Shown here piece after piece: positions 1 through 49,812 of a stretch of 49,812 bases of DNA. Positions within the stretch are counted from its first letter, which is position 1. Every line of letters starts with the position of its first letter. The notes under the pieces are model-generated. The model made no database searches. It saw only the letters and a list, made by a program, of their open reading frames with translations, and was not told the origin of the DNA. A program made the position numbers and the translations under genes. Source of the stretch: Mangrovicoccus sp. HB161399 (lineage in GTDB: Bacteria; Pseudomonadota; Alphaproteobacteria; Rhodobacterales; Rhodobacteraceae); contig NZ_JAATVU010000042.1 of NCBI RefSeq assembly GCF_013184745.1, forward strand, positions 1 to 49,812, read 5' to 3'.

Positions 1-451
1 GCCGGCGAGGAAGCGGCAGGCACCTCGCGATCCCGGATCCTGCACCGGGTCGGCCGCACGCCCCGGAGGCCATCCCGGCCGCGCGTCCGCCGCGCCGCCG
101 GGGACCGCGGTCCCATGGCGGGGCTTCCCCCGCCTCGCAGACCTCGCAGAAGGTGACGCCTTGCAACGCCGCAGGCGGGCACTTGTGGGCAACTTCAAGA
201 GGCAGAGTGGCCCCCAAGGCGGCCGTCCGGCGCGGCGCTGGCAGGCTCGGCAGCTTCGCCATGCCCGAAGTGCAAGGCATTATTGACGGGTTCATTGCGC
301 CCCGGCGACGTCCGACGGCAGACGGGCCCGGCCTGACGGCAATGCCCGTTCCCGGGAGCCGCTCAGCTGCGTGAAATGCCCCGCAGGCGTGCCGCCGCGC
401 CGGGAGGGGCCATCCTGCGGGCCGAAGGAAAGGGGGCAGCGGGCAACGCCG
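1..451. other. Non-coding stretch at window edge
   Basis: I read both strands and see no gene with a credible start, domain or family signature. The sequence is GC-rich with short open frames only. It lies downstream of the minus-strand regulator that ends at 452, so it may hold that gene's 3' trailer. Confidence 0.5.
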
Positions 452-2029
452 TCACCTGGCCCGGAATCCGAGCCTGTCCAGCGACCGCTCCAGCTCGCCG
501 CGGATGGCGGGGTCGCGGAACGGAAAGGCCGTGAAGAACTGCTCGGCCGTGGTGTCCGGCCTGCGCTCGAAGGTGCGCAGCTTCCAGTATGCGGCCTCCT
601 CGGGCTTGCCCGCGATGTCGCAGATTGCGGCGGCGATCGCGCTGATCAGGTGGTGCGCGCCGGGCTTCCTCGCGCCCTGCGCCGACCAATGCGCCGCCCG
701 GTCGAGATTGCCGATATGCAGATGTGCGATGCCCCGCGCCGATTCCATCGCGTAGAGGAACGGATCGAGCGGGCTGAGATCGACCGCCTTGCGGACCGCG
801 CCGAGCGCCTGCTCGCCCTGGCCTGCCATGACGCTGGCCCAGCCATGCGCGTAATGGCCCTGCGCGAAGCTCGGGCTGAGGCTCATCGCCCGCTCCAGCC
901 AGGCCTGCCCCGCCTCGGGATCGCCGCGCAGCCAGTGCGCACGCCCGTAGGTGAAATTGCCGAACGGATCCATCGGGTCCAGCTCGACCGCGCGCTCGGC
1001 ATGGCGGCGGGCATCCTCGACATCCGCCTGCCGGTCGCCGCCGTAGCGCAGGAAGGCCGATTGGAAGCTGGTGAAGGACAGCGCTGCATGGGCGCGGGCG
1101 AAATGCGGGTCGAGCGCCGTGGCGCGGGCGAAATGCGCGGCGGCGCGGGCATTGTCGGCGCGGTTGAAGCGGTACATGTGCTGGATGCCGAGGTGGTAGC
1201 AGCCCCAGGCATCGAGCGACTCCGGGCTCTTCAGCCGCGCGAGCTCGGCCTCCTGCAGCGGAACGTGCAGCTCGGTGGCGGAGACCACGAGAGCGGCGAT
1301 CTCGTCGCGCATCAGGTGGACGTCGCCGATGTCGCCGCTGCGGCGCTCGGCCCAGATCGCCTGGCCGCTGCGGCAGTCGGCCAGCTCCACTGCAATCGCC
1401 AGCCGGTCGCCGATCAGTTCCACCGTTCCTGTCAGAAGATAGGTCGCCCCGAGGATCGCACCGATTTCCTCGGCGGACTGGCTGCTGCCGCGGAAGCGGA
1501 AGCTCGAGCCGCGGGCGATCACCTTCAGCCAGCGCAGCCGCGACAGCGACGCGATCAGCTCGCCCGGCACGGCATCGGCGATGGCCCCATAGCGCTCGGG
1601 CGCGCCGACAAGGGCGAAGGGCAGCACGGCGAGCGAGGGCTGCCGGCCGGTTTCGGCGGGCGCGTCCCCCGCGGCGCCGGGACCCGGCAGTGCCTCTGCT
1701 GCCCGCGCCGGCAGCGCATTGCCCAGCCGCGCCTCGGCGACGAATCGGAATCCGCGGCCATGCAGGGTGCGGATGTATTTCTGCAGCGCGCCGCTGTCGC
1801 CCAGGGCCTTGCGCGCGGATTTCACCAGCGTGGAGATCGCCGCGTCCGTGACGATCCGGCCTTCCCAGATCCGGTCGGCCAGCTCGTCCTTGCCGACCAG
1901 CCGGTCGGCATTCTCGACCAGATGGGCGATCAGCGCGAAGGCGCGCGGCTCGACGGCCAGCCTTTCGCCGTCGCGGAGCAGTTCCCCGCGGCCGAGATCG
2001 AGCGTGAAGCCGTCGAAAAGGTATTGCAC
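452..2029 (-). CDS. Winged-helix (OmpR/CadC-type) regulator with TolB-like and TPR domains
   Basis: The 525-residue product begins with an OmpR/PhoB-type winged-helix DNA-binding domain (residues ~1-100; ends with the typical HGRGFRFV wing). A TolB-like/adenylate-cyclase-associated segment follows (~135-255; 'LAVLPFALVG', 'YLLTGTVELIGDRLAIAVEL'), then TPR-like helical repeats (~290-500). There is no receiver domain and I see no hydrophobic segment long enough to be a transmembrane helix, so unlike CadC itself it is probably cytosolic. It is transcribed divergently from the methyltransferase/OsmC operon, with a 122-bp shared gap, and most likely controls that operon. The input signal is unknown; TPR regulators of this class usually sense through protein contacts. 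Family assignment is firm, target assignment is inference. Confidence 0.88.
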   Translation of the reverse strand: MQYLFDGFTLDLGRGELLRDGERLAVEPRAFALIAHLVENADRLVGKDELADRIWEGRIVTDAAISTLVKSARKALGDSGALQKYIRTLHGRGFRFVAEARLGNALPARAAEALPGPGAAGDAPAETGRQPSLAVLPFALVGAPERYGAIADAVPGELIASLSRLRWLKVIARGSSFRFRGSSQSAEEIGAILGATYLLTGTVELIGDRLAIAVELADCRSGQAIWAERRSGDIGDVHLMRDEIAALVVSATELHVPLQEAELARLKSPESLDAWGCYHLGIQHMYRFNRADNARAAAHFARATALDPHFARAHAALSFTSFQSAFLRYGGDRQADVEDARRHAERAVELDPMDPFGNFTYGRAHWLRGDPEAGQAWLERAMSLSPSFAQGHYAHGWASVMAGQGEQALGAVRKAVDLSPLDPFLYAMESARGIAHLHIGNLDRAAHWSAQGARKPGAHHLISAIAAAICDIAGKPEEAAYWKLRTFERRPDTTAEQFFTAFPFRDPAIRGELERSLDRLGFRAR

Positions 2030-2151
2030 GGGCGTGTCCGGGAAAAACTCAGGAAATCCCCAGGATCGTCTCAGACATCGCTCAAGCTGGCAAGCGCGGC
2101 GTCGCGTAGACCTCCTTCAGAGCCGGACGGACCGGCACGGAGGACCCAGAA

Positions 2152-3039
2152 ATGACGCGCCAGGACCCGATCCAAGTCCCGCAAGACGATACCGCCCTCG
2201 TGAGCTTCTGGAACGAGGTGCTCGCCCCGAAATTCATCCGCTACCGCCATGTCCTGGTCGGCGGCCTGTCGCGCCACAGCGCCGAGGTGATGCCCGCCCT
2301 TGGCGTCCGTCCCGGCGAGCGCGTGCTCGATGTCGGCTGCGGCTTCGGCGACACCGCCATCGCCCTGGCCCGGCGCGTCGGCCCGGCCGGACATGTCACC
2401 GGCGTGGATTGCTGCGATGCGTTCCTCGGACTCGCTGCCGCCGATGCGGCGGAGCAGGGGATCGCCAACCTGGAATTCGTCCGCGGCGATGCCGAGAAGG
2501 GCCTGGCGCCGGGCGCCCATGATTTCGTCTTCTCCCGCTTCGGGACGATGTTCTTCGCCAATCCGGTCGCGGGGCTGCGCTCCATGCGCCGGGCGCTGAA
2601 GCCGGGCGGGCGGATGGCCCATATCGTCTGGCGCTGCCGTGGGGACAATCCTTGGCTCGACGCTCCCCACCGCGTGGTGCGGCAGTTCCTGCCGGCCCCC
2701 GGCGCGGATGCCCGCACCTGCGGCCCGGGACCGTTCTCCATGGCGGACGAGGCCCGGACCCGCGCCCAGATGGAGGCTGCAGGCTTCGAGGACATCGCCT
2801 TCCGCCGCTTTGACGCCAAGGTGCTGGTGGGACGGGGCATCGCCGATGCCATCGCCTTCCAGCTGGCGCTCGGCCCGGCGGGCGAGACCTTCCGCGAGGC
2901 GGGCAGCCTTGCCGAAGACCGGCGCGCCGAGATCGAGGCCGCGCTGGCCGTGCTCTTCGCGGCCTCCGAGACCACGGCCGAAGGCCTGTGGATGGACAGT
3001 TCCTCCTGGCTGATCACGGCGCGCGCGCCCTCGGCCTGA
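2152..3039 (+). CDS. Class I SAM-dependent methyltransferase
   Basis: The 295-residue protein has the class I methyltransferase Rossmann fold. Motif I, VLDVGCGFGDTA, lies at ~57-68 and binds SAM; an acidic residue follows motif II (GVDCCDAF), and the post-I region reads NLEFVRGDAE. It resembles UbiE/COQ5-like small-molecule methyltransferases, but the substrate cannot be told. The ATG is preceded by GGAGG at about 10 bases, so this start is secure. It is the first gene of a run of four co-directional genes ending at 5515, with 40 bp to the OsmC gene, and it is divergent from the winged-helix/TPR regulator. No membrane segment or signal peptide is present. Confidence 0.9.
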   Translation: MTRQDPIQVPQDDTALVSFWNEVLAPKFIRYRHVLVGGLSRHSAEVMPALGVRPGERVLDVGCGFGDTAIALARRVGPAGHVTGVDCCDAFLGLAAADAAEQGIANLEFVRGDAEKGLAPGAHDFVFSRFGTMFFANPVAGLRSMRRALKPGGRMAHIVWRCRGDNPWLDAPHRVVRQFLPAPGADARTCGPGPFSMADEARTRAQMEAAGFEDIAFRRFDAKVLVGRGIADAIAFQLALGPAGETFREAGSLAEDRRAEIEAALAVLFAASETTAEGLWMDSSSWLITARAPSA

Positions 3040-3079
3040 CCCGGTTCCACGACCCACCCCTCGCAGAAAGGAAAGACCC

Positions 3080-3652
3080 ATGACCATCGAGACCCCGATC
3101 CGTCCCGCCGCCGCCGACAACGGCGTCAACACCGAAGCCCTGATCGGCGCGCGCGGCGCCTTCGAGCAGATGCCCGCAGCGGCGCAGTTCACCTTCCGCA
3201 GCAGCTGCGCCTGGAACACCGGCACGCAGAGCCGCAACACGATCAACGGCTATGCCGGGCTCGGGCAGGAACATGCGCGCAAGCGGACCTTCACCATCGA
3301 CTCCGACCATCCGGAAGTCTTCGCCGCCGAGGACACCGCTGCAACCCCGCCGGAGATCGTCCTGGCCGCGCTGGCCTCCTGCCTGACCGGCGGCGTTGCC
3401 GCCGTCGCCCAGCACCGCGGCATCCAGCTGCATTCGGTCCGGTCGCTGGTCGAAGGCGACATGGACGTGCGCGGCATCCTCGGCATGGACCCCGAGATCC
3501 GCAACGGCTTCTCCGCCATCCGCGTCCGGTTCGAGATCGATGCCGACGCGTCGCCCGAGGACATTGCCGCGCTGGCCGCCCAGTCGCAGAAGCGCTCCGC
3601 CGTCTTCGACATGCTGTGCAACCCCAGCCAGGTGTCCGTCTCGGTCGCCTGA
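3080..3652 (+). CDS. OsmC family protein
   Basis: The 190-residue protein carries the OsmC/Ohr fold signature: a central helix VLAALASCLTGGVAAVAQHRGI containing one conserved cysteine (in ASCL), followed by beta strands with VEGDMDVRG and IRVRFEIDAD. OsmC-family proteins are cytosolic thiol peroxidases or related hydroperoxide-handling proteins. This member is longer than classical OsmC (~140 aa) at both ends, and a second cysteine sits near the C terminus (DMLCNPSQ), so the two-cysteine peroxidase chemistry is possible but unproven. An AGGAAAG ribosome site lies 8 bases before the ATG. It is the second gene of the operon and is followed after 65 bp by the flavoprotein. Confidence 0.88.
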   Translation: MTIETPIRPAAADNGVNTEALIGARGAFEQMPAAAQFTFRSSCAWNTGTQSRNTINGYAGLGQEHARKRTFTIDSDHPEVFAAEDTAATPPEIVLAALASCLTGGVAAVAQHRGIQLHSVRSLVEGDMDVRGILGMDPEIRNGFSAIRVRFEIDADASPEDIAALAAQSQKRSAVFDMLCNPSQVSVSVA

Positions 3653-3717
3653 GCCCCGCCCGGAGCCCGGCACCTCCCGGCCGGCTCCGGACCCCTGACC
3701 CGCGAAGGGGACGCCCC

Positions 3718-4953
3718 GTGAAATCGATCCATACCCTCGTCATCGGCGCCGGCCAGGCCGGACTCGCCGCCAGCCGCTGCCTGTCCGAGCGCGGCATCGA
3801 GCATGTCGTGCTGGAACGCGGCGAGATCGCCAATTCCTGGCGGCACGAGCGCTGGGACAGCCTGCGCCTGCTGACCCCGAACTGGCAGAGCCGCCTGCCC
3901 GGCCATGCCCATGGCGGCCCCGATCCGGACGGGTTCATGGCCATGCCCGAGGTGGTCCGCTTCCTCGAAGGCTATGCCGCCCTCGGCCGCGCCCCGGTCG
4001 AGGAGCGGACCCGCGTCACCCGCGTCCGCCGCATCGGCGGCGGCTACAGCGTGGAGACCGACCGCGGCGGCTGGGCCTGCCGCAACCTGATCCTGGCGAC
4101 CGGTGCCTGCAATGCAGCGAAGATCCCCGCCTGCGCCGCCGCGTTGCCCTCCGGCATCGCGCAGCTGACGCCGCTGGGCTACCGAAATCCGGCGCAGCTT
4201 GCCCCCGGCGGGGTGCTGGTCGTCGGCGCCTCGGCCACCGGCGTGCAGCTGGCCGCCGAGATCCGCGCCGCCGGGCACGAAGTCACCTTGGCCGCGGGCG
4301 CGCATGTCCGCGTGCCGCGCTGGTACCGCGGCCGCGACATCCAGCGGTGGATGGACTGCACGGGCCTCCATGACACGCCGGCAGCGGAGGTCGACGACCT
4401 CGCCCGCGTCCGCCGCCTGCCTTCGCTGCAGCTCGCGGGCGATGGCCGGCGGCGCTTCCTCGACCTCAGCGCGCTGCGCGCTGCGGGAGTCGAGATCGCC
4501 GGGCGGCTGGCCGCGATCCGAGACGGGCAGGCGCTGTTCTCCGGCGGGCTGGCGAATGACTGCGCGCTGGCGGATCTGAAGATGAACCGGCTGCTCGGCA
4601 CCATCGACGCCTGGATCGGGGCCAACGAACCCGGTCCGCTGCCGCCGCCCGAGCGCTTCGCGCCCACCGCGGTGCCGGAGCGGCCCCGGCTGGTCCACGA
4701 TCTGGCCGGCGGCCGGTTCCGCACGGTGATCTGGGCAACCGGCTTCCGGCCAGATTTCGGCTGGCTGGACCTGCCGGTCTTCGATGCCAAGGGCGCGCTG
4801 CGCCACGAGGGCGGCCATGTGCTGCCCGGGCTCTACGTGCTGGGGCTGCCCTTCCTGCGGCGGCGCAACTCGGCCCTGATCGACGGGGTCGGCGCCGATG
4901 CCGCCCATGTCGCCGCCCATATCCTGGAAACCCGCGGCCGCCTGGCTGCATGA
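3718..4953 (+). CDS. FAD/NAD(P)-binding monooxygenase-like oxidoreductase
   Basis: I chose the GTG at 3718 because the Rossmann fingerprint starts at once (VKSIHTLVIGAGQAGLAA, GxGxxG) and a GAAGGGGA ribosome site lies 8-15 bases upstream; the open frame extends further upstream without homology. The ~411-residue protein also has a WRHERWDSLRLLTPNW segment typical of FAD-dependent Trk-like/flavin monooxygenases, a second dinucleotide motif (VVGASATGVQLAAEI) and the late ATGFRPDF motif. It should oxidise a small molecule with NAD(P)H and O2 or act as a disulfide/quinone reductase. The substrate is unknown. It sits between two OsmC-type genes, 13 bp before the second, suggesting a peroxide or electrophile detoxification role. 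Confidence 0.88.
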   Translation: MKSIHTLVIGAGQAGLAASRCLSERGIEHVVLERGEIANSWRHERWDSLRLLTPNWQSRLPGHAHGGPDPDGFMAMPEVVRFLEGYAALGRAPVEERTRVTRVRRIGGGYSVETDRGGWACRNLILATGACNAAKIPACAAALPSGIAQLTPLGYRNPAQLAPGGVLVVGASATGVQLAAEIRAAGHEVTLAAGAHVRVPRWYRGRDIQRWMDCTGLHDTPAAEVDDLARVRRLPSLQLAGDGRRRFLDLSALRAAGVEIAGRLAAIRDGQALFSGGLANDCALADLKMNRLLGTIDAWIGANEPGPLPPPERFAPTAVPERPRLVHDLAGGRFRTVIWATGFRPDFGWLDLPVFDAKGALRHEGGHVLPGLYVLGLPFLRRRNSALIDGVGADAAHVAAHILETRGRLAA

Positions 4954-4966
4954 CTGGAGAGAGACC

Positions 4967-5515
4967 ATGAAGGACATTCCCGCACGCACCGCCCAGCAGG
5001 AGGCCGATGCCCGCATCCGCGAGGCCCAGTCCCGGGTCATCGCGCGCATGGAGGCGGATCTTTCCGCAGCGCGCAGCACCATCGTTACCACCGGCGAGAT
5101 CGGCGAGGGGCTGGCCTGCCAGGTGCAGCAGGGCAGGTTTTCGGCCGTGCTCGATCTCGGTCCCGGCATGGGCGGCACCGCTGCGGGCCCGTCGCCGGGC
5201 TTCCATGCCCGCGCCGCGATCTGCGGCTGCGTCGCCATCCAGGTCAAGATGCTCGCCGCCCGCGAGGGGCTGGCCTTCGACCGGGTTCTGGTCACGGTGG
5301 AGACCGATTTCGACGATGCCGCGCTTTTCGGTCTGGGCGACGGTCCTGCCGCGCCGCTGGAAACCCGCGTTGCGATTGCCATCGACAGCGCCGAGGACAG
5401 CGACCGGATCGAGGCGCTGGTGGACCGCGCCCTCGAGATGGACCCCTGGTACATGGCGCTGCGCGACCGGCAGCGTGTCCGCAGCACCCTTTCGGTCCGC
5501 CCGGCCGCGGGCTGA
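4967..5515 (+). CDS. Second OsmC-like protein
   Basis: The 182-residue product starts at the ATG of MKDIPARTAQQEADARI, with GGAGAGA upstream and a 13-bp gap to the flavoprotein gene. The core (GFHARAAICGCVAIQVKMLAAREGL, then VLVTVETDFD and DRALEMDPWYMALRD) matches the divergent OsmC-like branch often found next to flavoprotein monooxygenases. Two cysteines lie close together in the central helix (ICGC), unlike the widely separated pair of Ohr. Last gene of the four-gene operon. A redox or hydroperoxide role is inferred from family and neighbours only. Confidence 0.8.
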   Translation: MKDIPARTAQQEADARIREAQSRVIARMEADLSAARSTIVTTGEIGEGLACQVQQGRFSAVLDLGPGMGGTAAGPSPGFHARAAICGCVAIQVKMLAAREGLAFDRVLVTVETDFDDAALFGLGDGPAAPLETRVAIAIDSAEDSDRIEALVDRALEMDPWYMALRDRQRVRSTLSVRPAAG

Positions 5516-6754
5516 GCGGGGCCGCTGGGCCGGTGGTTCGGCCCAGCCGTCCCATGCCGGTGCCGGACCTGCATCTGCCCGGCGTTTCTCCGGCCTCGTG
5601 TTCCGGCTTCAAGGCGATCCCGGTTGCGCCGGGCCCGCCGCCGCCATCCCATTGTCCGCGCCCCGGCGGGCAGGCAAGTGGTGCTGGCGTCCAGGCGGCC
5701 GACGGATCCGGCGGCGGCCTGGATGCAAGTTTCGGCGTCGCCCATGGCCGCGCGGCCTTGCGCCGGAAGCGCTCGGACCAAACGGGCGCCCTTGTCCTCT
5801 CTGGAACCCGATACCGGGGCGGGTGCTTCCGCCGCAACAAGGCTTCCCGCATTCGAAAGCGCCTGATCAATCGCTGTGCGGGAAGGCCGGACAATCCGCG
5901 GGAACGGTTCCGCGGCCACCGGGATCGCGGCGATGCGCTGCCATCTGTCTGGACCGCGCCGCGAGCCGCACCGGCCCGTTCTGGCCAGGCTTTTGATGAG
6001 GCGCGCGTGCCGGCTCTCCGTCATGTGCGCGCAATCGCCCGGGATGGGAGCGGCGCCCCGCGAGGGACATCGGAAGACTTTGAAATCGGGGATTTCCGCC
6101 CGGTGGAGAGCCCGGCTGAGCCGCCCCCGATACAGCGGGGCAGCCGCTCGCGCATCTCGCTAGGGTGCCGCTGTGCCGCGCCGCGCCGCCGCCAACCGGA
6201 AGCTGAGATGAAGCCGCTTCTTCCGCCGGAACAATCCCGGATGCAGAAGAACTGCGGGCCGCATCGCCCTGCGAATGCCGGAAGGCGCGCAGCATGCGGT
6301 CGGGGATGGCAATCAGGACGAGGCCGGAGGTCAGGGCTTCCCCGCTGCCATCCGTCGCCGGAAGGCCAGTGGGTCGGCGCGGGCCAGCCGGCCCTCGGGC
6401 CAGCGATTGCAAGCCGCGCGTGGATGTTGGGTTCCTGCGGCGCATCGGTGGCGAACACCGGGCTCGGCGTCCCAGCCCGCAGGTTTTCCGGCGCCGGATC
6501 CCGGATCCAGCCACACCGCGCCATCAGGCGCATCCAGCCAGGCGGCCCCGCCTGTTGCCGCCATCGGGCTCCGGCGTCCAGTGCAGCGCAGGCAGCTCCG
6601 GCCAGCACTCAATGCGCGCCGGCCGGGCTCCCGCAACAAGCCTTGCCCCTGGCGCAGGGCCCGTTGCCGCAGGGGTGCCCTGTAGACGGGCCCGAAGGCG
6701 GACACCGGCACCGGAGCCGCTTGAAGGCGGTGCTGCGTCGCGTATACCCGCGGC
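5516..6754. other. Long GC-rich stretch without a recognisable gene
   Basis: About 1.2 kb between the OsmC-like gene and the unknown gene at 6755. Several long open frames exist on both strands, but all look like GC-driven frames rich in Arg/Pro/Ala without family signatures. Minus-strand frames at ~6240-6640 contain short protein-like patches that change frame, compatible with a decayed gene, but I could not assign a family. Confidence 0.45.
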
Positions 6755-7429
6755 ATGGCAACGAAAAGCTTCTCGATTTCCCTGCGCGACGACGGAACCG
6801 CCCGCCTGTCGTTCATCTACCGGACCCCCCGCCAGACGGGGATCTCGCGCCTGTCCTGCGACCTGGCCGCCGCCGGGCTCGCCCGGCTGGCCGCGTTCTG
6901 CGAGATCTGCGATCTCCAGCCTGCGCGGACCCTGCCGCTCGGCCTCGATCTCGATGCCCTGGCGCTGCGCTGGGTGCCCGGGACACCCGGCATGCTGCAT
7001 ATCCTCCGCATGGGGCGCCAGTCGGCCGGCACCGTCGCCGCGCCCTTCCACGACCTGCATGCCGAACTGGAGGAGGCCACGGACCGCTGCCTGGCGATGG
7101 CACGGACGTCCCGCCGCGGCCGGATCATCTGGGAGCTGCTGGGCGGCTGCGGCCGCCCGGAGGCCCTGCCGGCCCATCTGCCGCCGGACGAGGCCGACCA
7201 TATCCTCCACCGGCTTTCCGAGATCACGCTGCTCTCGCTCGCGGGGGACGCCGCGAACCCGAAATCCGGGCTGTCCCGCAAGCTGCGGCGCACCAGGAGC
7301 TCGGACGAGGCGGCGGAGCATGTCGGCGCGGCGCTTTCGGCGCAGGCCCGGCTGCTTTTCCCGTCCGGCGGCCTGCCCCATGCCGGGGCGCCGGCACCGG
7401 ACGGAGCCCTCGCCCGGGGGCTGGCCTGA
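6755..7429 (+). CDS. Uncharacterised protein, 224 aa
   Basis: I do not recognise a family. The frame has protein-like composition throughout (start MATKSFSISLRDDGTARLSFIYRTPRQ), unlike the Arg/Pro-rich shadow frames around it. It has no signal peptide or membrane helix. Central helices (FHDLHAELEEATDRCLAMARTS) and a basic patch near residues 170-185 (KLRRTRSS) are visible. The upstream sequence is unusually free of a clear ribosome site. The gene stands alone between two non-coding, decayed regions and converges on the DMT-transporter remnant downstream. Confidence 0.6.
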   Translation: MATKSFSISLRDDGTARLSFIYRTPRQTGISRLSCDLAAAGLARLAAFCEICDLQPARTLPLGLDLDALALRWVPGTPGMLHILRMGRQSAGTVAAPFHDLHAELEEATDRCLAMARTSRRGRIIWELLGGCGRPEALPAHLPPDEADHILHRLSEITLLSLAGDAANPKSGLSRKLRRTRSSDEAAEHVGAALSAQARLLFPSGGLPHAGAPAPDGALARGLA

Positions 7430-7435
7430 CGCGGG

Positions 7436-7712
7436 GCTGGCCCCAGATCTTCATGAGGCCGAGCCCGGCGGCGATTGCCAGCGGCCCGCCGGTTCCCCGG
7501 GCAGGACCGTGGCGATCAGGATCGCGATGAGGATGCCCGACCCGCGCACGGCCGCGACGAGGGCGACCTGGGCCCGGGGCGAAGGTCCGGACCGCAATCC
7601 AGCAGGACGCGAGCGACATCGCGCCCGCCGCGAGGCCGGTCCTCCGCTCCGGAAGGGTCGCCCGGAAGGCGGACCGTCTGAGGGCCGCCCAAGCGTAGAG
7701 CACCATCCCGGC
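7436..7712 (-). pseudogene. Decayed EamA/DMT transporter (C-terminal part)
   Basis: Reading the minus strand, one frame gives MVLYAWAALRRS...GLAAGAMSLASCWIAVRTFAP; the homology then continues in a second frame as AQVALVAAVRGSGILIAILI...LPGEPAGRW and returns to the first as LAIAAGLGLMKIWG. Joined, these make the last three transmembrane segments of an EamA-domain transporter (the typical 'APVALVAALRE...GE' pattern). At least two frameshifts separate the pieces, and the N-terminal half is missing. The break coincides with the IS481 remnant that begins at ~7719, so insertion probably split the gene. Confidence 0.75.
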
Positions 7713-7718
7713 GGCGTC

Positions 7719-7870
7719 TGCTAGGTGTTTGATCCTACGGTTTGATGGTGCGATCCATTCGTCGGCATGGAAGGAAGCACTATGGGACAAGTTCGTCACG
7801 GCTGCGCCACGACCACGCACGCCATCCGAGCTGCAATACAGCGATCGCAAGCTTCGACAGCGGCGCTGAG
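7719..7870 (+). mobile_element. IS481-family remnant: left end and transposase N terminus
   Basis: A left-end-like sequence (TGCTAGGTGTTTGATCCTAC at ~7719) is followed by the start of an IS481-type transposase at 7782, which reads MGQVRHGCATTTHAIRAAIQ and then RSQASTAALSR. The helix-turn-helix region that should follow (GINPKTVAKWRKR in the family) is absent because the sequence switches to IS66 material at ~7870-7880. The rest of the element and its right end were not found. Confidence 0.75.
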
Positions 7871-7879
7871 CCGGATCGC

Positions 7880-8085
7880 GGAACCATCGAGCCCGCCAGT
7901 CTCGACTGCCCCTGCGGCTGCGGGCAGCTCCACCAGATCGGCGAGGACCGGACCGAACGGCTCGACATCGTCTCCGCGCAGTTCCGCGTCATCGTCACGA
8001 TCCGCCCCGCTATGCCTGCCGGATCTGCACGGACGGCGTCGTCTAGGCTCCGGCGCCTGCGCATCTGATCGAAGGCGGGCTGCCG
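7880..8085 (+). mobile_element. IS66-family transposase (TnpC) fragment
   Basis: One frame reads IEPASLDCPCGCGQLHQIGED then RTERLDIVSAQFRVIVTIRP, the zinc-finger region of IS66 TnpC. The homology then shifts frame to PRYACRICTDGVV, hits an in-frame TAG where the family has Gln, and continues APAPAHLIEGGLPT. So the fragment has one frameshift and one nonsense codon. It is fused directly behind the IS481 fragment. Nothing recognisable of IS66 remains after ~8085. Confidence 0.8.
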
Positions 8086-8412
8086 ACCATGGCACGTCGA
8101 TGCCGTCGGGGGCGGTTGCAGCATCAATGCCGCGCGGATCGAAAACCGGTGTTTTGCGGGGATCCACCTTGGCCTCGGCCTGGGGGCCGTCTTCCGCTTG
8201 CCCGGTTCTAGGGGCCGCGCGCGCAGCCGGGCTCCCGCTCGGCAAGCGGGACGGCCCCGGGGTGGCCGCGGATGAAAGCGCGCCGGCGCAGGAATGGAGG
8301 GCTGCACCACAGCGGAGGAAAATTCCGCCGGGTCGCGAGCCCTTCCAGTCAACGCAGCAGGTCGGGCCGGAGGCCCGCGGCAGGGACTCCTGCGGAGGGC
8401 ACGGAGCCCGGG
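8086..8412. other. Non-coding tail of the IS debris region
   Basis: No gene recognised. The 3' end of the ApbE gene lies immediately to the right. A minus-strand patch at ~8100-8180 looks protein-like but cannot be assigned. Confidence 0.4.
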
Positions 8413-9393
8413 TCAGTGCAGGCGCGGCGCGTCCATGCCGTCGGCCGGACCGGGGAACAATCGGCCGGAGGCCGCGCAGCCGATGCCGCCGTCTTTGCCG
8501 CGGTGCAGGAACAGGGCATCCAGGCCGCGTGCGCTGGCCAGGGCCGCCCCCTTCCGGGCGCCGAGCACCATCAGCGCCGTTGCCCAGGCGTCCGCCTCGG
8601 CGCAGCTGCGGGCCAGCACGGTGACCGACGCCGGCGGCGCGGCCAGCGGCGCTCCGCGGCCCGGATCCATGGTATGCGACAGCTGCCGCCCCCGCACCTC
8701 GACCCAGTGCCGGTAGTCGCCCGAGGTGGCCACGGCAGCATCCTGGAGCGCTAGGATCGAATGCGGCGCGCGGCGCTCATGGTCGGGCGCCTCCACCGCG
8801 ATGGTCCAGGCCTGGCCGTCCGGCCGCAGGCCGAGCGCCCGCATCTCGCCGTCGATCCCGGCAAGCGCGCCGTCGATCCCGTGCGCGGCAAGCGTCTCTG
8901 CCAGCCGGTCCACGCCGTATCCCTTGGCGATGCCGTTCAGGTCGAGCGTCAGCGGCACGGATTTGCGGACGCGCCTTCCGTCGAGCTCCAGTGCCTCGTG
9001 GGCGGGCACGCGCGCGGCCGCCAGCGCGGCACGGATGCGCTCCGGCGAGGCCGCCGCGGGACCGAAGCCCCAGGCGGCCACCGCGTCGCCCATCGCGATG
9101 TCGAAGGCCCCGCCCGAGGCGCGGCCGATGGCGAGACCAAGGCGCAGCACCTCGGCCAGGCGTTCCGGCACGGGCAGCCATGCGCCCGCAGGCGCCGCAT
9201 TGAGGCGCATCAGGTCGCTGCCGGGCTTCCAGGCGGACATCTGCCCGTCCACCTCGTCGACCGCGGCCTGCAGCGCCGCGCGGAGCGCCGCCGGATCGAA
9301 GCCGGGCGGCGCGAAGAACAGCGCGGACCAGCGCGTGCCCATGGTCGGACCGTTCAGCGCGATGCGCTCCTGCTCAGTAGATGTCCTCGACAT
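8413..9393 (-). CDS. apbE: FAD:protein FMN transferase (ApbE family)
   Basis: The 326-residue protein has the ApbE signature order: the N-terminal GPTMGTRWSA strand, MSAWKPGSDLMRLNAAP (the substrate-binding region), DIAMGDAVAAWGFGP, LDLNGIAKGYGVDRLAETL, and the late SHTMDPGRGAPLAAPPASVTV with the metal-binding DAWATALMVLG. ApbE covalently attaches FMN to a Thr/Ser of extracytosolic proteins at a [DN]GxTGA[ST]-like motif. No clear lipobox or signal sequence is visible at this start, so export or an alternative location is open. It overlaps the PepSY/flavoreductase gene by 20 bp and ends the operon; the DUF2271 protein of the same operon carries a matching target motif (NGITGAS). Confidence 0.93.
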   Translation of the reverse strand: MSRTSTEQERIALNGPTMGTRWSALFFAPPGFDPAALRAALQAAVDEVDGQMSAWKPGSDLMRLNAAPAGAWLPVPERLAEVLRLGLAIGRASGGAFDIAMGDAVAAWGFGPAAASPERIRAALAAARVPAHEALELDGRRVRKSVPLTLDLNGIAKGYGVDRLAETLAAHGIDGALAGIDGEMRALGLRPDGQAWTIAVEAPDHERRAPHSILALQDAAVATSGDYRHWVEVRGRQLSHTMDPGRGAPLAAPPASVTVLARSCAEADAWATALMVLGARKGAALASARGLDALFLHRGKDGGIGCAASGRLFPGPADGMDAPRLH

Positions 9394-11581
9394 AGCGTCC
9401 CTCCGCCTTCAGCACCGCGGGCGAAAGCCCGGCGGGCGCGAGTATCTCGGCCAGCGCCTCGGCCACGCCCGCGGCCATGCCGCGCCCGCCGCAGACCATC
9501 ACCCGCGCGCCGCTGCGCAACAGATCCGCGACCTGCGCCGCATCTGCGCGCAGCGCGTCCTGCACGTAATGTGGCCGCGGTCCGCGCGAGACCGCCGTCG
9601 CCAGCCGCGCCATGCGGCCGTCCTCCTGCCAGCCCGGCAGCTCCTCGCCGTAGAGGAAGTCGCTGCCGGGATGGCGCATGCCGAAGAACAGGTGGACCGG
9701 CCGCCGCCGCCGGTTGTCGCGCACGATCCCCGCCAGCGGCCCGATGCCCGTCCCGGCGCCGATCAGGATTAGCGGCGCCCGGCCGCGGCCGGGCCGGAAG
9801 CCCGGGTTGCGGCGCAGGAAGGCGGCCACGGTGCCGCCGGGCTGCAGCGCGGTCAGCTGCCCGGAGGCCAGCCCGCCGGGATGGCGCTTCACCACGATCT
9901 CGATGAACCCGTCGCGGCGCGAGGAGGCCAGAGAATAGAACCGGGGCACGCTGCCGCCCTCGGGCAGGATGCCGATCAGGTCGCCTGCGCGGAACCGGGC
10001 GAATCCCGTCCCGGCGAGCCGCCGGCGCGGGGAAACGGGGGGCAGGGCGAAGCGCAGGATCGAGGTCGGCGCCTGCACCTCGGCGCCGTAGTCGCGGCGC
10101 GAGACCAGCGCCAGCGCCTGCGTCTCCGGCTGCGCCGGCCGGTGCGACAGCTCCAGCGCAATCCCCATCTCCTGTCCCAGCGCCCGGCCCCAGCGGGCGA
10201 AATCCTGCGGCGACTGCCGGTCGACCGTGTCCGGCGCCAGGAAGCTGCGCCATCCCTTGGCCCCGGCGGCCGCGGAGACGGTCCTTGCGAAGGCGCAGTA
10301 GCCGGGGAAGCTGCGGTCGCCAAAGCCGAGCACCGCCAGCGGTGCGGCGGGCGCCGCACCGGCGGCCTCCAGCTTGCCGAGGAAGCCGCGGGCCGACGCC
10401 GGGGCCGCGCCGTCGCCATAGGTCGCGGCCAGCACGATGATCCGCTCGGCACGGGCATAGCGGCCGGGCGCGAAGGCCGACATCGGCGCGGCATGCACGC
10501 TCTGTCCGGCGTCGGTCAATGCGGCGTGCAGGGTGGCGGCGAAGCCCCAGGTGCTGCCGCCCTCGCTGCCGACCAGCAGGATCGTCGCGGCGCGGTCCGC
10601 CGGGCGGTTGCCGCGGATGCGGGGACGTCCGCGCCGCCCGCCGCGCCAGACCAGCACGCCGGTCAGCGCCATCGCAGGCACGGCCAGCGCCGTCAGGCCC
10701 AGCACCGCGCCGAGCACCGCCGCGCCCTGTCCGGTATGGAGCATGTAGACCGTCTCCGAGGCGCGCTGCCATCCGGTCGGACCGGCCCAGGCAAGCAGCC
10801 TGCCGCTGCCCTGGTCGACATAGCCGGTGCCGCGGTCGGTCTTCAGCGTGAAGACATCCGCGGCGTCGTCCGGATAGGGGAAGGTCAGCTCGCGCAGCCT
10901 GGAAACCGGCGTCTCCGCCAGCAGGCCGATGCGTGCGGGATCGATGCCGGTGCCGCCGCTGACCTCGGCCGGAAAGGCCGGCAGGGTGCCGCCGTCGGGC
11001 AGGAGGCCGAAGGTGGAGGCGGTCATCCACAACGCGGTCGCGGAGGACAGGACGAGCCCCGCCACGGCAAGCCGGGCGATTTCGGCATGGAGGCGCCCGG
11101 CGAGCGGGCCGCGCAGCGGGGCGAACCACCGCCGCCAGCCGCCTGCGCGCCGCGCCGCCAGCGCCGCGCCCGACATCGCCAGCAGCAGCATCGCCGCTGC
11201 CCCGGCCGCCATGGCGATCCGGCCGCCATCGCCGAGGAACAGCGAGCGGTGCAGGTTGGAGAGCCAGCGCTCGGCCCCGCCCGGATCGGCGGGGCCCGCG
11301 CCCTGTCCGGTGGCCGGGTCGATCACGGCGGAGCCCGGCCCGTCCGGGCCGGTCCAGTAGGCCGTAATCCGCCCCGAAGGGGCGCGCCGGATCTGCTCGA
11401 GCCCCGGATGGGCCGCCTCGATGCGGCCCGCGAGGGCCGCGACCGTCAGTTCCGCCCAGGCCTGCGGCGCGGCAAGCCGTTCGGTAGCGGGGAAGACCGA
11501 GAGCGCTGCGCCGCTCAGGCTCAGGACGGTTACCAGCGCGAGGGCCAGAAGACCCGGCCAGCGGTGGAGTGCACGGATCAT
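9374..11581 (-). CDS. PepSY-flavodoxin-ferredoxin reductase fusion (transmembrane flavoreductase)
   Basis: The 735-residue protein starts with a PepSY-TM region (helices near 8-28, 122-146, 172-192 and 285-307; periplasmic PepSY stretches between them). A flavodoxin domain follows from ~335, with the FMN loop SEGGSTWGFA and ATYGDGAAP. The last part is a CysJ-like FAD/NADPH module: RFYSLASSR (FAD), GAGTGIGPLAGI (NADP ribose/pyrophosphate), and a C-terminal VCGGRGMAAGV segment. It should take electrons from cytosolic NADPH through FAD and FMN to the membrane and deliver them to the periplasmic side. Its neighbours are DUF2271 (12 bp upstream) and ApbE (overlapping downstream), the classic set for a flavinylated periplasmic acceptor. 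Often labelled 'sulfite reductase flavoprotein', which is unlikely here. Confidence 0.92.
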   Translation of the reverse strand: MIRALHRWPGLLALALVTVLSLSGAALSVFPATERLAAPQAWAELTVAALAGRIEAAHPGLEQIRRAPSGRITAYWTGPDGPGSAVIDPATGQGAGPADPGGAERWLSNLHRSLFLGDGGRIAMAAGAAAMLLLAMSGAALAARRAGGWRRWFAPLRGPLAGRLHAEIARLAVAGLVLSSATALWMTASTFGLLPDGGTLPAFPAEVSGGTGIDPARIGLLAETPVSRLRELTFPYPDDAADVFTLKTDRGTGYVDQGSGRLLAWAGPTGWQRASETVYMLHTGQGAAVLGAVLGLTALAVPAMALTGVLVWRGGRRGRPRIRGNRPADRAATILLVGSEGGSTWGFAATLHAALTDAGQSVHAAPMSAFAPGRYARAERIIVLAATYGDGAAPASARGFLGKLEAAGAAPAAPLAVLGFGDRSFPGYCAFARTVSAAAGAKGWRSFLAPDTVDRQSPQDFARWGRALGQEMGIALELSHRPAQPETQALALVSRRDYGAEVQAPTSILRFALPPVSPRRRLAGTGFARFRAGDLIGILPEGGSVPRFYSLASSRRDGFIEIVVKRHPGGLASGQLTALQPGGTVAAFLRRNPGFRPGRGRAPLILIGAGTGIGPLAGIVRDNRRRRPVHLFFGMRHPGSDFLYGEELPGWQEDGRMARLATAVSRGPRPHYVQDALRADAAQVADLLRSGARVMVCGGRGMAAGVAEALAEILAPAGLSPAVLKAEGRYVEDIY

Positions 11582-11593
11582 GGCCCGGTCTCC

Positions 11594-12064
11594 CTACATG
11601 TCGTAGGCGAAGCTGGCGATGTAGCGGCGCCCGCGCACAGGCGTTCCGGCGCCCTGGGCGGTCAGCGGAACGGCCAGCTCGCCGGGGCTGTCGCGCATGT
11701 CCTCGACGGCGGCATCGACATGCAGAGTGTAGCCCGCGTCGAACAGCGCGTCGGCAAGGTCGAAGGTGATCTGCAGCGTGCGGCCCGCGCCGACGCTGGC
11801 GCCGGTGATCCCGTTGATCTGGCGGGTGTCTCCGCCGGTGGCGCGCTCCCAGCCGGTCAGGTGCTGGTAGTATTTCGACTTGCCGCCGGCCATCCAGAGG
11901 CTGCCGGCATAGGCGCCGGAGGGATCGGTGACGTAGAAGGCGAGATACGCGCCGTCGCCGCCGTAGCTGTCGAGCTTGGTGGTCAGCGTCACCTGCCGCG
12001 CCATGGCAAGCCCGGGAAGCGTCAGCGCGGTGGTGAGCGCGAGCGCAGTCAGAAGCGGTTTCAT
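11594..12064 (-). CDS. Periplasmic DUF2271 protein with candidate flavinylation site
   Basis: The 156-residue product has a Sec signal peptide (MKPLLTALALTTALTLPGLAMA, cleavage near residue 22) and a DUF2271 domain (VTLTTKLDSYGGDGAYLAFYVTD, then ITFDLADALFDAGYTLHVDAAVEDMR). Residues 84-90, NGITGAS, match the ApbE target pattern [DN]GxTGA[ST]; Ser90 would carry FMN. It is encoded between an acidic exported protein (37 bp upstream) and the PepSY/flavoreductase (12 bp downstream), which ends in ApbE. Inference: the FMN-loaded protein is the periplasmic electron acceptor or carrier for the membrane reductase. The final acceptor (metal, heme, thiol) is unknown. Confidence 0.88.
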   Translation of the reverse strand: MKPLLTALALTTALTLPGLAMARQVTLTTKLDSYGGDGAYLAFYVTDPSGAYAGSLWMAGGKSKYYQHLTGWERATGGDTRQINGITGASVGAGRTLQITFDLADALFDAGYTLHVDAAVEDMRDSPGELAVPLTAQGAGTPVRGRRYIASFAYDM

Positions 12065-12101
12065 CGGATGGGTCCTCTTCGGTTGGTTCGGGGCAGGGCG
12101 A

Positions 12102-12458
12102 TCAGTTCACCTGGACCTGCGGCGGAGCGCCGTTGCCGAAGAGCCCGTTCGGCGGCGGGGCGACGGTGCCCGCAGGGGCCGGGCTGCGCGCGCCCCGGCT
12201 GCCGCCGTGGCCGTCCCCATCGTCGTCTTCGTCATCCTCGCCGCCGCCGTGCCGCCCGCCCATGGGGTAGCCGTGCCGGTCATCCTCGTCCTCGCCGCTT
12301 GCGAGGCGCAGCAGGTCCTGTTCGCCGCCGTCCCCGGCAAGCGCCACGGAGGGCGGCAGGCTGCGGCTGCCCGCGGACTGCGCCGCGCTCCAGGCCGGGA
12401 TGGCGGCGGCGGCCGCCAGGGCGGAGGCGGCGACGGCAAGCGTCAGGGTCTTTCTCAT
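12102..12458 (-). CDS. Exported Asp/Glu/His/Gly-rich small protein
   Basis: The 118-residue protein has a signal peptide (MRKTLTLAVAASALAAAAAI..., likely cleaved after AWSA) and then a low-complexity acidic segment with interspersed His and Gly (GEDEDDRHGYPMGGRHGGG, then DDEDDDGDGHGG). It ends in a Pro/Gly-rich tail. I know no named family. The composition suggests metal binding or a disordered periplasmic buffer, which is inference only. It is the first gene of the minus operon that continues to DUF2271, flavoreductase and ApbE. Its upstream region holds an inverted pair of CTGA-N7-CTGA sites, so it is the promoter-proximal member of the regulated unit. Confidence 0.7.
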   Translation of the reverse strand: MRKTLTLAVAASALAAAAAIPAWSAAQSAGSRSLPPSVALAGDGGEQDLLRLASGEDEDDRHGYPMGGRHGGGEDDEDDDGDGHGGSRGARSPAPAGTVAPPPNGLFGNGAPPQVQVN

Positions 12459-12504
12459 GGCTGGGTCTCTCCCGTGTCAGCTGGGGCCAATCTGGCGCGG
12501 CGAC

Positions 12505-12553
12505 CTGAGGGCTTCCTGACGGCCCGGCGCTTCCCGCTTCAGCTTGCCGTCAG
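12505..12553. promoter_or_regulatory. Predicted response-regulator operator pair 1
   Basis: Two tandem half-site elements face each other: CTGAGGGCTTCCTGACGG (12505-12522, plus) and CTGACGGCAAGCTGAAGC (12536-12553, minus). In both, CTGA repeats at an exact 11-bp step, the spacing used by OmpR/PhoB-family dimers. Start-to-start distance is 31 bp, identical to operator pair 2. It lies 47-95 bp upstream of the acidic protein/DUF2271/flavoreductase/ApbE operon. Confidence 0.65.
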
Positions 12554-12559
12554 GAAGCG

Positions 12560-12589
12560 ACAGGCCCCGCCTTGGGGGGCGGGGCCTGT
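12560..12589 (-). terminator. Hairpin after the PepSY gene
   Basis: A perfect 12-bp inverted repeat (ACAGGCCCCGCC and GGCGGGGCCTGT) with a 6-base loop lies 26 bp past the PepSY stop. No U-run follows, so it may be a pause/stability hairpin as much as a terminator. It separates the PepSY gene from operator pair 1. Confidence 0.5.
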
Positions 12590-12614
12590 CCGGAGCGCGG
12601 AGCTGGAGGGCCGG

Positions 12615-12938
12615 TCAGTCGTGCCCGTCGCCGTCATGGTCGCCGTCGCCGTCGCGCTGGCGGTGGCTGCCATCCTCGTATTCGAGATCGATCACCCGGA
12701 GCGTCGCGGGATCGACGGTGACCTCGATCCGGCGTCCTGCGGCATCGGTGCCGTCGATTTCGTAGCAGCCGTCGTCGATCTTGATGCGCCGCACGGCCCA
12801 GCCGTTGTCCTGCGCCAGCCCGGCGACGGCCTCGCGCGGCTGCCATTCGGCCATCGGCACGAGGCAGTCATCGTCCGCCAGCGCGGCTCCGGCCGGAAGG
12901 AGCGCGATAAACCCGAGAATTGTCAACGCCTTCTTCAT
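12615..12938 (-). CDS. Exported PepSY-domain protein (paralogue 1)
   Basis: I start at MKKALTILGFIALLPAGAALA, a clear signal peptide with GGGGAG upstream; the frame extends 12 codons further without support. The 107-residue product has one PepSY-like domain (EAVAGLAQDNGWAVRRIKIDDGCYEIDGTDAAGRRIEVTVDPATLRVIDLEYEDG split by two cysteines, C25 and C58) and a charged His/Asp/Gly tail (QRDGDGDHDGDGHD). The CYEI-G core is shared with the second PepSY protein at 16689. PepSY proteins are periplasmic inhibitors or sensors next to kinases; divergent pairing with the response regulator/kinase operon at 13083 suggests a sensory accessory or target of that system. Confidence 0.85.
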   Translation of the reverse strand: MKKALTILGFIALLPAGAALADDDCLVPMAEWQPREAVAGLAQDNGWAVRRIKIDDGCYEIDGTDAAGRRIEVTVDPATLRVIDLEYEDGSHRQRDGDGDHDGDGHD

Positions 12939-12989
12939 GGGCCAAACTCCCCGCTGCGGCCATGCCGATGCCATTCATGCGTCGCGAAG

Positions 12990-13038
12990 CTGACGGCAGC
13001 CTGAAGCAAGGGGCGGGCCGCCGTCAGGCTCGCGTCAG
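12990..13038. promoter_or_regulatory. Predicted response-regulator operator pair 2
   Basis: CTGACGGCAGCCTGAAGC (12990-13007, plus) and CTGACGCGAGCCTGACGG (13021-13038, minus) lie in the divergent gap between the PepSY gene and the response regulator gene. Each has the 11-bp CTGA step, and the pair has the same 31-bp geometry as pair 1. The position fits autoregulation of the two-component operon together with the PepSY gene. Confidence 0.68.
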
Positions 13039-13082
13039 CCCGGCCGGCCATTGGAGGATCAGCGGAGAAGGACGGAAACACA

Positions 13083-13742
13083 ATGCGCATCCTGCTGATC
13101 GAGGACGACACGGTTCTGGGCGCCGCGGTGCGCGACCAGATCGCGGCCGACGGCCAGACGGTGGATTGGGTGGCGCGGCTCGACACGGCGGGCGATGCGC
13201 TGCGCGCCGCCGCCTACGACCTGGTGCTGCTGGACCTGATGCTGCCGGACGGGCGCGGCATCGGCTTCCTGCGGGACCTGCGCGCGCGGGGCGACGTGAC
13301 GCCGGTGATCATCCTCACCGCGCTCGACCAGGTGTCGGACCGGATCGACGGGCTGAATGCCGGCGCCGACGACTACCTGGTGAAGCCCTTCGACCTGGCC
13401 GAGCTTTCGGCGCGGATCGGGTCCGTTGCCCGGCGCTATTCGGGCAACCCCAATCCGATCGTCACCCATGGACCGCTCGAGATCGACCTGGCTGCGCGCA
13501 GCATCTGCCGCGGCGGCGTTCCGGTGCAGCTGACCCAGCGCGAATGGGCGCTGTTCGAGGCCTTCCTGGCCCGTCCCGGCCAGCTGCTGTCGAAGGCGCA
13601 GCTGGAGCAGAAGCTCTATGCCTTCGATGCCGAGGTGGAGAGCAACACGATCGAGGTCCATGTCAGCCGCCTGCGCAAGAAGCTCGGCAGCGCCGTGATC
13701 GAGACCGAGCGCGGCATGGGCTACCGGCTGGGCCGGCCGTGA
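13083..13742 (+). CDS. OmpR-family response regulator (system 1)
   Basis: The 219-residue protein has a receiver domain with the acidic pocket E7-D8-D9, phosphorylation site D51 (LVLLDLMLPDG), T79 and K101 (DDYLVKPF), followed by an OmpR/PhoB winged helix (ends ETERGMGYRLGRP). It resembles the QseB/TctD/PmrA group. It overlaps the kinase gene by four bases (GTGA), implying translational coupling. Operator pair 2 lies 45-93 bp before its start. It is the most likely binder of the CTGA-N7-CTGA sites, although the second regulator at 17541 is an alternative. Confidence 0.93.
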   Translation: MRILLIEDDTVLGAAVRDQIAADGQTVDWVARLDTAGDALRAAAYDLVLLDLMLPDGRGIGFLRDLRARGDVTPVIILTALDQVSDRIDGLNAGADDYLVKPFDLAELSARIGSVARRYSGNPNPIVTHGPLEIDLAARSICRGGVPVQLTQREWALFEAFLARPGQLLSKAQLEQKLYAFDAEVESNTIEVHVSRLRKKLGSAVIETERGMGYRLGRP

Positions 13743-15088
13743 GGCTGCCGCGCAGCCTCCAGGGGCGGCTGGGCCTGTCGGTCGGGCTGGTGCTGTCGGT
13801 GCTCTGGCTGCTCGCGGCGACGGGCACGGCGCTGATCGTGCGGGCCGAGCTGGACGAGGTGTTCGACAGCGCGCTGAGGGGAACCGCCGAGCGCATCCTG
13901 CCGCTGGCGGTCACCGAGATCGTGGCGCGCGACGATGTCGGGGTCACCCAGAGGCTCGCGCCGATCCGCGCCCATGACGAGTTCTTCACCTATGTCGTGC
14001 GCGATGCCGAGGGCCGCATCCTGCTGCAGTCGCACAAGGCCGATCCGGCGGTGTTCCCGCCCTATGAAGGCAGGGGGTTCAGCCGCACGGACCGCTACCG
14101 GCTCTACAGCGACGCGGCGCTGCAGGGCACGGTCAGCATCACCGTCGCCGAGCCGCTGTCGCACCGCGCCGATGTCGCGCGCGAGATCCAGCTGGGCCTC
14201 GGCCTGCCGCTGCTGGTGGTTCTGCCGGTGGCGCTGGCGGCGATCATGGCGGCGGTGCGGCGCAGCCTGGCCTCGCTGCGCCGCTTCCGGACCAGCCTCG
14301 AGGCGCGCAATGCGCGCGATCTCTCCGCGGTGCCCACCGACGGGCTGCCTGCCGAGATCGCGCCGCTGGCGGCAACGCTGAACAGCCTGCTGGCAAGGCT
14401 GCGGGAGGCGTTCGAGGCGGAGCGGAGCTTCGCGGCCAATGCCGCGCACGAGCTGCGGACGCCGCTGGCCGGCGCGATCGCGCAGGCGCAGAGGCTGCGC
14501 TCGGAAACCCGGGACGCCGCTGCGGCAGGGCGGGCCGCCGAGATCGAGGCGACGCTGAAGCGCCTGACGCGGCTTTCGGAGCGGCTGATGCAGCTGGCGC
14601 GCGCCGAAGGCGGGCGGCTGCGGATGGACCGCAGCGCCGATCTGCGCACCGTTGCCAGGGTGATGGCGGAGGAGTTCGCGCGCCGAGAGGCGCCGGACCG
14701 GCTCCGGGTGCGCCTGCCGGAGATGCCGGTCATGTCGGATCTGGACCCGGACGCCTTCGGGATCGTGTTCCGCAACCTGGTGGAGAATGCCTTGCGGCAC
14801 GGCAGCGCCACCGCCCCGGTGGAAGTGGAGCTGTCGCCGCAGGGCATGCTGAGCGTCGCCAATGACGGCCCGCCGGTCCCGCGCGGCGCGCTGGACCGCC
14901 TGACGGCCCGCTTCGAGCGCGCGGACGCCGGAACCGACGGCAGCGGTCTCGGGCTGGCCATCGTAGCCGCCATTGCCGAACGGATCGGCGGCACGCTGTC
15001 CATCCGCTCGCCCTGTCCGGGCAGCAGCACCGGGTTCCGCGCGGAGCTGCAGCTGCCGGTGGACATGGCGGCGGGGGAGGGCGGCTGA
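13739..15088 (+). CDS. Sensor histidine kinase (system 1)
   Basis: I use the GTG at 13739, which overlaps the regulator's stop (GTGA). The 449-residue kinase has a first membrane helix (~14-36), a periplasmic sensor of about 115 residues (~37-150), a second helix (~152-173), a HAMP-like linker, the H-box FAANAAHELRTPLAG with phospho-His 237, an N-box (NLVENALRHG) and a G2-type GSGLGLAIVA motif. The layout matches QseC/TctE-like kinases, which sense periplasmic cues, often metals or organic acids. The nearby PepSY protein could modulate it. The stop lies 83 bp from the convergent DoxX gene. Confidence 0.92.
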   Translation: MRLPRSLQGRLGLSVGLVLSVLWLLAATGTALIVRAELDEVFDSALRGTAERILPLAVTEIVARDDVGVTQRLAPIRAHDEFFTYVVRDAEGRILLQSHKADPAVFPPYEGRGFSRTDRYRLYSDAALQGTVSITVAEPLSHRADVAREIQLGLGLPLLVVLPVALAAIMAAVRRSLASLRRFRTSLEARNARDLSAVPTDGLPAEIAPLAATLNSLLARLREAFEAERSFAANAAHELRTPLAGAIAQAQRLRSETRDAAAAGRAAEIEATLKRLTRLSERLMQLARAEGGRLRMDRSADLRTVARVMAEEFARREAPDRLRVRLPEMPVMSDLDPDAFGIVFRNLVENALRHGSATAPVEVELSPQGMLSVANDGPPVPRGALDRLTARFERADAGTDGSGLGLAIVAAIAERIGGTLSIRSPCPGSSTGFRAELQLPVDMAAGEGG

Positions 15089-15111
15089 CCGCGCGGCGTG
15101 CCGGGCCGGAG

Positions 15112-15153
15112 CCGGAACGCAAGCGGCCCCGGAGCCGCCTTGCGCGGTTCCGG
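15112..15153. terminator. Bidirectional hairpin between convergent genes
   Basis: Outer arms CCGGAAC (15112-15118) and GTTCCGG (15147-15153) enclose an inner GCGGC/GCCGC stem (15123-15127/15134-15138). It lies between the ends of the kinase gene and the convergent DoxX gene. No long T-run is present. Confidence 0.5.
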
Positions 15154-15171
15154 GGCAGGATGTGGGCCGGG

Positions 15172-15745
15172 CTAGAACTCCTTGGCGAGGTGCCGGTCAA
15201 CCGAGAAGTAGCCGCCGCCGAAGGCCGCGATCAGCGCTGCCCCGGCCGCCCAGAAGAGCGACGCGTAGATCGCCTTTTCCTGGATGCGGGCGCCGAAGGC
15301 CATGCCGCCGTCGCCCAGAAGGGCGGCCTGCGCACCCGGCGTCAGGAGGTCGGGATTGGCCGTCAGGTAGGCGAGGCCCTCGGCCGTGAGGAAGGGCTCG
15401 GGATAGGGGTGGATCATGTGGAACCACAGCGTGATCAGCAGCATCACCGCATTTGCCAGGGCGATCGGACGGGTCAGGAAGCCCACCGCGATCAGCATGC
15501 CGCCGAAGAACTGCATTGCCGCCAGCAGCGGCGACCAGAACCAGCCCGGATACATGCCGAGCGACTCGACGAAGCCCGACTGGGCGAGCGGCGCGACGAT
15601 CTTGGGCCAGCCGGCGACGACGAGGCTGAGCCCGACCGCCAGGCGGAAGCCGAGCCAGCCCACGGGCTCGGCGAATTTCGAATAGACCGGGGAGAGAAAC
15701 GGGATGACGAGCGCGGTCCCGCGGGGGAATGAAGATATCGGCCAT
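15172..15745 (-). CDS. DoxX-family membrane protein, frame break near the start
   Basis: The main frame encodes a DoxX protein with four hydrophobic segments (GFRLAVGLSLVVAGWPKIVA; LLAAMQFFGGMLIAVGFLT; ANAVMLLITLWFHM; LFWAAGAALIAAFGGGYF). DoxX proteins are membrane partners of redox systems. The natural start, an ATG at 15745 with AGGAG upstream, is in a different frame (MADIFIPP...) from the DoxX frame. A single extra G in the GGGGG run at 15723-15727 would explain it: removing one gives MADIFIPRGTALVIPFL and then the DoxX frame. Either a real inactivating or phase-variable slip, or a sequence error. No in-frame ATG lies close upstream in the DoxX frame. Confidence 0.75.
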
Positions 15746-15800
15746 TCTGCTGTCTCCTGTGAGATCGCTGGTTGTCGTGGCGGTACTCTAGGCCGGTTCT

Positions 15801-15820
15801 GCCGGTGCATAAATACCGGC
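15801..15820. promoter_or_regulatory. Inverted repeat upstream of DoxX
   Basis: GCCGGT (15801-15806) and ACCGGC (15815-15820) flank an AT-rich 8-base core (GCATAAAT), 56-75 bp before the DoxX start. A further GGCCGGT copy lies at 15791. It could be an operator or part of the promoter; no family match claimed. Confidence 0.3.
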
Positions 15821-15858
15821 CACCGCACCGGGACTGTGCGGAAACTGCTGGCAATCCA

Positions 15859-15872
15859 TTGATCCAAATCAT
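15859..15872 (-). promoter_or_regulatory. FNR/FnrL-like box
   Basis: TTGATCCAAATCAT matches the CRP/FNR-type consensus TTGAT-N4-ATCAA at 9 of 10 defined bases. It lies about 115 bp before the DoxX start, in a gap with no plus-strand gene, so DoxX (minus) is the natural target. Oxygen control would suit the redox neighbourhood. Confidence 0.5.
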
Positions 15873-16019
15873 TTTTAGGGGCCTTGAAAGGGCGGGCGCT
15901 CCTTCATTGCGCCGGCAGATGGGGCGCCCCCAATACCGGGGCGGCCCGTCCGGCGGGACGGGCGCGGGAGCCCGCCGCCGGGCGGGGATGCCCCGACGGG
16001 AAAGCCGGGGCAGGGCGCG

Positions 16020-16493
16020 CTATTCCGCGGCCTTCAGCTTGTCGAGCGCGGCCTTGTAGGACGCGTAGTGGTCGCCTTCGTCGGCGGCGATCTGGCGGAA
16101 CATGTCGGCGACCTTCATGTCGCCTGCGGCCGCTGCCTCATCCGCGAACCGGACGTACATGACGGTGTTCTCGTAATGCTCCCCGGCCATTGCGTCGAGC
16201 AGGTCGGCCTCGTTGCCCGCGACCAGGCCGAGCGCGTCGGCTTCGCGGTCGAAATGCTCGTTGGCCTCGACATTGGCGTTCTCTGCGAACAGCGCTGCCA
16301 GCTCGGGATTGTCGTTGCGGCGCGCGAATTCCGAATAGGCGAGGTATTTCAGGTTGGCGAAGGCCTCGCCATGCATGGCGGTCTGCAGGTTCTCGACGGT
16401 CTGCGGGTCCAGCGCGTTCCCGGCCAGGACCGGGCAGCCGGCCAGCGGGCTTGCGGCGATGGTGCCGAGCAGGAGGGTGCGGAGAGGTTTCAT
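16020..16493 (-). CDS. Exported ferritin-like (rubrerythrin-type) diiron protein
   Basis: I start at MKPLRTLLLGTIAASPLAGC, where a signal sequence begins; an upstream extension is possible (MEPDL at 16508). LAGC at 17-20 resembles a lipobox, so it may be a lipoprotein. The 157-residue protein is a four-helix bundle with paired metal-ligand positions: E43, E77 and H80 in the first pair, E105, E139 and H142 in the second (AGEHYENTVMYV; AADEGDHYASY). The rubredoxin domain of true rubrerythrins is missing. Export of a ferritin-like protein is unusual and suggests periplasmic peroxide or metal handling. It is divergent from the PepSY/cytochrome operon across operator pair 3. Confidence 0.82.
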   Translation of the reverse strand: MKPLRTLLLGTIAASPLAGCPVLAGNALDPQTVENLQTAMHGEAFANLKYLAYSEFARRNDNPELAALFAENANVEANEHFDREADALGLVAGNEADLLDAMAGEHYENTVMYVRFADEAAAAGDMKVADMFRQIAADEGDHYASYKAALDKLKAAE

Positions 16494-16558
16494 GAGGTCA
16501 GGCTCCATGTTGCGGACGGTGCCCTTTGGGGGCAGCACGGCCACCCTCGGACGCGGTG

Positions 16559-16617
16559 CTGACAATTGCCTGACGGCGCCCGGAAATTTTTCCGCGGCTC
16601 CGTCAGGTGGCTGTCAG
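16559..16617. promoter_or_regulatory. Predicted response-regulator operator pair 3
   Basis: CTGACAATTGCCTGACGG (16559-16576, plus) and CTGACAGCCACCTGACGG (16600-16617, minus) lie between the ferritin-like gene and the PepSY/cytochrome b561/two-component operon. Both have the exact 11-bp CTGA step. Start-to-start distance is 41 bp, one helical turn more than in pairs 1 and 2. The intervening AAATTTTT is the most AT-rich point of the gap. Confidence 0.68.
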
Positions 16618-16688
16618 CCTGCTGCGCCAGTGTGGCGGCGTGCCCTGCTTCCGGGGCCGTCCTCCAGACCGAGAAAGGACATCCTGAC

Positions 16689-16973
16689 ATGACCCGCATG
16701 AAAGCCGCGCTGGCCGCCCTCGTTCCCTGCCTGTGCCTCGCCGCCGGGGCGGCCGCCGCCAGCCCGACCTGCACTGCCGAGCCGCAATCCGCCTGGCTGA
16801 CAGAGGCGCAGATGAAGCAGAAGATCGCCGAGATGGGCTATGGCGAGATCAAGGTGTTCCGGACCTCGACCACCGGCTGCTACGAGATCTACGGCTACAA
16901 CAAGGACGGGGTGAAGGCCGAAGTCTATTTCAACCCGGTCACCGGCGAGATTGTCGAAGAGAACCTGAACTGA
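16689..16973 (+). CDS. Exported PepSY-domain protein (paralogue 2)
   Basis: Start chosen at ATG 16689 (MTRMKAALAALVPCLCLAAGAAAA, a signal peptide). The mature 70-residue part is a single PepSY repeat with two cysteines (C28, C64) and the core TGCYEIYGYNKDGVKAEVYFNPVTGEIVEE, closely parallel to CYEIDG...RRIEVTVDPATLRVI in paralogue 1. Cysteine spacing is similar in both, suggesting a periplasmic disulfide. It is followed after two bases by the cytochrome b561 gene and heads a four-gene operon with the second two-component system. Confidence 0.85.
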   Translation: MTRMKAALAALVPCLCLAAGAAAASPTCTAEPQSAWLTEAQMKQKIAEMGYGEIKVFRTSTTGCYEIYGYNKDGVKAEVYFNPVTGEIVEENLN

Positions 16974-16975
16974 CG

Positions 16976-17560
16976 ATGGCGGATCTCGGCTGGGGTACCG
17001 CCCGCAACGGGCGGATCCGGGTGTGGGACCCGTTCGTTCGGGTCTTCCACTGGAGCGTCGTGGCCGCCGTCATCCTGAACCAGGCGGTGCTCGATCCCGG
17101 CAAGACCGCGCACCGCTATGTCGGCTATGCCGTTGCAGGCCTGCTGGCGCTGCGGCTGGTCTGGGGCTTCGCCGGGACGCGGCATGCGCGGTTCCGCGAT
17201 TTCGCCGCGCCGCCGGGCCGGGTCCTGCGGCACCTGGCGGCCGCGCTGCGCGGGCGCGATCCGCGCTATGTCGGGCACAACCCGGCGGGCGGCGCGATGA
17301 TGCTGGCGCTGATGGCGCTGCTGGCGGCGATCTGCCTGACCGGATGGATGCAGAAGCTCGACATGTTCTGGGGGGTGATCTGGGTGGAGGATCTCCACGC
17401 GATCCTGGCCGATCTGCTGGTCTGGATGGCTCTGCTGCATGCGGCGGCGGCTGTCCTGGAGAGCTTCCGCCACCGCGAGAACCTGATCTGGTCGATGGTC
17501 GACGGCCGCAAGCGGGCGGAGCGGCCCGGGGAGGCCGGGCATGCGGGTCCTGCTGGTTGA
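16976..17560 (+). CDS. Cytochrome b561-type membrane diheme protein
   Basis: The 194-residue protein has four membrane helices and the usual heme-ligand histidines: FHWS in helix 1, HRYVGYA before helix 2, GHNPAGGAMM at helix 3 and DLHAILADLLVWMALLHAAAA in helices 3-4. Such proteins move electrons between the quinol pool or a periplasmic donor and a soluble partner, and often sit with PepSY proteins and cytochromes c. The gene starts two bases after the PepSY stop and its end overlaps the response regulator by 20 bp, so PepSY, cytochrome b, regulator and kinase form one transcript. Confidence 0.9.
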   Translation: MADLGWGTARNGRIRVWDPFVRVFHWSVVAAVILNQAVLDPGKTAHRYVGYAVAGLLALRLVWGFAGTRHARFRDFAAPPGRVLRHLAAALRGRDPRYVGHNPAGGAMMLALMALLAAICLTGWMQKLDMFWGVIWVEDLHAILADLLVWMALLHAAAAVLESFRHRENLIWSMVDGRKRAERPGEAGHAGPAG

Positions 17561-18221
17561 GGACAGCGCGAGGCTGTCCGAACTGATCGTCGCCGGCCTT
17601 TCGGCGGCGGGCTTCGCCGCCGATCCTGCCGCGACGCTGGCAGCGGCGGAGGCGGCCGCCGAGGCGGTGCCCTATGACCTGATCCTGCTCGATCTGGGCC
17701 TGCCAGACGGCGACGGGGCCGCCTTCATGCGGCGGCTCCGCCGGGGCGGCTGCCTCACGCCGGTGCTGATGGTCACCGCGCGGTCGGGGCTCGACGACAA
17801 GGTGCGGGGGCTGGACGCGGGTGCCGACGACTACCTGGTCAAGCCGTTCGAGCTGCGCGAGCTGCTGGCGCGCTGCCGGGCGGTGCTGCGCCGTCCCGCC
17901 GCCTGTCTCGGTCCGGTGCTGAGCTTCGGCGATATCGAGCTGGACTGCGCGGCGCGCCGCGTGGCGGTGGCCGGGCAGCCGGTGCACCTGCCGCCGCGCG
18001 AGACCGACCTGCTGGAACTGCTCCTGCGCCGGGGCGGCCAGGTGGTGGGCAAGCCCGCGATCGAGCAGGCGCTCTATGCCCTGGCGTCCGAGGTGACGCC
18101 GAACGCGCTGGAGGCCGTCGTCTCCCGCCTGCGCCGCCACCTGGCGCAGGCCGGTTCGGCTGCCGGGCTGCACACGGTGCGCGGCATCGGCTACATGCTG
18201 GCCGCGGCGGAGCGGCCGTGA
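17541..18221 (+). CDS. OmpR-family response regulator (system 2)
   Basis: The 226-residue protein has a receiver domain (E7-D8, phospho-site D51 in ILLDLGLPDG, then DDYLVKPF) and a C-terminal OmpR winged helix (VRGIGYMLAAAERP). It starts inside the end of the cytochrome b561 gene (20-bp overlap) and overlaps the kinase by four bases. It is paralogous to the regulator at 13083. Either regulator could bind the shared CTGA-N7-CTGA sites; cross-regulation is plausible. Confidence 0.92.
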   Translation: MRVLLVEDSARLSELIVAGLSAAGFAADPAATLAAAEAAAEAVPYDLILLDLGLPDGDGAAFMRRLRRGGCLTPVLMVTARSGLDDKVRGLDAGADDYLVKPFELRELLARCRAVLRRPAACLGPVLSFGDIELDCAARRVAVAGQPVHLPPRETDLLELLLRRGGQVVGKPAIEQALYALASEVTPNALEAVVSRLRRHLAQAGSAAGLHTVRGIGYMLAAAERP

Positions 18222-19615
18222 CCGGCGCGGCCGCACGGCGGGCCCGTCCGCTCCGGGTGCGGATGACCATCCGGCTGGGGCTGGTGGCGCTGCTGTTCTT
18301 CTCGATCCAGCTGCTCAGCGTCCTGTGGATCTACGTCCGCAACCCGAACGCGCTGGACGAGCTGCTGGTCACGGCCGAGGCCGGGCGCATCGCGGCGGCG
18401 CTGGTTGCCGCTCCGGAGGGGCCCGAGCTTGCCGATCCGCGGGCGGTGCCGGAGCCCTTCGCCGGCGGCACCACCCGCGCCTTCCTGATCCATGACTCGG
18501 TCGGCAACATCGTCCTTCGCCATGACGACGGCACGCTGCGCGTCGCCGACGAGCCGCCCGCCTCCTTCGTGGTGATCCGCACCCAGCGGGAGCAGCACGG
18601 CGCGCGGTTCCTGCTGTCGGGCACGCGGCGGATCGCGCTGGCGGGCCAGCCGCTCTGGATCGGGCTGGCGATCTCCGGCGAGGGGTTCCGCCCCTTCGTT
18701 CCGGTCATCGCCGACGAGATACGGGTCCATGTCATCTTTCCGCTGGTGCTGCTCTCGGGGCTCTACCTGCTGTTCAATTTCGGTGCGGTGCGCAGCGCGC
18801 TGAAGCCGTTGGAGGCGGTCATGGCCACGGTCGACCGCATCGACCCGGCGCAGGTCGGCCAGCGCATCGCGCCGCCCGCCCGGCCGGTGCGCGAGGTCGA
18901 GGCGCTGGTCGCCTCGGTCAACCGCATGCTGGCGCGGATCGAGCAGTCGGTGCGCGCGCTGCAGGATTTCGCGGCCGACGCGGCGCACGAGCTGCGCACG
19001 CCGCTGTCGATCGCCATGCTCAATGCCGGGGCGCTGCCGCCCGGACCCGCGCGCGAGGCCTTGCTGTACGATCTTCAGGCGATGCGGAGGCTGATCAGCC
19101 AGATGCTGGACATGTCGCATGCCGACGCTCTGGAGATCCCGGCCGGGGCGGAGGCGGACCTGGCGGCGATCGCGGCCGGGGTGGTGGCGGATCTGGCGCC
19201 GCTTGCGGTCGCGCGCGGGCGCAGCATCGCCTTCCGGCCCGCGCCCGGTCCGCTGCCTGTCCGCGGCCATGCGGATGCCATCGGCCGCGCCCTGCGGAAT
19301 CTCGTGGAGAATGCGCTCCAGCATGGCCCTCCAGGCAGCGAGGTCGCCGTGTCCTGCGGTCCGGGCGCGCAGATCTGCGTGCGCGATTCCGGCCCGGGCA
19401 TTCCGCCGGAGCGGCGCGCCGAGGTGCTGCAGCGCCACCGGCGGCTCGCCCCGGGCGATGGCGGCGGGGCGGGCCTCGGCCTCGCGATCGCCCGGACGAT
19501 CATGGCCGCGCATCGCGGACGGATCGAAATCGGCGATGCCCCGGGCGGCGGCGCGGCTGTCCGGCTGGACTTCCGCCGAGGCGGTTCTGCCGACGGCGGC
19601 GAAGGCAGCGCCTGA
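18218..19615 (+). CDS. Sensor histidine kinase (system 2)
   Basis: GTG start at 18218 overlapping the regulator stop. The 465-residue kinase has a first membrane helix (~20-40), a periplasmic sensor (~41-170), a second helix (~170-190), HAMP-like linker, H-box FAADAAHELRTPLSI with phospho-His 257, N-box (NLVENALQHG), and G-boxes (RDSGPGIP; GGGAGLGLAIARTI). Similar architecture to the first kinase but with a different sensor sequence, so a different signal is likely. It ends the operon that began at the second PepSY gene. Confidence 0.92.
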   Translation: MTGAAARRARPLRVRMTIRLGLVALLFFSIQLLSVLWIYVRNPNALDELLVTAEAGRIAAALVAAPEGPELADPRAVPEPFAGGTTRAFLIHDSVGNIVLRHDDGTLRVADEPPASFVVIRTQREQHGARFLLSGTRRIALAGQPLWIGLAISGEGFRPFVPVIADEIRVHVIFPLVLLSGLYLLFNFGAVRSALKPLEAVMATVDRIDPAQVGQRIAPPARPVREVEALVASVNRMLARIEQSVRALQDFAADAAHELRTPLSIAMLNAGALPPGPAREALLYDLQAMRRLISQMLDMSHADALEIPAGAEADLAAIAAGVVADLAPLAVARGRSIAFRPAPGPLPVRGHADAIGRALRNLVENALQHGPPGSEVAVSCGPGAQICVRDSGPGIPPERRAEVLQRHRRLAPGDGGGAGLGLAIARTIMAAHRGRIEIGDAPGGGAAVRLDFRRGGSADGGEGSA

Positions 19616-19694
19616 CGGCGGTCCCGGCCGCCGCTGCCCCGCATGCGGTCCCTGCGCGGCTGCGCGGGGCCGCGGACGAATCTGCGTGGCGGTG

Positions 19695-19747
19695 CCGCAT
19701 ATGATCCAGCGCAACGACAGGGGCCCGGCGCCGCGGATCATGTGCGG
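19695..19747. promoter_or_regulatory. Inverted repeat upstream of the DUF1254 gene
   Basis: CCGCATATGATCC (19695-19707) and GGATCATGTGCGG (19735-19747) are inverted copies with 12 of 13 matches, separated by 27 bases. AT-rich AAAATAAAAT follows directly. The element ends 36 bp before the DUF1254 start and could be an operator or an mRNA leader hairpin. No T-run supports a terminator. Confidence 0.4.
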
Positions 19748-19783
19748 AAAATAAAATGCCGTGAAAATTGACGGGAGGATCAC

Positions 19784-21256
19784 ATGGACAAGCGAACCTT
19801 TCTCTTGCGGAGCCTGGCTTCGGCCGCTGCCGGGCTGGCCCTGGCCGCGTCTTCCGCCCGGGCCCAGGCCCCGGACATCACGCCCGGCGAGGCGCGCGCC
19901 ATTGCCAGGGACGCCTATGTCTACGGCTATCCGCTGGTCGAGAACTACCGCATCCAGTACACTTATTTCGTCGACGGCAGCGGCGCCGAATACAAGGGCC
20001 CGTGGAACACGCTGATCAATATCGCGCGTCTCTACACGCCCGAGGACACCGCGATCCAGACGCCGAATTCCGACACGCCCTATTCGATGCTCGGCGCCGA
20101 CCTGCGCGCGGGGCCGCTCGTGCTGAGGGTGCCCGAAATCGAAAAGGGCCGCTACTATTCCCTGCAGTTCATCGACGCCTACACGTTCAATTTCGACTAT
20201 GTCGGCAGCCGGACCACCGGCAACGGCGGCGGAACCTATCTGCTGGCCGGGCCGGGCTGGTCCGGCGACGCTCCGGCAGGGATCGACAAGGTGCTGCGGT
20301 CCGAGACCGAGTTCGCGCTCGTGATCTACCGGACCCAGATGATGGGGCCGGACGATCTGGACAACGTGAAGAAGATCCAGTCGGGCTACGGGGTCCAGCC
20401 GCTCGCGGCGTTTCTCGGCCAGTCCGCTGCGGGCGCGGAGGCGCCGCCGCTGGAGAAGCCGAACGTCCTGCCGACCCGGGTCACGGTCGCTCACCCGGTG
20501 ACGCAGGCATTGGTGCCGGTCGCCCAGAAGGAAGAGCGCACCGATCCGAAATTCTTCGAGATCCTCGACCTGACGCTCAAGCTGGGGCCGGTTCCGGAGG
20601 CCGAGAAGGACATCCGCGCCGAGATGGCCAGGCTCGGCATCGGCACGGAAGCGGGCTTCGATGCCGCCAAGCTGCCGCCGGAAATCCTCGCGGCAGTGAA
20701 GGCAGGGATGTCCGATGCCTGGGACGCTTTCGGCACTTTCAAGAAGACGCAGATCGAGACCGGCAAGGTGACTTCGGCCGATCTGTTCGGAACGCGGGCG
20801 AAGATCGGCGGGAACTGGATGTACCGCATGGCCGCGGTGATCCTGGGGATCTACGGCAATTCGCCGGAGGAGGCGCTGTATCCGGCGCTGCAGGTCGATT
20901 CCGGCGGCCAGGGCCTGTCGGGCGCCAATGCCTATACGGTGACCTTTCCCAAGGGCCAGCTGCCCCCGGTCAAGGCCTTCTGGTCGGTGACGATGTACGA
21001 CCTGCCGCAGAGCCTGCTCGTGGCGAACCCGATCAAGCGCTACCTGATCAACTCGCCGATGCTGCCGGGTCTGGCGATGGACGATGACGGGTCGCTGACG
21101 ATCTACGTCCAGAACCAGCCGCCCGGAGACGGAAAGGAGTCGAACTGGCTGCCCGCGCCCGAGGGGCCGTTCTGGATGGCGCTGCGGCTCTACTGGCCCG
21201 ATGACGCCGCCCTGAAGGGCGAATGGACGGCCCCCAAGGTCGTGAAGGCGCATTGA
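19784..21256 (+). CDS. Exported DUF1254/DUF1214 domain protein
   Basis: The 490-residue protein has a signal peptide with a Tat-like hydrophobic core (MDKRTFLLRSLASAAAGLAL, then AASSARAQA; only one Arg, so Tat is doubtful). The DUF1254 domain follows (ARDAYVYGYPLVENYRIQYTYF; TPNSDTPYSMLGADLRAGPLVL), then DUF1214 near the C terminus (GANAYTVTFPKGQLPPVKAFW, SLTMY-like VTMYD; QNQPPGDGKESNWLPAP). These proteins are common in proteobacteria, of unknown biochemical role. GGGAGG lies eight bases before the ATG. It is monocistronic as far as can be seen. Confidence 0.92.
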   Translation: MDKRTFLLRSLASAAAGLALAASSARAQAPDITPGEARAIARDAYVYGYPLVENYRIQYTYFVDGSGAEYKGPWNTLINIARLYTPEDTAIQTPNSDTPYSMLGADLRAGPLVLRVPEIEKGRYYSLQFIDAYTFNFDYVGSRTTGNGGGTYLLAGPGWSGDAPAGIDKVLRSETEFALVIYRTQMMGPDDLDNVKKIQSGYGVQPLAAFLGQSAAGAEAPPLEKPNVLPTRVTVAHPVTQALVPVAQKEERTDPKFFEILDLTLKLGPVPEAEKDIRAEMARLGIGTEAGFDAAKLPPEILAAVKAGMSDAWDAFGTFKKTQIETGKVTSADLFGTRAKIGGNWMYRMAAVILGIYGNSPEEALYPALQVDSGGQGLSGANAYTVTFPKGQLPPVKAFWSVTMYDLPQSLLVANPIKRYLINSPMLPGLAMDDDGSLTIYVQNQPPGDGKESNWLPAPEGPFWMALRLYWPDDAALKGEWTAPKVVKAH

Positions 21257-21918
21257 GCGTCCGGTCATCGCCCGGGCGGGCCGCCGCGGGATTTCCTCTG
21301 CCGGATGCGCGGCTTCAACGATGCGGTGCAGGCACTTCGGCCGGGACGGCATCGCCCTTGGCCTCGGTTCCCGGAGGTTGCCCGGCCCGGACCGCCGGGC
21401 AAGGGCCTGCACGCGGAACGAGTTGGCTTGGAGGCGGCGCGGTTTCCCGTCTTGCCCGGTCCCCGTCCGGCGACAGGGACGGCAGGGTCCATGCCGCGGT
21501 CCGGGGAGGCCCCGGTCATGGCCGAACCTCCCAAGGCCTCGCCTGGGCGCAGTCCCGCCAGCCGGACGGTGCGCAGAGGCAGCAGCCAGCGGCATGATTT
21601 CGCCGCCAGCGCGGTGATGCGGCTGGGCAGGTTCGCCGGGGCCGCCTCCATCGCCGTGCCCTGGAGCGGCACCCGGGGCGGGATGGAGCCGCAGGCCTTC
21701 CGGGTGGTGGCTGCGCCTGTCGCGCAATGCGGCGGACCGGCCGGCGCCCCTTGCAGCGGGCTCCCGGCGGCAGGAAGCGGACGACGCTGCTTCCGTCTGT
21801 CTGTCCTGCCAGCCCGGTCCAGCGGTCCCGCCGGAAGAGGGCGCGTCCCGCGGCGGGACCAAGGCACGGCGGAGGGCCTGGACCGCGCCGTCCAGGCCTG
21901 CCGCAGGCGCGCGCGGGG
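21257..21918. other. Non-coding GC-rich stretch
   Basis: About 660 bp between the ends of the DUF1254 gene and the minus-strand LysR gene. Only compositional open frames are present. I found no domain signature, RNA gene or clear repeat. Confidence 0.45.
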
Positions 21919-22842
21919 CTAGGCGGCGGCTGCAGCGCTTGCGGCAATCCAGGACAGGAAATCGCGAACGTCGGGCCGGGCCATCGCGGCCGGGGTCGCG
22001 ACCGCGTCGTAGCCCAGATCGGTCGCGACCGTTGCAGGGAAGGGCTCGACCAGAAGCCCCGCGGCAATTGCATCCTGCAGCACCGGACGGCTGCCCAGCA
22101 CGACGCCCTGGCCTGCGATCGCCGCCTGCAGCGCAAGGTTGTAGTCGCGGAAGGCAAGCCCTGCGGCCGTCTCCGGAAGGCGGACGCCGAGCCGCCGCAG
22201 CCAGGGCGCCCATGCCATCAGTTCCCGCGTTGCCGAGTCCCGGCCGAGAGCGGCCATGTCCCAATGTATCAGCGGCACGCGGGCAAGATCCGCGGGCGCG
22301 CGGATCGCATCGGGACCGCTGGCCAGCGCCGGGCTGCAGAAGGCCGAGAGTTCCTCGCGGAACAGCCGCTGTGCTACCAGCCCTTCCTCCGGCCGGGCGC
22401 CGAAGCGGATCGCGACATCGGCATCTCCGCGCTGCAGGTCGGCGAGGGCCAGGGAGGTGTCGATCAGGACATCGGTGCCCGGGAAGTCCCGGCGGAAGCG
22501 CTCGAGCCGCGGCACCAGCCAGGCGGCGGCGAAGGACGGCTCGGCGCTGACCACCAGCCGCCGACGCCCGTCATGCGCACGGATGCGCGCCACGCCGCGG
22601 GCGAGCAGGCCGAAGCCCTGTGCTAGTTCCGCCAGCCCCTCCGATCCCGCTGCGGTCAGCCGCAGCCCGCGGCCGTCGCGCTCCACCAGCGGCGTGCCGA
22701 GCGCCGCCTCGAGCCGGCGCACCAGCTGCTTCACGGCCGAGGGCGTGACGTTCAGCTCTTCGGCCGCGTGCAGGAAGCTCAGGTGGCGCGCGGTCGCCTC
22801 GAAGGCGCGCAGGGCATTCAGGGAAGGCAGCCAGTCCGACAT
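21919..22842 (-). CDS. LysR-family regulator, GcvA-like
   Basis: The 307-residue protein has an N-terminal LysR winged helix (LNALRAFEATARHLSFLHAAEELNVTPSAVKQLVRRLEAALG) and a substrate-binding domain (LVVSAEPSFAAAWLVPRLERFRRDFPGTDVLIDTS; DVAIRFGARPEEGL). The SFLHAAEELNVTPSAVKQ helix and 'DVAIRFG' are typical of the GcvA subgroup. It is divergent from an EamA transporter across 110 bp, the usual arrangement for a LysR controlling its neighbour. Inducer unknown. It ends in an Ala-rich tail (SAAAAA). Confidence 0.92.
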   Translation of the reverse strand: MSDWLPSLNALRAFEATARHLSFLHAAEELNVTPSAVKQLVRRLEAALGTPLVERDGRGLRLTAAGSEGLAELAQGFGLLARGVARIRAHDGRRRLVVSAEPSFAAAWLVPRLERFRRDFPGTDVLIDTSLALADLQRGDADVAIRFGARPEEGLVAQRLFREELSAFCSPALASGPDAIRAPADLARVPLIHWDMAALGRDSATRELMAWAPWLRRLGVRLPETAAGLAFRDYNLALQAAIAGQGVVLGSRPVLQDAIAAGLLVEPFPATVATDLGYDAVATPAAMARPDVRDFLSWIAASAAAAA

Positions 22843-22847
22843 GGGAA

Positions 22848-22921
22848 GGAAGATAATCTGTTTTCCGGCGGAAGATCAAAGCATTTGCGAAAAGGGCCGT
22901 TCCGGGAGAGAGGGGGAAGAT
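22848..22921. promoter_or_regulatory. Three GGAAGAT direct repeats in the LysR/EamA divergent promoter
   Basis: GGAAGAT occurs at 22848, 22870 and 22915, each followed by AA or CA. The steps are 22 and 45 bp, close to two and four helical turns. The site lies in the AT-richer middle of the divergent gap and is a candidate LysR target; the first copy overlaps the LysR start region. Confidence 0.35.
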
Positions 22922-22952
22922 CATCCGACGTCACGGAGCTGCAGGAGGCCGC

Positions 22953-23858
22953 ATGGCACAAGAGGCAGGACCGCGCCTGGCGGGCATGGTCGTCATCGTC
23001 ACGGGCGCCTTTTGGGGGCTCTACTGGATCCCGGTGCGGGCCCTGGCCGCCGCCGGGCTGCCGGGCGCCTGGGGCACGCTCGCCATCACCGCTGCGGCGG
23101 CCGTGCTGCTCGGCCCCCTGGCATTGAACGCCCTCCGGCGGGGGGCGCGGGCGGATGCGGCCGCCGTGGCGGCCACGGCGCTCGGCGGCGCGGCTTTCGC
23201 CCTCTATTCGGTCGGCATGGTCGAGGGGCGCGTTGCCGTCATCGTGCTCCTCTATTTCCTGACGCCGGTCTGGAGCACGCTGATCGGCCAGGTGGCCATG
23301 GGCTGGCGGACCCCGCCCCTGCGGATCGCGGCGATGCTGGCGGGGTTCTGCGGCCTGGCCGCGATGCTGGGCGCCGGGGGCGGCGCGCCCTGGCCGCGCG
23401 GTGCCGGGGAATGGATGGCACTTGCCGCCGGGATGCTCTGGTCGGTTGCCACGACCGCGATGCATGTCCGGCCCGCGCTGCCGCCTGCCGTCTCTGCCTT
23501 CGCGCTGGCTGCGGGCGCGGCACTCACGGCGGCGCTGCTGGCGCCGGTGCTGGGTCCGCTGCCGCAGGGCGCGGGCGGGCTTGCGGAACCGCTGGCCTGG
23601 GCTCTTGCCGCCGGGGGGCTGTGGTGGGGGCTTTCGGCCTCGGCGCTGCTCTGGGCCGCGGCACGGCTGGAACCGGCCCGCACCGGCATCCTGCTGATGG
23701 CGGAAATCCTCGTGGCCGCCGCCAGCGCCGCGCTGTTCGCGGGCGAGCCGCTCCTGCCTGCGGAGATTGCCGGCGCGGCGCTGGTGCTGGGCGCGGGCCT
23801 TCTCGAGGCCTGGCCGCAGCCGCCGCGACGGCGTCCCTGTCCGAAGGTCGCCATGTAG
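22953..23858 (+). CDS. EamA/DMT-family transporter
   Basis: The 301-residue protein has ten hydrophobic segments in two EamA repeats. Typical features are GAFWGLYWIPVRAL in helix 1, ALYSVGMVEGRVAVIVLLYFLTPVWSTLIG in the first repeat, and LWAAARLEPARTGILLMAEILVAAASAALFAGEPL in the second. DMT transporters export or exchange small metabolites; substrate unknown. AGGAGG lies seven bases before the ATG. The last few codons (PKVAM and stop) fall inside the first unit of the dedA-derived repeat array, so the 3' end has been rewritten by repeat sequence. Confidence 0.9.
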   Translation: MAQEAGPRLAGMVVIVTGAFWGLYWIPVRALAAAGLPGAWGTLAITAAAAVLLGPLALNALRRGARADAAAVAATALGGAAFALYSVGMVEGRVAVIVLLYFLTPVWSTLIGQVAMGWRTPPLRIAAMLAGFCGLAAMLGAGGGAPWPRGAGEWMALAAGMLWSVATTAMHVRPALPPAVSAFALAAGAALTAALLAPVLGPLPQGAGGLAEPLAWALAAGGLWWGLSASALLWAAARLEPARTGILLMAEILVAAASAALFAGEPLLPAEIAGAALVLGAGLLEAWPQPPRRRPCPKVAM

Positions 23859-25064
23859 CAGCCGCGGATTGCGGTCTGTCCGGTTGCCGTGGCGCGGGAA
23901 GCCGCGCGGGGACACATCCGGACGCCAGCCACCGGCCCGCCGCGGCCGGAGCAGACCGGCCAGGGCCAGCGCGTCGGCAGCAGGGTCTTTCCGGACCCCG
24001 GCGGAGGGCGTTTGCCAGCGCGGCGCAGGTCGTCCCGACGCCGAGGCGCAGCCGCCGGTGCGCAGGGGCGGCGGTGGCTCAGCCTTCCCGGCAACGCAAC
24101 AGGCGCCCGAAGGTGGAGACCGGTCGCGGCATGCCCCCGTCGCTGCGACGGAAGATGCCCGGTCGACCCAGCTTGGATATGGGCCCGGCGGGCATGGCTC
24201 CGCCTGCCCAGCTCGGCCGGAGGCCGGGCTTGGGCGAGTGCGCTGCTGCGAGGGCGTTCCCGGACCCCGGCGGGCAGTGTTTGCCGCCGCAGCGCTGGCC
24301 CGCCCGACGCCTGGGCGCAGCTGCCGGGGAGCGCAGTGCCCGCAGCTCCCACTCTTGGCACCGTAAGGCGGCAATACGGCAGATATCGGGAGCGGCATGG
24401 TCCGTCACCACTGCGGAAGAGACCGGATCGAGCGAAGTTGCGTGCGTGCTCGCCGTGAAGGCCCTCGCCAGTCCGCGGGGACCGGAAGGATCCGCCCCGG
24501 TCCGGAGTTCCGATTGCTGGTCTTTTCCTGAGCCGGGCGGTGAAGATTGCCTGCGCCATCCCCGCCTGCCCGACGCTTGCGTGCAGCCTCCGGGGTGAAG
24601 GGGCGCCGTAGCTCAGCATTTCTGGTGCCGGAGACTGCGCCCGAAGGCGGCTATCGGCGGAGGCCCGGCGCGGCATGGTCCGTCACCACGGCGGAAGAGC
24701 GTGACTCGAGGCATGTGCGCACGCGTGCTCGGCGTGCATTGCCTCGCCGGACCGACGCGAGCGCAGAGATCGGGCTCGAGTTCCGTTGGCCGGTCTTTCC
24801 CGGAATCCTGCGGGCGGTTGCCTGCACGCCGCAGGTCGGTCCGGAGCCTGGTTGCAGGCGCCGGAGGGAGCGGCGGCGGCCGCTCAGCCTTCCCTGCGGC
24901 GCAGCCGGCGTCCGAAGGTCGCGACGCGGTAGAGATAGAGCCCGGCGATCGCCGCCACCACGGCGGTCGAGACCGGGTCGAGCCAGGCCTGGACGCGGGA
25001 ATAGCCGGATTGCAGCCACCAGCCTGCGGCAGCCAGGAGGCCGGTCCAGGCCAGCGTGCCGATG
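23840..25064. repeat. Degenerate ~268-bp tandem array derived from the dedA 3' end
   Basis: A marker (C/T)CCGAAGG or CCGTAAGG recurs at 23840, 24106, 24360, 24640 and 24911, steps of 266, 254, 280 and 271 bp. The last copy is the genuine C-terminal coding sequence of the DedA gene. Other parts repeat in register: GGCATGGTCCGTCACCAC at 24396 and 24673, GAGACCGG(A/G)TCGAGC at 24420 and 24970, and a TTTCC...GGGCG(G)..TTGCC segment at 23988, 24257, 24524 and 24796. Copies diverge strongly and are frameshifted, so they are old partial duplications. The leftmost copy is partial and contains the EamA stop codon. Confidence 0.75.
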
Positions 25065-25498
25065 GCCGACCAGGCCAGGAATTCGCCGAAGGGCATCCGC
25101 GCGAGGCCGGCCGGCACCGAGATGAAGGTCCGGACGCCGGGCACGAGCCGGGCGATCAGCACCGCTGCCCGGCCATGCCGCGCGAACCAGTCCGAGGCGC
25201 GGTCGACGTCGCCGGGTGCGATCGTGAGCCAGCGGCCGTGCCGCGCCGCCAGCGCCTTCAGCCGCTGTGCGCCGAGCTTCCGTCCGACCCAGTACCAGAA
25301 GGCCGCGCCCGCCAGGGATCCTGCGGTGCCGGCCAGGATCATGGCGGCGAGCCTGCGGGCGGAGGGCGCGGCCTCGAACCCGGCCAGCGGCATGACAAGC
25401 TCGGAGGGGATCGGCGGGAACAGGTTCTCCAGGAACATCAGCACAGCGGTTCCCGCATAGCCCAACGCCCCCATGATCCCGGCAATGACGTCGAACAT
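24884..25498 (-). CDS. DedA-family membrane protein
   Basis: The 204-residue protein has the DedA/SNARE-associated pattern: re-entrant segment ENLFPPIPSELVMPLAGF with the conserved acidic and Pro residues, GSLAGAAFWYWVGRKLG, and ARLVPGVRTFISVPAGLARMPFGEFLAWSAIGTLAWTGLLA. DedA proteins are undecaprenyl-phosphate/phospholipid transporters (flippases) in the inner membrane. It is divergent from the ZntB-like gene. Its C-terminal ~45 codons and the sequence behind its stop form the youngest unit of a tandem repeat array, so the stop position may have shifted over time. Confidence 0.9.
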   Translation of the reverse strand: MFDVIAGIMGALGYAGTAVLMFLENLFPPIPSELVMPLAGFEAAPSARRLAAMILAGTAGSLAGAAFWYWVGRKLGAQRLKALAARHGRWLTIAPGDVDRASDWFARHGRAAVLIARLVPGVRTFISVPAGLARMPFGEFLAWSAIGTLAWTGLLAAAGWWLQSGYSRVQAWLDPVSTAVVAAIAGLYLYRVATFGRRLRRREG

Positions 25499-25607
25499 GG
25501 CGCGCTCTGCCTCCTTGGCTGCCTCCCCGGGAACAAGCCGCGGCCGCCATGCATTGTTCCCTGCGGCCGGGCCCGTCCTGCCGCGCGCGCACAGCCAGGA
25601 TGATACG

Positions 25608-26582
25608 TTGGACCCGCATATCCTCTTCGCCTACAGCCTCTCCGGTCCGGAACGCGGCCATCCGATCGCGACAGATGCGGAGATCGCCGCGGCGCTTGGC
25701 GCCGAGGCTCCGGCCTGGCTGCACCTGTCTGCGTCGGATCCGGCCAGCGATGCCTGGATCGACCGCCACATGGCCTATCTCGACGCGCCTGTGCGCGACG
25801 CGCTGACCGAGCCGCTGACCCGGCCGCGCGCCGTCAGGATCGGCGGCGGGCTGCTCGTGAACCTGCGCGGCATCAACTTCAACGAAGGCGACGATCCGGG
25901 CGACATGGTCTCCGTGCGGATGTGGATCGACCCGCACCGCATCGTGTCGCTGTCGCGGCGGCCCCTGCGCTCCGTGCGCGCGGTGGCGGATCGCGTCGCC
26001 TCCGGGCAGGGGCCGGAGCGGTCGGGCGACCTGCTGGCGCAGCTGGTGGAGGAGCTGACCGACCGGATCGAGACGCAGGTCGCCGATCTCGAGGACCGCG
26101 CCGAGCGGCTGGAGGCGCTGGTCGTGGCCGATCCGCGGCCCGAACTCGGCAGCGAGCTGTCCGGGCTGCGGCTGGAACTGATCGAGCTGCGCCGCTTCCT
26201 GTCGCCGCAGCGCGACGCGGTGCAGGCGATCCTGCGCGCCGGGCTGGACTGGATCGACGGCGGCGACCGGCAGCTGATCGCCGAGCAGCATGACCAGCTC
26301 AGCCGGGTGATCGAAACGCTCGACGCGCTGCGCGACCAGTTCCAGACGATGCGCGACGAGCTGGAGGCGGCGCGTGCGGACCGCACCAACCGCAACCTCT
26401 ACATCCTGTCAGTGATCTCCGCGGTGTTCCTGCCGCTCGGCTTCCTGACCGGGCTGATGGGGATCAATCTCGGCGGCATGCCGGGCGCGGGCTGGCCGTT
26501 CGGCTTCTGGGTCTTCAGCGGCCTGCTGGCGGGGGTGGGCATTCTGGTCCTGCTGCTGATGCGGCGCCTGCACCTGTTCTGA
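25608..26582 (+). CDS. CorA/ZntB-type divalent metal transporter
   Basis: I prefer the TTG at 25608 (LDPHILFAYSLSGPERG), with CCAGGA upstream, over an ATG at 25473 that would overlap the divergent dedA start; the extra 45 residues show no homology. The protein has a long helical cytosolic domain (GDLLAQLVEELTDRIETQVADLEDRAERLE...), two C-terminal membrane helices, and the pore motif MGINLGGMPG (GMN/GVN-type, as in ZntB) between them. It should move Zn or Mg ions as a pentamer. The gene ends with LLLMRRLHLF. Confidence 0.88.
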   Translation: MDPHILFAYSLSGPERGHPIATDAEIAAALGAEAPAWLHLSASDPASDAWIDRHMAYLDAPVRDALTEPLTRPRAVRIGGGLLVNLRGINFNEGDDPGDMVSVRMWIDPHRIVSLSRRPLRSVRAVADRVASGQGPERSGDLLAQLVEELTDRIETQVADLEDRAERLEALVVADPRPELGSELSGLRLELIELRRFLSPQRDAVQAILRAGLDWIDGGDRQLIAEQHDQLSRVIETLDALRDQFQTMRDELEAARADRTNRNLYILSVISAVFLPLGFLTGLMGINLGGMPGAGWPFGFWVFSGLLAGVGILVLLLMRRLHLF

Positions 26583-26893
26583 CGGCTTGGCCCCGGGGCC
26601 CCTGCCGCCAGCAGGCCGATGACATGTTCCGTCCGCCCCGCGCATCTCAGGCCGGCAGACCCAGCGCACGGCCGGAACCAGCCGGGGCAGCGAGACGTTC
26701 CAATTCGGGCCTGTCCCGGACGTCCCTTGCGGTGCCGTGCGGCAGGCGCGCGCCGGACGGCGGTCGGCCGCCCTGCGGGCCGGATGCGGGGTCGACAAAG
26801 CTTACACATTTGCAAACTCGGCAAGAGGCGCCCGTGAGGTGCGGCCTCTAGATCGGATTCATCGACGTCACCATGGAACAAGGGAGACCGGAC
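26583..26893. other. Gap with a probable promoter for the small membrane protein
   Basis: No gene recognised. Most is GC-rich, but 26795-26830 is AT-rich (AAAGCTTACACATTTGCAAA) and probably holds the promoter of the small gene at 26894. Confidence 0.4.
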
Positions 26894-27115
26894 ATGGACA
26901 GGATCAGGACCGCGATTGCAGGACTTCTCGTTGCGCTGGCGATGGCGGCGGGGCTCGGCCTGGGCCTTCTCGCGCTTGCGGGCGCCGCCGTCATCGGAGG
27001 CGCGGCCGTGCTGGCTGCGCGGCTTGCAGGGCCGCAGATTTTCAGGGCGGCAGAGCGGCACGCGGAGGAACTCCGGGCGGAGCGGGCCCGCGATGTCACG
27101 GTCACTGCCGCGTGA
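26894..27115 (+). CDS. Small membrane protein, 73 aa
   Basis: ATG at 26894 is preceded by AGGGAGA at seven bases; an upstream ATG at 26873 is less well placed. The product has one long hydrophobic stretch (IAGLLVALAMAAGLGLGLLALAGAAVIGGAAVLAARLAG, one or two helices) and a charged cytosolic tail (AERHAEELRAERARD). No family recognised; such small hydrophobic proteins are frequent in Rhodobacterales. The stand-alone position gives no functional clue. Confidence 0.6.
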   Translation: MDRIRTAIAGLLVALAMAAGLGLGLLALAGAAVIGGAAVLAARLAGPQIFRAAERHAEELRAERARDVTVTAA

Positions 27116-28405
27116 GGCCTTGGCGGGAAGTGCCCGCAGCGGCCCCCTGTCGGCCCGGAGGCGCGTTTCCGCGGCGTTCCGGTGCCGCAATGCCGTGCGG
27201 GGGCCGGGCGCTGTCCGGCCCGCCGGAACGGGTCTGGCAGAAGGTGTCGGGCTCGCGCGCTTCGGCGGAACGCCCGCCATGGGGACGTCCCGGACAGGCT
27301 TCCGCCCGGCCCGGGATATTGGCCCCGATGCCGCGGCGCATGGGTCAGGGCATCGAGCGGATGCGCGGCCGCCGGAACCGTGCAGGCTCCGGCGGCCGGG
27401 GTGACCGGCAGCCCGGCCATATCACCTCTGCCTTTTGCCTCGGGACAACCCGGGTTGCGGCGAGGCAATGCCGCCATCGCGGCGACGGCCAACGACATGT
27501 GCGGCCGTCCGGATTGGCTGGCGCGCCCGCGTGCCGGCGCAAACGGCGCTTCGGCGGCGGGCTCGCAGGTTGCATCCCCCGCTCCGGGCGCGGGACGGCA
27601 CTACGCAGGGCGAGGCATTGTCGAAACCCGTTCCGCAGGGCAGCGGGAATGGGATGCATATGGATGGTGCGGGCTTGCGGCCGGCAGGACGGTGCCGCCA
27701 GTGTCCATCCTTCCGGACCAGCCCGTTCCGCGGCCGGTGAAACGGCCCTCGTGCCCATGCGGCTGCGCGGACCAGGTGCCGGTTGCCGGATGTTGCCGGT
27801 GCCCCGCGGTTGCATCGGTGCCCGACCCAACGCGGCGCAGGTCCGGCAGACCGCCTGCCTTCCCGATCACGGCAAGCCCGGTTCCTCTGTCGCCCGGCTT
27901 CCATAGCGGCGGGGCCGTCCGCGGATCGCCGGGCATCAATTCCGCCGCGCCCGGCCCCGGCACATCGGCCAAGGGCCGGTTCTCCGCCGCTGCGGCCCGA
28001 GCCATGTCGCTCCTGCCATGCCGAAGGCAGCCCGCATTGCCGATCTTGCAACCGGTCCTGTGCCGGTTGCCGCGGAGGCGCAGTCGCCGCGTTTCAGCGG
28101 AGATGCCCATGCCGGGGCGGCCCCGCCGAAGGTTCTGGGGACCGTCGCCGGCACGGGTCTCGTCGGCTCCCGCAGCGGCAACGTGCTCATTCCGCCAGGG
28201 TATCCTTTGGGAAGGCGGCGTCGGCCGTGGCAACGGTTCCGAAAGCTCCTCGCGCCAGTCCAGGCTGGCTGCGGAAGGTTGGGCCGGGGGACCATGCCCG
28301 GTATGCGGCCTGCGGGCCGCAAGGTCCGCGGGGACGAAGGCCGGGACGCCTTCGCCCGCATGGCGGGGCCGCGGGCAGCGCCTGCCACGCGGCGACCCTC
28401 CTCTG
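27116..28405. other. Longest non-coding stretch (1.3 kb)
   Basis: Both strands contain only compositional frames (Arg/Pro/Gly/Ala-rich) without domain signatures. I found no IS remnant, RNA gene or clear tandem repeat here. It may be a fully decayed region like the identifiable ones elsewhere in the window. Confidence 0.45.
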
Positions 28406-29155
28406 TCAGAGGCGCGAGAGCACGGCGATCGGCTGGCCGGTGCCGTCCATCAAAATGAGCTGATGCAGTTCGGGGTCGATCCTCCAGGACGCCGCCAGGC
28501 CTAGGGCGCGGAGGAACTTCTCCTCCTGGTCCATGATGGCGGGGGGGCAGAGCTTCCGCGTCGCCGCGACCGGGCCGAAGGCGATGCCGCTGCCCGAAAC
28601 CGTCGCCTGGCCCGAGATGCTGTTGCAGCCGCCCGATCCGGACACCGTGCCGTCGGCGGCGATCTCGAGGACCGTCCGGAGCTGGTCGATCACGCCGTCC
28701 CCGCCGATTTCCTCCGCCAGCCAGAGCCCGGCAGGCGAGGCGGGCTGGGCCGCGGCCCGTTCGACCAGGATATCGGTGCTGTCCTCGCCCCCGGTGAGGA
28801 CTCCGAAATGCCGCTTGGTCAGGAACAGCACCCGGTCTCCGGCCAGGATCCGCGCGCGCAGGGCGTAGCGGTGCCGCTCGTCGATCGCGCTGCTGTCATA
28901 GCCGAGGGCGAAGGCGACCGGCACCTGCGTCTCCGGTGCGAAGCTGGTTTCCGCAATGGTCAGCGCGGGCGCGTCGGCGCGCGAGACATCCTGCAGCTTG
29001 ACTTCGACCGTCGCGTCCGGCGGCAGGACGATGCGCTCGAGATAGGTGACCGTGCCGGTGAGGGTGGCGGGTTCTGCCATCGTCTGGACTGCCGCCAGGA
29101 GGAAGAGGGCCAGCGCGCCACCGAGGCGGCGGATGGGAATGCGGGTGTCGGTCAT
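28406..29155 (-). CDS. Exported YbaY-like plus META domain protein
   Basis: I start at MTDTRIPIRRLGGALALFLL (signal peptide, 'AEPA' after cleavage); the frame extends 97 codons upstream without homology. The 249-residue protein has a YbaY/type III secretion pilotin-like domain (LTGTVTYLERIVLPPDATVEVKLQDVSRAD...AFALGYDSSAIDERHRYALRARI) followed by a META/HslJ domain (WLAEEIGGDGVIDQL..., SGSGGCNSISGQATVSG, GPVAATRKLCPP). Such proteins are periplasmic or lipoproteins linked to envelope or heat/drug stress. The META cysteines (GGCN, KLCPP) are retained. No lipobox is clear. Confidence 0.85.
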   Translation of the reverse strand: MTDTRIPIRRLGGALALFLLAAVQTMAEPATLTGTVTYLERIVLPPDATVEVKLQDVSRADAPALTIAETSFAPETQVPVAFALGYDSSAIDERHRYALRARILAGDRVLFLTKRHFGVLTGGEDSTDILVERAAAQPASPAGLWLAEEIGGDGVIDQLRTVLEIAADGTVSGSGGCNSISGQATVSGSGIAFGPVAATRKLCPPAIMDQEEKFLRALGLAASWRIDPELHQLILMDGTGQPIAVLSRL

Positions 29156-29312
29156 GGCAGGGCTCCATGGATCAGGCTGCGCCGGGGCGGTCCCGTTCCG
29201 GCCGACAAGGCGGCAGCGAAGGGACCGCCGGCCCGCCCAGGATGCCGGGTCCGCGGGAGATAGGCAAATCCTGATCTCGCCGGAGTTGCGCCGCCGCTGG
29301 CCGCGCGCTGTC

Positions 29313-30158
29313 TCAGCCGATCGCCGCCGGGTAGGTGAACAGCAGGAGATGCGCCATGTTGAACCCGAAGTGGAAGAGCACCGCAGCCCGCAGGCCGCCG
29401 CCGAACTGGAAGGCCAGCCCGTAGGCCAGTCCTGCCAGGCCCGCAAAGACGGCGAGCACGGCTCCGCCGCCGAGATGGGCCAGTCCGAACAGGAGGCCGG
29501 AGAGTGCCAGCCCGGGCCAGATGCCCAGGCGCGCGGAGAGCCGCCGCTGGATGTAGCCCCGGAAGAAGGCCTCCTCCGGCAGGCAGGTCAGCAGGAGGTT
29601 GCCGACGGCAAAGATCGGCAGCCAGCCGGGGAACGACGCTTCCCAGCGCAGCGTGCCCGCCGAAAGGGCGAGCAGGAACAGGCCCGCGAGAATGGCAAGG
29701 GCCGCGCCCATGAGCTTGCCATAGGGCCCCTGCGTGCGGGCCAGCAGGTCGGGCAGCCCGAAGAGCAGCAGGAAGAACGCGAACGGCTTCTCCAGTCCGA
29801 TGCCGTAGCTGAACGGGAGGCTGGCCGGTCCCGTCCGGAAATCGGCCGCGATGGTCAGCCTGTCCGCGCCGGGCACCAGCCCCAATCCGAAGGCGAGGCA
29901 GGCCAGGATCAGCAGGCCATGGCCCAAGGGCCTGGCTCCCGGCGGCAACCGCGGGATTTGCGCCGATGCGGCCAGGCATGCGGCGAAGATCAGGATGGAG
30001 GGCAGGCCGAGGGCGCCGGACTGCCAGGCGAGGATCGCGGCGACGGCCAGGAACGGCAAAGCCGCCAGCTTCCGCCCGGTCCAGCCGATGGCCAGGGCGG
30101 CTGCGAAGGGCAGCCAGGGCGCTATCTCGGGCCAAACTCCTGCCAGGATGCTCGACAT
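29313..30158 (-). CDS. CPBP-family intramembrane metalloprotease
   Basis: Start taken at MSSILAGVWPEIAPWLPF (ATG 30158). The 281-residue protein is almost entirely hydrophobic with about eight helices. CPBP (Rce1/Abi) motifs are present: motif 1 LPEEAFFRGYIQRRL (EExxxR), motif 2 FGLAHLGGG, motif 3 LFHFGFNMAHL with His and Asn. The family cleaves membrane-anchored peptides; in bacteria it is linked to bacteriocin immunity or prenyl-protein-like processing, but the target is unknown here. It lies 157 bp upstream of the META gene on the same strand. Confidence 0.9.
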   Translation of the reverse strand: MSSILAGVWPEIAPWLPFAAALAIGWTGRKLAALPFLAVAAILAWQSGALGLPSILIFAACLAASAQIPRLPPGARPLGHGLLILACLAFGLGLVPGADRLTIAADFRTGPASLPFSYGIGLEKPFAFFLLLFGLPDLLARTQGPYGKLMGAALAILAGLFLLALSAGTLRWEASFPGWLPIFAVGNLLLTCLPEEAFFRGYIQRRLSARLGIWPGLALSGLLFGLAHLGGGAVLAVFAGLAGLAYGLAFQFGGGLRAAVLFHFGFNMAHLLLFTYPAAIG

Positions 30159-30893
30159 GGGCTTCAAGTTTCCCCGGATTGGGCGTCGTGATGGATTGCC
30201 GCCGGTGGACGCCGATGCCGGCCGATGGCTCGGTGCCAGGCTAGCTTCGCGGCTGTCTGCCCGCAATGCGGCCCGCCGCACCTTCCGGCTGGCGGCGCCT
30301 GCGGCAGCGCTGCTTTCCGCGGCCGAAGCGTCTCAGAGCTATGCGGCATGCGGGTTCAGCCGGTCCGGCGGCATTTCCGCGGAAGGTTTTCGGCGCGGCC
30401 GTGGCGGACCTTGCCTTGCGGAGGGCATCCGCGGTCGCCCGTCATTCTCCGCGGGGCTTGCGCCCGGGCGGCGCGTCCGATGGCTGCAGCATCCGCGCGC
30501 GGCGCGCTGTCTGCGCTTGCGCATGGGGGGAGCGCGCCGCAGGACCTCCCGGCCAGATCCGGGGAAGCCGCGCCACTGCGGGATGGACGGACTCCGGGCC
30601 AAGGCGCGCGTCTCCGCTCCGCAAGCGGCCCGGCGCTGCCCTGCTGCCGCTCAGGACACCGGCGCGACGGCCGGAAGCGCGCGGTGCGGCCCGCCGGAGG
30701 CGTAGGCAGGCAGGGAGCGGTCCCTGCTGACGGGGTGCCCGGTCTGCCTCCGGTCCGGGCCAGAGGAACCTGCGGTCGGGCAGGACACCCGGGCATGTCC
30801 GTTCGCGCCGGGGTTTTCCGTCCCCCGGAACGCGCCGCTCATCGCGGGCAGCGCGCCCGGGGACCGGTGCTCTGGGCCGCTGCCGGTCCGGCC
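30159..30893. other. Non-coding GC-rich stretch
   Basis: About 735 bp between the start of the CPBP gene and the end of dut. No gene or RNA recognised on either strand. The first ~100 bp must hold the CPBP promoter. Confidence 0.45.
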
Positions 30894-31340
30894 TCAGGCC
30901 ACGCCGGTCGAGCCGAAGCCTCCGGCGCCGCGTTCGGTACCGGAAACCGAGTCGACCTCGACGATCTCCGGGCGTCGCACGTCGGCAATGACGGCCTGCG
31001 CGATCCGGTCGCCATGGCTGACCGTGAAGGCAGCGCGGCCGGCGTTGAGGAGCGCAACTTTCGCCTCGCCCCTGTAGTCCTCGTCCAGCGTGCCGGGGCT
31101 GTTCGGGATCAGGACCGAGTGGCGCGTGGCCAGCCCCGAGCGCGGCCGGATCTGCATTTCCGTTCCGGACGGCAGCTCGACGACGAAGCCCGTCGGGATC
31201 AGCGCGACCTCGCCGGGCAGGATTTCGACCGGTCCGCCGGGCAGGCAGGCGCGCAGGTCCATTCCTGCCGCGCCCGGGGTCGCATAGGCCGGGAGCGGCA
31301 GGTCGTTGCCCGCGACGCGCAGGAATTTCAGCGTGTTCAT
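30894..31340 (-). CDS. dut: dUTP diphosphatase
   Basis: The 148-residue protein carries all five trimeric dUTPase motifs: [10 protein letters not shown] (I, 22-31), RPRSGLA (II, 66-72), [10 protein letters not shown] (III, 83-92), RIAQAVI (IV, 112-118) and [10 protein letters not shown] (V, 137-146). It hydrolyses dUTP to dUMP and PPi, keeping uracil out of DNA and feeding thymidylate synthesis. Start at ATG 31340 with GAGAGA upstream. Normal family length. In many alphaproteobacteria dut neighbours coaBC; here it is isolated between non-coding stretches. Confidence 0.97.
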
Positions 31341-32181
31341 GTCTGTCTCTCTTCGTTCCGTGACGTGGTGCCGGCGACCGAGTCGCCGCCGCGCTCCGTC
31401 CCGAATACCGTGTTTCCGGGCCGAGATCTCCGCCCCCGGGCGGGCCCTGCAAGGGCAACCGGGGCCGGGCTGCCGGCGCGCGATCCACCGGGACGCATCG
31501 CGGTGCAGGGGCCATTCCGCCCTATCGGGCCTGGCCCGCGCGCCGCGCCGGCAAAGGGGATGGCCTGCCGCGCGCTTGCCGTCACGAGGCGGCTTGCGCG
31601 GATAGGCCGCGCCCTTGGGATCGCGGTGACTGCCTTGGCGTCCTGCGGGTCCGGCCCGCCTGCGTCTCCGGCCGGGCGGGCATCGGTCCGGCTGGCAGTC
31701 CCGGACAGGCCGCCAAGCCGCCGCCGCGGAAGTTGCGGCGGCCGCAGTCCCGCAGGCGCCGTGCCGGATCGGCGGCTTTGGCTTGCCGGACCACCTTCGG
31801 AGGCGTGAATTGTGCGGATGTCCGCGTTCCGGCGATGTCCTGCGATCCTGCATTGGGGGACCTTGCCCGGGGGCGGGGTACATGCCACCGGCCGCGGTCG
31901 CGGCTGGACTGTTTCTTGTCATCCCGTGTCGGGGCCTGTTCTCCGGCTCACGCCGTCCCGGAGAGCGCCGGGCCGATCGTGGTCACGGGCGGGTCCGGCT
32001 GCTGGCGACGCGCACGAAACGGCCCCGCGGCGATGCTCGCGGGGCCGTCTTCCGGTTCCGGCCGGAGGCGGGAACGTCTTCCTTCGGGGAAATCCGCTGC
32101 CCCGGCCCTGTCGGGCGGGCGCCTCCGGCCCGCGCGCACGCGCAGCGAGGGGCGCCTGTGCGGGGCCGGGATAGTGCCGGA
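31341..32181. other. Non-coding stretch with a terminator-like hairpin
   Basis: No gene recognised on either strand in ~840 bp. It contains the promoter side of dut at its left end and a strong GC hairpin at 32019-32048 near the right end. Frames are compositional only. Confidence 0.45.
32019..32048 (-). terminator. Strong hairpin downstream of the three-repeat protein gene
   Basis: ACGGCCCCGCG (32019-32029) and CGCGGGGCCGT (32038-32048) form a perfect 11-bp stem with an 8-base loop. On the minus strand the stem is followed by TTTCG. It lies ~135 bp past the stop of the minus-strand gene at 32182. Confidence 0.55.
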
Positions 32182-32661
32182 TCAGTCGTCGCCTGCGCCG
32201 GTTGCCTCGAGGTAGAGCGCGGCGAGCGTTGCCGTGTCATGGGTCCCCGGCGCGACGCCGAGGGCTGCGGCCAGCTGGCTGTTCTCCGAAGCGGCGGCGG
32301 CGTCGCGGGAGACGATCTCGCGCGGGGCTGTCAGGGCGGCGATCCGGTTCGCCTTGTTCTGCTCGACGGCGGATTTCAGCGCTGCGAGATCGGCGGAAGA
32401 GAGGCTGCCCGGCGCAACGCCGAGGCTGGTTGCCAGCTGCGCGCTCGGGTCGGCGGCGGCAGACGGTCCGTCGACGATGAAGGCCACGCGGGCACTGTCG
32501 CCATCCTCGATTGCCTCGCGCAGCTGGACCAGCTGGGACGTGCTGTAGAGGCCGGGCTGGACGCCGATCGACCGGGCCAGCTGGTCGGAGGCATTGGCGG
32601 TTGCGGCGAAGCCCGTGGCGGCGATGGCGAGGGCGGCGATGGCTGCAAATTTGCTGTTCAT
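32182..32661 (-). CDS. Exported protein with three internal repeats
   Basis: I start at MNSKFAAIAALAIAATGFAATANA, a signal peptide; AGGAAAAG lies just upstream. The mature part is three ~40-residue repeats with the pattern S-x-QLAxSLGVxPGxxSxAxLAALxxAxE: DQLARSIGVQPGLYSTSQLVQL, AQLATSLGVAPGSLSSADLAAL and SQLAAALGVAPGTHDTATLAAL. The repeats are separated by Asn/Lys/Asp-rich linkers. I know no named family; the repeat may form helical hairpins. The gene has the most AT-rich promoter region in the window (32720-32820). Confidence 0.75.
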   Translation of the reverse strand: MNSKFAAIAALAIAATGFAATANASDQLARSIGVQPGLYSTSQLVQLREAIEDGDSARVAFIVDGPSAAADPSAQLATSLGVAPGSLSSADLAALKSAVEQNKANRIAALTAPREIVSRDAAAASENSQLAAALGVAPGTHDTATLAALYLEATGAGDD

Positions 32662-32782
32662 TTTTCTTTTCCTTGAGTGCGCCGGAACCCGGCGCCTGGT
32701 GGCGGGTGTCTGTGCCGCCTTGGACAAGACAGGATTTAGACTTGTGAACTCACGCAGCAAAGATCAAAAAATGGCCAGAATG

Positions 32783-32800
32783 ATGTGCAAAAAAGCACAT
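32783..32800. promoter_or_regulatory. ATGTGC-A6-GCACAT palindrome in an AT-rich promoter
   Basis: A perfect 6-bp inverted repeat around AAAAAA lies in the only strongly AT-rich island of the window, between the three-repeat protein gene (minus) and soxR (plus). It could be an operator or a small hairpin. No regulator family is claimed. Confidence 0.35.
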
Positions 32801-32945
32801 TATTTAGGGCGGGCCAGATCTTGAAATCGGAGGCTCCCTCCGGAAACCGCAGCCGCCCGGGGTGGCGCCTGGCGGGCCAGGGCGGCCTTGCTGCCGCAAC
32901 ACCCGCCGCGTAAAACCTGGACGAAGGTTAAGGATTGGAAGATGC

Positions 32946-33410
32946 ATGGAACAGCGGGCGGAACGGGCCGGGATGCTGACGGTCGGACAGGTCGCGCGGC
33001 GCAGCGGGGTCGCCGTCTCCGCCCTGCATTTCTACGAGCGGAAGGGGCTGATCTCGGCCGATCGCAGCGAAGGCAACCAGCGGCGCTATTCGCGCGACAT
33101 CCTGCGGCGGATCGCGATCATCCGGGTGGCGCAGGATCTGGGATTCCCGCTGGCGGAGATCGCGAAGCTCCTGCGGCCGATTCCGCCGGGCCGCGCGGCC
33201 AGCGCCGCGGAAGTCGGCGCCATGGTTGCGGATTGGCGCGCGGCGATCCAGGCGCGGATCGACGGCTTGACCGAACTTCGCGACAAGCTCGACGGCTGCA
33301 TCGGCTGCGGCTGCCTCTCGCATCGGGACTGCCCGCTGCGCAATGACGGCGACCGGCTGGGGAAGGGCACCAGCGGCCCGGTGCTGCTGGCGGCCGGGCG
33401 CGCGGGCTGA
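32946..33410 (+). CDS. soxR: Redox-sensitive MerR-family regulator SoxR
   Basis: The 154-residue protein has a MerR winged helix (LTVGQVARRSGVAVSALHFYERKGLISADRSEGNQRRYSRDILRRI), a dimerisation helix, and the [2Fe-2S] cluster motif C118-x2-C121-x-C123-x5-C129 (CIGCGCLSHRDC). SoxR activates promoters with an over-long spacer when the cluster is oxidised by redox-cycling compounds. In non-enteric bacteria it usually controls oxidoreductases and pumps directly. A matching operator lies at 35207 before an SDR/FMN reductase pair. Its last bases abut the convergent broken barrel gene. Confidence 0.95.
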   Translation: MEQRAERAGMLTVGQVARRSGVAVSALHFYERKGLISADRSEGNQRRYSRDILRRIAIIRVAQDLGFPLAEIAKLLRPIPPGRAASAAEVGAMVADWRAAIQARIDGLTELRDKLDGCIGCGCLSHRDCPLRNDGDRLGKGTSGPVLLAAGRAG

Positions 33411-33415
33411 AGGGC

Positions 33416-34020
33416 TCAGAACCCGTAGGCCAGGCCGATCCCGGCGCGGTGGCCCGCGGCGAGACCTCGCGGCGGCGGCCATTCGCCTTCTTCAGCGAGA
33501 CCGCCCCGAAGGCGGCGCGGCTCAGATCCGCGAAGCGCCGCAGATGCTCGCCTGCCTGGCGCGAAACGCCCAGCACGGCCTGCACGCCCCAGGCGCTTCC
33601 GCTGTCATCGTCCAGTGGTCCCGCCGCGGTCCGGCAGCCGTCGAGCTTGAAGCTGCCATGGCCGATCCCGAGACCGGCATAGGGCACCCAGCGGGCGGCG
33701 CCGGTTGGATCGAAACCGGCATAGGCATTGGCCCAGGTCGCCGCGGCGAGGCATTCGCCGCCGCCGGTACCGGACACATCGGCGGCCTGGCCGGAAGAAT
33801 GCAGTTTGGCGCGGATGCCGCCCCAGCGGGCGACGGGTCCGAAATCGTGGCCGAGATGGAGGCTCAGGCCGGGATCCGCCTGCGGCTCGGCACTGGTGGC
33901 GCCGGCATCGTGATCCGCAGCGCCGACGGCACCGAGCGAGAGGGCGGCATAGGCGCCGGAATCGGCCAGCGCCGGAACGGCGGCGGCGGCGAGGAGGGCG
34001 GAGAGGGCAACAGGGGTCAT
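33416..34020 (-). pseudogene. Frameshifted outer-membrane beta-barrel protein
   Basis: The frame starting at ATG 34020 has a signal peptide (MTPVALSALLAAAAVPALA) and barrel-like strands (GAYAALSLGAVGAAD; LSLHLGHDFGPVARWGGIRAKLH; WVPYAGLGIGHGSFKLDGC; AWGVQAVLGVSR; FGAVSLKKANG). The natural barrel end, AAGHRAGIGLAYGF-stop with the terminal Phe, is in another frame. The shift falls in the GGCGGCGGCC run at ~33470-33480. Read straight on, the frame loses the C-terminal strand and terminal Phe needed for assembly. Could be a repeat-slippage event or a sequence error. Confidence 0.75.
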
Positions 34021-34171
34021 GGTGACTGTCCTTCCAGGTCCGGCAAAGCGGCGGAGTAGCCCGTCCGGGCCCTCCGCGACAGGACCGCCCGGGACAGAGT
34101 CTTGGCCGCAGGTTGCAGGCGCGGCACCGCGCATCCTTGCCCCGGCCGGAGGGCGCGGGCCGGGCAGGGCC

Positions 34172-35164
34172 ATGAGACTGCGGTCCGCATCGGCCGGACT
34201 GGCCCGTTCCCATGCCGACCATGCCGCCATGCTGGGTGCCGACCGCGCCGCGCTGCCGGCCGACCAGGATGCGCGGGTGCCGCTCGGCCGGTTCCGGGCG
34301 CTGATCCTGGCGGCGAAGGCGGCGACCGGCGACCCGGCCTTCGTCCTGCACCATGCCGCGGCCACGCGGATCGAGGATCACTCCGTCGCCGGGCTGATCA
34401 TCCATGCCTGCCGCAGCATGGCCGAGGCGGTGGCGCAGCTGAACCGCTGCGGCAGGCTGATGGTCGAGGTCGACCTGATGGACGGGGCGGCGCGGTTCTC
34501 GGCGGAGATCGGCCCCGAGGGTGCCCGGATCATCGGCAACCGCCCCGATCCGGATGCCTTCCCGGAACTGACGGAGTCGGCCTTCGGCCGTTTCGCCGCC
34601 GAGTTCCGGCGCGAATTCCCGGACCGGCCGTTTGCCCGCGCGCTGGAGGTGACCCATGCGGCGCCGGACCAGGCCGCAGCCTATGGCGAGGTGCTGCGCT
34701 GCCCGGTGCGCTTCGGCGCGCCGCGCAATGCGATGCTGATCGACGCGGCCCGGCCGGGGCAGGAATTCGGCGAGCACAACGGCTATGTCTTCGGGCTCCC
34801 CGCGGAGCGGGCCGAGGCGCTGATGGCGGAACTGTCGGCAGCCGAATGCCTGCCGGCCCGGATCGAGGCGCTGCTTCTGCCGGATCTGCACAAGGGCGCG
34901 TTCTCTGCCGAGGCGGCGGCGGCCCCTCTGGGGATGAGCCGCCAGACGCGCTAACGGCGGCTGAAGGCCGACGGCACCAGCTTCGCCGCGCTGGCGGACG
35001 GGCTGCGCTGCCGCATGGCGAAGGACAGCCTGAGCGCGCGCACGGTCTCGGCCAGCGAGGCCGCCTGCCTGACCGGGTTTGCCGAGACCTCGTCCTTCGC
35101 CCGCGCCTTCCGCAGCTGGGCCGGGCTTGCCCCGGCCCGGTTCCGCGCGGGCCGGGCCATCTGA
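34172..35164 (+). pseudogene. AraC-family regulator interrupted by a stop codon
   Basis: The first 260 codons encode the AraC-type ligand-binding half (ARAC_bind: VPLGRFRALILAAKAATGDPAFVLHHAAATRIEDH; CGRLMVEVDLMDGAARFSAEIG) and the start of the helix-turn-helix (AAAAPLGMSRQTR). An in-frame TAA (34952-34954) sits where the family has Gln in SRQTLQRRLK. The same frame then continues RRLKADGTSFAALADGLR...FAETSSFARAFRSWAGLAPARFRAGRAI to a stop at 35162. So the DNA-binding domain is cut in two and the gene is probably inactive. Full length would be a normal 330 residues. Confidence 0.85.
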
Positions 35165-35206
35165 TCCGGCGGGCGGTTTGCCGCAGCTCTGCAATGCAGC
35201 ATCCGC

Positions 35207-35230
35207 TTGACCTGAACTTAGGTTGAGGTC
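35207..35230 (+). promoter_or_regulatory. SoxR-box-like promoter element
   Basis: A -35 TTGACC at 35207 overlaps a 22-bp imperfect palindrome (35209-35230) with half-sites GACCTGAAC and GTTGAGGTC, close to the SoxR operator halves CCTCAA/TTGAGG. A 19-bp spacer leads to GACAAG (35232-35237) as a weak -10, the over-long MerR-type spacing. It lies 142 bp before the SDR gene and downstream of the broken AraC gene. Confidence 0.6.
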
Positions 35231-35348
35231 GGACAAGGGCACCGGCCTGTCCGACGCAGGCGCCCCGGCGGGACCGGGGCTGTTGCGGAGCCCGTGCGTC
35301 CCGTCCCCCTGGCGCGCGGCTCCGTCATGAACGGAGGTGACGCAAGTC

Positions 35349-36074
35349 ATGGAAGAGTCCAAGAAGATCGCGCTGGTCAGCGGCGCGAACCGCGGCATCG
35401 GCGAAGCGGTGGCCCGGGCGCTGGCGGCGCAGGGCGTGCATGTGCTGATGGGCTGCCGCGACCTGGAGAAGGGCCGTGCGGCAACGGCACCGCTGGTGGC
35501 CGCGGGGCTGGAGGCGGCGGCGGTGCAGCTCGACGTCACCGACGCGTCCAGCGTCGCGGCGCTGGCGGAGGAGATCAGGGCCAGGTTCGGCCGCCTCGAC
35601 ATCCTCGTCAACAATGCCGGGGTCGGGCTGGACTTCGTGCCCGGCCTCACGCCGGTGGAGAAGATGGAGCAGACGCTGGCGATCAACGTCACCGGCGGGC
35701 TGCGCCTGACCGAGGCGATGGTGCCGCTGCTCGCCGCCGCACCGCATCCGCGCATCGTCAACGTGTCGTCGGAGCTGGCCAGCTTCGGCCTGCGCCACGA
35801 TCCGGACTGGGAACATGCCGACAAGATCCTGCCGACCTACGCGGCCACCAAGGCCGCGGTGAACGCGCTGACCGTCAGCCATGCCGCCGCGCTGGCGGAG
35901 CAGGGGATCAAGGTCAACGCGATCTGCCCGGGCTTCACTGCGACCGAGGCTACGGGGTTCGTGCCCGACCGCACGCCGGACGAGGCCGCGGTGATCGTGG
36001 TGCAGATGGCGCTCATCGGCGATGACGGCCCGACGGGGACCTTCTCGAACGACGCGGGCCCGCTGCCCTGGTAG
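35349..36074 (+). CDS. Short-chain dehydrogenase/reductase
   Basis: I start at ATG 35349 (GGAGG 11 bases upstream) rather than the GTG at 35337. The 241-residue protein has the classical SDR motifs: VSGANRGIGEAVARAL (cofactor), LDVTD, NNAG (88-91), catalytic Ser 140/141 (NVSS), Y164 and K168 (YAATK). An Arg in MGCRDLEKG after strand 2 suggests NADPH. The SELASF...EHADKILPTYAATK spacing resembles plant carbonyl-reductase-like SDRs. It lies behind a SoxR-box-like promoter and 67 bp before an FMN reductase, so both are likely in one transcript. Confidence 0.92.
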   Translation: MEESKKIALVSGANRGIGEAVARALAAQGVHVLMGCRDLEKGRAATAPLVAAGLEAAAVQLDVTDASSVAALAEEIRARFGRLDILVNNAGVGLDFVPGLTPVEKMEQTLAINVTGGLRLTEAMVPLLAAAPHPRIVNVSSELASFGLRHDPDWEHADKILPTYAATKAAVNALTVSHAAALAEQGIKVNAICPGFTATEATGFVPDRTPDEAAVIVVQMALIGDDGPTGTFSNDAGPLPW

Positions 36075-36141
36075 GCCGCACCCATCCCTTTCCCGCCGGG
36101 CGGCCCCCTGCTGCCTGGCCCCCTCCCCAGGAAGACCGAAG

Positions 36142-36699
36142 ATGAAAGAGACCTATGATATCGCCGTGCTGGTGGGTTCGCTCCGCAAGGGCAGCTACAG
36201 CGGCATGCTGGCCGACGCGCTGATCCGCCTGTCGCCCGCGAACATGACGTTCCGCAAGGTGGAGATCGGCCACCTGCCGCTCTACAACCCCGATCTCGAC
36301 GGCCGGGAAGCCGGCGGGGCCTGGGCGCAGTTCCGCGACGAGATCCGCGGCGCTGACGGCGTGCTGTTCTCCTCGCCGGAATACAACCGCTCGGTCCCGG
36401 CGGCGATCAAGAACGCGCTCGATGTCGGCTCGCGGCCGATGGGGTCGAGCGTCTGGAAGGGCAAGCCCGCCATGGTCGCGACCTGCTCTCTGGGCGGGGT
36501 CGGCGGCTTCGGCGCGAACCACCACCTGCGCCAGCCGCTGGTGTTCCTCGACATGCCGGTGATGCAGCAGCCCGAGGTCTATGTCGGCGGGGTCAAGGCG
36601 CTCTTCGCCGAGGACGGGTCTATCGCTTCGGAGGCCACCGAAGGCTTCCTGAAGACCGCGGCCGAGACCTTCGCTGGCTGGGTGGCCAAGTTCGCCTGA
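36142..36699 (+). CDS. NADPH-dependent FMN reductase (ChrR/YieF-like)
   Basis: The 185-residue flavodoxin-like protein has the phosphate loop VGSLRKGSYSG, the FMN/subunit motif SSPEYNRSVPAAIKNALDVGSRP, and CSLGGVGGFGA near the isoalloxazine site. This family reduces quinones, chromate and other electrophiles with two electrons, avoiding radical formation. Together with the SDR and upstream SoxR-box it forms a plausible response unit to redox-cycling compounds. GGAAGACCGAAG provides the ribosome site. Confidence 0.92.
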   Translation: MKETYDIAVLVGSLRKGSYSGMLADALIRLSPANMTFRKVEIGHLPLYNPDLDGREAGGAWAQFRDEIRGADGVLFSSPEYNRSVPAAIKNALDVGSRPMGSSVWKGKPAMVATCSLGGVGGFGANHHLRQPLVFLDMPVMQQPEVYVGGVKALFAEDGSIASEATEGFLKTAAETFAGWVAKFA

Positions 36700-36713
36700 C
36701 CCGATGGGATGCG

Positions 36714-36749
36714 ATGCCCCCGCTGCCTTTCCGGGCGGCGGGGGCATTT
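36714..36749. terminator. Bidirectional terminator
   Basis: ATGCCCCCGC (36714-36723) pairs with GCGGGGGCAT (36738-36747), with a further inner GCC/GGC, and TTT follows. It sits between the convergent ends of the FMN reductase and molybdoenzyme genes. Confidence 0.75.
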
Positions 36750-36753
36750 CCCG

Positions 36754-38946
36754 TCAGCCCGCGCTCAGGTCATGGCCCGAGAGCGGCAGGGTGCGGAACC
36801 GCCGTCCGGTCAGCGCGGCGGCGGCATTGACCACCGCCGGGCCGACGCCGGGCAGGCCGGGCTCGCCGATCCCGCCCATCTTCGCGCCGCTCTCGACGAT
36901 CGCGACCTTCACCTCGGGCATCTGGTCCGGGCGCAGGATGTCGTAGCTGTCGAAGTTCCGCGCCACCGGCGCGCCATCCTCGTAGACATGTTCCTCGACC
37001 AGCGTCTGCGACAGGCCGAGCGCCACGGCGGATTGCACCTGTGCCTCGATGATCGCCGGGTTGACGATGCTGCCCGGATCGATTGCCACCCAGATGCGGT
37101 GGACGCGGATCGATCCGCCCTCGACCGACACCTCGGCCATGGTCGCGACTTCCGAGCCGAAGGGCGAGGCCATCGCGACGCCGCGGGCGAGGGTGGTGCC
37201 GTCCTCCGCCTGATAGGGGCCGCGCTGCCAGCCGCCCGAGAGCGTCTCCACCTCGGCCAGCAGGGTGGCATGGCGCGGCGAGCCCGCGACCAGCTCCTTG
37301 CGCAGCTCGTAGGGATCGCGCCCCGCAGCCTCGGCCAGCTCGTCGAGGAAGCTCTCGTAGAAATAGTCGTGCATCGAGTGCCCGACAGCGCGCCAGTAGC
37401 CGATCACCGCCGGGTTGGCGGCATAGACATGGCCGATCCGGCGGTTCGGGATCGCGTAGGGCTTGCCCGAGATCCCCTCATGCGCCGAGCTGTCCTCGCC
37501 CGCCGGCGCCTTGTACCAGCGTCCCGTCGGCCCTTCGCCCAGCACTTCGGCCGAGAGCGCCAGCGTGCCGTCCGCCAGCACCGCGCCGCGGAACCGCGCC
37601 GTGCCCATCGGGCGCACGGCGTCGCGCAGGAATTCCTCCTCGCGGGTCCAGACCAGCTTCACCGGGCGTCCGGTGGCCTTCGCCAGGCGGATCGCCTGCG
37701 GGAACGGGTTGGCGGTGCGGTAGAGGAAATGCCGCCCGAAGAAGCCGCCAAGCATCTGCGAATGGATCGTCACCTTGTCCGGCGCGATCCCGGCAGTCTC
37801 GGCGGCAGCGCCGAGGAACATCTCCGGCGCCTGGTTCGGCAGCCACAGGTCCAGCGTGCCATCCGCGTTGAAGCGCGCGGTGGCGGAGGGCGGCTCCAGC
37901 TGGCCATGGGCCAGGAAGGGCGCACCATAGACCGCCTCGATCACCGTCTCCGCGCCCGCGAGCGCCGCCTCGGCATCGCCCTCGGCCTCGACCTGCAGCC
38001 CCGGACCTTCAAGGGCGAGAAGCTGCTCGCGATAGCCCGCGCTGGAGAAATCCGCCGGAAGCGGCCATTCGGCTTCGGTTTCCTGCCACTCGACCTCTGC
38101 CGCCTCGACGGCACGGCGGGCCTGCCAGAAGCGGTCGGCGACCACCGCCACGGCCCCGTCCAGAAGATGCACCGAATGCACGCCGCGCATCGCTTCGATC
38201 TCGGCGAGGTTGGTCACGGAGGCCGGGCCCAGCCCCAGACGCGGGGCGTGCTGCACGGCGGCCGAGAGCATGCCCTCGACCTCGACATCGATGGCGTATT
38301 TCGCCTGGCCGGTGGACTTGTCGCGGATGTCGAGCCGCTTCAGCCCGGCACGGATCCAGCGGAACTCCGACGGGTCGCGCAAGCTGACCTCGGCCGGAAC
38401 GGCAAGCTCCATCGCTGCCCCGGACAGATCGCCGTAGCCGATCTCGCGGCTGGACGCCTCATGGACGACCACGCCCGGACGGGTGGACAGCTCGGAGACC
38501 GGCACGCCCAGCTGCTCGGCGGCGGCCTCGACCAGCATCGCGCGGCCCGTGGCACCGAGACGCCGCATCAGGTCGTAGCTGGTGCGCACCGACGAGCTGC
38601 CGCCGGTGAAGCGGAAGCCGCCCATCACGTCGAAGGGCGCGCCGGGCGGGGCGGGGACGACCTCGAAGACGGCAGGGTCGAGGTCCAGCTCCTCGCCGAC
38701 GATCTGGGTCAGGGCGGTGTAGATGCCCTGGCCGCCCTCGATGAAGGGGCTCTGCAGCACCGCGGTGCCGTCGGGACGGATCTGAAGGAAGAGCGGCACC
38801 GGCGGACCTGCCTCGGGGGCGGCCTCCTGCCCGCGGGCCGGGCGCAGCGGCAGGGCGGTGGCCAGCACCAGCCCGGCAGTGCCCGAGAGGAAGCCGCGGC
38901 GCGACAGGTTCAGCGGACGGGATTTCGGGAAGCTCATCTCTGTCAT
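36754..38946 (-). CDS. Molybdopterin-binding large subunit, IorB-like aldehyde/xanthine oxidase family
   Basis: The 730-residue protein has a Tat signal (LNLSRRGFLSGTAGLVLATAL) and two MoCoBD regions: GGQGIYTALTQIVGEELDLDP early, and GGFFGRHFLYRTANPFPQAIRLAKATGRPVKLVWTREEEF and VGHSMHDYFYESFLDELAEAAGRDPYELR later. The late Glu region reads GGIGEPGLPGVGPAVVNA, containing the catalytic Glu of the xanthine oxidase family. It would hydroxylate an aldehyde or N-heterocycle in the periplasm. The partner [2Fe-2S] subunit lies three bases upstream. No FAD subunit is nearby, as in isoquinoline 1-oxidoreductase, whose electrons go to cytochromes. Confidence 0.92.
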   Translation of the reverse strand: MTEMSFPKSRPLNLSRRGFLSGTAGLVLATALPLRPARGQEAAPEAGPPVPLFLQIRPDGTAVLQSPFIEGGQGIYTALTQIVGEELDLDPAVFEVVPAPPGAPFDVMGGFRFTGGSSSVRTSYDLMRRLGATGRAMLVEAAAEQLGVPVSELSTRPGVVVHEASSREIGYGDLSGAAMELAVPAEVSLRDPSEFRWIRAGLKRLDIRDKSTGQAKYAIDVEVEGMLSAAVQHAPRLGLGPASVTNLAEIEAMRGVHSVHLLDGAVAVVADRFWQARRAVEAAEVEWQETEAEWPLPADFSSAGYREQLLALEGPGLQVEAEGDAEAALAGAETVIEAVYGAPFLAHGQLEPPSATARFNADGTLDLWLPNQAPEMFLGAAAETAGIAPDKVTIHSQMLGGFFGRHFLYRTANPFPQAIRLAKATGRPVKLVWTREEEFLRDAVRPMGTARFRGAVLADGTLALSAEVLGEGPTGRWYKAPAGEDSSAHEGISGKPYAIPNRRIGHVYAANPAVIGYWRAVGHSMHDYFYESFLDELAEAAGRDPYELRKELVAGSPRHATLLAEVETLSGGWQRGPYQAEDGTTLARGVAMASPFGSEVATMAEVSVEGGSIRVHRIWVAIDPGSIVNPAIIEAQVQSAVALGLSQTLVEEHVYEDGAPVARNFDSYDILRPDQMPEVKVAIVESGAKMGGIGEPGLPGVGPAVVNAAAALTGRRFRTLPLSGHDLSAG

Positions 38947-38949
38947 GGA

Positions 38950-39396
38950 TCAGGCCTCCGACGCGGCGCGCACGGCAGCGCGGATCTTGTTGTAGGTCCC
39001 GCAGCGGCAAAGGTTGGCCATGGCAGCCTCGATGTCGGCGTCGTCAGGCGCGGACGTGCCGGTCAGCAGCGCGGTCGCCGCCAGCACCTGGCCCGACTGG
39101 CAGTAGCCGCATTGCGGCACCTGGTGCTCGACCCAGGCCTCGACCACCTTGCGCCCGGTTTCCGTGTCTTCGACCGTCTCGATGGTGCGGATCTCGGCGC
39201 CCTCGGCCATTTCGGCCGGGGTGATGCAGGAGCGGGTGGGCTGGCCGTCGACGAGCACGGTGCAGGCGCCGCATTGCGCGATCCCGCAGCCGTATTTCGT
39301 GCCGGTCAGGCCCAGCTCCTCGCGGATCACCCACAGGAGCGGGGTGTCCGGCTCGACATCGACATCGCGGAGGGTTCCGTTGACCTTGAGTTGCAC
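38950..39396 (-). CDS. [2Fe-2S] small subunit, IorA-like
   Basis: GTG start with AGGAG six bases upstream. The 148-residue protein has the plant-type [2Fe-2S] domain (C37, C42, C45, C57; GCGIAQCGACTVLVDG) and the four-helix domain with the second cluster (C96, C99, C130, C132; CGYCQSGQV and LCRCGTY). It passes electrons from the molybdenum site of the large subunit. No signal peptide: it should be co-exported with the Tat-tagged large subunit. Gene order small then large, three bases apart, matches iorAB. Confidence 0.94.
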   Translation of the reverse strand: MQLKVNGTLRDVDVEPDTPLLWVIREELGLTGTKYGCGIAQCGACTVLVDGQPTRSCITPAEMAEGAEIRTIETVEDTETGRKVVEAWVEHQVPQCGYCQSGQVLAATALLTGTSAPDDADIEAAMANLCRCGTYNKIRAAVRAASEA

Positions 39397-39613
39397 TGGC
39401 GTCTCCTGGAGTTGCGTTCGGCGTTTTCGCCTGGGATGCTTTGCCGATAAAACTGGCGCGGCAGGGCAGAACGGGAATGCGCTGTCCCCTCATGCCAGAA
39501 ATGAATCCTGCTCATGAGATGGCGGACCGGGCGGACATGCACCCGGTCCGTGGAATGGCGCGCCGCACGTGGGCCTGCTGCGAGGCCATGAGCCTGCGCC
39601 GGCGGCTATCTGG

Positions 39614-40588
39614 TCATTCCGCCGCGAGCGCTCCGGCTCCGGCAAATGCCTCGCCGAAGAAGGCGGCGAGCCGGGCGAAGGGGATCTTCTCCGGACGGTC
39701 ATAGAGATCGACGTGGTTGCAGTCCTCGATCACCAGCAGTTCGCGCGGGCCGGGCAGGTTCTCGAACACATCCTCGGAGAAGTAGCGCGAATGCGCCTCG
39801 TCGCCGATTACCAGAAGCACCGGCCGCCCGGCCAGCCAGCCGAGATTGTCGAGCAGGGCGAAGTTCATCCAGGACGGCGAGGACGTCATGGTGAACTGCG
39901 TGGTCGAGCGCGGGTGGTAGCCGCGCGGGCGCGAGTAGAACTCCCCGAACTCGGCCCCGACAGGGTTGGCTTCCGCATCCCAGTCAAGCGGCGCGCCGCG
40001 ATCGGTCATGGCCGCATCGCCGGTCCCGGCGTCGGTCCAGCGCTGTTCTGCCAATGTCCGGAGCATCTCCAGCCGGTCGGCATCGGACAGGCTGTCGCCG
40101 AAGCCGTTCCGCATCATCCGGCTGATGTCGTACATCGACACGGTGGCCACGGCGCGGATGCGCGGGTCGATCTTGGCGGCCGACAGGGCGAAGCCGCCCG
40201 AGCCGCAGATGCCGATGGCGCCGATCCGCGCGCGGTCGACGAAGGGCCGGGTGCCGAGAAAATCGACCGCGGCCATGAAATCCTCGACCATCTGTTCGGG
40301 CGAGGACAGGTGCCGCTGGCCACCTTCGGAGGCGCCGTTCCAGGCAGGGTCGAAGGCCAGCACGACGAAGCCCTGCTTCGCCAGTTCGCCGGCATGGAGC
40401 GCCGGGCCCTGCTCCTTGACGCCGCCATAGGGCGCGCCGACGATCAGCGCCGGGTGGCGGCGGGCGGCATCCAGCCCTGCGGGCGCGTAGAGATCGGCCG
40501 CGATGCGGAGGCCGAAGCGGGTTTGATACGAGACCGGCGTGCGGGTGATGCCGGCGGGAAGATCGCAGATATATCCGTTCCTGGGCAT
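39614..40588 (-). CDS. Alpha/beta hydrolase with Cys in the nucleophile elbow
   Basis: The 324-residue protein has a dienelactone-hydrolase/YcjY-like fold: strand VSYQTRFGLRIAADLYAPAG, oxyanion region APYGGVKEQGPA, nucleophile elbow IGAIGICGSGGFAL with Cys where most hydrolases have Ser (or possibly Ser two positions later), acid site LVIGDEAHSRYFSED and catalytic His in EDCNHVDLYD. Normal length for the family. Substrate unknown. It lies 30 bp behind the cyclophilin-like gene in the same direction and upstream of the molybdoenzyme pair, so it may belong to the same catabolic unit. Confidence 0.87.
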   Translation of the reverse strand: MPRNGYICDLPAGITRTPVSYQTRFGLRIAADLYAPAGLDAARRHPALIVGAPYGGVKEQGPALHAGELAKQGFVVLAFDPAWNGASEGGQRHLSSPEQMVEDFMAAVDFLGTRPFVDRARIGAIGICGSGGFALSAAKIDPRIRAVATVSMYDISRMMRNGFGDSLSDADRLEMLRTLAEQRWTDAGTGDAAMTDRGAPLDWDAEANPVGAEFGEFYSRPRGYHPRSTTQFTMTSSPSWMNFALLDNLGWLAGRPVLLVIGDEAHSRYFSEDVFENLPGPRELLVIEDCNHVDLYDRPEKIPFARLAAFFGEAFAGAGALAAE

Positions 40589-40617
40589 GGGGGCAGTCCT
40601 TTCGGTCTTTTGTCAGG

Positions 40618-41055
40618 TCAGTCGGCCAGCTCGATGCGGACCGGCGTGTTTCCGGCTCCGAGCAGGGCGTCGAGCGGCCCGTCGAAGCGGCCGAGCTTCA
40701 GCAGGCCGGGCGAGGAGGGGAAGTCGCGGTAGAAGATCGCCAGGTTGCTCCAGGGGCGGTACTGCGTGATGTCGCCCGCCTTCGGCGCATAGGCGCGGGG
40801 CTCCCCGCGGTTGTCGAGCTGGCGGCCGAGGCCGGCGATCTTCTCGGTGCCGTGATAGTCCTCCAGCACCAGATCGAGCGGCAGCATCGACGCGAAGTCG
40901 CGGGCTGGCGCGCTGTCCTCCAGCGTGGCGGCAAGGACCGTGTCGCCCACGGTCACGGTGATGCGGGTCATGTCCCGGTCCCTTTCCTCGTCTGCGGCGG
41001 CCGGCCCTGCAAGCAGGGTCACGAGCGCCAGTGCCCTTGCCATCCTGGTGCGCAT
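40618..41055 (-). CDS. Exported cyclophilin-like protein
   Basis: The 145-residue protein has a signal peptide (MARALALVTLLAGPAAA) and a cyclophilin-like beta barrel (ITVTVGDTVLAATLEDSAPARDFASMLPLDLVLEDYHGTEKIAGLGRQLD...GDITQYRPWSNLAIFYRDF...LLKLGRFDGPLDALL). This small family (Cyclophil_like) is not a proven prolyl isomerase. It is commonly found with aldo/keto reductases, cupins and LysR regulators, as here. Divergent from the cupin gene over 236 bp. Confidence 0.85.
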   Translation of the reverse strand: MRTRMARALALVTLLAGPAAADEERDRDMTRITVTVGDTVLAATLEDSAPARDFASMLPLDLVLEDYHGTEKIAGLGRQLDNRGEPRAYAPKAGDITQYRPWSNLAIFYRDFPSSPGLLKLGRFDGPLDALLGAGNTPVRIELAD

Positions 41056-41209
41056 GCGCCGCCCTCCGGTGTCCGTGACGATCTATGGCATCGGGGCACC
41101 GGGATCATCGCCTGCAGATTGCTGCCAGCCATGAGCAGGGTTCATCAATCCCGGCGCACCGCAAGCTGGACGCGATCCATGAGCTGTCCTCATCACCGTC
41201 TCCCTGCGC

Positions 41210-41226
41210 GCGGCCATTATCCCGGG
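41210..41226 (+). promoter_or_regulatory. Shared 17-bp motif before the cupin gene
   Basis: GCGGCCATTATCCCGGG, 66 bp before the cupin start, matches GCGGCGATTATCCGGGG before the aldo/keto reductase (43644) at 15 of 17 bases. A likely shared regulator site, with the intact LysR at 41911 as first candidate. Confidence 0.45.
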
Positions 41227-41291
41227 CCTGTCCCGGGCCATATCGGGAAGCAGGCCACGAGGCCGCCTCATTTCCCGAAGGAGACGACCCC

Positions 41292-41750
41292 ATGACACGC
41301 ATCGCCGCGATCCTCGCGCTGACCCTCGCCGCCCCCGCTGCCATCGCGCAGTCGATGGAGATCACCCGTGCGGAGGACCGCGCCGGGCAGATCGGCGCCG
41401 CCGGGACCTTCACCGGCACCGCCTATGTCGCGCCGGTCTTCGGTCCGGACATGGCCGGGGTCAGCGCGGGCGAGGTGACCTTCCTGCCCGGCGCGCGCTC
41501 GGCCTGGCACACCCATCCGGCAGGGCAGAAGCTGATCGTCACCGCAGGCACCGGCTGGGTGCGGGAGCGCGGCCAGCCGAAGCAGGTGATGCAGGCCGGC
41601 GACGTGGTCTGGTGCCCGCCGGGCGTGGAGCACTGGCACGGCGCGACCGACACCACCCCGGTCACGCATCTCGCGATCCAGGCGGCGGTCGATGGGTCGG
41701 CGGTCGACTGGGGCGACCATGTCTCCGACGCGGACTACCATGGCGAATAG
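41292..41750 (+). CDS. Exported cupin-domain protein
   Basis: Start at ATG 41292, with GAAGGAGACG upstream. The 152-residue product has a signal peptide ([20 protein letters not shown]) and a single cupin: metal ligands in [18 protein letters not shown] (two His) and GVEHWHGA (His), plus a Glu/Gln position between them. The family covers quercetinase-like and carboxymuconolactone-associated cupins; periplasmic location suggests a sensor or an enzyme acting on aromatic or quinone products. It is in front of the LysR gene and overlaps a 40-codon lipoprotein-like frame. Confidence 0.87.
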
Positions 41751-41862
41751 GCAAGACGGCCGGATTGCCCGGCTGCTGATGCCGGCAGCCGCCATTGCGG
41801 CCGGGCTGGCGCTCGGCTGCGGGGCAGGGGCGGCCGTGCTGCCCTCCGGCCTGACAGGATAG
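41740..41862 (+). CDS. Possible 40-residue lipoprotein overlapping the cupin end
   Basis: An ATG at 41740 lies 11 bases before the end of the cupin stop codon, giving an overlap that suggests translational coupling. The peptide reads [20 protein letters not shown] then AGLALGCGAGAAVLPSGLTG. It has a basic N terminus, a hydrophobic core and an LALGC lipobox-like site. No homologue is known to me, so it may be a chance frame. Confidence 0.35.
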   Translation: MANRQDGRIARLLMPAAAIAAGLALGCGAGAAVLPSGLTG

Positions 41863-41910
41863 TCATTGGCACTGATGAACCTTCCACATATATCCTGAGG
41901 GAGACTGACT

Positions 41911-42840
41911 ATGATCCTGGACCATCAGATCAGGGCCTCCCTCATGCTGCGCGAGAACATCAACGACCTCATCGCCCTGGCCGCCGTCGCGGAAGAGCGT
42001 AGCTTCACCCGCGCCGCCGCGCGGCTGAACGTGTCGCAATCGGCGCTGAGCCACACGATCAAGGGGCTGGAGGCGCGGCTGGGGCTGAGGCTGCTGACTC
42101 GGACGACGCGCTCGGTCGCGCCGACGCTGGAGGGCGAGGACCTGCTGGCGACGCTGAACCCCTGCTTCGAGAAGATCGAGGCGCGGCTGCAGGCGCTGAA
42201 CGACGCGCGCGACCAGCCGACCGGCACGGTCCGGATCGTGGCGGTGGAATACGCGATCGAGACGATCCTCTGGCCGAAGCTGTCGCCGGTGCTGAAGGCG
42301 CATCCGGCGGTCAATGTCGAGCTGGTGATGGATTACGGCTATACCGACCTGGCCTCGTCGCAATGCGATGCCGGGGTGCGCTATGGCGAGCAGGTCAGCG
42401 AGGGCATGATCTCGATGCGGATCGGCCCGGACGAGCGGATGATCTGCGTCGGCGCGCCGGAGTATTTCGCGGTGGCGGGCGTCCCCGGCACGCCGCAGGA
42501 ACTCGGCGCTCATCGCTGCATCAACCTGCGGCTCTCGACCCATGGGGCGCTCTATGCCTGGGAGTTCGAAGATGCCGATGGCCACGAGATCCGCGTCCGG
42601 GTGCAGGGCCAGGCCTGCTTCAACACGATCAACCCGGTGATGCGGGCGGCGGTGGACGGCCACGGGCTGGCGCTGATCCCCGAGCGGCTGGCCGAGTCGC
42701 ACCTGGCCTCCGGGGCGCTGGCGACCTGCCTCGACGCGTTCTGCCCGCGCTTCCCGGGCTTCCACCTCTACTATCCCAGCCGCCAGCGCCCCTCCTCGGC
42801 CTTCCAGGTCGTGCTCGACGCGCTGCGCGAGCGCGGCTGA
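41911..42840 (+). CDS. LysR-family regulator
   Basis: The 309-residue protein has the LysR winged helix (INDLIALAAVAEERSFTRAAARLNVSQSALSHTIKGLEARLGLRLLTRTTRSVAPT) and a full substrate-binding domain (GTVRIVAVEYAIETILWPKLSPVLKAHPAVNVELVMDYGYTDLASSQCDAGVRYGE). The group (CrgA/PA-type) commonly controls adjacent SDR, aldo/keto reductase and cupin genes. A start at 41947 (MLRENINDL) is equally possible. It is probably the working regulator of this cluster because the second LysR nearby is only a fragment. Confidence 0.92.
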   Translation: MILDHQIRASLMLRENINDLIALAAVAEERSFTRAAARLNVSQSALSHTIKGLEARLGLRLLTRTTRSVAPTLEGEDLLATLNPCFEKIEARLQALNDARDQPTGTVRIVAVEYAIETILWPKLSPVLKAHPAVNVELVMDYGYTDLASSQCDAGVRYGEQVSEGMISMRIGPDERMICVGAPEYFAVAGVPGTPQELGAHRCINLRLSTHGALYAWEFEDADGHEIRVRVQGQACFNTINPVMRAAVDGHGLALIPERLAESHLASGALATCLDAFCPRFPGFHLYYPSRQRPSSAFQVVLDALRERG

Positions 42841-42869
42841 GGGCCCGGCTCGCGCCGGACCCTGAAGGG

Positions 42870-43036
42870 TCAGTGGGCGGTCCGGCCGCCATCGGCGACG
42901 AAGATCGTGCCATTGACGAAGCTTGCTCCCGGCGAGGCGAGGAACAGCACCGCCGCGGCGATCTCCCCGGGCTTCGCGGCGCGCTTCATCGGGCTGTTGG
43001 CCATCAGCGCCGCCGAGATCTCCGGATCGGCTGCCG
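42870..43036 (-). pseudogene. SDR C-terminal fragment
   Basis: The minus strand reads DPEISAALMANSPMKRAAKP and then GEIAAAVLFLASPGASFVNGTIFVADGGRTAH-stop, the last ~55 residues of a short-chain dehydrogenase with the usual 'ASFVNGTIFVADGG' end. The remaining ~190 residues are absent. At ~43036 the sequence switches to plus-strand LysR coding sequence. Confidence 0.8.
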
Positions 43037-43037
43037 G

Positions 43038-43578
43038 GTCGAGCTCGACCTGCGCGACGAGATCGTCGACCTGCAGAGCGGCGACTGGGACCTGTCGGTG
43101 GGGCCGGCTGGCGGAGCCGAGCCTGAAATCCCGCCGGGTCGGCAGCTACGGCCAGTATCTCGTCGCCGCGCCCCGGCTGCTGGAGGAGCGGGCCGCGCCG
43201 CGCTCGCCCGGCGACCCTGCCGCCTTCCCGCTGGTTGCCAACGCCGCGCTGGCCGATCCCGCGGGCTGGGTCTTCACCGATGCCGCAGGCTGCCAGGCGA
43301 AAGTGCGGGGCGACATCGCCGCGACGGTCTCGACGACGCCGGCCGTCCTGGCCGGGGCGCTGTGCAGGCCGGGTGGCGCGGTGCTGCCGAGCTTCCTGGT
43401 GGATGGCTTTCTCGGCGAGGGGCGGCTGGTCCGGCTGCTGCCGGACTGGCGCCTGAAGGAGGGCGGGATCCGCATCGTCTATCCGCCGGGGCGGTTCCGC
43501 CTGCCGCGTGTCGCCGCCTTTGCGGACATGCTGGCCCGCGCTTCCGAACCGTCCGCGTTGGCGGCGCAGTCCGGCTGA
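43038..43578 (+). pseudogene. LysR effector-domain fragment, frameshifted
   Basis: The plus strand reads VELDLRDEIVDLQSGDWDLSV in one frame and RLAEPSLKSRRVGSYGQYLV in the next, a frameshift at ~43101, then continues to RVAAFADMLARASEPSALAAQSG-stop. This is the C-terminal half of a LysR substrate-binding domain. The DNA-binding domain is missing. With the adjacent SDR fragment it marks a deletion that removed a divergent promoter and both 5' ends. Confidence 0.8.
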
Positions 43579-43639
43579 ACGCGGCAGGCGCCCCCTGCCG
43601 GCCGTCCATTTCATGCATCCCTTTCATGAGTAGCTTGAA

Positions 43640-43675
43640 TATTGCGGCGATTATCCGGGGGGCAGTGCCGCAATA
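43640..43675. promoter_or_regulatory. Inverted repeat and shared motif before the aldo/keto reductase
   Basis: TATTGCGGC (43640-43648) and GCCGCAATA (43667-43675) are perfect 9-bp inverted copies with an 18-bp spacer. Inside lies GCGGCGATTATCCGGGG, shared with the cupin promoter. It ends 90 bp before the gene start and is a good operator candidate. Confidence 0.5.
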
Positions 43676-43765
43676 GATCAGGGTCACACAGCGCGGCGCT
43701 GCCATGGGGGCAGGGGCCGCAGGAGACCGCGGCCCCTCCGGGCCGCAGACGGAAAGGACGACCAG

Positions 43766-44626
43766 ATGATCCTCGAGGAAACCCTCACCCTCCCGAACGG
43801 CGTCGCGATGCCGAAGCTGGCGCTCGGCACCTGGATGATCGAAGACGGCAAGGCCGCCGAGGCCGTGAAGGCTGCCGTGGAGATCGGCTACCGCCATATC
43901 GACACCGCCCAGGCCTATGGCAACGAGCGCGGCGTCGGGATCGGCATCCGCAGCTGCGGCGTGGCGCGCGAGCAGCTCTTCGTGCAGACCAAGCTGGCCG
44001 CCGAGATCAAGGACTTCGACGGCGCCAGGGCCGCCATCGACGGCTCGCTGGAGACGCTCGGCCTCGGCCATATCGACCTGATGGTGATCCACAGCCCGAA
44101 ACCCTGGATGGAATTCTCCGGCGGGGAGCGCTTCTTCGAGGGCAATCTCGCGGCCTGGAGCGTGCTGGAGGAGGCCATGGAGGCCGGCAAGATCCGCGCC
44201 ATCGGCGTGTCGAATTTCGACGAGGAGGACCTGGCGAACCTGATCGCGAACGCCCGCGTGAAGCCGATGATCAACCAGGTTCTGGCGCATGTCGCCAACA
44301 CGCCCTTCGCGCTGATCGACTATTGCAAGGCCAACGGCATCGCGGTCGAGGCCTATTCGCCGATCGCCCACGGCAAGATCCTCGACCATGCGGGCATCGG
44401 CGAGATGGCGGCGAAATACGGCGTGACGGTGCCGCAGCTCTGCATCCGCTACGTGCTGCAGCTGGGCCTGGCGGCGCTGCCGAAGACGGCGAATCCGGCG
44501 CACATGAAGTCGAATGCCGAGGTCGATTTCGAGATTTCCGACGCCGACATGGAGGCGCTGAAGGCGATCGAGACGATCCGGGACTACGGCGACGCCAGCG
44601 TCTTCCCGGTCTACCAGAAAGTCTGA
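43766..44626 (+). CDS. Aldo/keto reductase
   Basis: The 286-residue protein is an AKR5-type TIM barrel with catalytic tetrad D46, Y51, K76 and H109 (HIDTAQAYGNE; QTKLAAE; MVIHSPKPW) and the NADPH-binding end LGLAALPKTANPAHMKSNAEV. It reduces aldehydes or ketones with NADPH. Family members act on 2,5-diketo-D-gluconate, methylglyoxal and others; the substrate here is unknown. GGAAAGG lies upstream of the ATG. A good terminator follows at 44650. Confidence 0.94.
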   Translation: MILEETLTLPNGVAMPKLALGTWMIEDGKAAEAVKAAVEIGYRHIDTAQAYGNERGVGIGIRSCGVAREQLFVQTKLAAEIKDFDGARAAIDGSLETLGLGHIDLMVIHSPKPWMEFSGGERFFEGNLAAWSVLEEAMEAGKIRAIGVSNFDEEDLANLIANARVKPMINQVLAHVANTPFALIDYCKANGIAVEAYSPIAHGKILDHAGIGEMAAKYGVTVPQLCIRYVLQLGLAALPKTANPAHMKSNAEVDFEISDADMEALKAIETIRDYGDASVFPVYQKV

Positions 44627-44649
44627 CCGGCATCCGCGCCCAGCGAAGG

Positions 44650-44680
44650 ACGCCCGGTGCAGACATGCTCCGGGCGTTTT
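44650..44680 (+). terminator. Rho-independent terminator of the aldo/keto reductase gene
   Basis: ACGCCCGG (44650-44657) and CCGGGCGT (44670-44677) form an 8-bp stem, the 12-base loop has an inner GCA/TGC pairing, and TTTT ends the element (44677-44680). Confidence 0.8.
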
Positions 44681-44756
44681 CCGTGCGGGGCCCTGCTCAT
44701 GGAAAGGGCCCGGCTGCCCTCGGGAGAGCCGGGCCATTCCGCGTGCTGGAGGGCCG

Positions 44757-45512
44757 GTGTCGGAGGAGCTGGCCGTTGTCGACCTGGATCACCTGCCCGG
44801 TCACCGCGCGGCCCTTGTCAGAGGCGAAATAGAGCGCGGCATGGGCCTGGTCGATCGGCTCGGTCGAGGGCACGGTCGTGTCGGTGCACTTGTCGGAGAT
44901 TTCCAGCATCTCGCCGCCGCCTTCCTGCTCGCCCGCTGCCCGGCCCCGCGCCGCGTCGGTATCGGTCACCCCCGGCGCGATGGCGTTGCCGCGCATCTTC
45001 GTCCCCGAGAGCCGGATCGCGATGTCCAGCGCCGTCGCGTTGATGCCGCCCTTGCCGGTCGTGCAGGCGACGCTGCGGTTCGGCTTGGTGCCGTTGACCG
45101 ACGGGACGTTGACGATCCGGCCCTCGTTGCGCGGCATCATGTGGTTGTTCGCCTCGCGGCGGTAGCGGGACGGCCCGGCGAGGTTGATCTGTATGATCTC
45201 GCCGGATTGCTCGCTGGTGGTCTTCTCGATCGCGTACATCTCGTCGGCGCCCGCGTTGCTGACCATGATGCCGACCTGGCCGAAGGCGGCGGTCGCCTCC
45301 TTGAAGACCCACGGCGGGGCGTCCGGATCGGCGCTGTCGGCAACCACGCCGACCGCCCTGCCGCCCTTCGCCCTCCTTGCCGGGCGCGTCCTTGACGCGC
45401 GCGGTCAGCACGACATGGCGCCTTCCTCGGCGAAGACCTCGGCGATGGCCTTTCCGATGCCCTTGCTGGCGCCGGTGATGACGGCGGTATTTCCTTCGAG
45501 AAGCCTGTGCTC
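44757..45512 (-). pseudogene. Decayed short-chain dehydrogenase
   Basis: Homology runs through three frames: LLEGNTAVITGASKGIGKAI and AEVFAEEGA, then HVVLTARVKDAPGKEGEG, then VADSADPDAPPWVFKEATAAF through FGQVGIMVSNAGADEMYAIEK to ALYFASDKGRAVTGQVIQVD. Frameshifts lie near 45415 and 45350. The catalytic Tyr of YxxxK is Cys (ACTTGK in place of YTTGK) and the Ser region reads NVPS. The start codon and the original stop are also lost. It is a clear pseudogene and not a sequencing problem alone. Confidence 0.88.
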
Positions 45513-45579
45513 CGTGTCTTCCTCTTCTGTCTTCCCTGCCCGGAGCCTGCATGGCCGGGGTCTTTCCGCTGCGCGCGGC

Positions 45580-45948
45580 TCAGGCGGCACCCGGAAGGAT
45601 GCGGCACTTGCGGCAGCGCTCCGAAATCATCGGCGCGAGATTGGAGCTGGCGGCGTATTTCCCGCGAAAGGCGCCGTCGATTGCACCGGCCAAGGCCGGA
45701 TCGGCCGGTTCGAAGGCCACCTCGAAGGACGTGCCGCCGCCGACGATCCTTCCGGCCTTACGCGCCAGCGCTGCCCTGTACCAGCTGGACCGCGCCCCGC
45801 TACGGGGCCGCACATGGACGGCACTCTTGAGACCGGCTGACCAGATGAAGGTCGGCGCGCCTTGGGCGATTCCGTCTGCGCGGAAAGGCGCAATCGTCCG
45901 TCCGTCCGCGACCGCGATCTGAGCCAGCTCCCCGCTGCTCCGGTCCAT
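45580..45948 (-). CDS. DUF2255 family protein
   Basis: I start at MDRSSGELAQIAVADGRTIAPF (ATG 45948, with AGGAGA upstream). The 122-residue protein fits DUF2255: IAPFRADGIAQGAPTFIWSAGLKSAVHVRPRSGARSSWYRAAL, then GRIVGGGTSFEVAFEP, and DGAFRGKYAASSNLAPMISERCR. Members are small cytosolic proteins of unknown role, often beside SDRs, which is the case here. The frame is intact, unlike its two neighbours. Confidence 0.8.
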   Translation of the reverse strand: MDRSSGELAQIAVADGRTIAPFRADGIAQGAPTFIWSAGLKSAVHVRPRSGARSSWYRAALARKAGRIVGGGTSFEVAFEPADPALAGAIDGAFRGKYAASSNLAPMISERCRKCRILPGAA

Positions 45949-46087
45949 CGGCTGTCTCCTTCTGCCGGGGCACCCCGCCATGGGATGCCCTGCCTGAACG
46001 GAGATCTATCCATCCCGCCGCGGCGGAGTGGTCCGCGCGCGGCACCGGCGGTCATGAGAGCCAGTCATCAATGCTGCCGTCCTGCAT

Positions 46088-47180
46088 CATTCCGCGGCCA
46101 GCGGTGCGGGGCCGGCGCGGCGGTCGGCCCAGAGCACGGCCCCAGCGCTGCAACGCCCGCGCTGGCGCCGGCGGCATTGCCCAGGTTGAAGTCCAAGATG
46201 TTGATCGCCGCTTCCATGCTGGGCCGCGGCGGCCTCCACCTGTGTTCCCGCGCTGCAGATGCGTGCCACGCAGGCCGCGGCCGCCCAGGCGGCCAGCCCG
46301 GTCGCTGCGCCCGCGGGCGTGGCCACTGCGAAAGGCACGGCGAGCGAGGCCAGCGCCAGCGCCCCCATCCCGATGGCCGCACCGCCCCAGAGCGACCGGC
46401 CGGCAAGCCTGCCGCCGATCCAGTTGTCCGCGGTCAGCCCGATGCCGATCAGTACCAGCATCAGCGTGACCGTCCCGGCGCCGGCGCCGGCGATCTCCTG
46501 CAGGATCGGCGCGGCATAGGTATAGATCGCGAAGAAGCTGCCGCGAAGAGGATCGTCGCCGCCACGGTGCGCAGCATCTGCGGGCGCAGCAGGGCGCCAA
46601 GCTCGCGCGCGTCAGGACGGCTGCCGCCGCCGGACGCGGGCAGGGTTGCACCGATCCCGCCAAGCGCCATCAGCCCGAGACCGGCGGTTCCGGCGAAGGC
46701 GGCGCGCCAGCCGATCGCGTCCCCGGCCCATGTCGCGGCGGGCACGCCGAGGATGTTGGCGATGCTCAGCTCCATGAACATGGTCGCGACGGCGTTGGCG
46801 CGGCGCGCGGGCGCGACCAGGCTGGTTGCGACCACGGCACCGAAGCCGAAGAAGGCGCCCTGCGCGAAGCTGGTCGCGATCCGCGCCAGAACCAGCGTCC
46901 AGTAGCCCCGGGCCGCCGCCGAGGCGAAGTTGCCGAGCACGAAGAGCGCCATCAGCAGCAGCAGCGTCATCACCGGCGCATCGGCCATGACGCCGGCGGC
47001 ACAGGCGGTGACGATCTGCCCGGCGGCGGGGATCGGAACGCCGAGACTTCCGGCGATGGCGGGCAGGAGGCCCATCGGCGCTAGCTCGGCGGTGCCGACG
47101 CCGAAGGCACCCAGCCCGAGGGCGGGAAGCGGCAGCGTGGAAGGGGCGGTTCCGCCCGGTGCGTCGGTCATTGCAGTCAT
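46088..47180 (-). pseudogene. Decayed MFS transporter
   Basis: The N-terminal part is in one frame (ALGLGAFGVGTAELAPMGLL ... YWTLVLARIATSFAQGAFFGFGAVVATSLVAPARRANAVATMFM ... LLRPQMLRTVAATILFA). It shifts at ~46545 to FFAIYTYAAPILQEIAGAGAG and LMLVLIGIGLTADNWIGGRL, and again near 46240 to INILDFNLGNAAGASAGVAALG. An in-frame loss also removed the loop between helices 2 and 3 (family motif A with Arg residues): the text goes from PVMTLL straight to LLMALFVLGN. It resembles AraJ/DHA1-type exporters. Confidence 0.85.
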
Positions 47181-47366
47181 CTCTGGATGTCTTGGGGCCG
47201 GCGCGGCCGGCCAGACGCCCGTGCGCGGAACGGAGAAATCCCGCCGCACCGGAGGAACGGCGCATTGCGGGCGTGCAATGACCGCAGCCCACAGGGGGAC
47301 GCCGCGCCGCAGAATGCCGCAAGGGCGGGCCGGTCATGAGCCCGCCTCATGGGGGGCGGCCGACGG

Positions 47367-48260
47367 CTAGAATGCGATGCTGGCCGTCACGCCGAAGAGC
47401 GGCGCGGTATCATAGCCGCTCTCGCCGACGACATGGCCGCTGTCGTCCTTGAACTTCATCTTGCCGTCGAAGGAGGCGCCGGCAAAGCCCGAGACCCGCA
47501 TGGCCGGCGAGGGCTGCCAGCTTGCCGACAGGACCACGGGCGTGGACGTGTGGGTTCCGATCCCGCCGGGCACGTCGCTGCCGTCGTCCATGCGGAACTG
47601 GACCTTCTCGGTGCGCGCGCCGAGTCCGATGCGCCAGGCCGGCGCCGCCTGGTAGCTCAAGGACAGGCCCGGACCGCGGGTCGCGCCGATGCCCGGCCCG
47701 TTCGACAGGGTCAGCCGCTCGGTGATCTGCCAGTCGATGACCAGGATCGGCAGGTAGTCGGTATCGTCGTCCGGCGATTGGAAGATGCCGAGCCCGGGCC
47801 CGATGGACAGTCCCGGCGACAGCCTCCAGCTGACGCCGGCAAGCAGCGACGCGGTCGCGGCGTCATCGAGATCGGCTCCGGATTCCCCGGCATAGCCGAA
47901 CTGCGGCATGAGATAGCCGGTCGCCGTCTCCGAGACCCGCATCCGGATCGGCGCGCTGAGCGTGACCTCGCGCACGTCGATCGGGCTGGTCAGGTCGTTG
48001 CGGCCGCCGAAATCGTAGTGGCTGCCGCCGATGCTCAGCCCGATCCCGAAGCTCAGCCCGCCCGGCGTCGCCTTCAGGACCTGTGCGCCGGCATCCCATC
48101 GGGTTAGCGAGATCTCCCCGCCGCGATCGAAATCCGCCTTGGGCATGACCAGAAGGCCGCCCTGGGACCGGACCCGCAGGCCGGAGGGGATGTCCTGGGC
48201 GGCAGCGGGAAGGGCGGACAGGGCAAGTCCGGCGGCAAGCAGGGCAAGGAGTCTGGTCAC
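47367..48260 (-). CDS. Outer-membrane beta-barrel protein
   Basis: The 297-residue product has a signal peptide (MTRLLALLAAGLALSALPAAAQ) and alternating amphipathic strands, e.g. GLSFGIGLSIGGSHYDFGG, VREVTLSAPIRMRVSE, TASLLAGVSWRLSPGLSIGPGLGIF, WRIGLGARTEKVQFRM and a C-terminal LFGVTASIAF ending in Phe, the assembly signal of outer-membrane barrels. It resembles DUF6268-type barrels; the function is unknown. Its ATG overlaps the stop of the upstream Gfo/Idh/MocA gene by four bases, an odd pairing that may come from 3'-end decay of the oxidoreductase. Confidence 0.8.
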   Translation of the reverse strand: MTRLLALLAAGLALSALPAAAQDIPSGLRVRSQGGLLVMPKADFDRGGEISLTRWDAGAQVLKATPGGLSFGIGLSIGGSHYDFGGRNDLTSPIDVREVTLSAPIRMRVSETATGYLMPQFGYAGESGADLDDAATASLLAGVSWRLSPGLSIGPGLGIFQSPDDDTDYLPILVIDWQITERLTLSNGPGIGATRGPGLSLSYQAAPAWRIGLGARTEKVQFRMDDGSDVPGGIGTHTSTPVVLSASWQPSPAMRVSGFAGASFDGKMKFKDDSGHVVGESGYDTAPLFGVTASIAF

Positions 48261-49432
48261 GGGGATGAGGGCTCTCTTCTGGTGTCATGCCGGGGCGGCG
48301 CCCCATGCTCGCGCGGGGCGTCGCGGGTTTCAAGCCCCGGAGAGCCGCTGCGCGCGGGCACGGCCCTTGGCGGCGGTGACCGCCCGATCCGGTCGAGCAG
48401 CTCGTGGAGCTTCACCGCATCGGCGAAGCTCGGTGCCGAGCGGCTGCCGGTGCGGATGTCCCCGGCCATCAGTGCGTACATTCCTGCGATGTTGCGCGCC
48501 CCGGCGAAGTCCGGCCTGCCCCCATGCGCGGAAGCCTCCGGCATCTGCGGGGTCATCTCGCTTTCGCCCCCGCGCGCGCCGCGGATCGAGAGCTGGGCCA
48601 GCTGCTCATGGCCGAGCCCGGCCGTCGCCTGCAGGTCGGCCCCGGTGCCGTCGATCTCCCACAGGAAGTTCGTGCCGCGGCCGGTGCCGCCGCGGTAGTG
48701 AAGCGAGAAGGCGGCGCCGCTGTCCATCGCGCCCTGCACGAGCACCTGGTCGGCTGCGGTCTTGGGGCGGTCCTCGCCGGTTTCGATGACCGTGACCGTG
48801 TCGAAATCGGACAGACTGCGCGCGCCGGCCGGGCCGAACCCGTCCAGCACGTTCTGCACCGAGGCGCGTGCATGGCCCGTCGGGATGTCCTGCATCGTCT
48901 CTCCGTTCGACGTGTCGAAGAGGTAGCAGAGCTCCGCGCTTGTCGTGCCAGCCCAGTTGCCGCCCGAGCCGATCAGCGAGGTCGAGAGAACGCTGCCGAC
49001 ATTGTCCTCCGCCACGAGCTTCTCCAGGTGGAGTATCTCCGGCGGGGTGCGGGCCTGGGTGCCGGACACGGCGACAGCGCCATTCTCCTCCGCCAGCCGC
49101 GCCAGCTGCCGTGCCTCGGCCAGCCGGTTGCCCAGCGGCCATTCGCAATGGACATGCTTTCCGGCTTCCAGCGCCACCGGCTCCAGGTGACGCGGCACCT
49201 TCACGGCCACCACGACGAGGCCGATCTCGGAACTGGCGGCCAGCTCGGCAGGGGAAGCGAAGGCGTGATACAGCCCCGGCGCCTGGGCGGTGCGCTGCGC
49301 GCTTTCCGGCGTCCTGTTGGCGACGCCGACGATCTCGCAGGCAACGGCCAGCGCGGGCTGGAGGGCAGCGGCGGCCCAGTGTCTTCCGGGATTGAGGCCG
49401 ATGACTCCGGTGCGCATCGGGGTTGCGGTCAT
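48257..49432 (-). CDS. Gfo/Idh/MocA-family oxidoreductase (Gal80-like)
   Basis: The 391-residue protein has an N-terminal Rossmann domain (RTGVIGLNPGRHWAAAALQPAL; GLVVVAVKVPRHLEPVALEAGKHVHCEWPLGN, the CEWPLG form of the usual EKPL) and the C-terminal sheet domain (FSLHYRGGTGRGTNFLWEIDGTGADLQ). Gal80-like members bind NAD(P) and act on sugars or serve as regulators. The last ~40 residues (RSPPPRAVPARSGSPGLETRD...) are Arg/Pro-rich and unlike the family's end, so the true end may be lost by a late frameshift near 48370. It overlaps the barrel gene by four bases. Confidence 0.85.
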   Translation of the reverse strand: MTATPMRTGVIGLNPGRHWAAAALQPALAVACEIVGVANRTPESAQRTAQAPGLYHAFASPAELAASSEIGLVVVAVKVPRHLEPVALEAGKHVHCEWPLGNRLAEARQLARLAEENGAVAVSGTQARTPPEILHLEKLVAEDNVGSVLSTSLIGSGGNWAGTTSAELCYLFDTSNGETMQDIPTGHARASVQNVLDGFGPAGARSLSDFDTVTVIETGEDRPKTAADQVLVQGAMDSGAAFSLHYRGGTGRGTNFLWEIDGTGADLQATAGLGHEQLAQLSIRGARGGESEMTPQMPEASAHGGRPDFAGARNIAGMYALMAGDIRTGSRSAPSFADAVKLHELLDRIGRSPPPRAVPARSGSPGLETRDAPREHGAPPRHDTRREPSSP

Positions 49433-49812
49433 GGGGTGCCGTCCCGACTGTCTTTCGCTTGGACCCGCCGCGGCGCGCCGTCACTTGCGAAGATGGCGGC
49501 GCAGGCTTGAACCTGCCCGCCTGATCCGGTCTCTCTTTTGCCTGATCCGGTCATTTCCGACATGGCAGGGTCCTCAGCCTAGCCGGGCCCCGACGCCGGC
49601 TGCAGAACATGGTCCGCCCGCTGCGGACCAGCGGCGGAGACAGGCATGCGCGGGGCGGACCAGACGAGCGGATCGCCGTCCAGCCATGCCGATCCGGAGG
49701 CGCGCATCCCGGCGCGGCACCCGCTGCGGACGAACCGGCAGGCGGCGAAGCGGGCCATGGAGCCGCCGTCGGTCCGAGGCCCATGGCGAACGCGCCCGCC
49801 GGCCGCGACGGC
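49433..49812. other. Non-coding right edge
   Basis: No gene recognised in the last 380 bp. The left part must contain the promoter of the minus-strand Gfo/Idh/MocA gene. Short Pro/Arg-rich frames only. Confidence 0.4.

Follow-up and report, generated by a model that had tools for sequence, protein, structure and literature searches.

Facing pairs of CTGA-N7-CTGA elements as putative operators of two PmrA/QseB-like regulators at PepSY-linked promoters of Mangrovicoccus sp. HB161399

Results

Genes and paired elements at the locus

The window, i.e., the whole stretch of 49,812 nucleotides analysed here (contig NZ_JAATVU010000042.1), carries two two-component systems together with PepSY, flavin, cytochrome and ferritin-like genes (Table 1). 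Both response regulators, RR1 and RR2, score over the Pfam cutoffs for the receiver and the Trans_reg_C winged helix and are therefore members of the OmpR/PhoB family, while staying below the NCBIfam equivalog cutoffs for PmrA (205.8 and 195.4, respectively; cutoff 330) and QseB (191.7 and 166.2; cutoff 345). The leftward operon combines a PepSY_TM reductase with a NAD-binding domain, a DUF2271 protein with the [S/T]GA[S/T] motif and an ApbE-like protein scoring under its NCBIfam cutoff, and thereby has the make-up of the PepSY-like ApbE/DUF2271 flavinylation clusters as given in the available parts of their description (PMC8238504).

Table 1. Coordinates of genes, paired elements and -10-like boxes in the window
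Feature	Start	End	Strand	Description
ApbE-like	8413	9393	-	FAD:protein FMN transferase; NCBIfam score 187.6, cutoff 498
Membrane reductase	9374	11581	-	PepSY_TM + flavodoxin + NAD-binding
DUF2271 protein	11594	12064	-	TGAS motif
Acidic protein	12102	12458	-	Asp/Glu-rich; first gene of pair-1 operon; similar genes in many loci
-10-like box	12489	12494	-	CAGATT; 10 bp past proximal element of pair 1
Pair 1	12505	12553		49 bp; promoter of leftward acidic protein/DUF2271/PepSY_TM-flavoreductase/ApbE operon
Element	12505	12519	+	pair 1
Element	12539	12553	-	pair 1
PepSY1	12615	12938	-	PepSY_2 domain
-10-like box	12974	12979	-	CATGAA; pair 2, for PepSY1
Pair 2	12990	13038		49 bp; divergent promoter, PepSY1 left, RR1-HK1 right
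Element	12990	13004	+	pair 2
Element	13024	13038	-	pair 2
-10-like box	13049	13054	+	CATTGG; pair 2, for RR1; weak -10 match
RR1	13083	13742	+	response regulator, receiver + Trans_reg_C; recognition helix SNTIEVHVSRLR
HK1	13739	15088	+	sensor kinase; top NCBIfam match QseC, under its cutoff
Ferritin-like protein	16020	16493	-	ferritin-like/rubrerythrin domain match
-10-like box	16543	16548	-	GAGGGT; pair 3, for ferritin-like gene; weak
Pair 3	16559	16617		59 bp; divergent promoter, ferritin-like gene left, PepSY2-cytochrome b561-RR2-HK2 right
Element	16559	16573	+	pair 3
Element	16603	16617	-	pair 3
-10-like box	16628	16633	+	CAGTGT; pair 3, for PepSY2
PepSY2	16689	16973	+	PepSY_2 domain
Cytochrome b561	16976	17560	+	domain match
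RR2	17541	18221	+	response regulator; recognition helix PNALEAVVSRLR
HK2	18218	19615	+	sensor kinase

The six CTGA-N7-CTGA elements, which a preliminary description had counted as 18 bp, were all found where it had placed them, as three facing pairs with centre-to-centre distances of 34, 34 and 44 bp, and the gene positions that it gave relative to the pairs hold as well. Read outward, each element is a PmrA/BqsR-like direct repeat, GTCAG-N6-GTCAG, with an 11-bp step, and in pair 3 all four half-sites are CTGAC. CTGA-N7-CTGA occurs seven times in the window against 0.79 expected, a number reached in 0 of 100 shuffles; the seventh word, at 36754, has no partner and lies at the 3' end of an open frame. 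Single words are common in the 7.18-Mb genome (113, with 26 for the reversed-pattern control) and pairs are uncommon: facing pairs with a gap of 5-40 bp were confined to these three promoters, the control giving 0.

Promoter layout

Among the promoters compared, an A at position +12 beyond the element was present for 134 of the 142 gene-facing sides. Where the side faced the 3' end of a gene, it was present in 6 of 40 cases, and among unassigned sides in 20 of 26. This A probably belongs to a -10 box. The consensus showed no -35 hexamer other than the element itself. A repeat overlapping the -35 position at a fixed distance from the -10 box, as in PmrA and BqsR boxes, is thus found here at the level of sequence. 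The right-hand element of pair 1 points at the 3' end of PepSY1 and lacks a -10-like box where one usually lies. Several of the -10-like boxes are poor, e.g., CATTGG and GAGGGT, which counts against the promoter model.

Operators of RR1 in related genomes

Across 295 genomes of the family, pairs were present in 58 of the 62 with an RR1 orthologue (E up to 1e-70) and in 18 of the 233 that lack one (Fisher 3e-40, the relatedness of the sequences making this and the other P values too small). Conservation in orthologous promoters, as expected of the OmpR/PhoB-family dimer sites proposed earlier from the 11-bp step, was evident at 67 RR1 loci: an exact pair lay 5' of RR1 in 48, always of 49 or 50 bp, 14 more had a 49/50-bp pair with a single mismatch, one had two mismatches at 49 bp and one had a 65-bp pair with one mismatch, leaving three loci (L210, L214 and L216) with no pair 5' of RR1. 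No pair with two or fewer mismatches at 49/50 bp was found in 1005 control windows. Counting all distinct pairs at these loci, 98 of 105 measured 49 or 50 bp. A chance origin of the pairs is ruled out by the shuffles, their genome-wide uniqueness, the co-occurrence in the family and the control windows.

The inner half-sites of RR1 pairs are often CTGAA. Read outward, the half-site is GTCAG and sometimes TTCAG rather than TTAAG, and TAAG is seen in single half-sites at a minority of loci; a Rhizobium plasmid shows a change of one half-site to TAAG. Regulators of the RR1 kind are present on many plasmids, and on Xanthobacter pXAUT01 one intact element remains before RR1. For distant RR1 homologues (48-61% identity), the pair before the gene was missing in 16 of 18 named loci.

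That all pairs of the family belong to RR1 is ruled out, since RR1 is missing in 18 of the 76 pair-bearing genomes. One pair was examined in each of 12 of these 18 (all but G004, G012, G062, G067, G179 and G184): six were 39-bp pairs adjoining a PepSY gene with a regulator and a kinase, five were chance-like (37, 37, 40, 41 and 42 bp; three in reading frames and two between) and one was an orphan 49-bp pair (L228).

The RR2 cluster

With the ferritin-like gene as query and as marker for the RR2 cluster, only the window's own genome was recovered among the 295 of the family. The protein was matched in 3 of 385 genomes of the class, i.e., its own and two weak matches (L115 and L116), in 2 of 347 and 1 of 146 genomes with the Bradyrhizobium genome counted in each, and on seven plasmids, the loci of which were inspected except for H4 and H7; a plasmid search with RR2 at 1e-55 gave no match. 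Seven RR2-type promoters, including those of the near relatives Sphingomonas L119 and L235 and excluding plasmid H6 (Methylocapsa) with its other gene order, have CTGAC in 28 of 28 half-sites, and 13 of their 14 sides carry the A at +12. With lengths of 59, 94, 67, 81, 82, 65 and 68 bp, these pairs rule out that the extra helical turn of the third pair, noted correctly for this genome, is a conserved rule. The two operator classes differ, the RR1 pairs being nearly always of 49/50 bp and often CTGAA inside, the RR2 pairs variable in length and CTGAC only. The Bradyrhizobium genome has the RR2 cluster with its own CTGAC elements and a best RR1 match of 47%; both regulators are also carried by Xanthobacter pXAUT01 and genome G1021. 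Pair 3 is part of a separate and rare RR2 cluster, which was apparently imported.

Recognition helix and half-site

Residues 1-217 of RR1 align without gaps to PmrA/BasR (4S04/4S05 and 8JO2; E about 1e-42), whose DNA complex, in the available parts of its description, likewise has two DNA-binding domains, arranged head to tail, on tandem half-sites (PMC4660055). RR1 and RR2 both have N and R at the base-reading Asn positions 188 and 196 of PmrA, S-R in place of its H195-N196, and differ at helix positions 187, 192 and 193 (S, V and H in RR1; P, A and V in RR2); the search pattern did not pick out the helix of the Methylovirgula RR2. In two clades and one distant case, the RR1 recognition helix and the half-site change together: all four half-sites are CTGAA both in three loci of one clade with R196H and in two loci of another with H193F. 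A Methylocapsa regulator, more distant and likewise with F at position 193, has TTCAG-N6-TTCAG before its operon, with the A at +13, not +12. Because pairs co-occur with RR1, the promoter layout is conserved and half-site and helix covary, pairs 1 and 2 are very probably sites of RR1.

Discussion

In the reading that we favour, with a probability of about 0.74, the elements would be the sites of the adjacent PmrA/QseB-like regulators acting as activators, RR1 at pairs 1 and 2 and RR2 at pair 3. One regulator dimer would occupy each element, on the direct repeat read toward the gene, two dimer sites thus lying back to back in every pair. The element would span the -35 region with a -10-like box beginning 10 bp past it, and this fixed placement makes activation of RNA polymerase by the dimer the most likely outcome there. 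At pairs 1 and 2, two RR1 dimers, the distal one near -64, would probably act together, because the spacing is rigid and the second element persists even where it lacks its own promoter; as 34 bp does not make whole helical turns, they need not share one face of the DNA. At pair 3, the RR2 elements would serve two divergent promoters with free spacing. Both circuits would be autoregulatory, and their targets would comprise the PepSY/flavin/cytochrome redox genes and the ferritin-like protein.

The PhoB pho box is a direct repeat of 11 bp that lies just upstream of the -10 box in place of a -35 hexamer; it has another half-site, belongs to another regulator subfamily and is not known to have a fixed inverted partner. 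The BqsR box of Pseudomonas aeruginosa, TTAAG-N6-TTAAG, resembles the elements in its two pentamers separated by 6 bp, of which one lies over the -35 position, and extra upstream pentamers add strength; in contrast, the half-site here is GTCAG, the second dimer site is inverted at fixed spacing instead of tandem, and three paired sites compare with 432 BqsR operators with at most two mutations (PMC4682146, available parts).

That elements over the -35 region block RNA polymerase is improbable: the proximal element does reach over the -35 position provided that the conserved A lies in the -10 box, but the missing separate hexamer and the fixed -10 distance fit activation, and the pentamer overlapping -35 in the BqsR box has a dual role, pentamers 3 and 4 being critical for strong expression (PMC4682146, as far as accessible). 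Still less probable is some other regulator reading the pairs, with the adjacent two-component systems as mere targets, as the pairs co-occur tightly with RR1 and covary with its recognition helix.

The preliminary description had predicted one regulon with two regulators feeding into the same sites, of which the shared half-site stands, while the clusters occur separately and their operator classes differ. Its assignment to dimer sites withstood both checks that it had named, the pairs being absent elsewhere in the genome and preserved in orthologous promoters. Binding of all three pairs by both regulators in this cell is accordingly an unlikely reading, even though half-site and 11-bp step are identical between the classes, N and R are common to both helices, pXAUT01 and G1021 likewise hold both regulators, and QseBC-PmrAB cross-talk is reported (PMC10729948, PMC5677524): each cluster retains its own sites where the other is absent, and spacing, inner half-sites and the three helix positions differ. 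Separate circuits are favoured because RR1 occurs in 62 of the 295 family genomes and the RR2-cluster marker only in its own, and most likely each cluster runs its own circuit with a half-site common to both. Some cross-binding of RR1 and RR2 is quite possible due to the N and R shared at the base-reading positions. More tentatively, and with the odds rather against the full combination, RR1 may use an obligate cooperative two-dimer inverted operator of 49/50 bp, its head-to-tail dimers facing away from each other and firing one or two promoters, in a layout common to at least three PepSY-linked two-component subfamilies (39, 49/50 and 59-94 bp), two of which, united by horizontal transfer, may cross-read their sites.

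The physiological role would plausibly lie in protection from an excess of iron or of a similar metal, the iron link being our guess from gene content. In the available portions of the literature, Fe2+ sensing is reported for BqsS (PMC12666569), and VIT1 occurs in 167 PepSY-like flavinylation clusters, a cluster type that is linked to iron and for which Fur is named as a repressor in two species and no dedicated two-component operator is described (PMC8238504). Among the literature matches listed, mostly non-subscription, none gave an operator for these PepSY-linked systems. Our comparison offers a precise operator and promoter model for this class of two-component systems, links the flavin-based PepSY/DUF2271/ApbE redox module with a regulator of its own, and provides a natural case of covariation between recognition helix and operator in a PmrA-like regulator, the two paralogous circuits in one cell being a clean setting for cross-talk. 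Judged from their sites and neighbourhood, the regulators probably switch on the neighbouring genes for the handling of iron or another metal.

Distribution and conservation of the paired elements

In the window, genes for ApbE, a PepSY_TM-flavodoxin-reductase, a DUF2271 protein (with TGAS) and an acidic protein lie on the minus strand, followed rightwards by PepSY1 (minus) and the response regulator/sensor kinase system RR1-HK1 (plus), and further right by DoxX and a ferritin-like protein (minus) and PepSY2-cytochrome b561-RR2-HK2 (plus). Six CTGA-N7-CTGA elements had been placed here by the preliminary description, and a sequence check located all of them exactly there. By itself the word is not rare, with 113 copies in the 7.18-Mb genome versus 26 for the reversed pattern; facing pairs (gap 5-40 bp) occur at three places only, all in the window, and never with the reversed pattern. 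The genome scan thus upheld the confinement of the pairs to these three promoters.

Coordinates of paired elements, regulator genes and related sites
Feature	Locus	Position	Surroundings
Pair 1	window	12505-12553	acidic protein/DUF2271 operon promoter
Pair 2	window	12990-13038	PepSY1/RR1, divergent
Pair 3	window	16559-16617	ferritin-like/PepSY2-RR2, divergent
RR1	window	13083-13742 (+)	
RR2	window	17541-18221 (+)	
Further element with -10-like composite	window	36754	
49-bp pair	L011 (G177)	1501-1549	far from any searched gene
49-bp pair, orphan	L228 (G131, without RR1)	1848-1896	no clear target gene
Single element	L119 (Sphingomonas plasmid)	within 2720-2894	before VIT gene
Single element	L235 (Sphingomonas plasmid)	within 1228-1393	before VIT gene
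39-bp facing pair	L221, L222, L224, L225, L226, L227		beside PepSY-regulator-kinase operon; PepSY Pfam-confirmed in 6/6
39-bp pair	L232 (G130)	5033-5071	3' end of sensor kinase gene, beside RTX-like repeat gene (by eye)

Among 295 Rhodobacteraceae genomes, 76 carry a pair (gap 5-35) and one carries the reversed control. RR1 orthologues (E up to 1e-70) are found in 62, and the pair is present in 58 of these as against 18 of the 233 genomes without RR1. Conservation in orthologous promoters was borne out in a set of 67 RR1 loci, the window's own included, with an exact pair directly 5' of RR1 in 48 (36 at 49 bp, 12 at 50 bp). Fourteen more show one mismatch at these lengths, chiefly CTGA to CTTA. 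A 65-bp pair with one mismatch is seen in L212 and a 49-bp pair with two in L189, and L210, L214 and L216 have no pair 5' of RR1; none of 1005 control stretches from the same loci matched at 49/50 bp with up to two mismatches. In named genomes, the pair precedes RR1 in 10 of 11 orthologues of 71-88% identity, nine at 49 or 50 bp and L042 at 67 bp, and in the eleventh (L044) it sits before the DUF2271 operon; among 18 distant homologues (L045-L062, 48-61%) it precedes RR1 in L046 and L050 only.

One family genome, G138, has three RR1 copies on three contigs. RR1 homologues are also common on plasmids: of 144 matching records (E up to 1e-60), 92 are typed as conjugative, and 38 of them belong to Pseudosulfitobacter and are mostly similar to one another. 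The pair at L011, whose genome also has RR1 pairs, may be due to chance.

Promoter layout

Read outward, each element is GTCAG-N6-GTCAG. At RR1 loci, 98 of 105 distinct pairs are 49 or 50 bp long, the others being 58, 59, 60 (three), 63 and 67 bp. An A stands 12 positions past the element on 134/142 sides facing a gene start versus 6/40 facing a gene 3' end (Fisher 4e-23, which overstates the case because the sequences compared are related), and on 20/26 sides of unassigned facing. In the window, this composite of element and -10-like box accompanies all five gene-facing elements and is absent from the one facing the 3' end of PepSY1. Taking the conserved A as base 2 of a -10 box would place the near element at about -37 to -23 and the centre of the far one near -64. 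Although it lacks the composite, the far element of pair 1 shows strong conservation (tail consensus GCTTCAGCTTGCCGTCAGGA), which argues that it works though promoterless on its side.

Regulators of the pairs

Both regulators consist of a receiver and a winged-helix domain; their top NCBIfam match is PmrA, under the curated cutoff, and the closest solved structures are those of PmrA/BasR. As described in PMC4660055, PmrA reads bases through N188 and N196, with hydrophobic base contacts by T187, V192 and H195. Since the RR1-PmrA alignment is gap-free, this numbering applies to RR1, which has S187, N188, V192, H193, S195 and R196; RR2 has P, N, A, V, S and R in a motif-based alignment. In one clade (L206, L209, L213) R196 is replaced by H, in another (L217, L218) H193 by F, and in both all four half-sites read CTGAA; the other loci compared have CTGAC at both outer half-sites, bar one side each in L191, L195 and L038. 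In Methylocapsa, the operon of a regulator that has F at 193 is preceded by TTCAG-N6-TTCAG, and the A is at +13. As the half-site varies with these helix residues, RR1 itself is very probably the protein that reads the RR1-type pairs.

Of the 295 family genomes, only that of the window has the ferritin-like gene, our marker for the RR2 cluster; elsewhere this gene occurs in a small number of plasmids or genomes from Hyphomicrobiales and Sphingomonas. All seven RR2-type divergent promoters, the window's included, have both elements, with CTGAC at 28/28 half-sites, A at +12 on 13/14 sides and pair lengths of 59 to 94 bp. Both systems are present in a Xanthobacter plasmid and in genome G1021; a Bradyrhizobium genome with the RR2 cluster gave no RR1 match above 47%, and for Methylovirgula and Sphingomonas the RR1 search covered the plasmid only. 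The uniform CTGAC and the Bradyrhizobium case make it very likely that RR2 by itself reads the same half-site, pair 3 being its predicted site. The observation of paired elements is real, and better supported than a reader of the sequence alone could know; the proposal of one regulon with two regulators feeding the same sites is the weak part of the preliminary interpretation.

Function and related operators

VIT genes lie near both cluster kinds in other loci, one annotated as DUF125, which we take to be the same family, and heavy-metal P-type ATPases lie near two clusters; neither was among the scanned window proteins, which represent part of the open frames. In L119 and L235 the VIT gene adjoins RR2 and is preceded by a lone outward GTCAG-N6-GTCAG with CA after 10 bp, so unpaired elements may also be functional. 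PepSY-like clusters with VIT1 are linked to iron in PMC8238504, and in Caulobacter, genes for DUF2271 and ApbE appear in a table of genes that respond to iron or Fur (PMC3751524). Together with the nearby VIT genes, this makes iron the best guess, other metals being possible.

To judge from its sequence, the operator is of the same type as the PmrA/BqsR box, but a GC-rich, inverted-pair variant of it. Six genomes without RR1 have 39-bp pairs next to a PepSY gene with regulator and kinase. The opposite flank, scanned in four of them, carries another PepSY_2 gene at L221, L224 and L227; at L226 it carries a BOF gene. G130, carrier of a further 39-bp pair, also has RR1 pairs. The pairs at the six operons suggest a third subfamily, and that PepSY-linked two-component systems may share a wider operator family.
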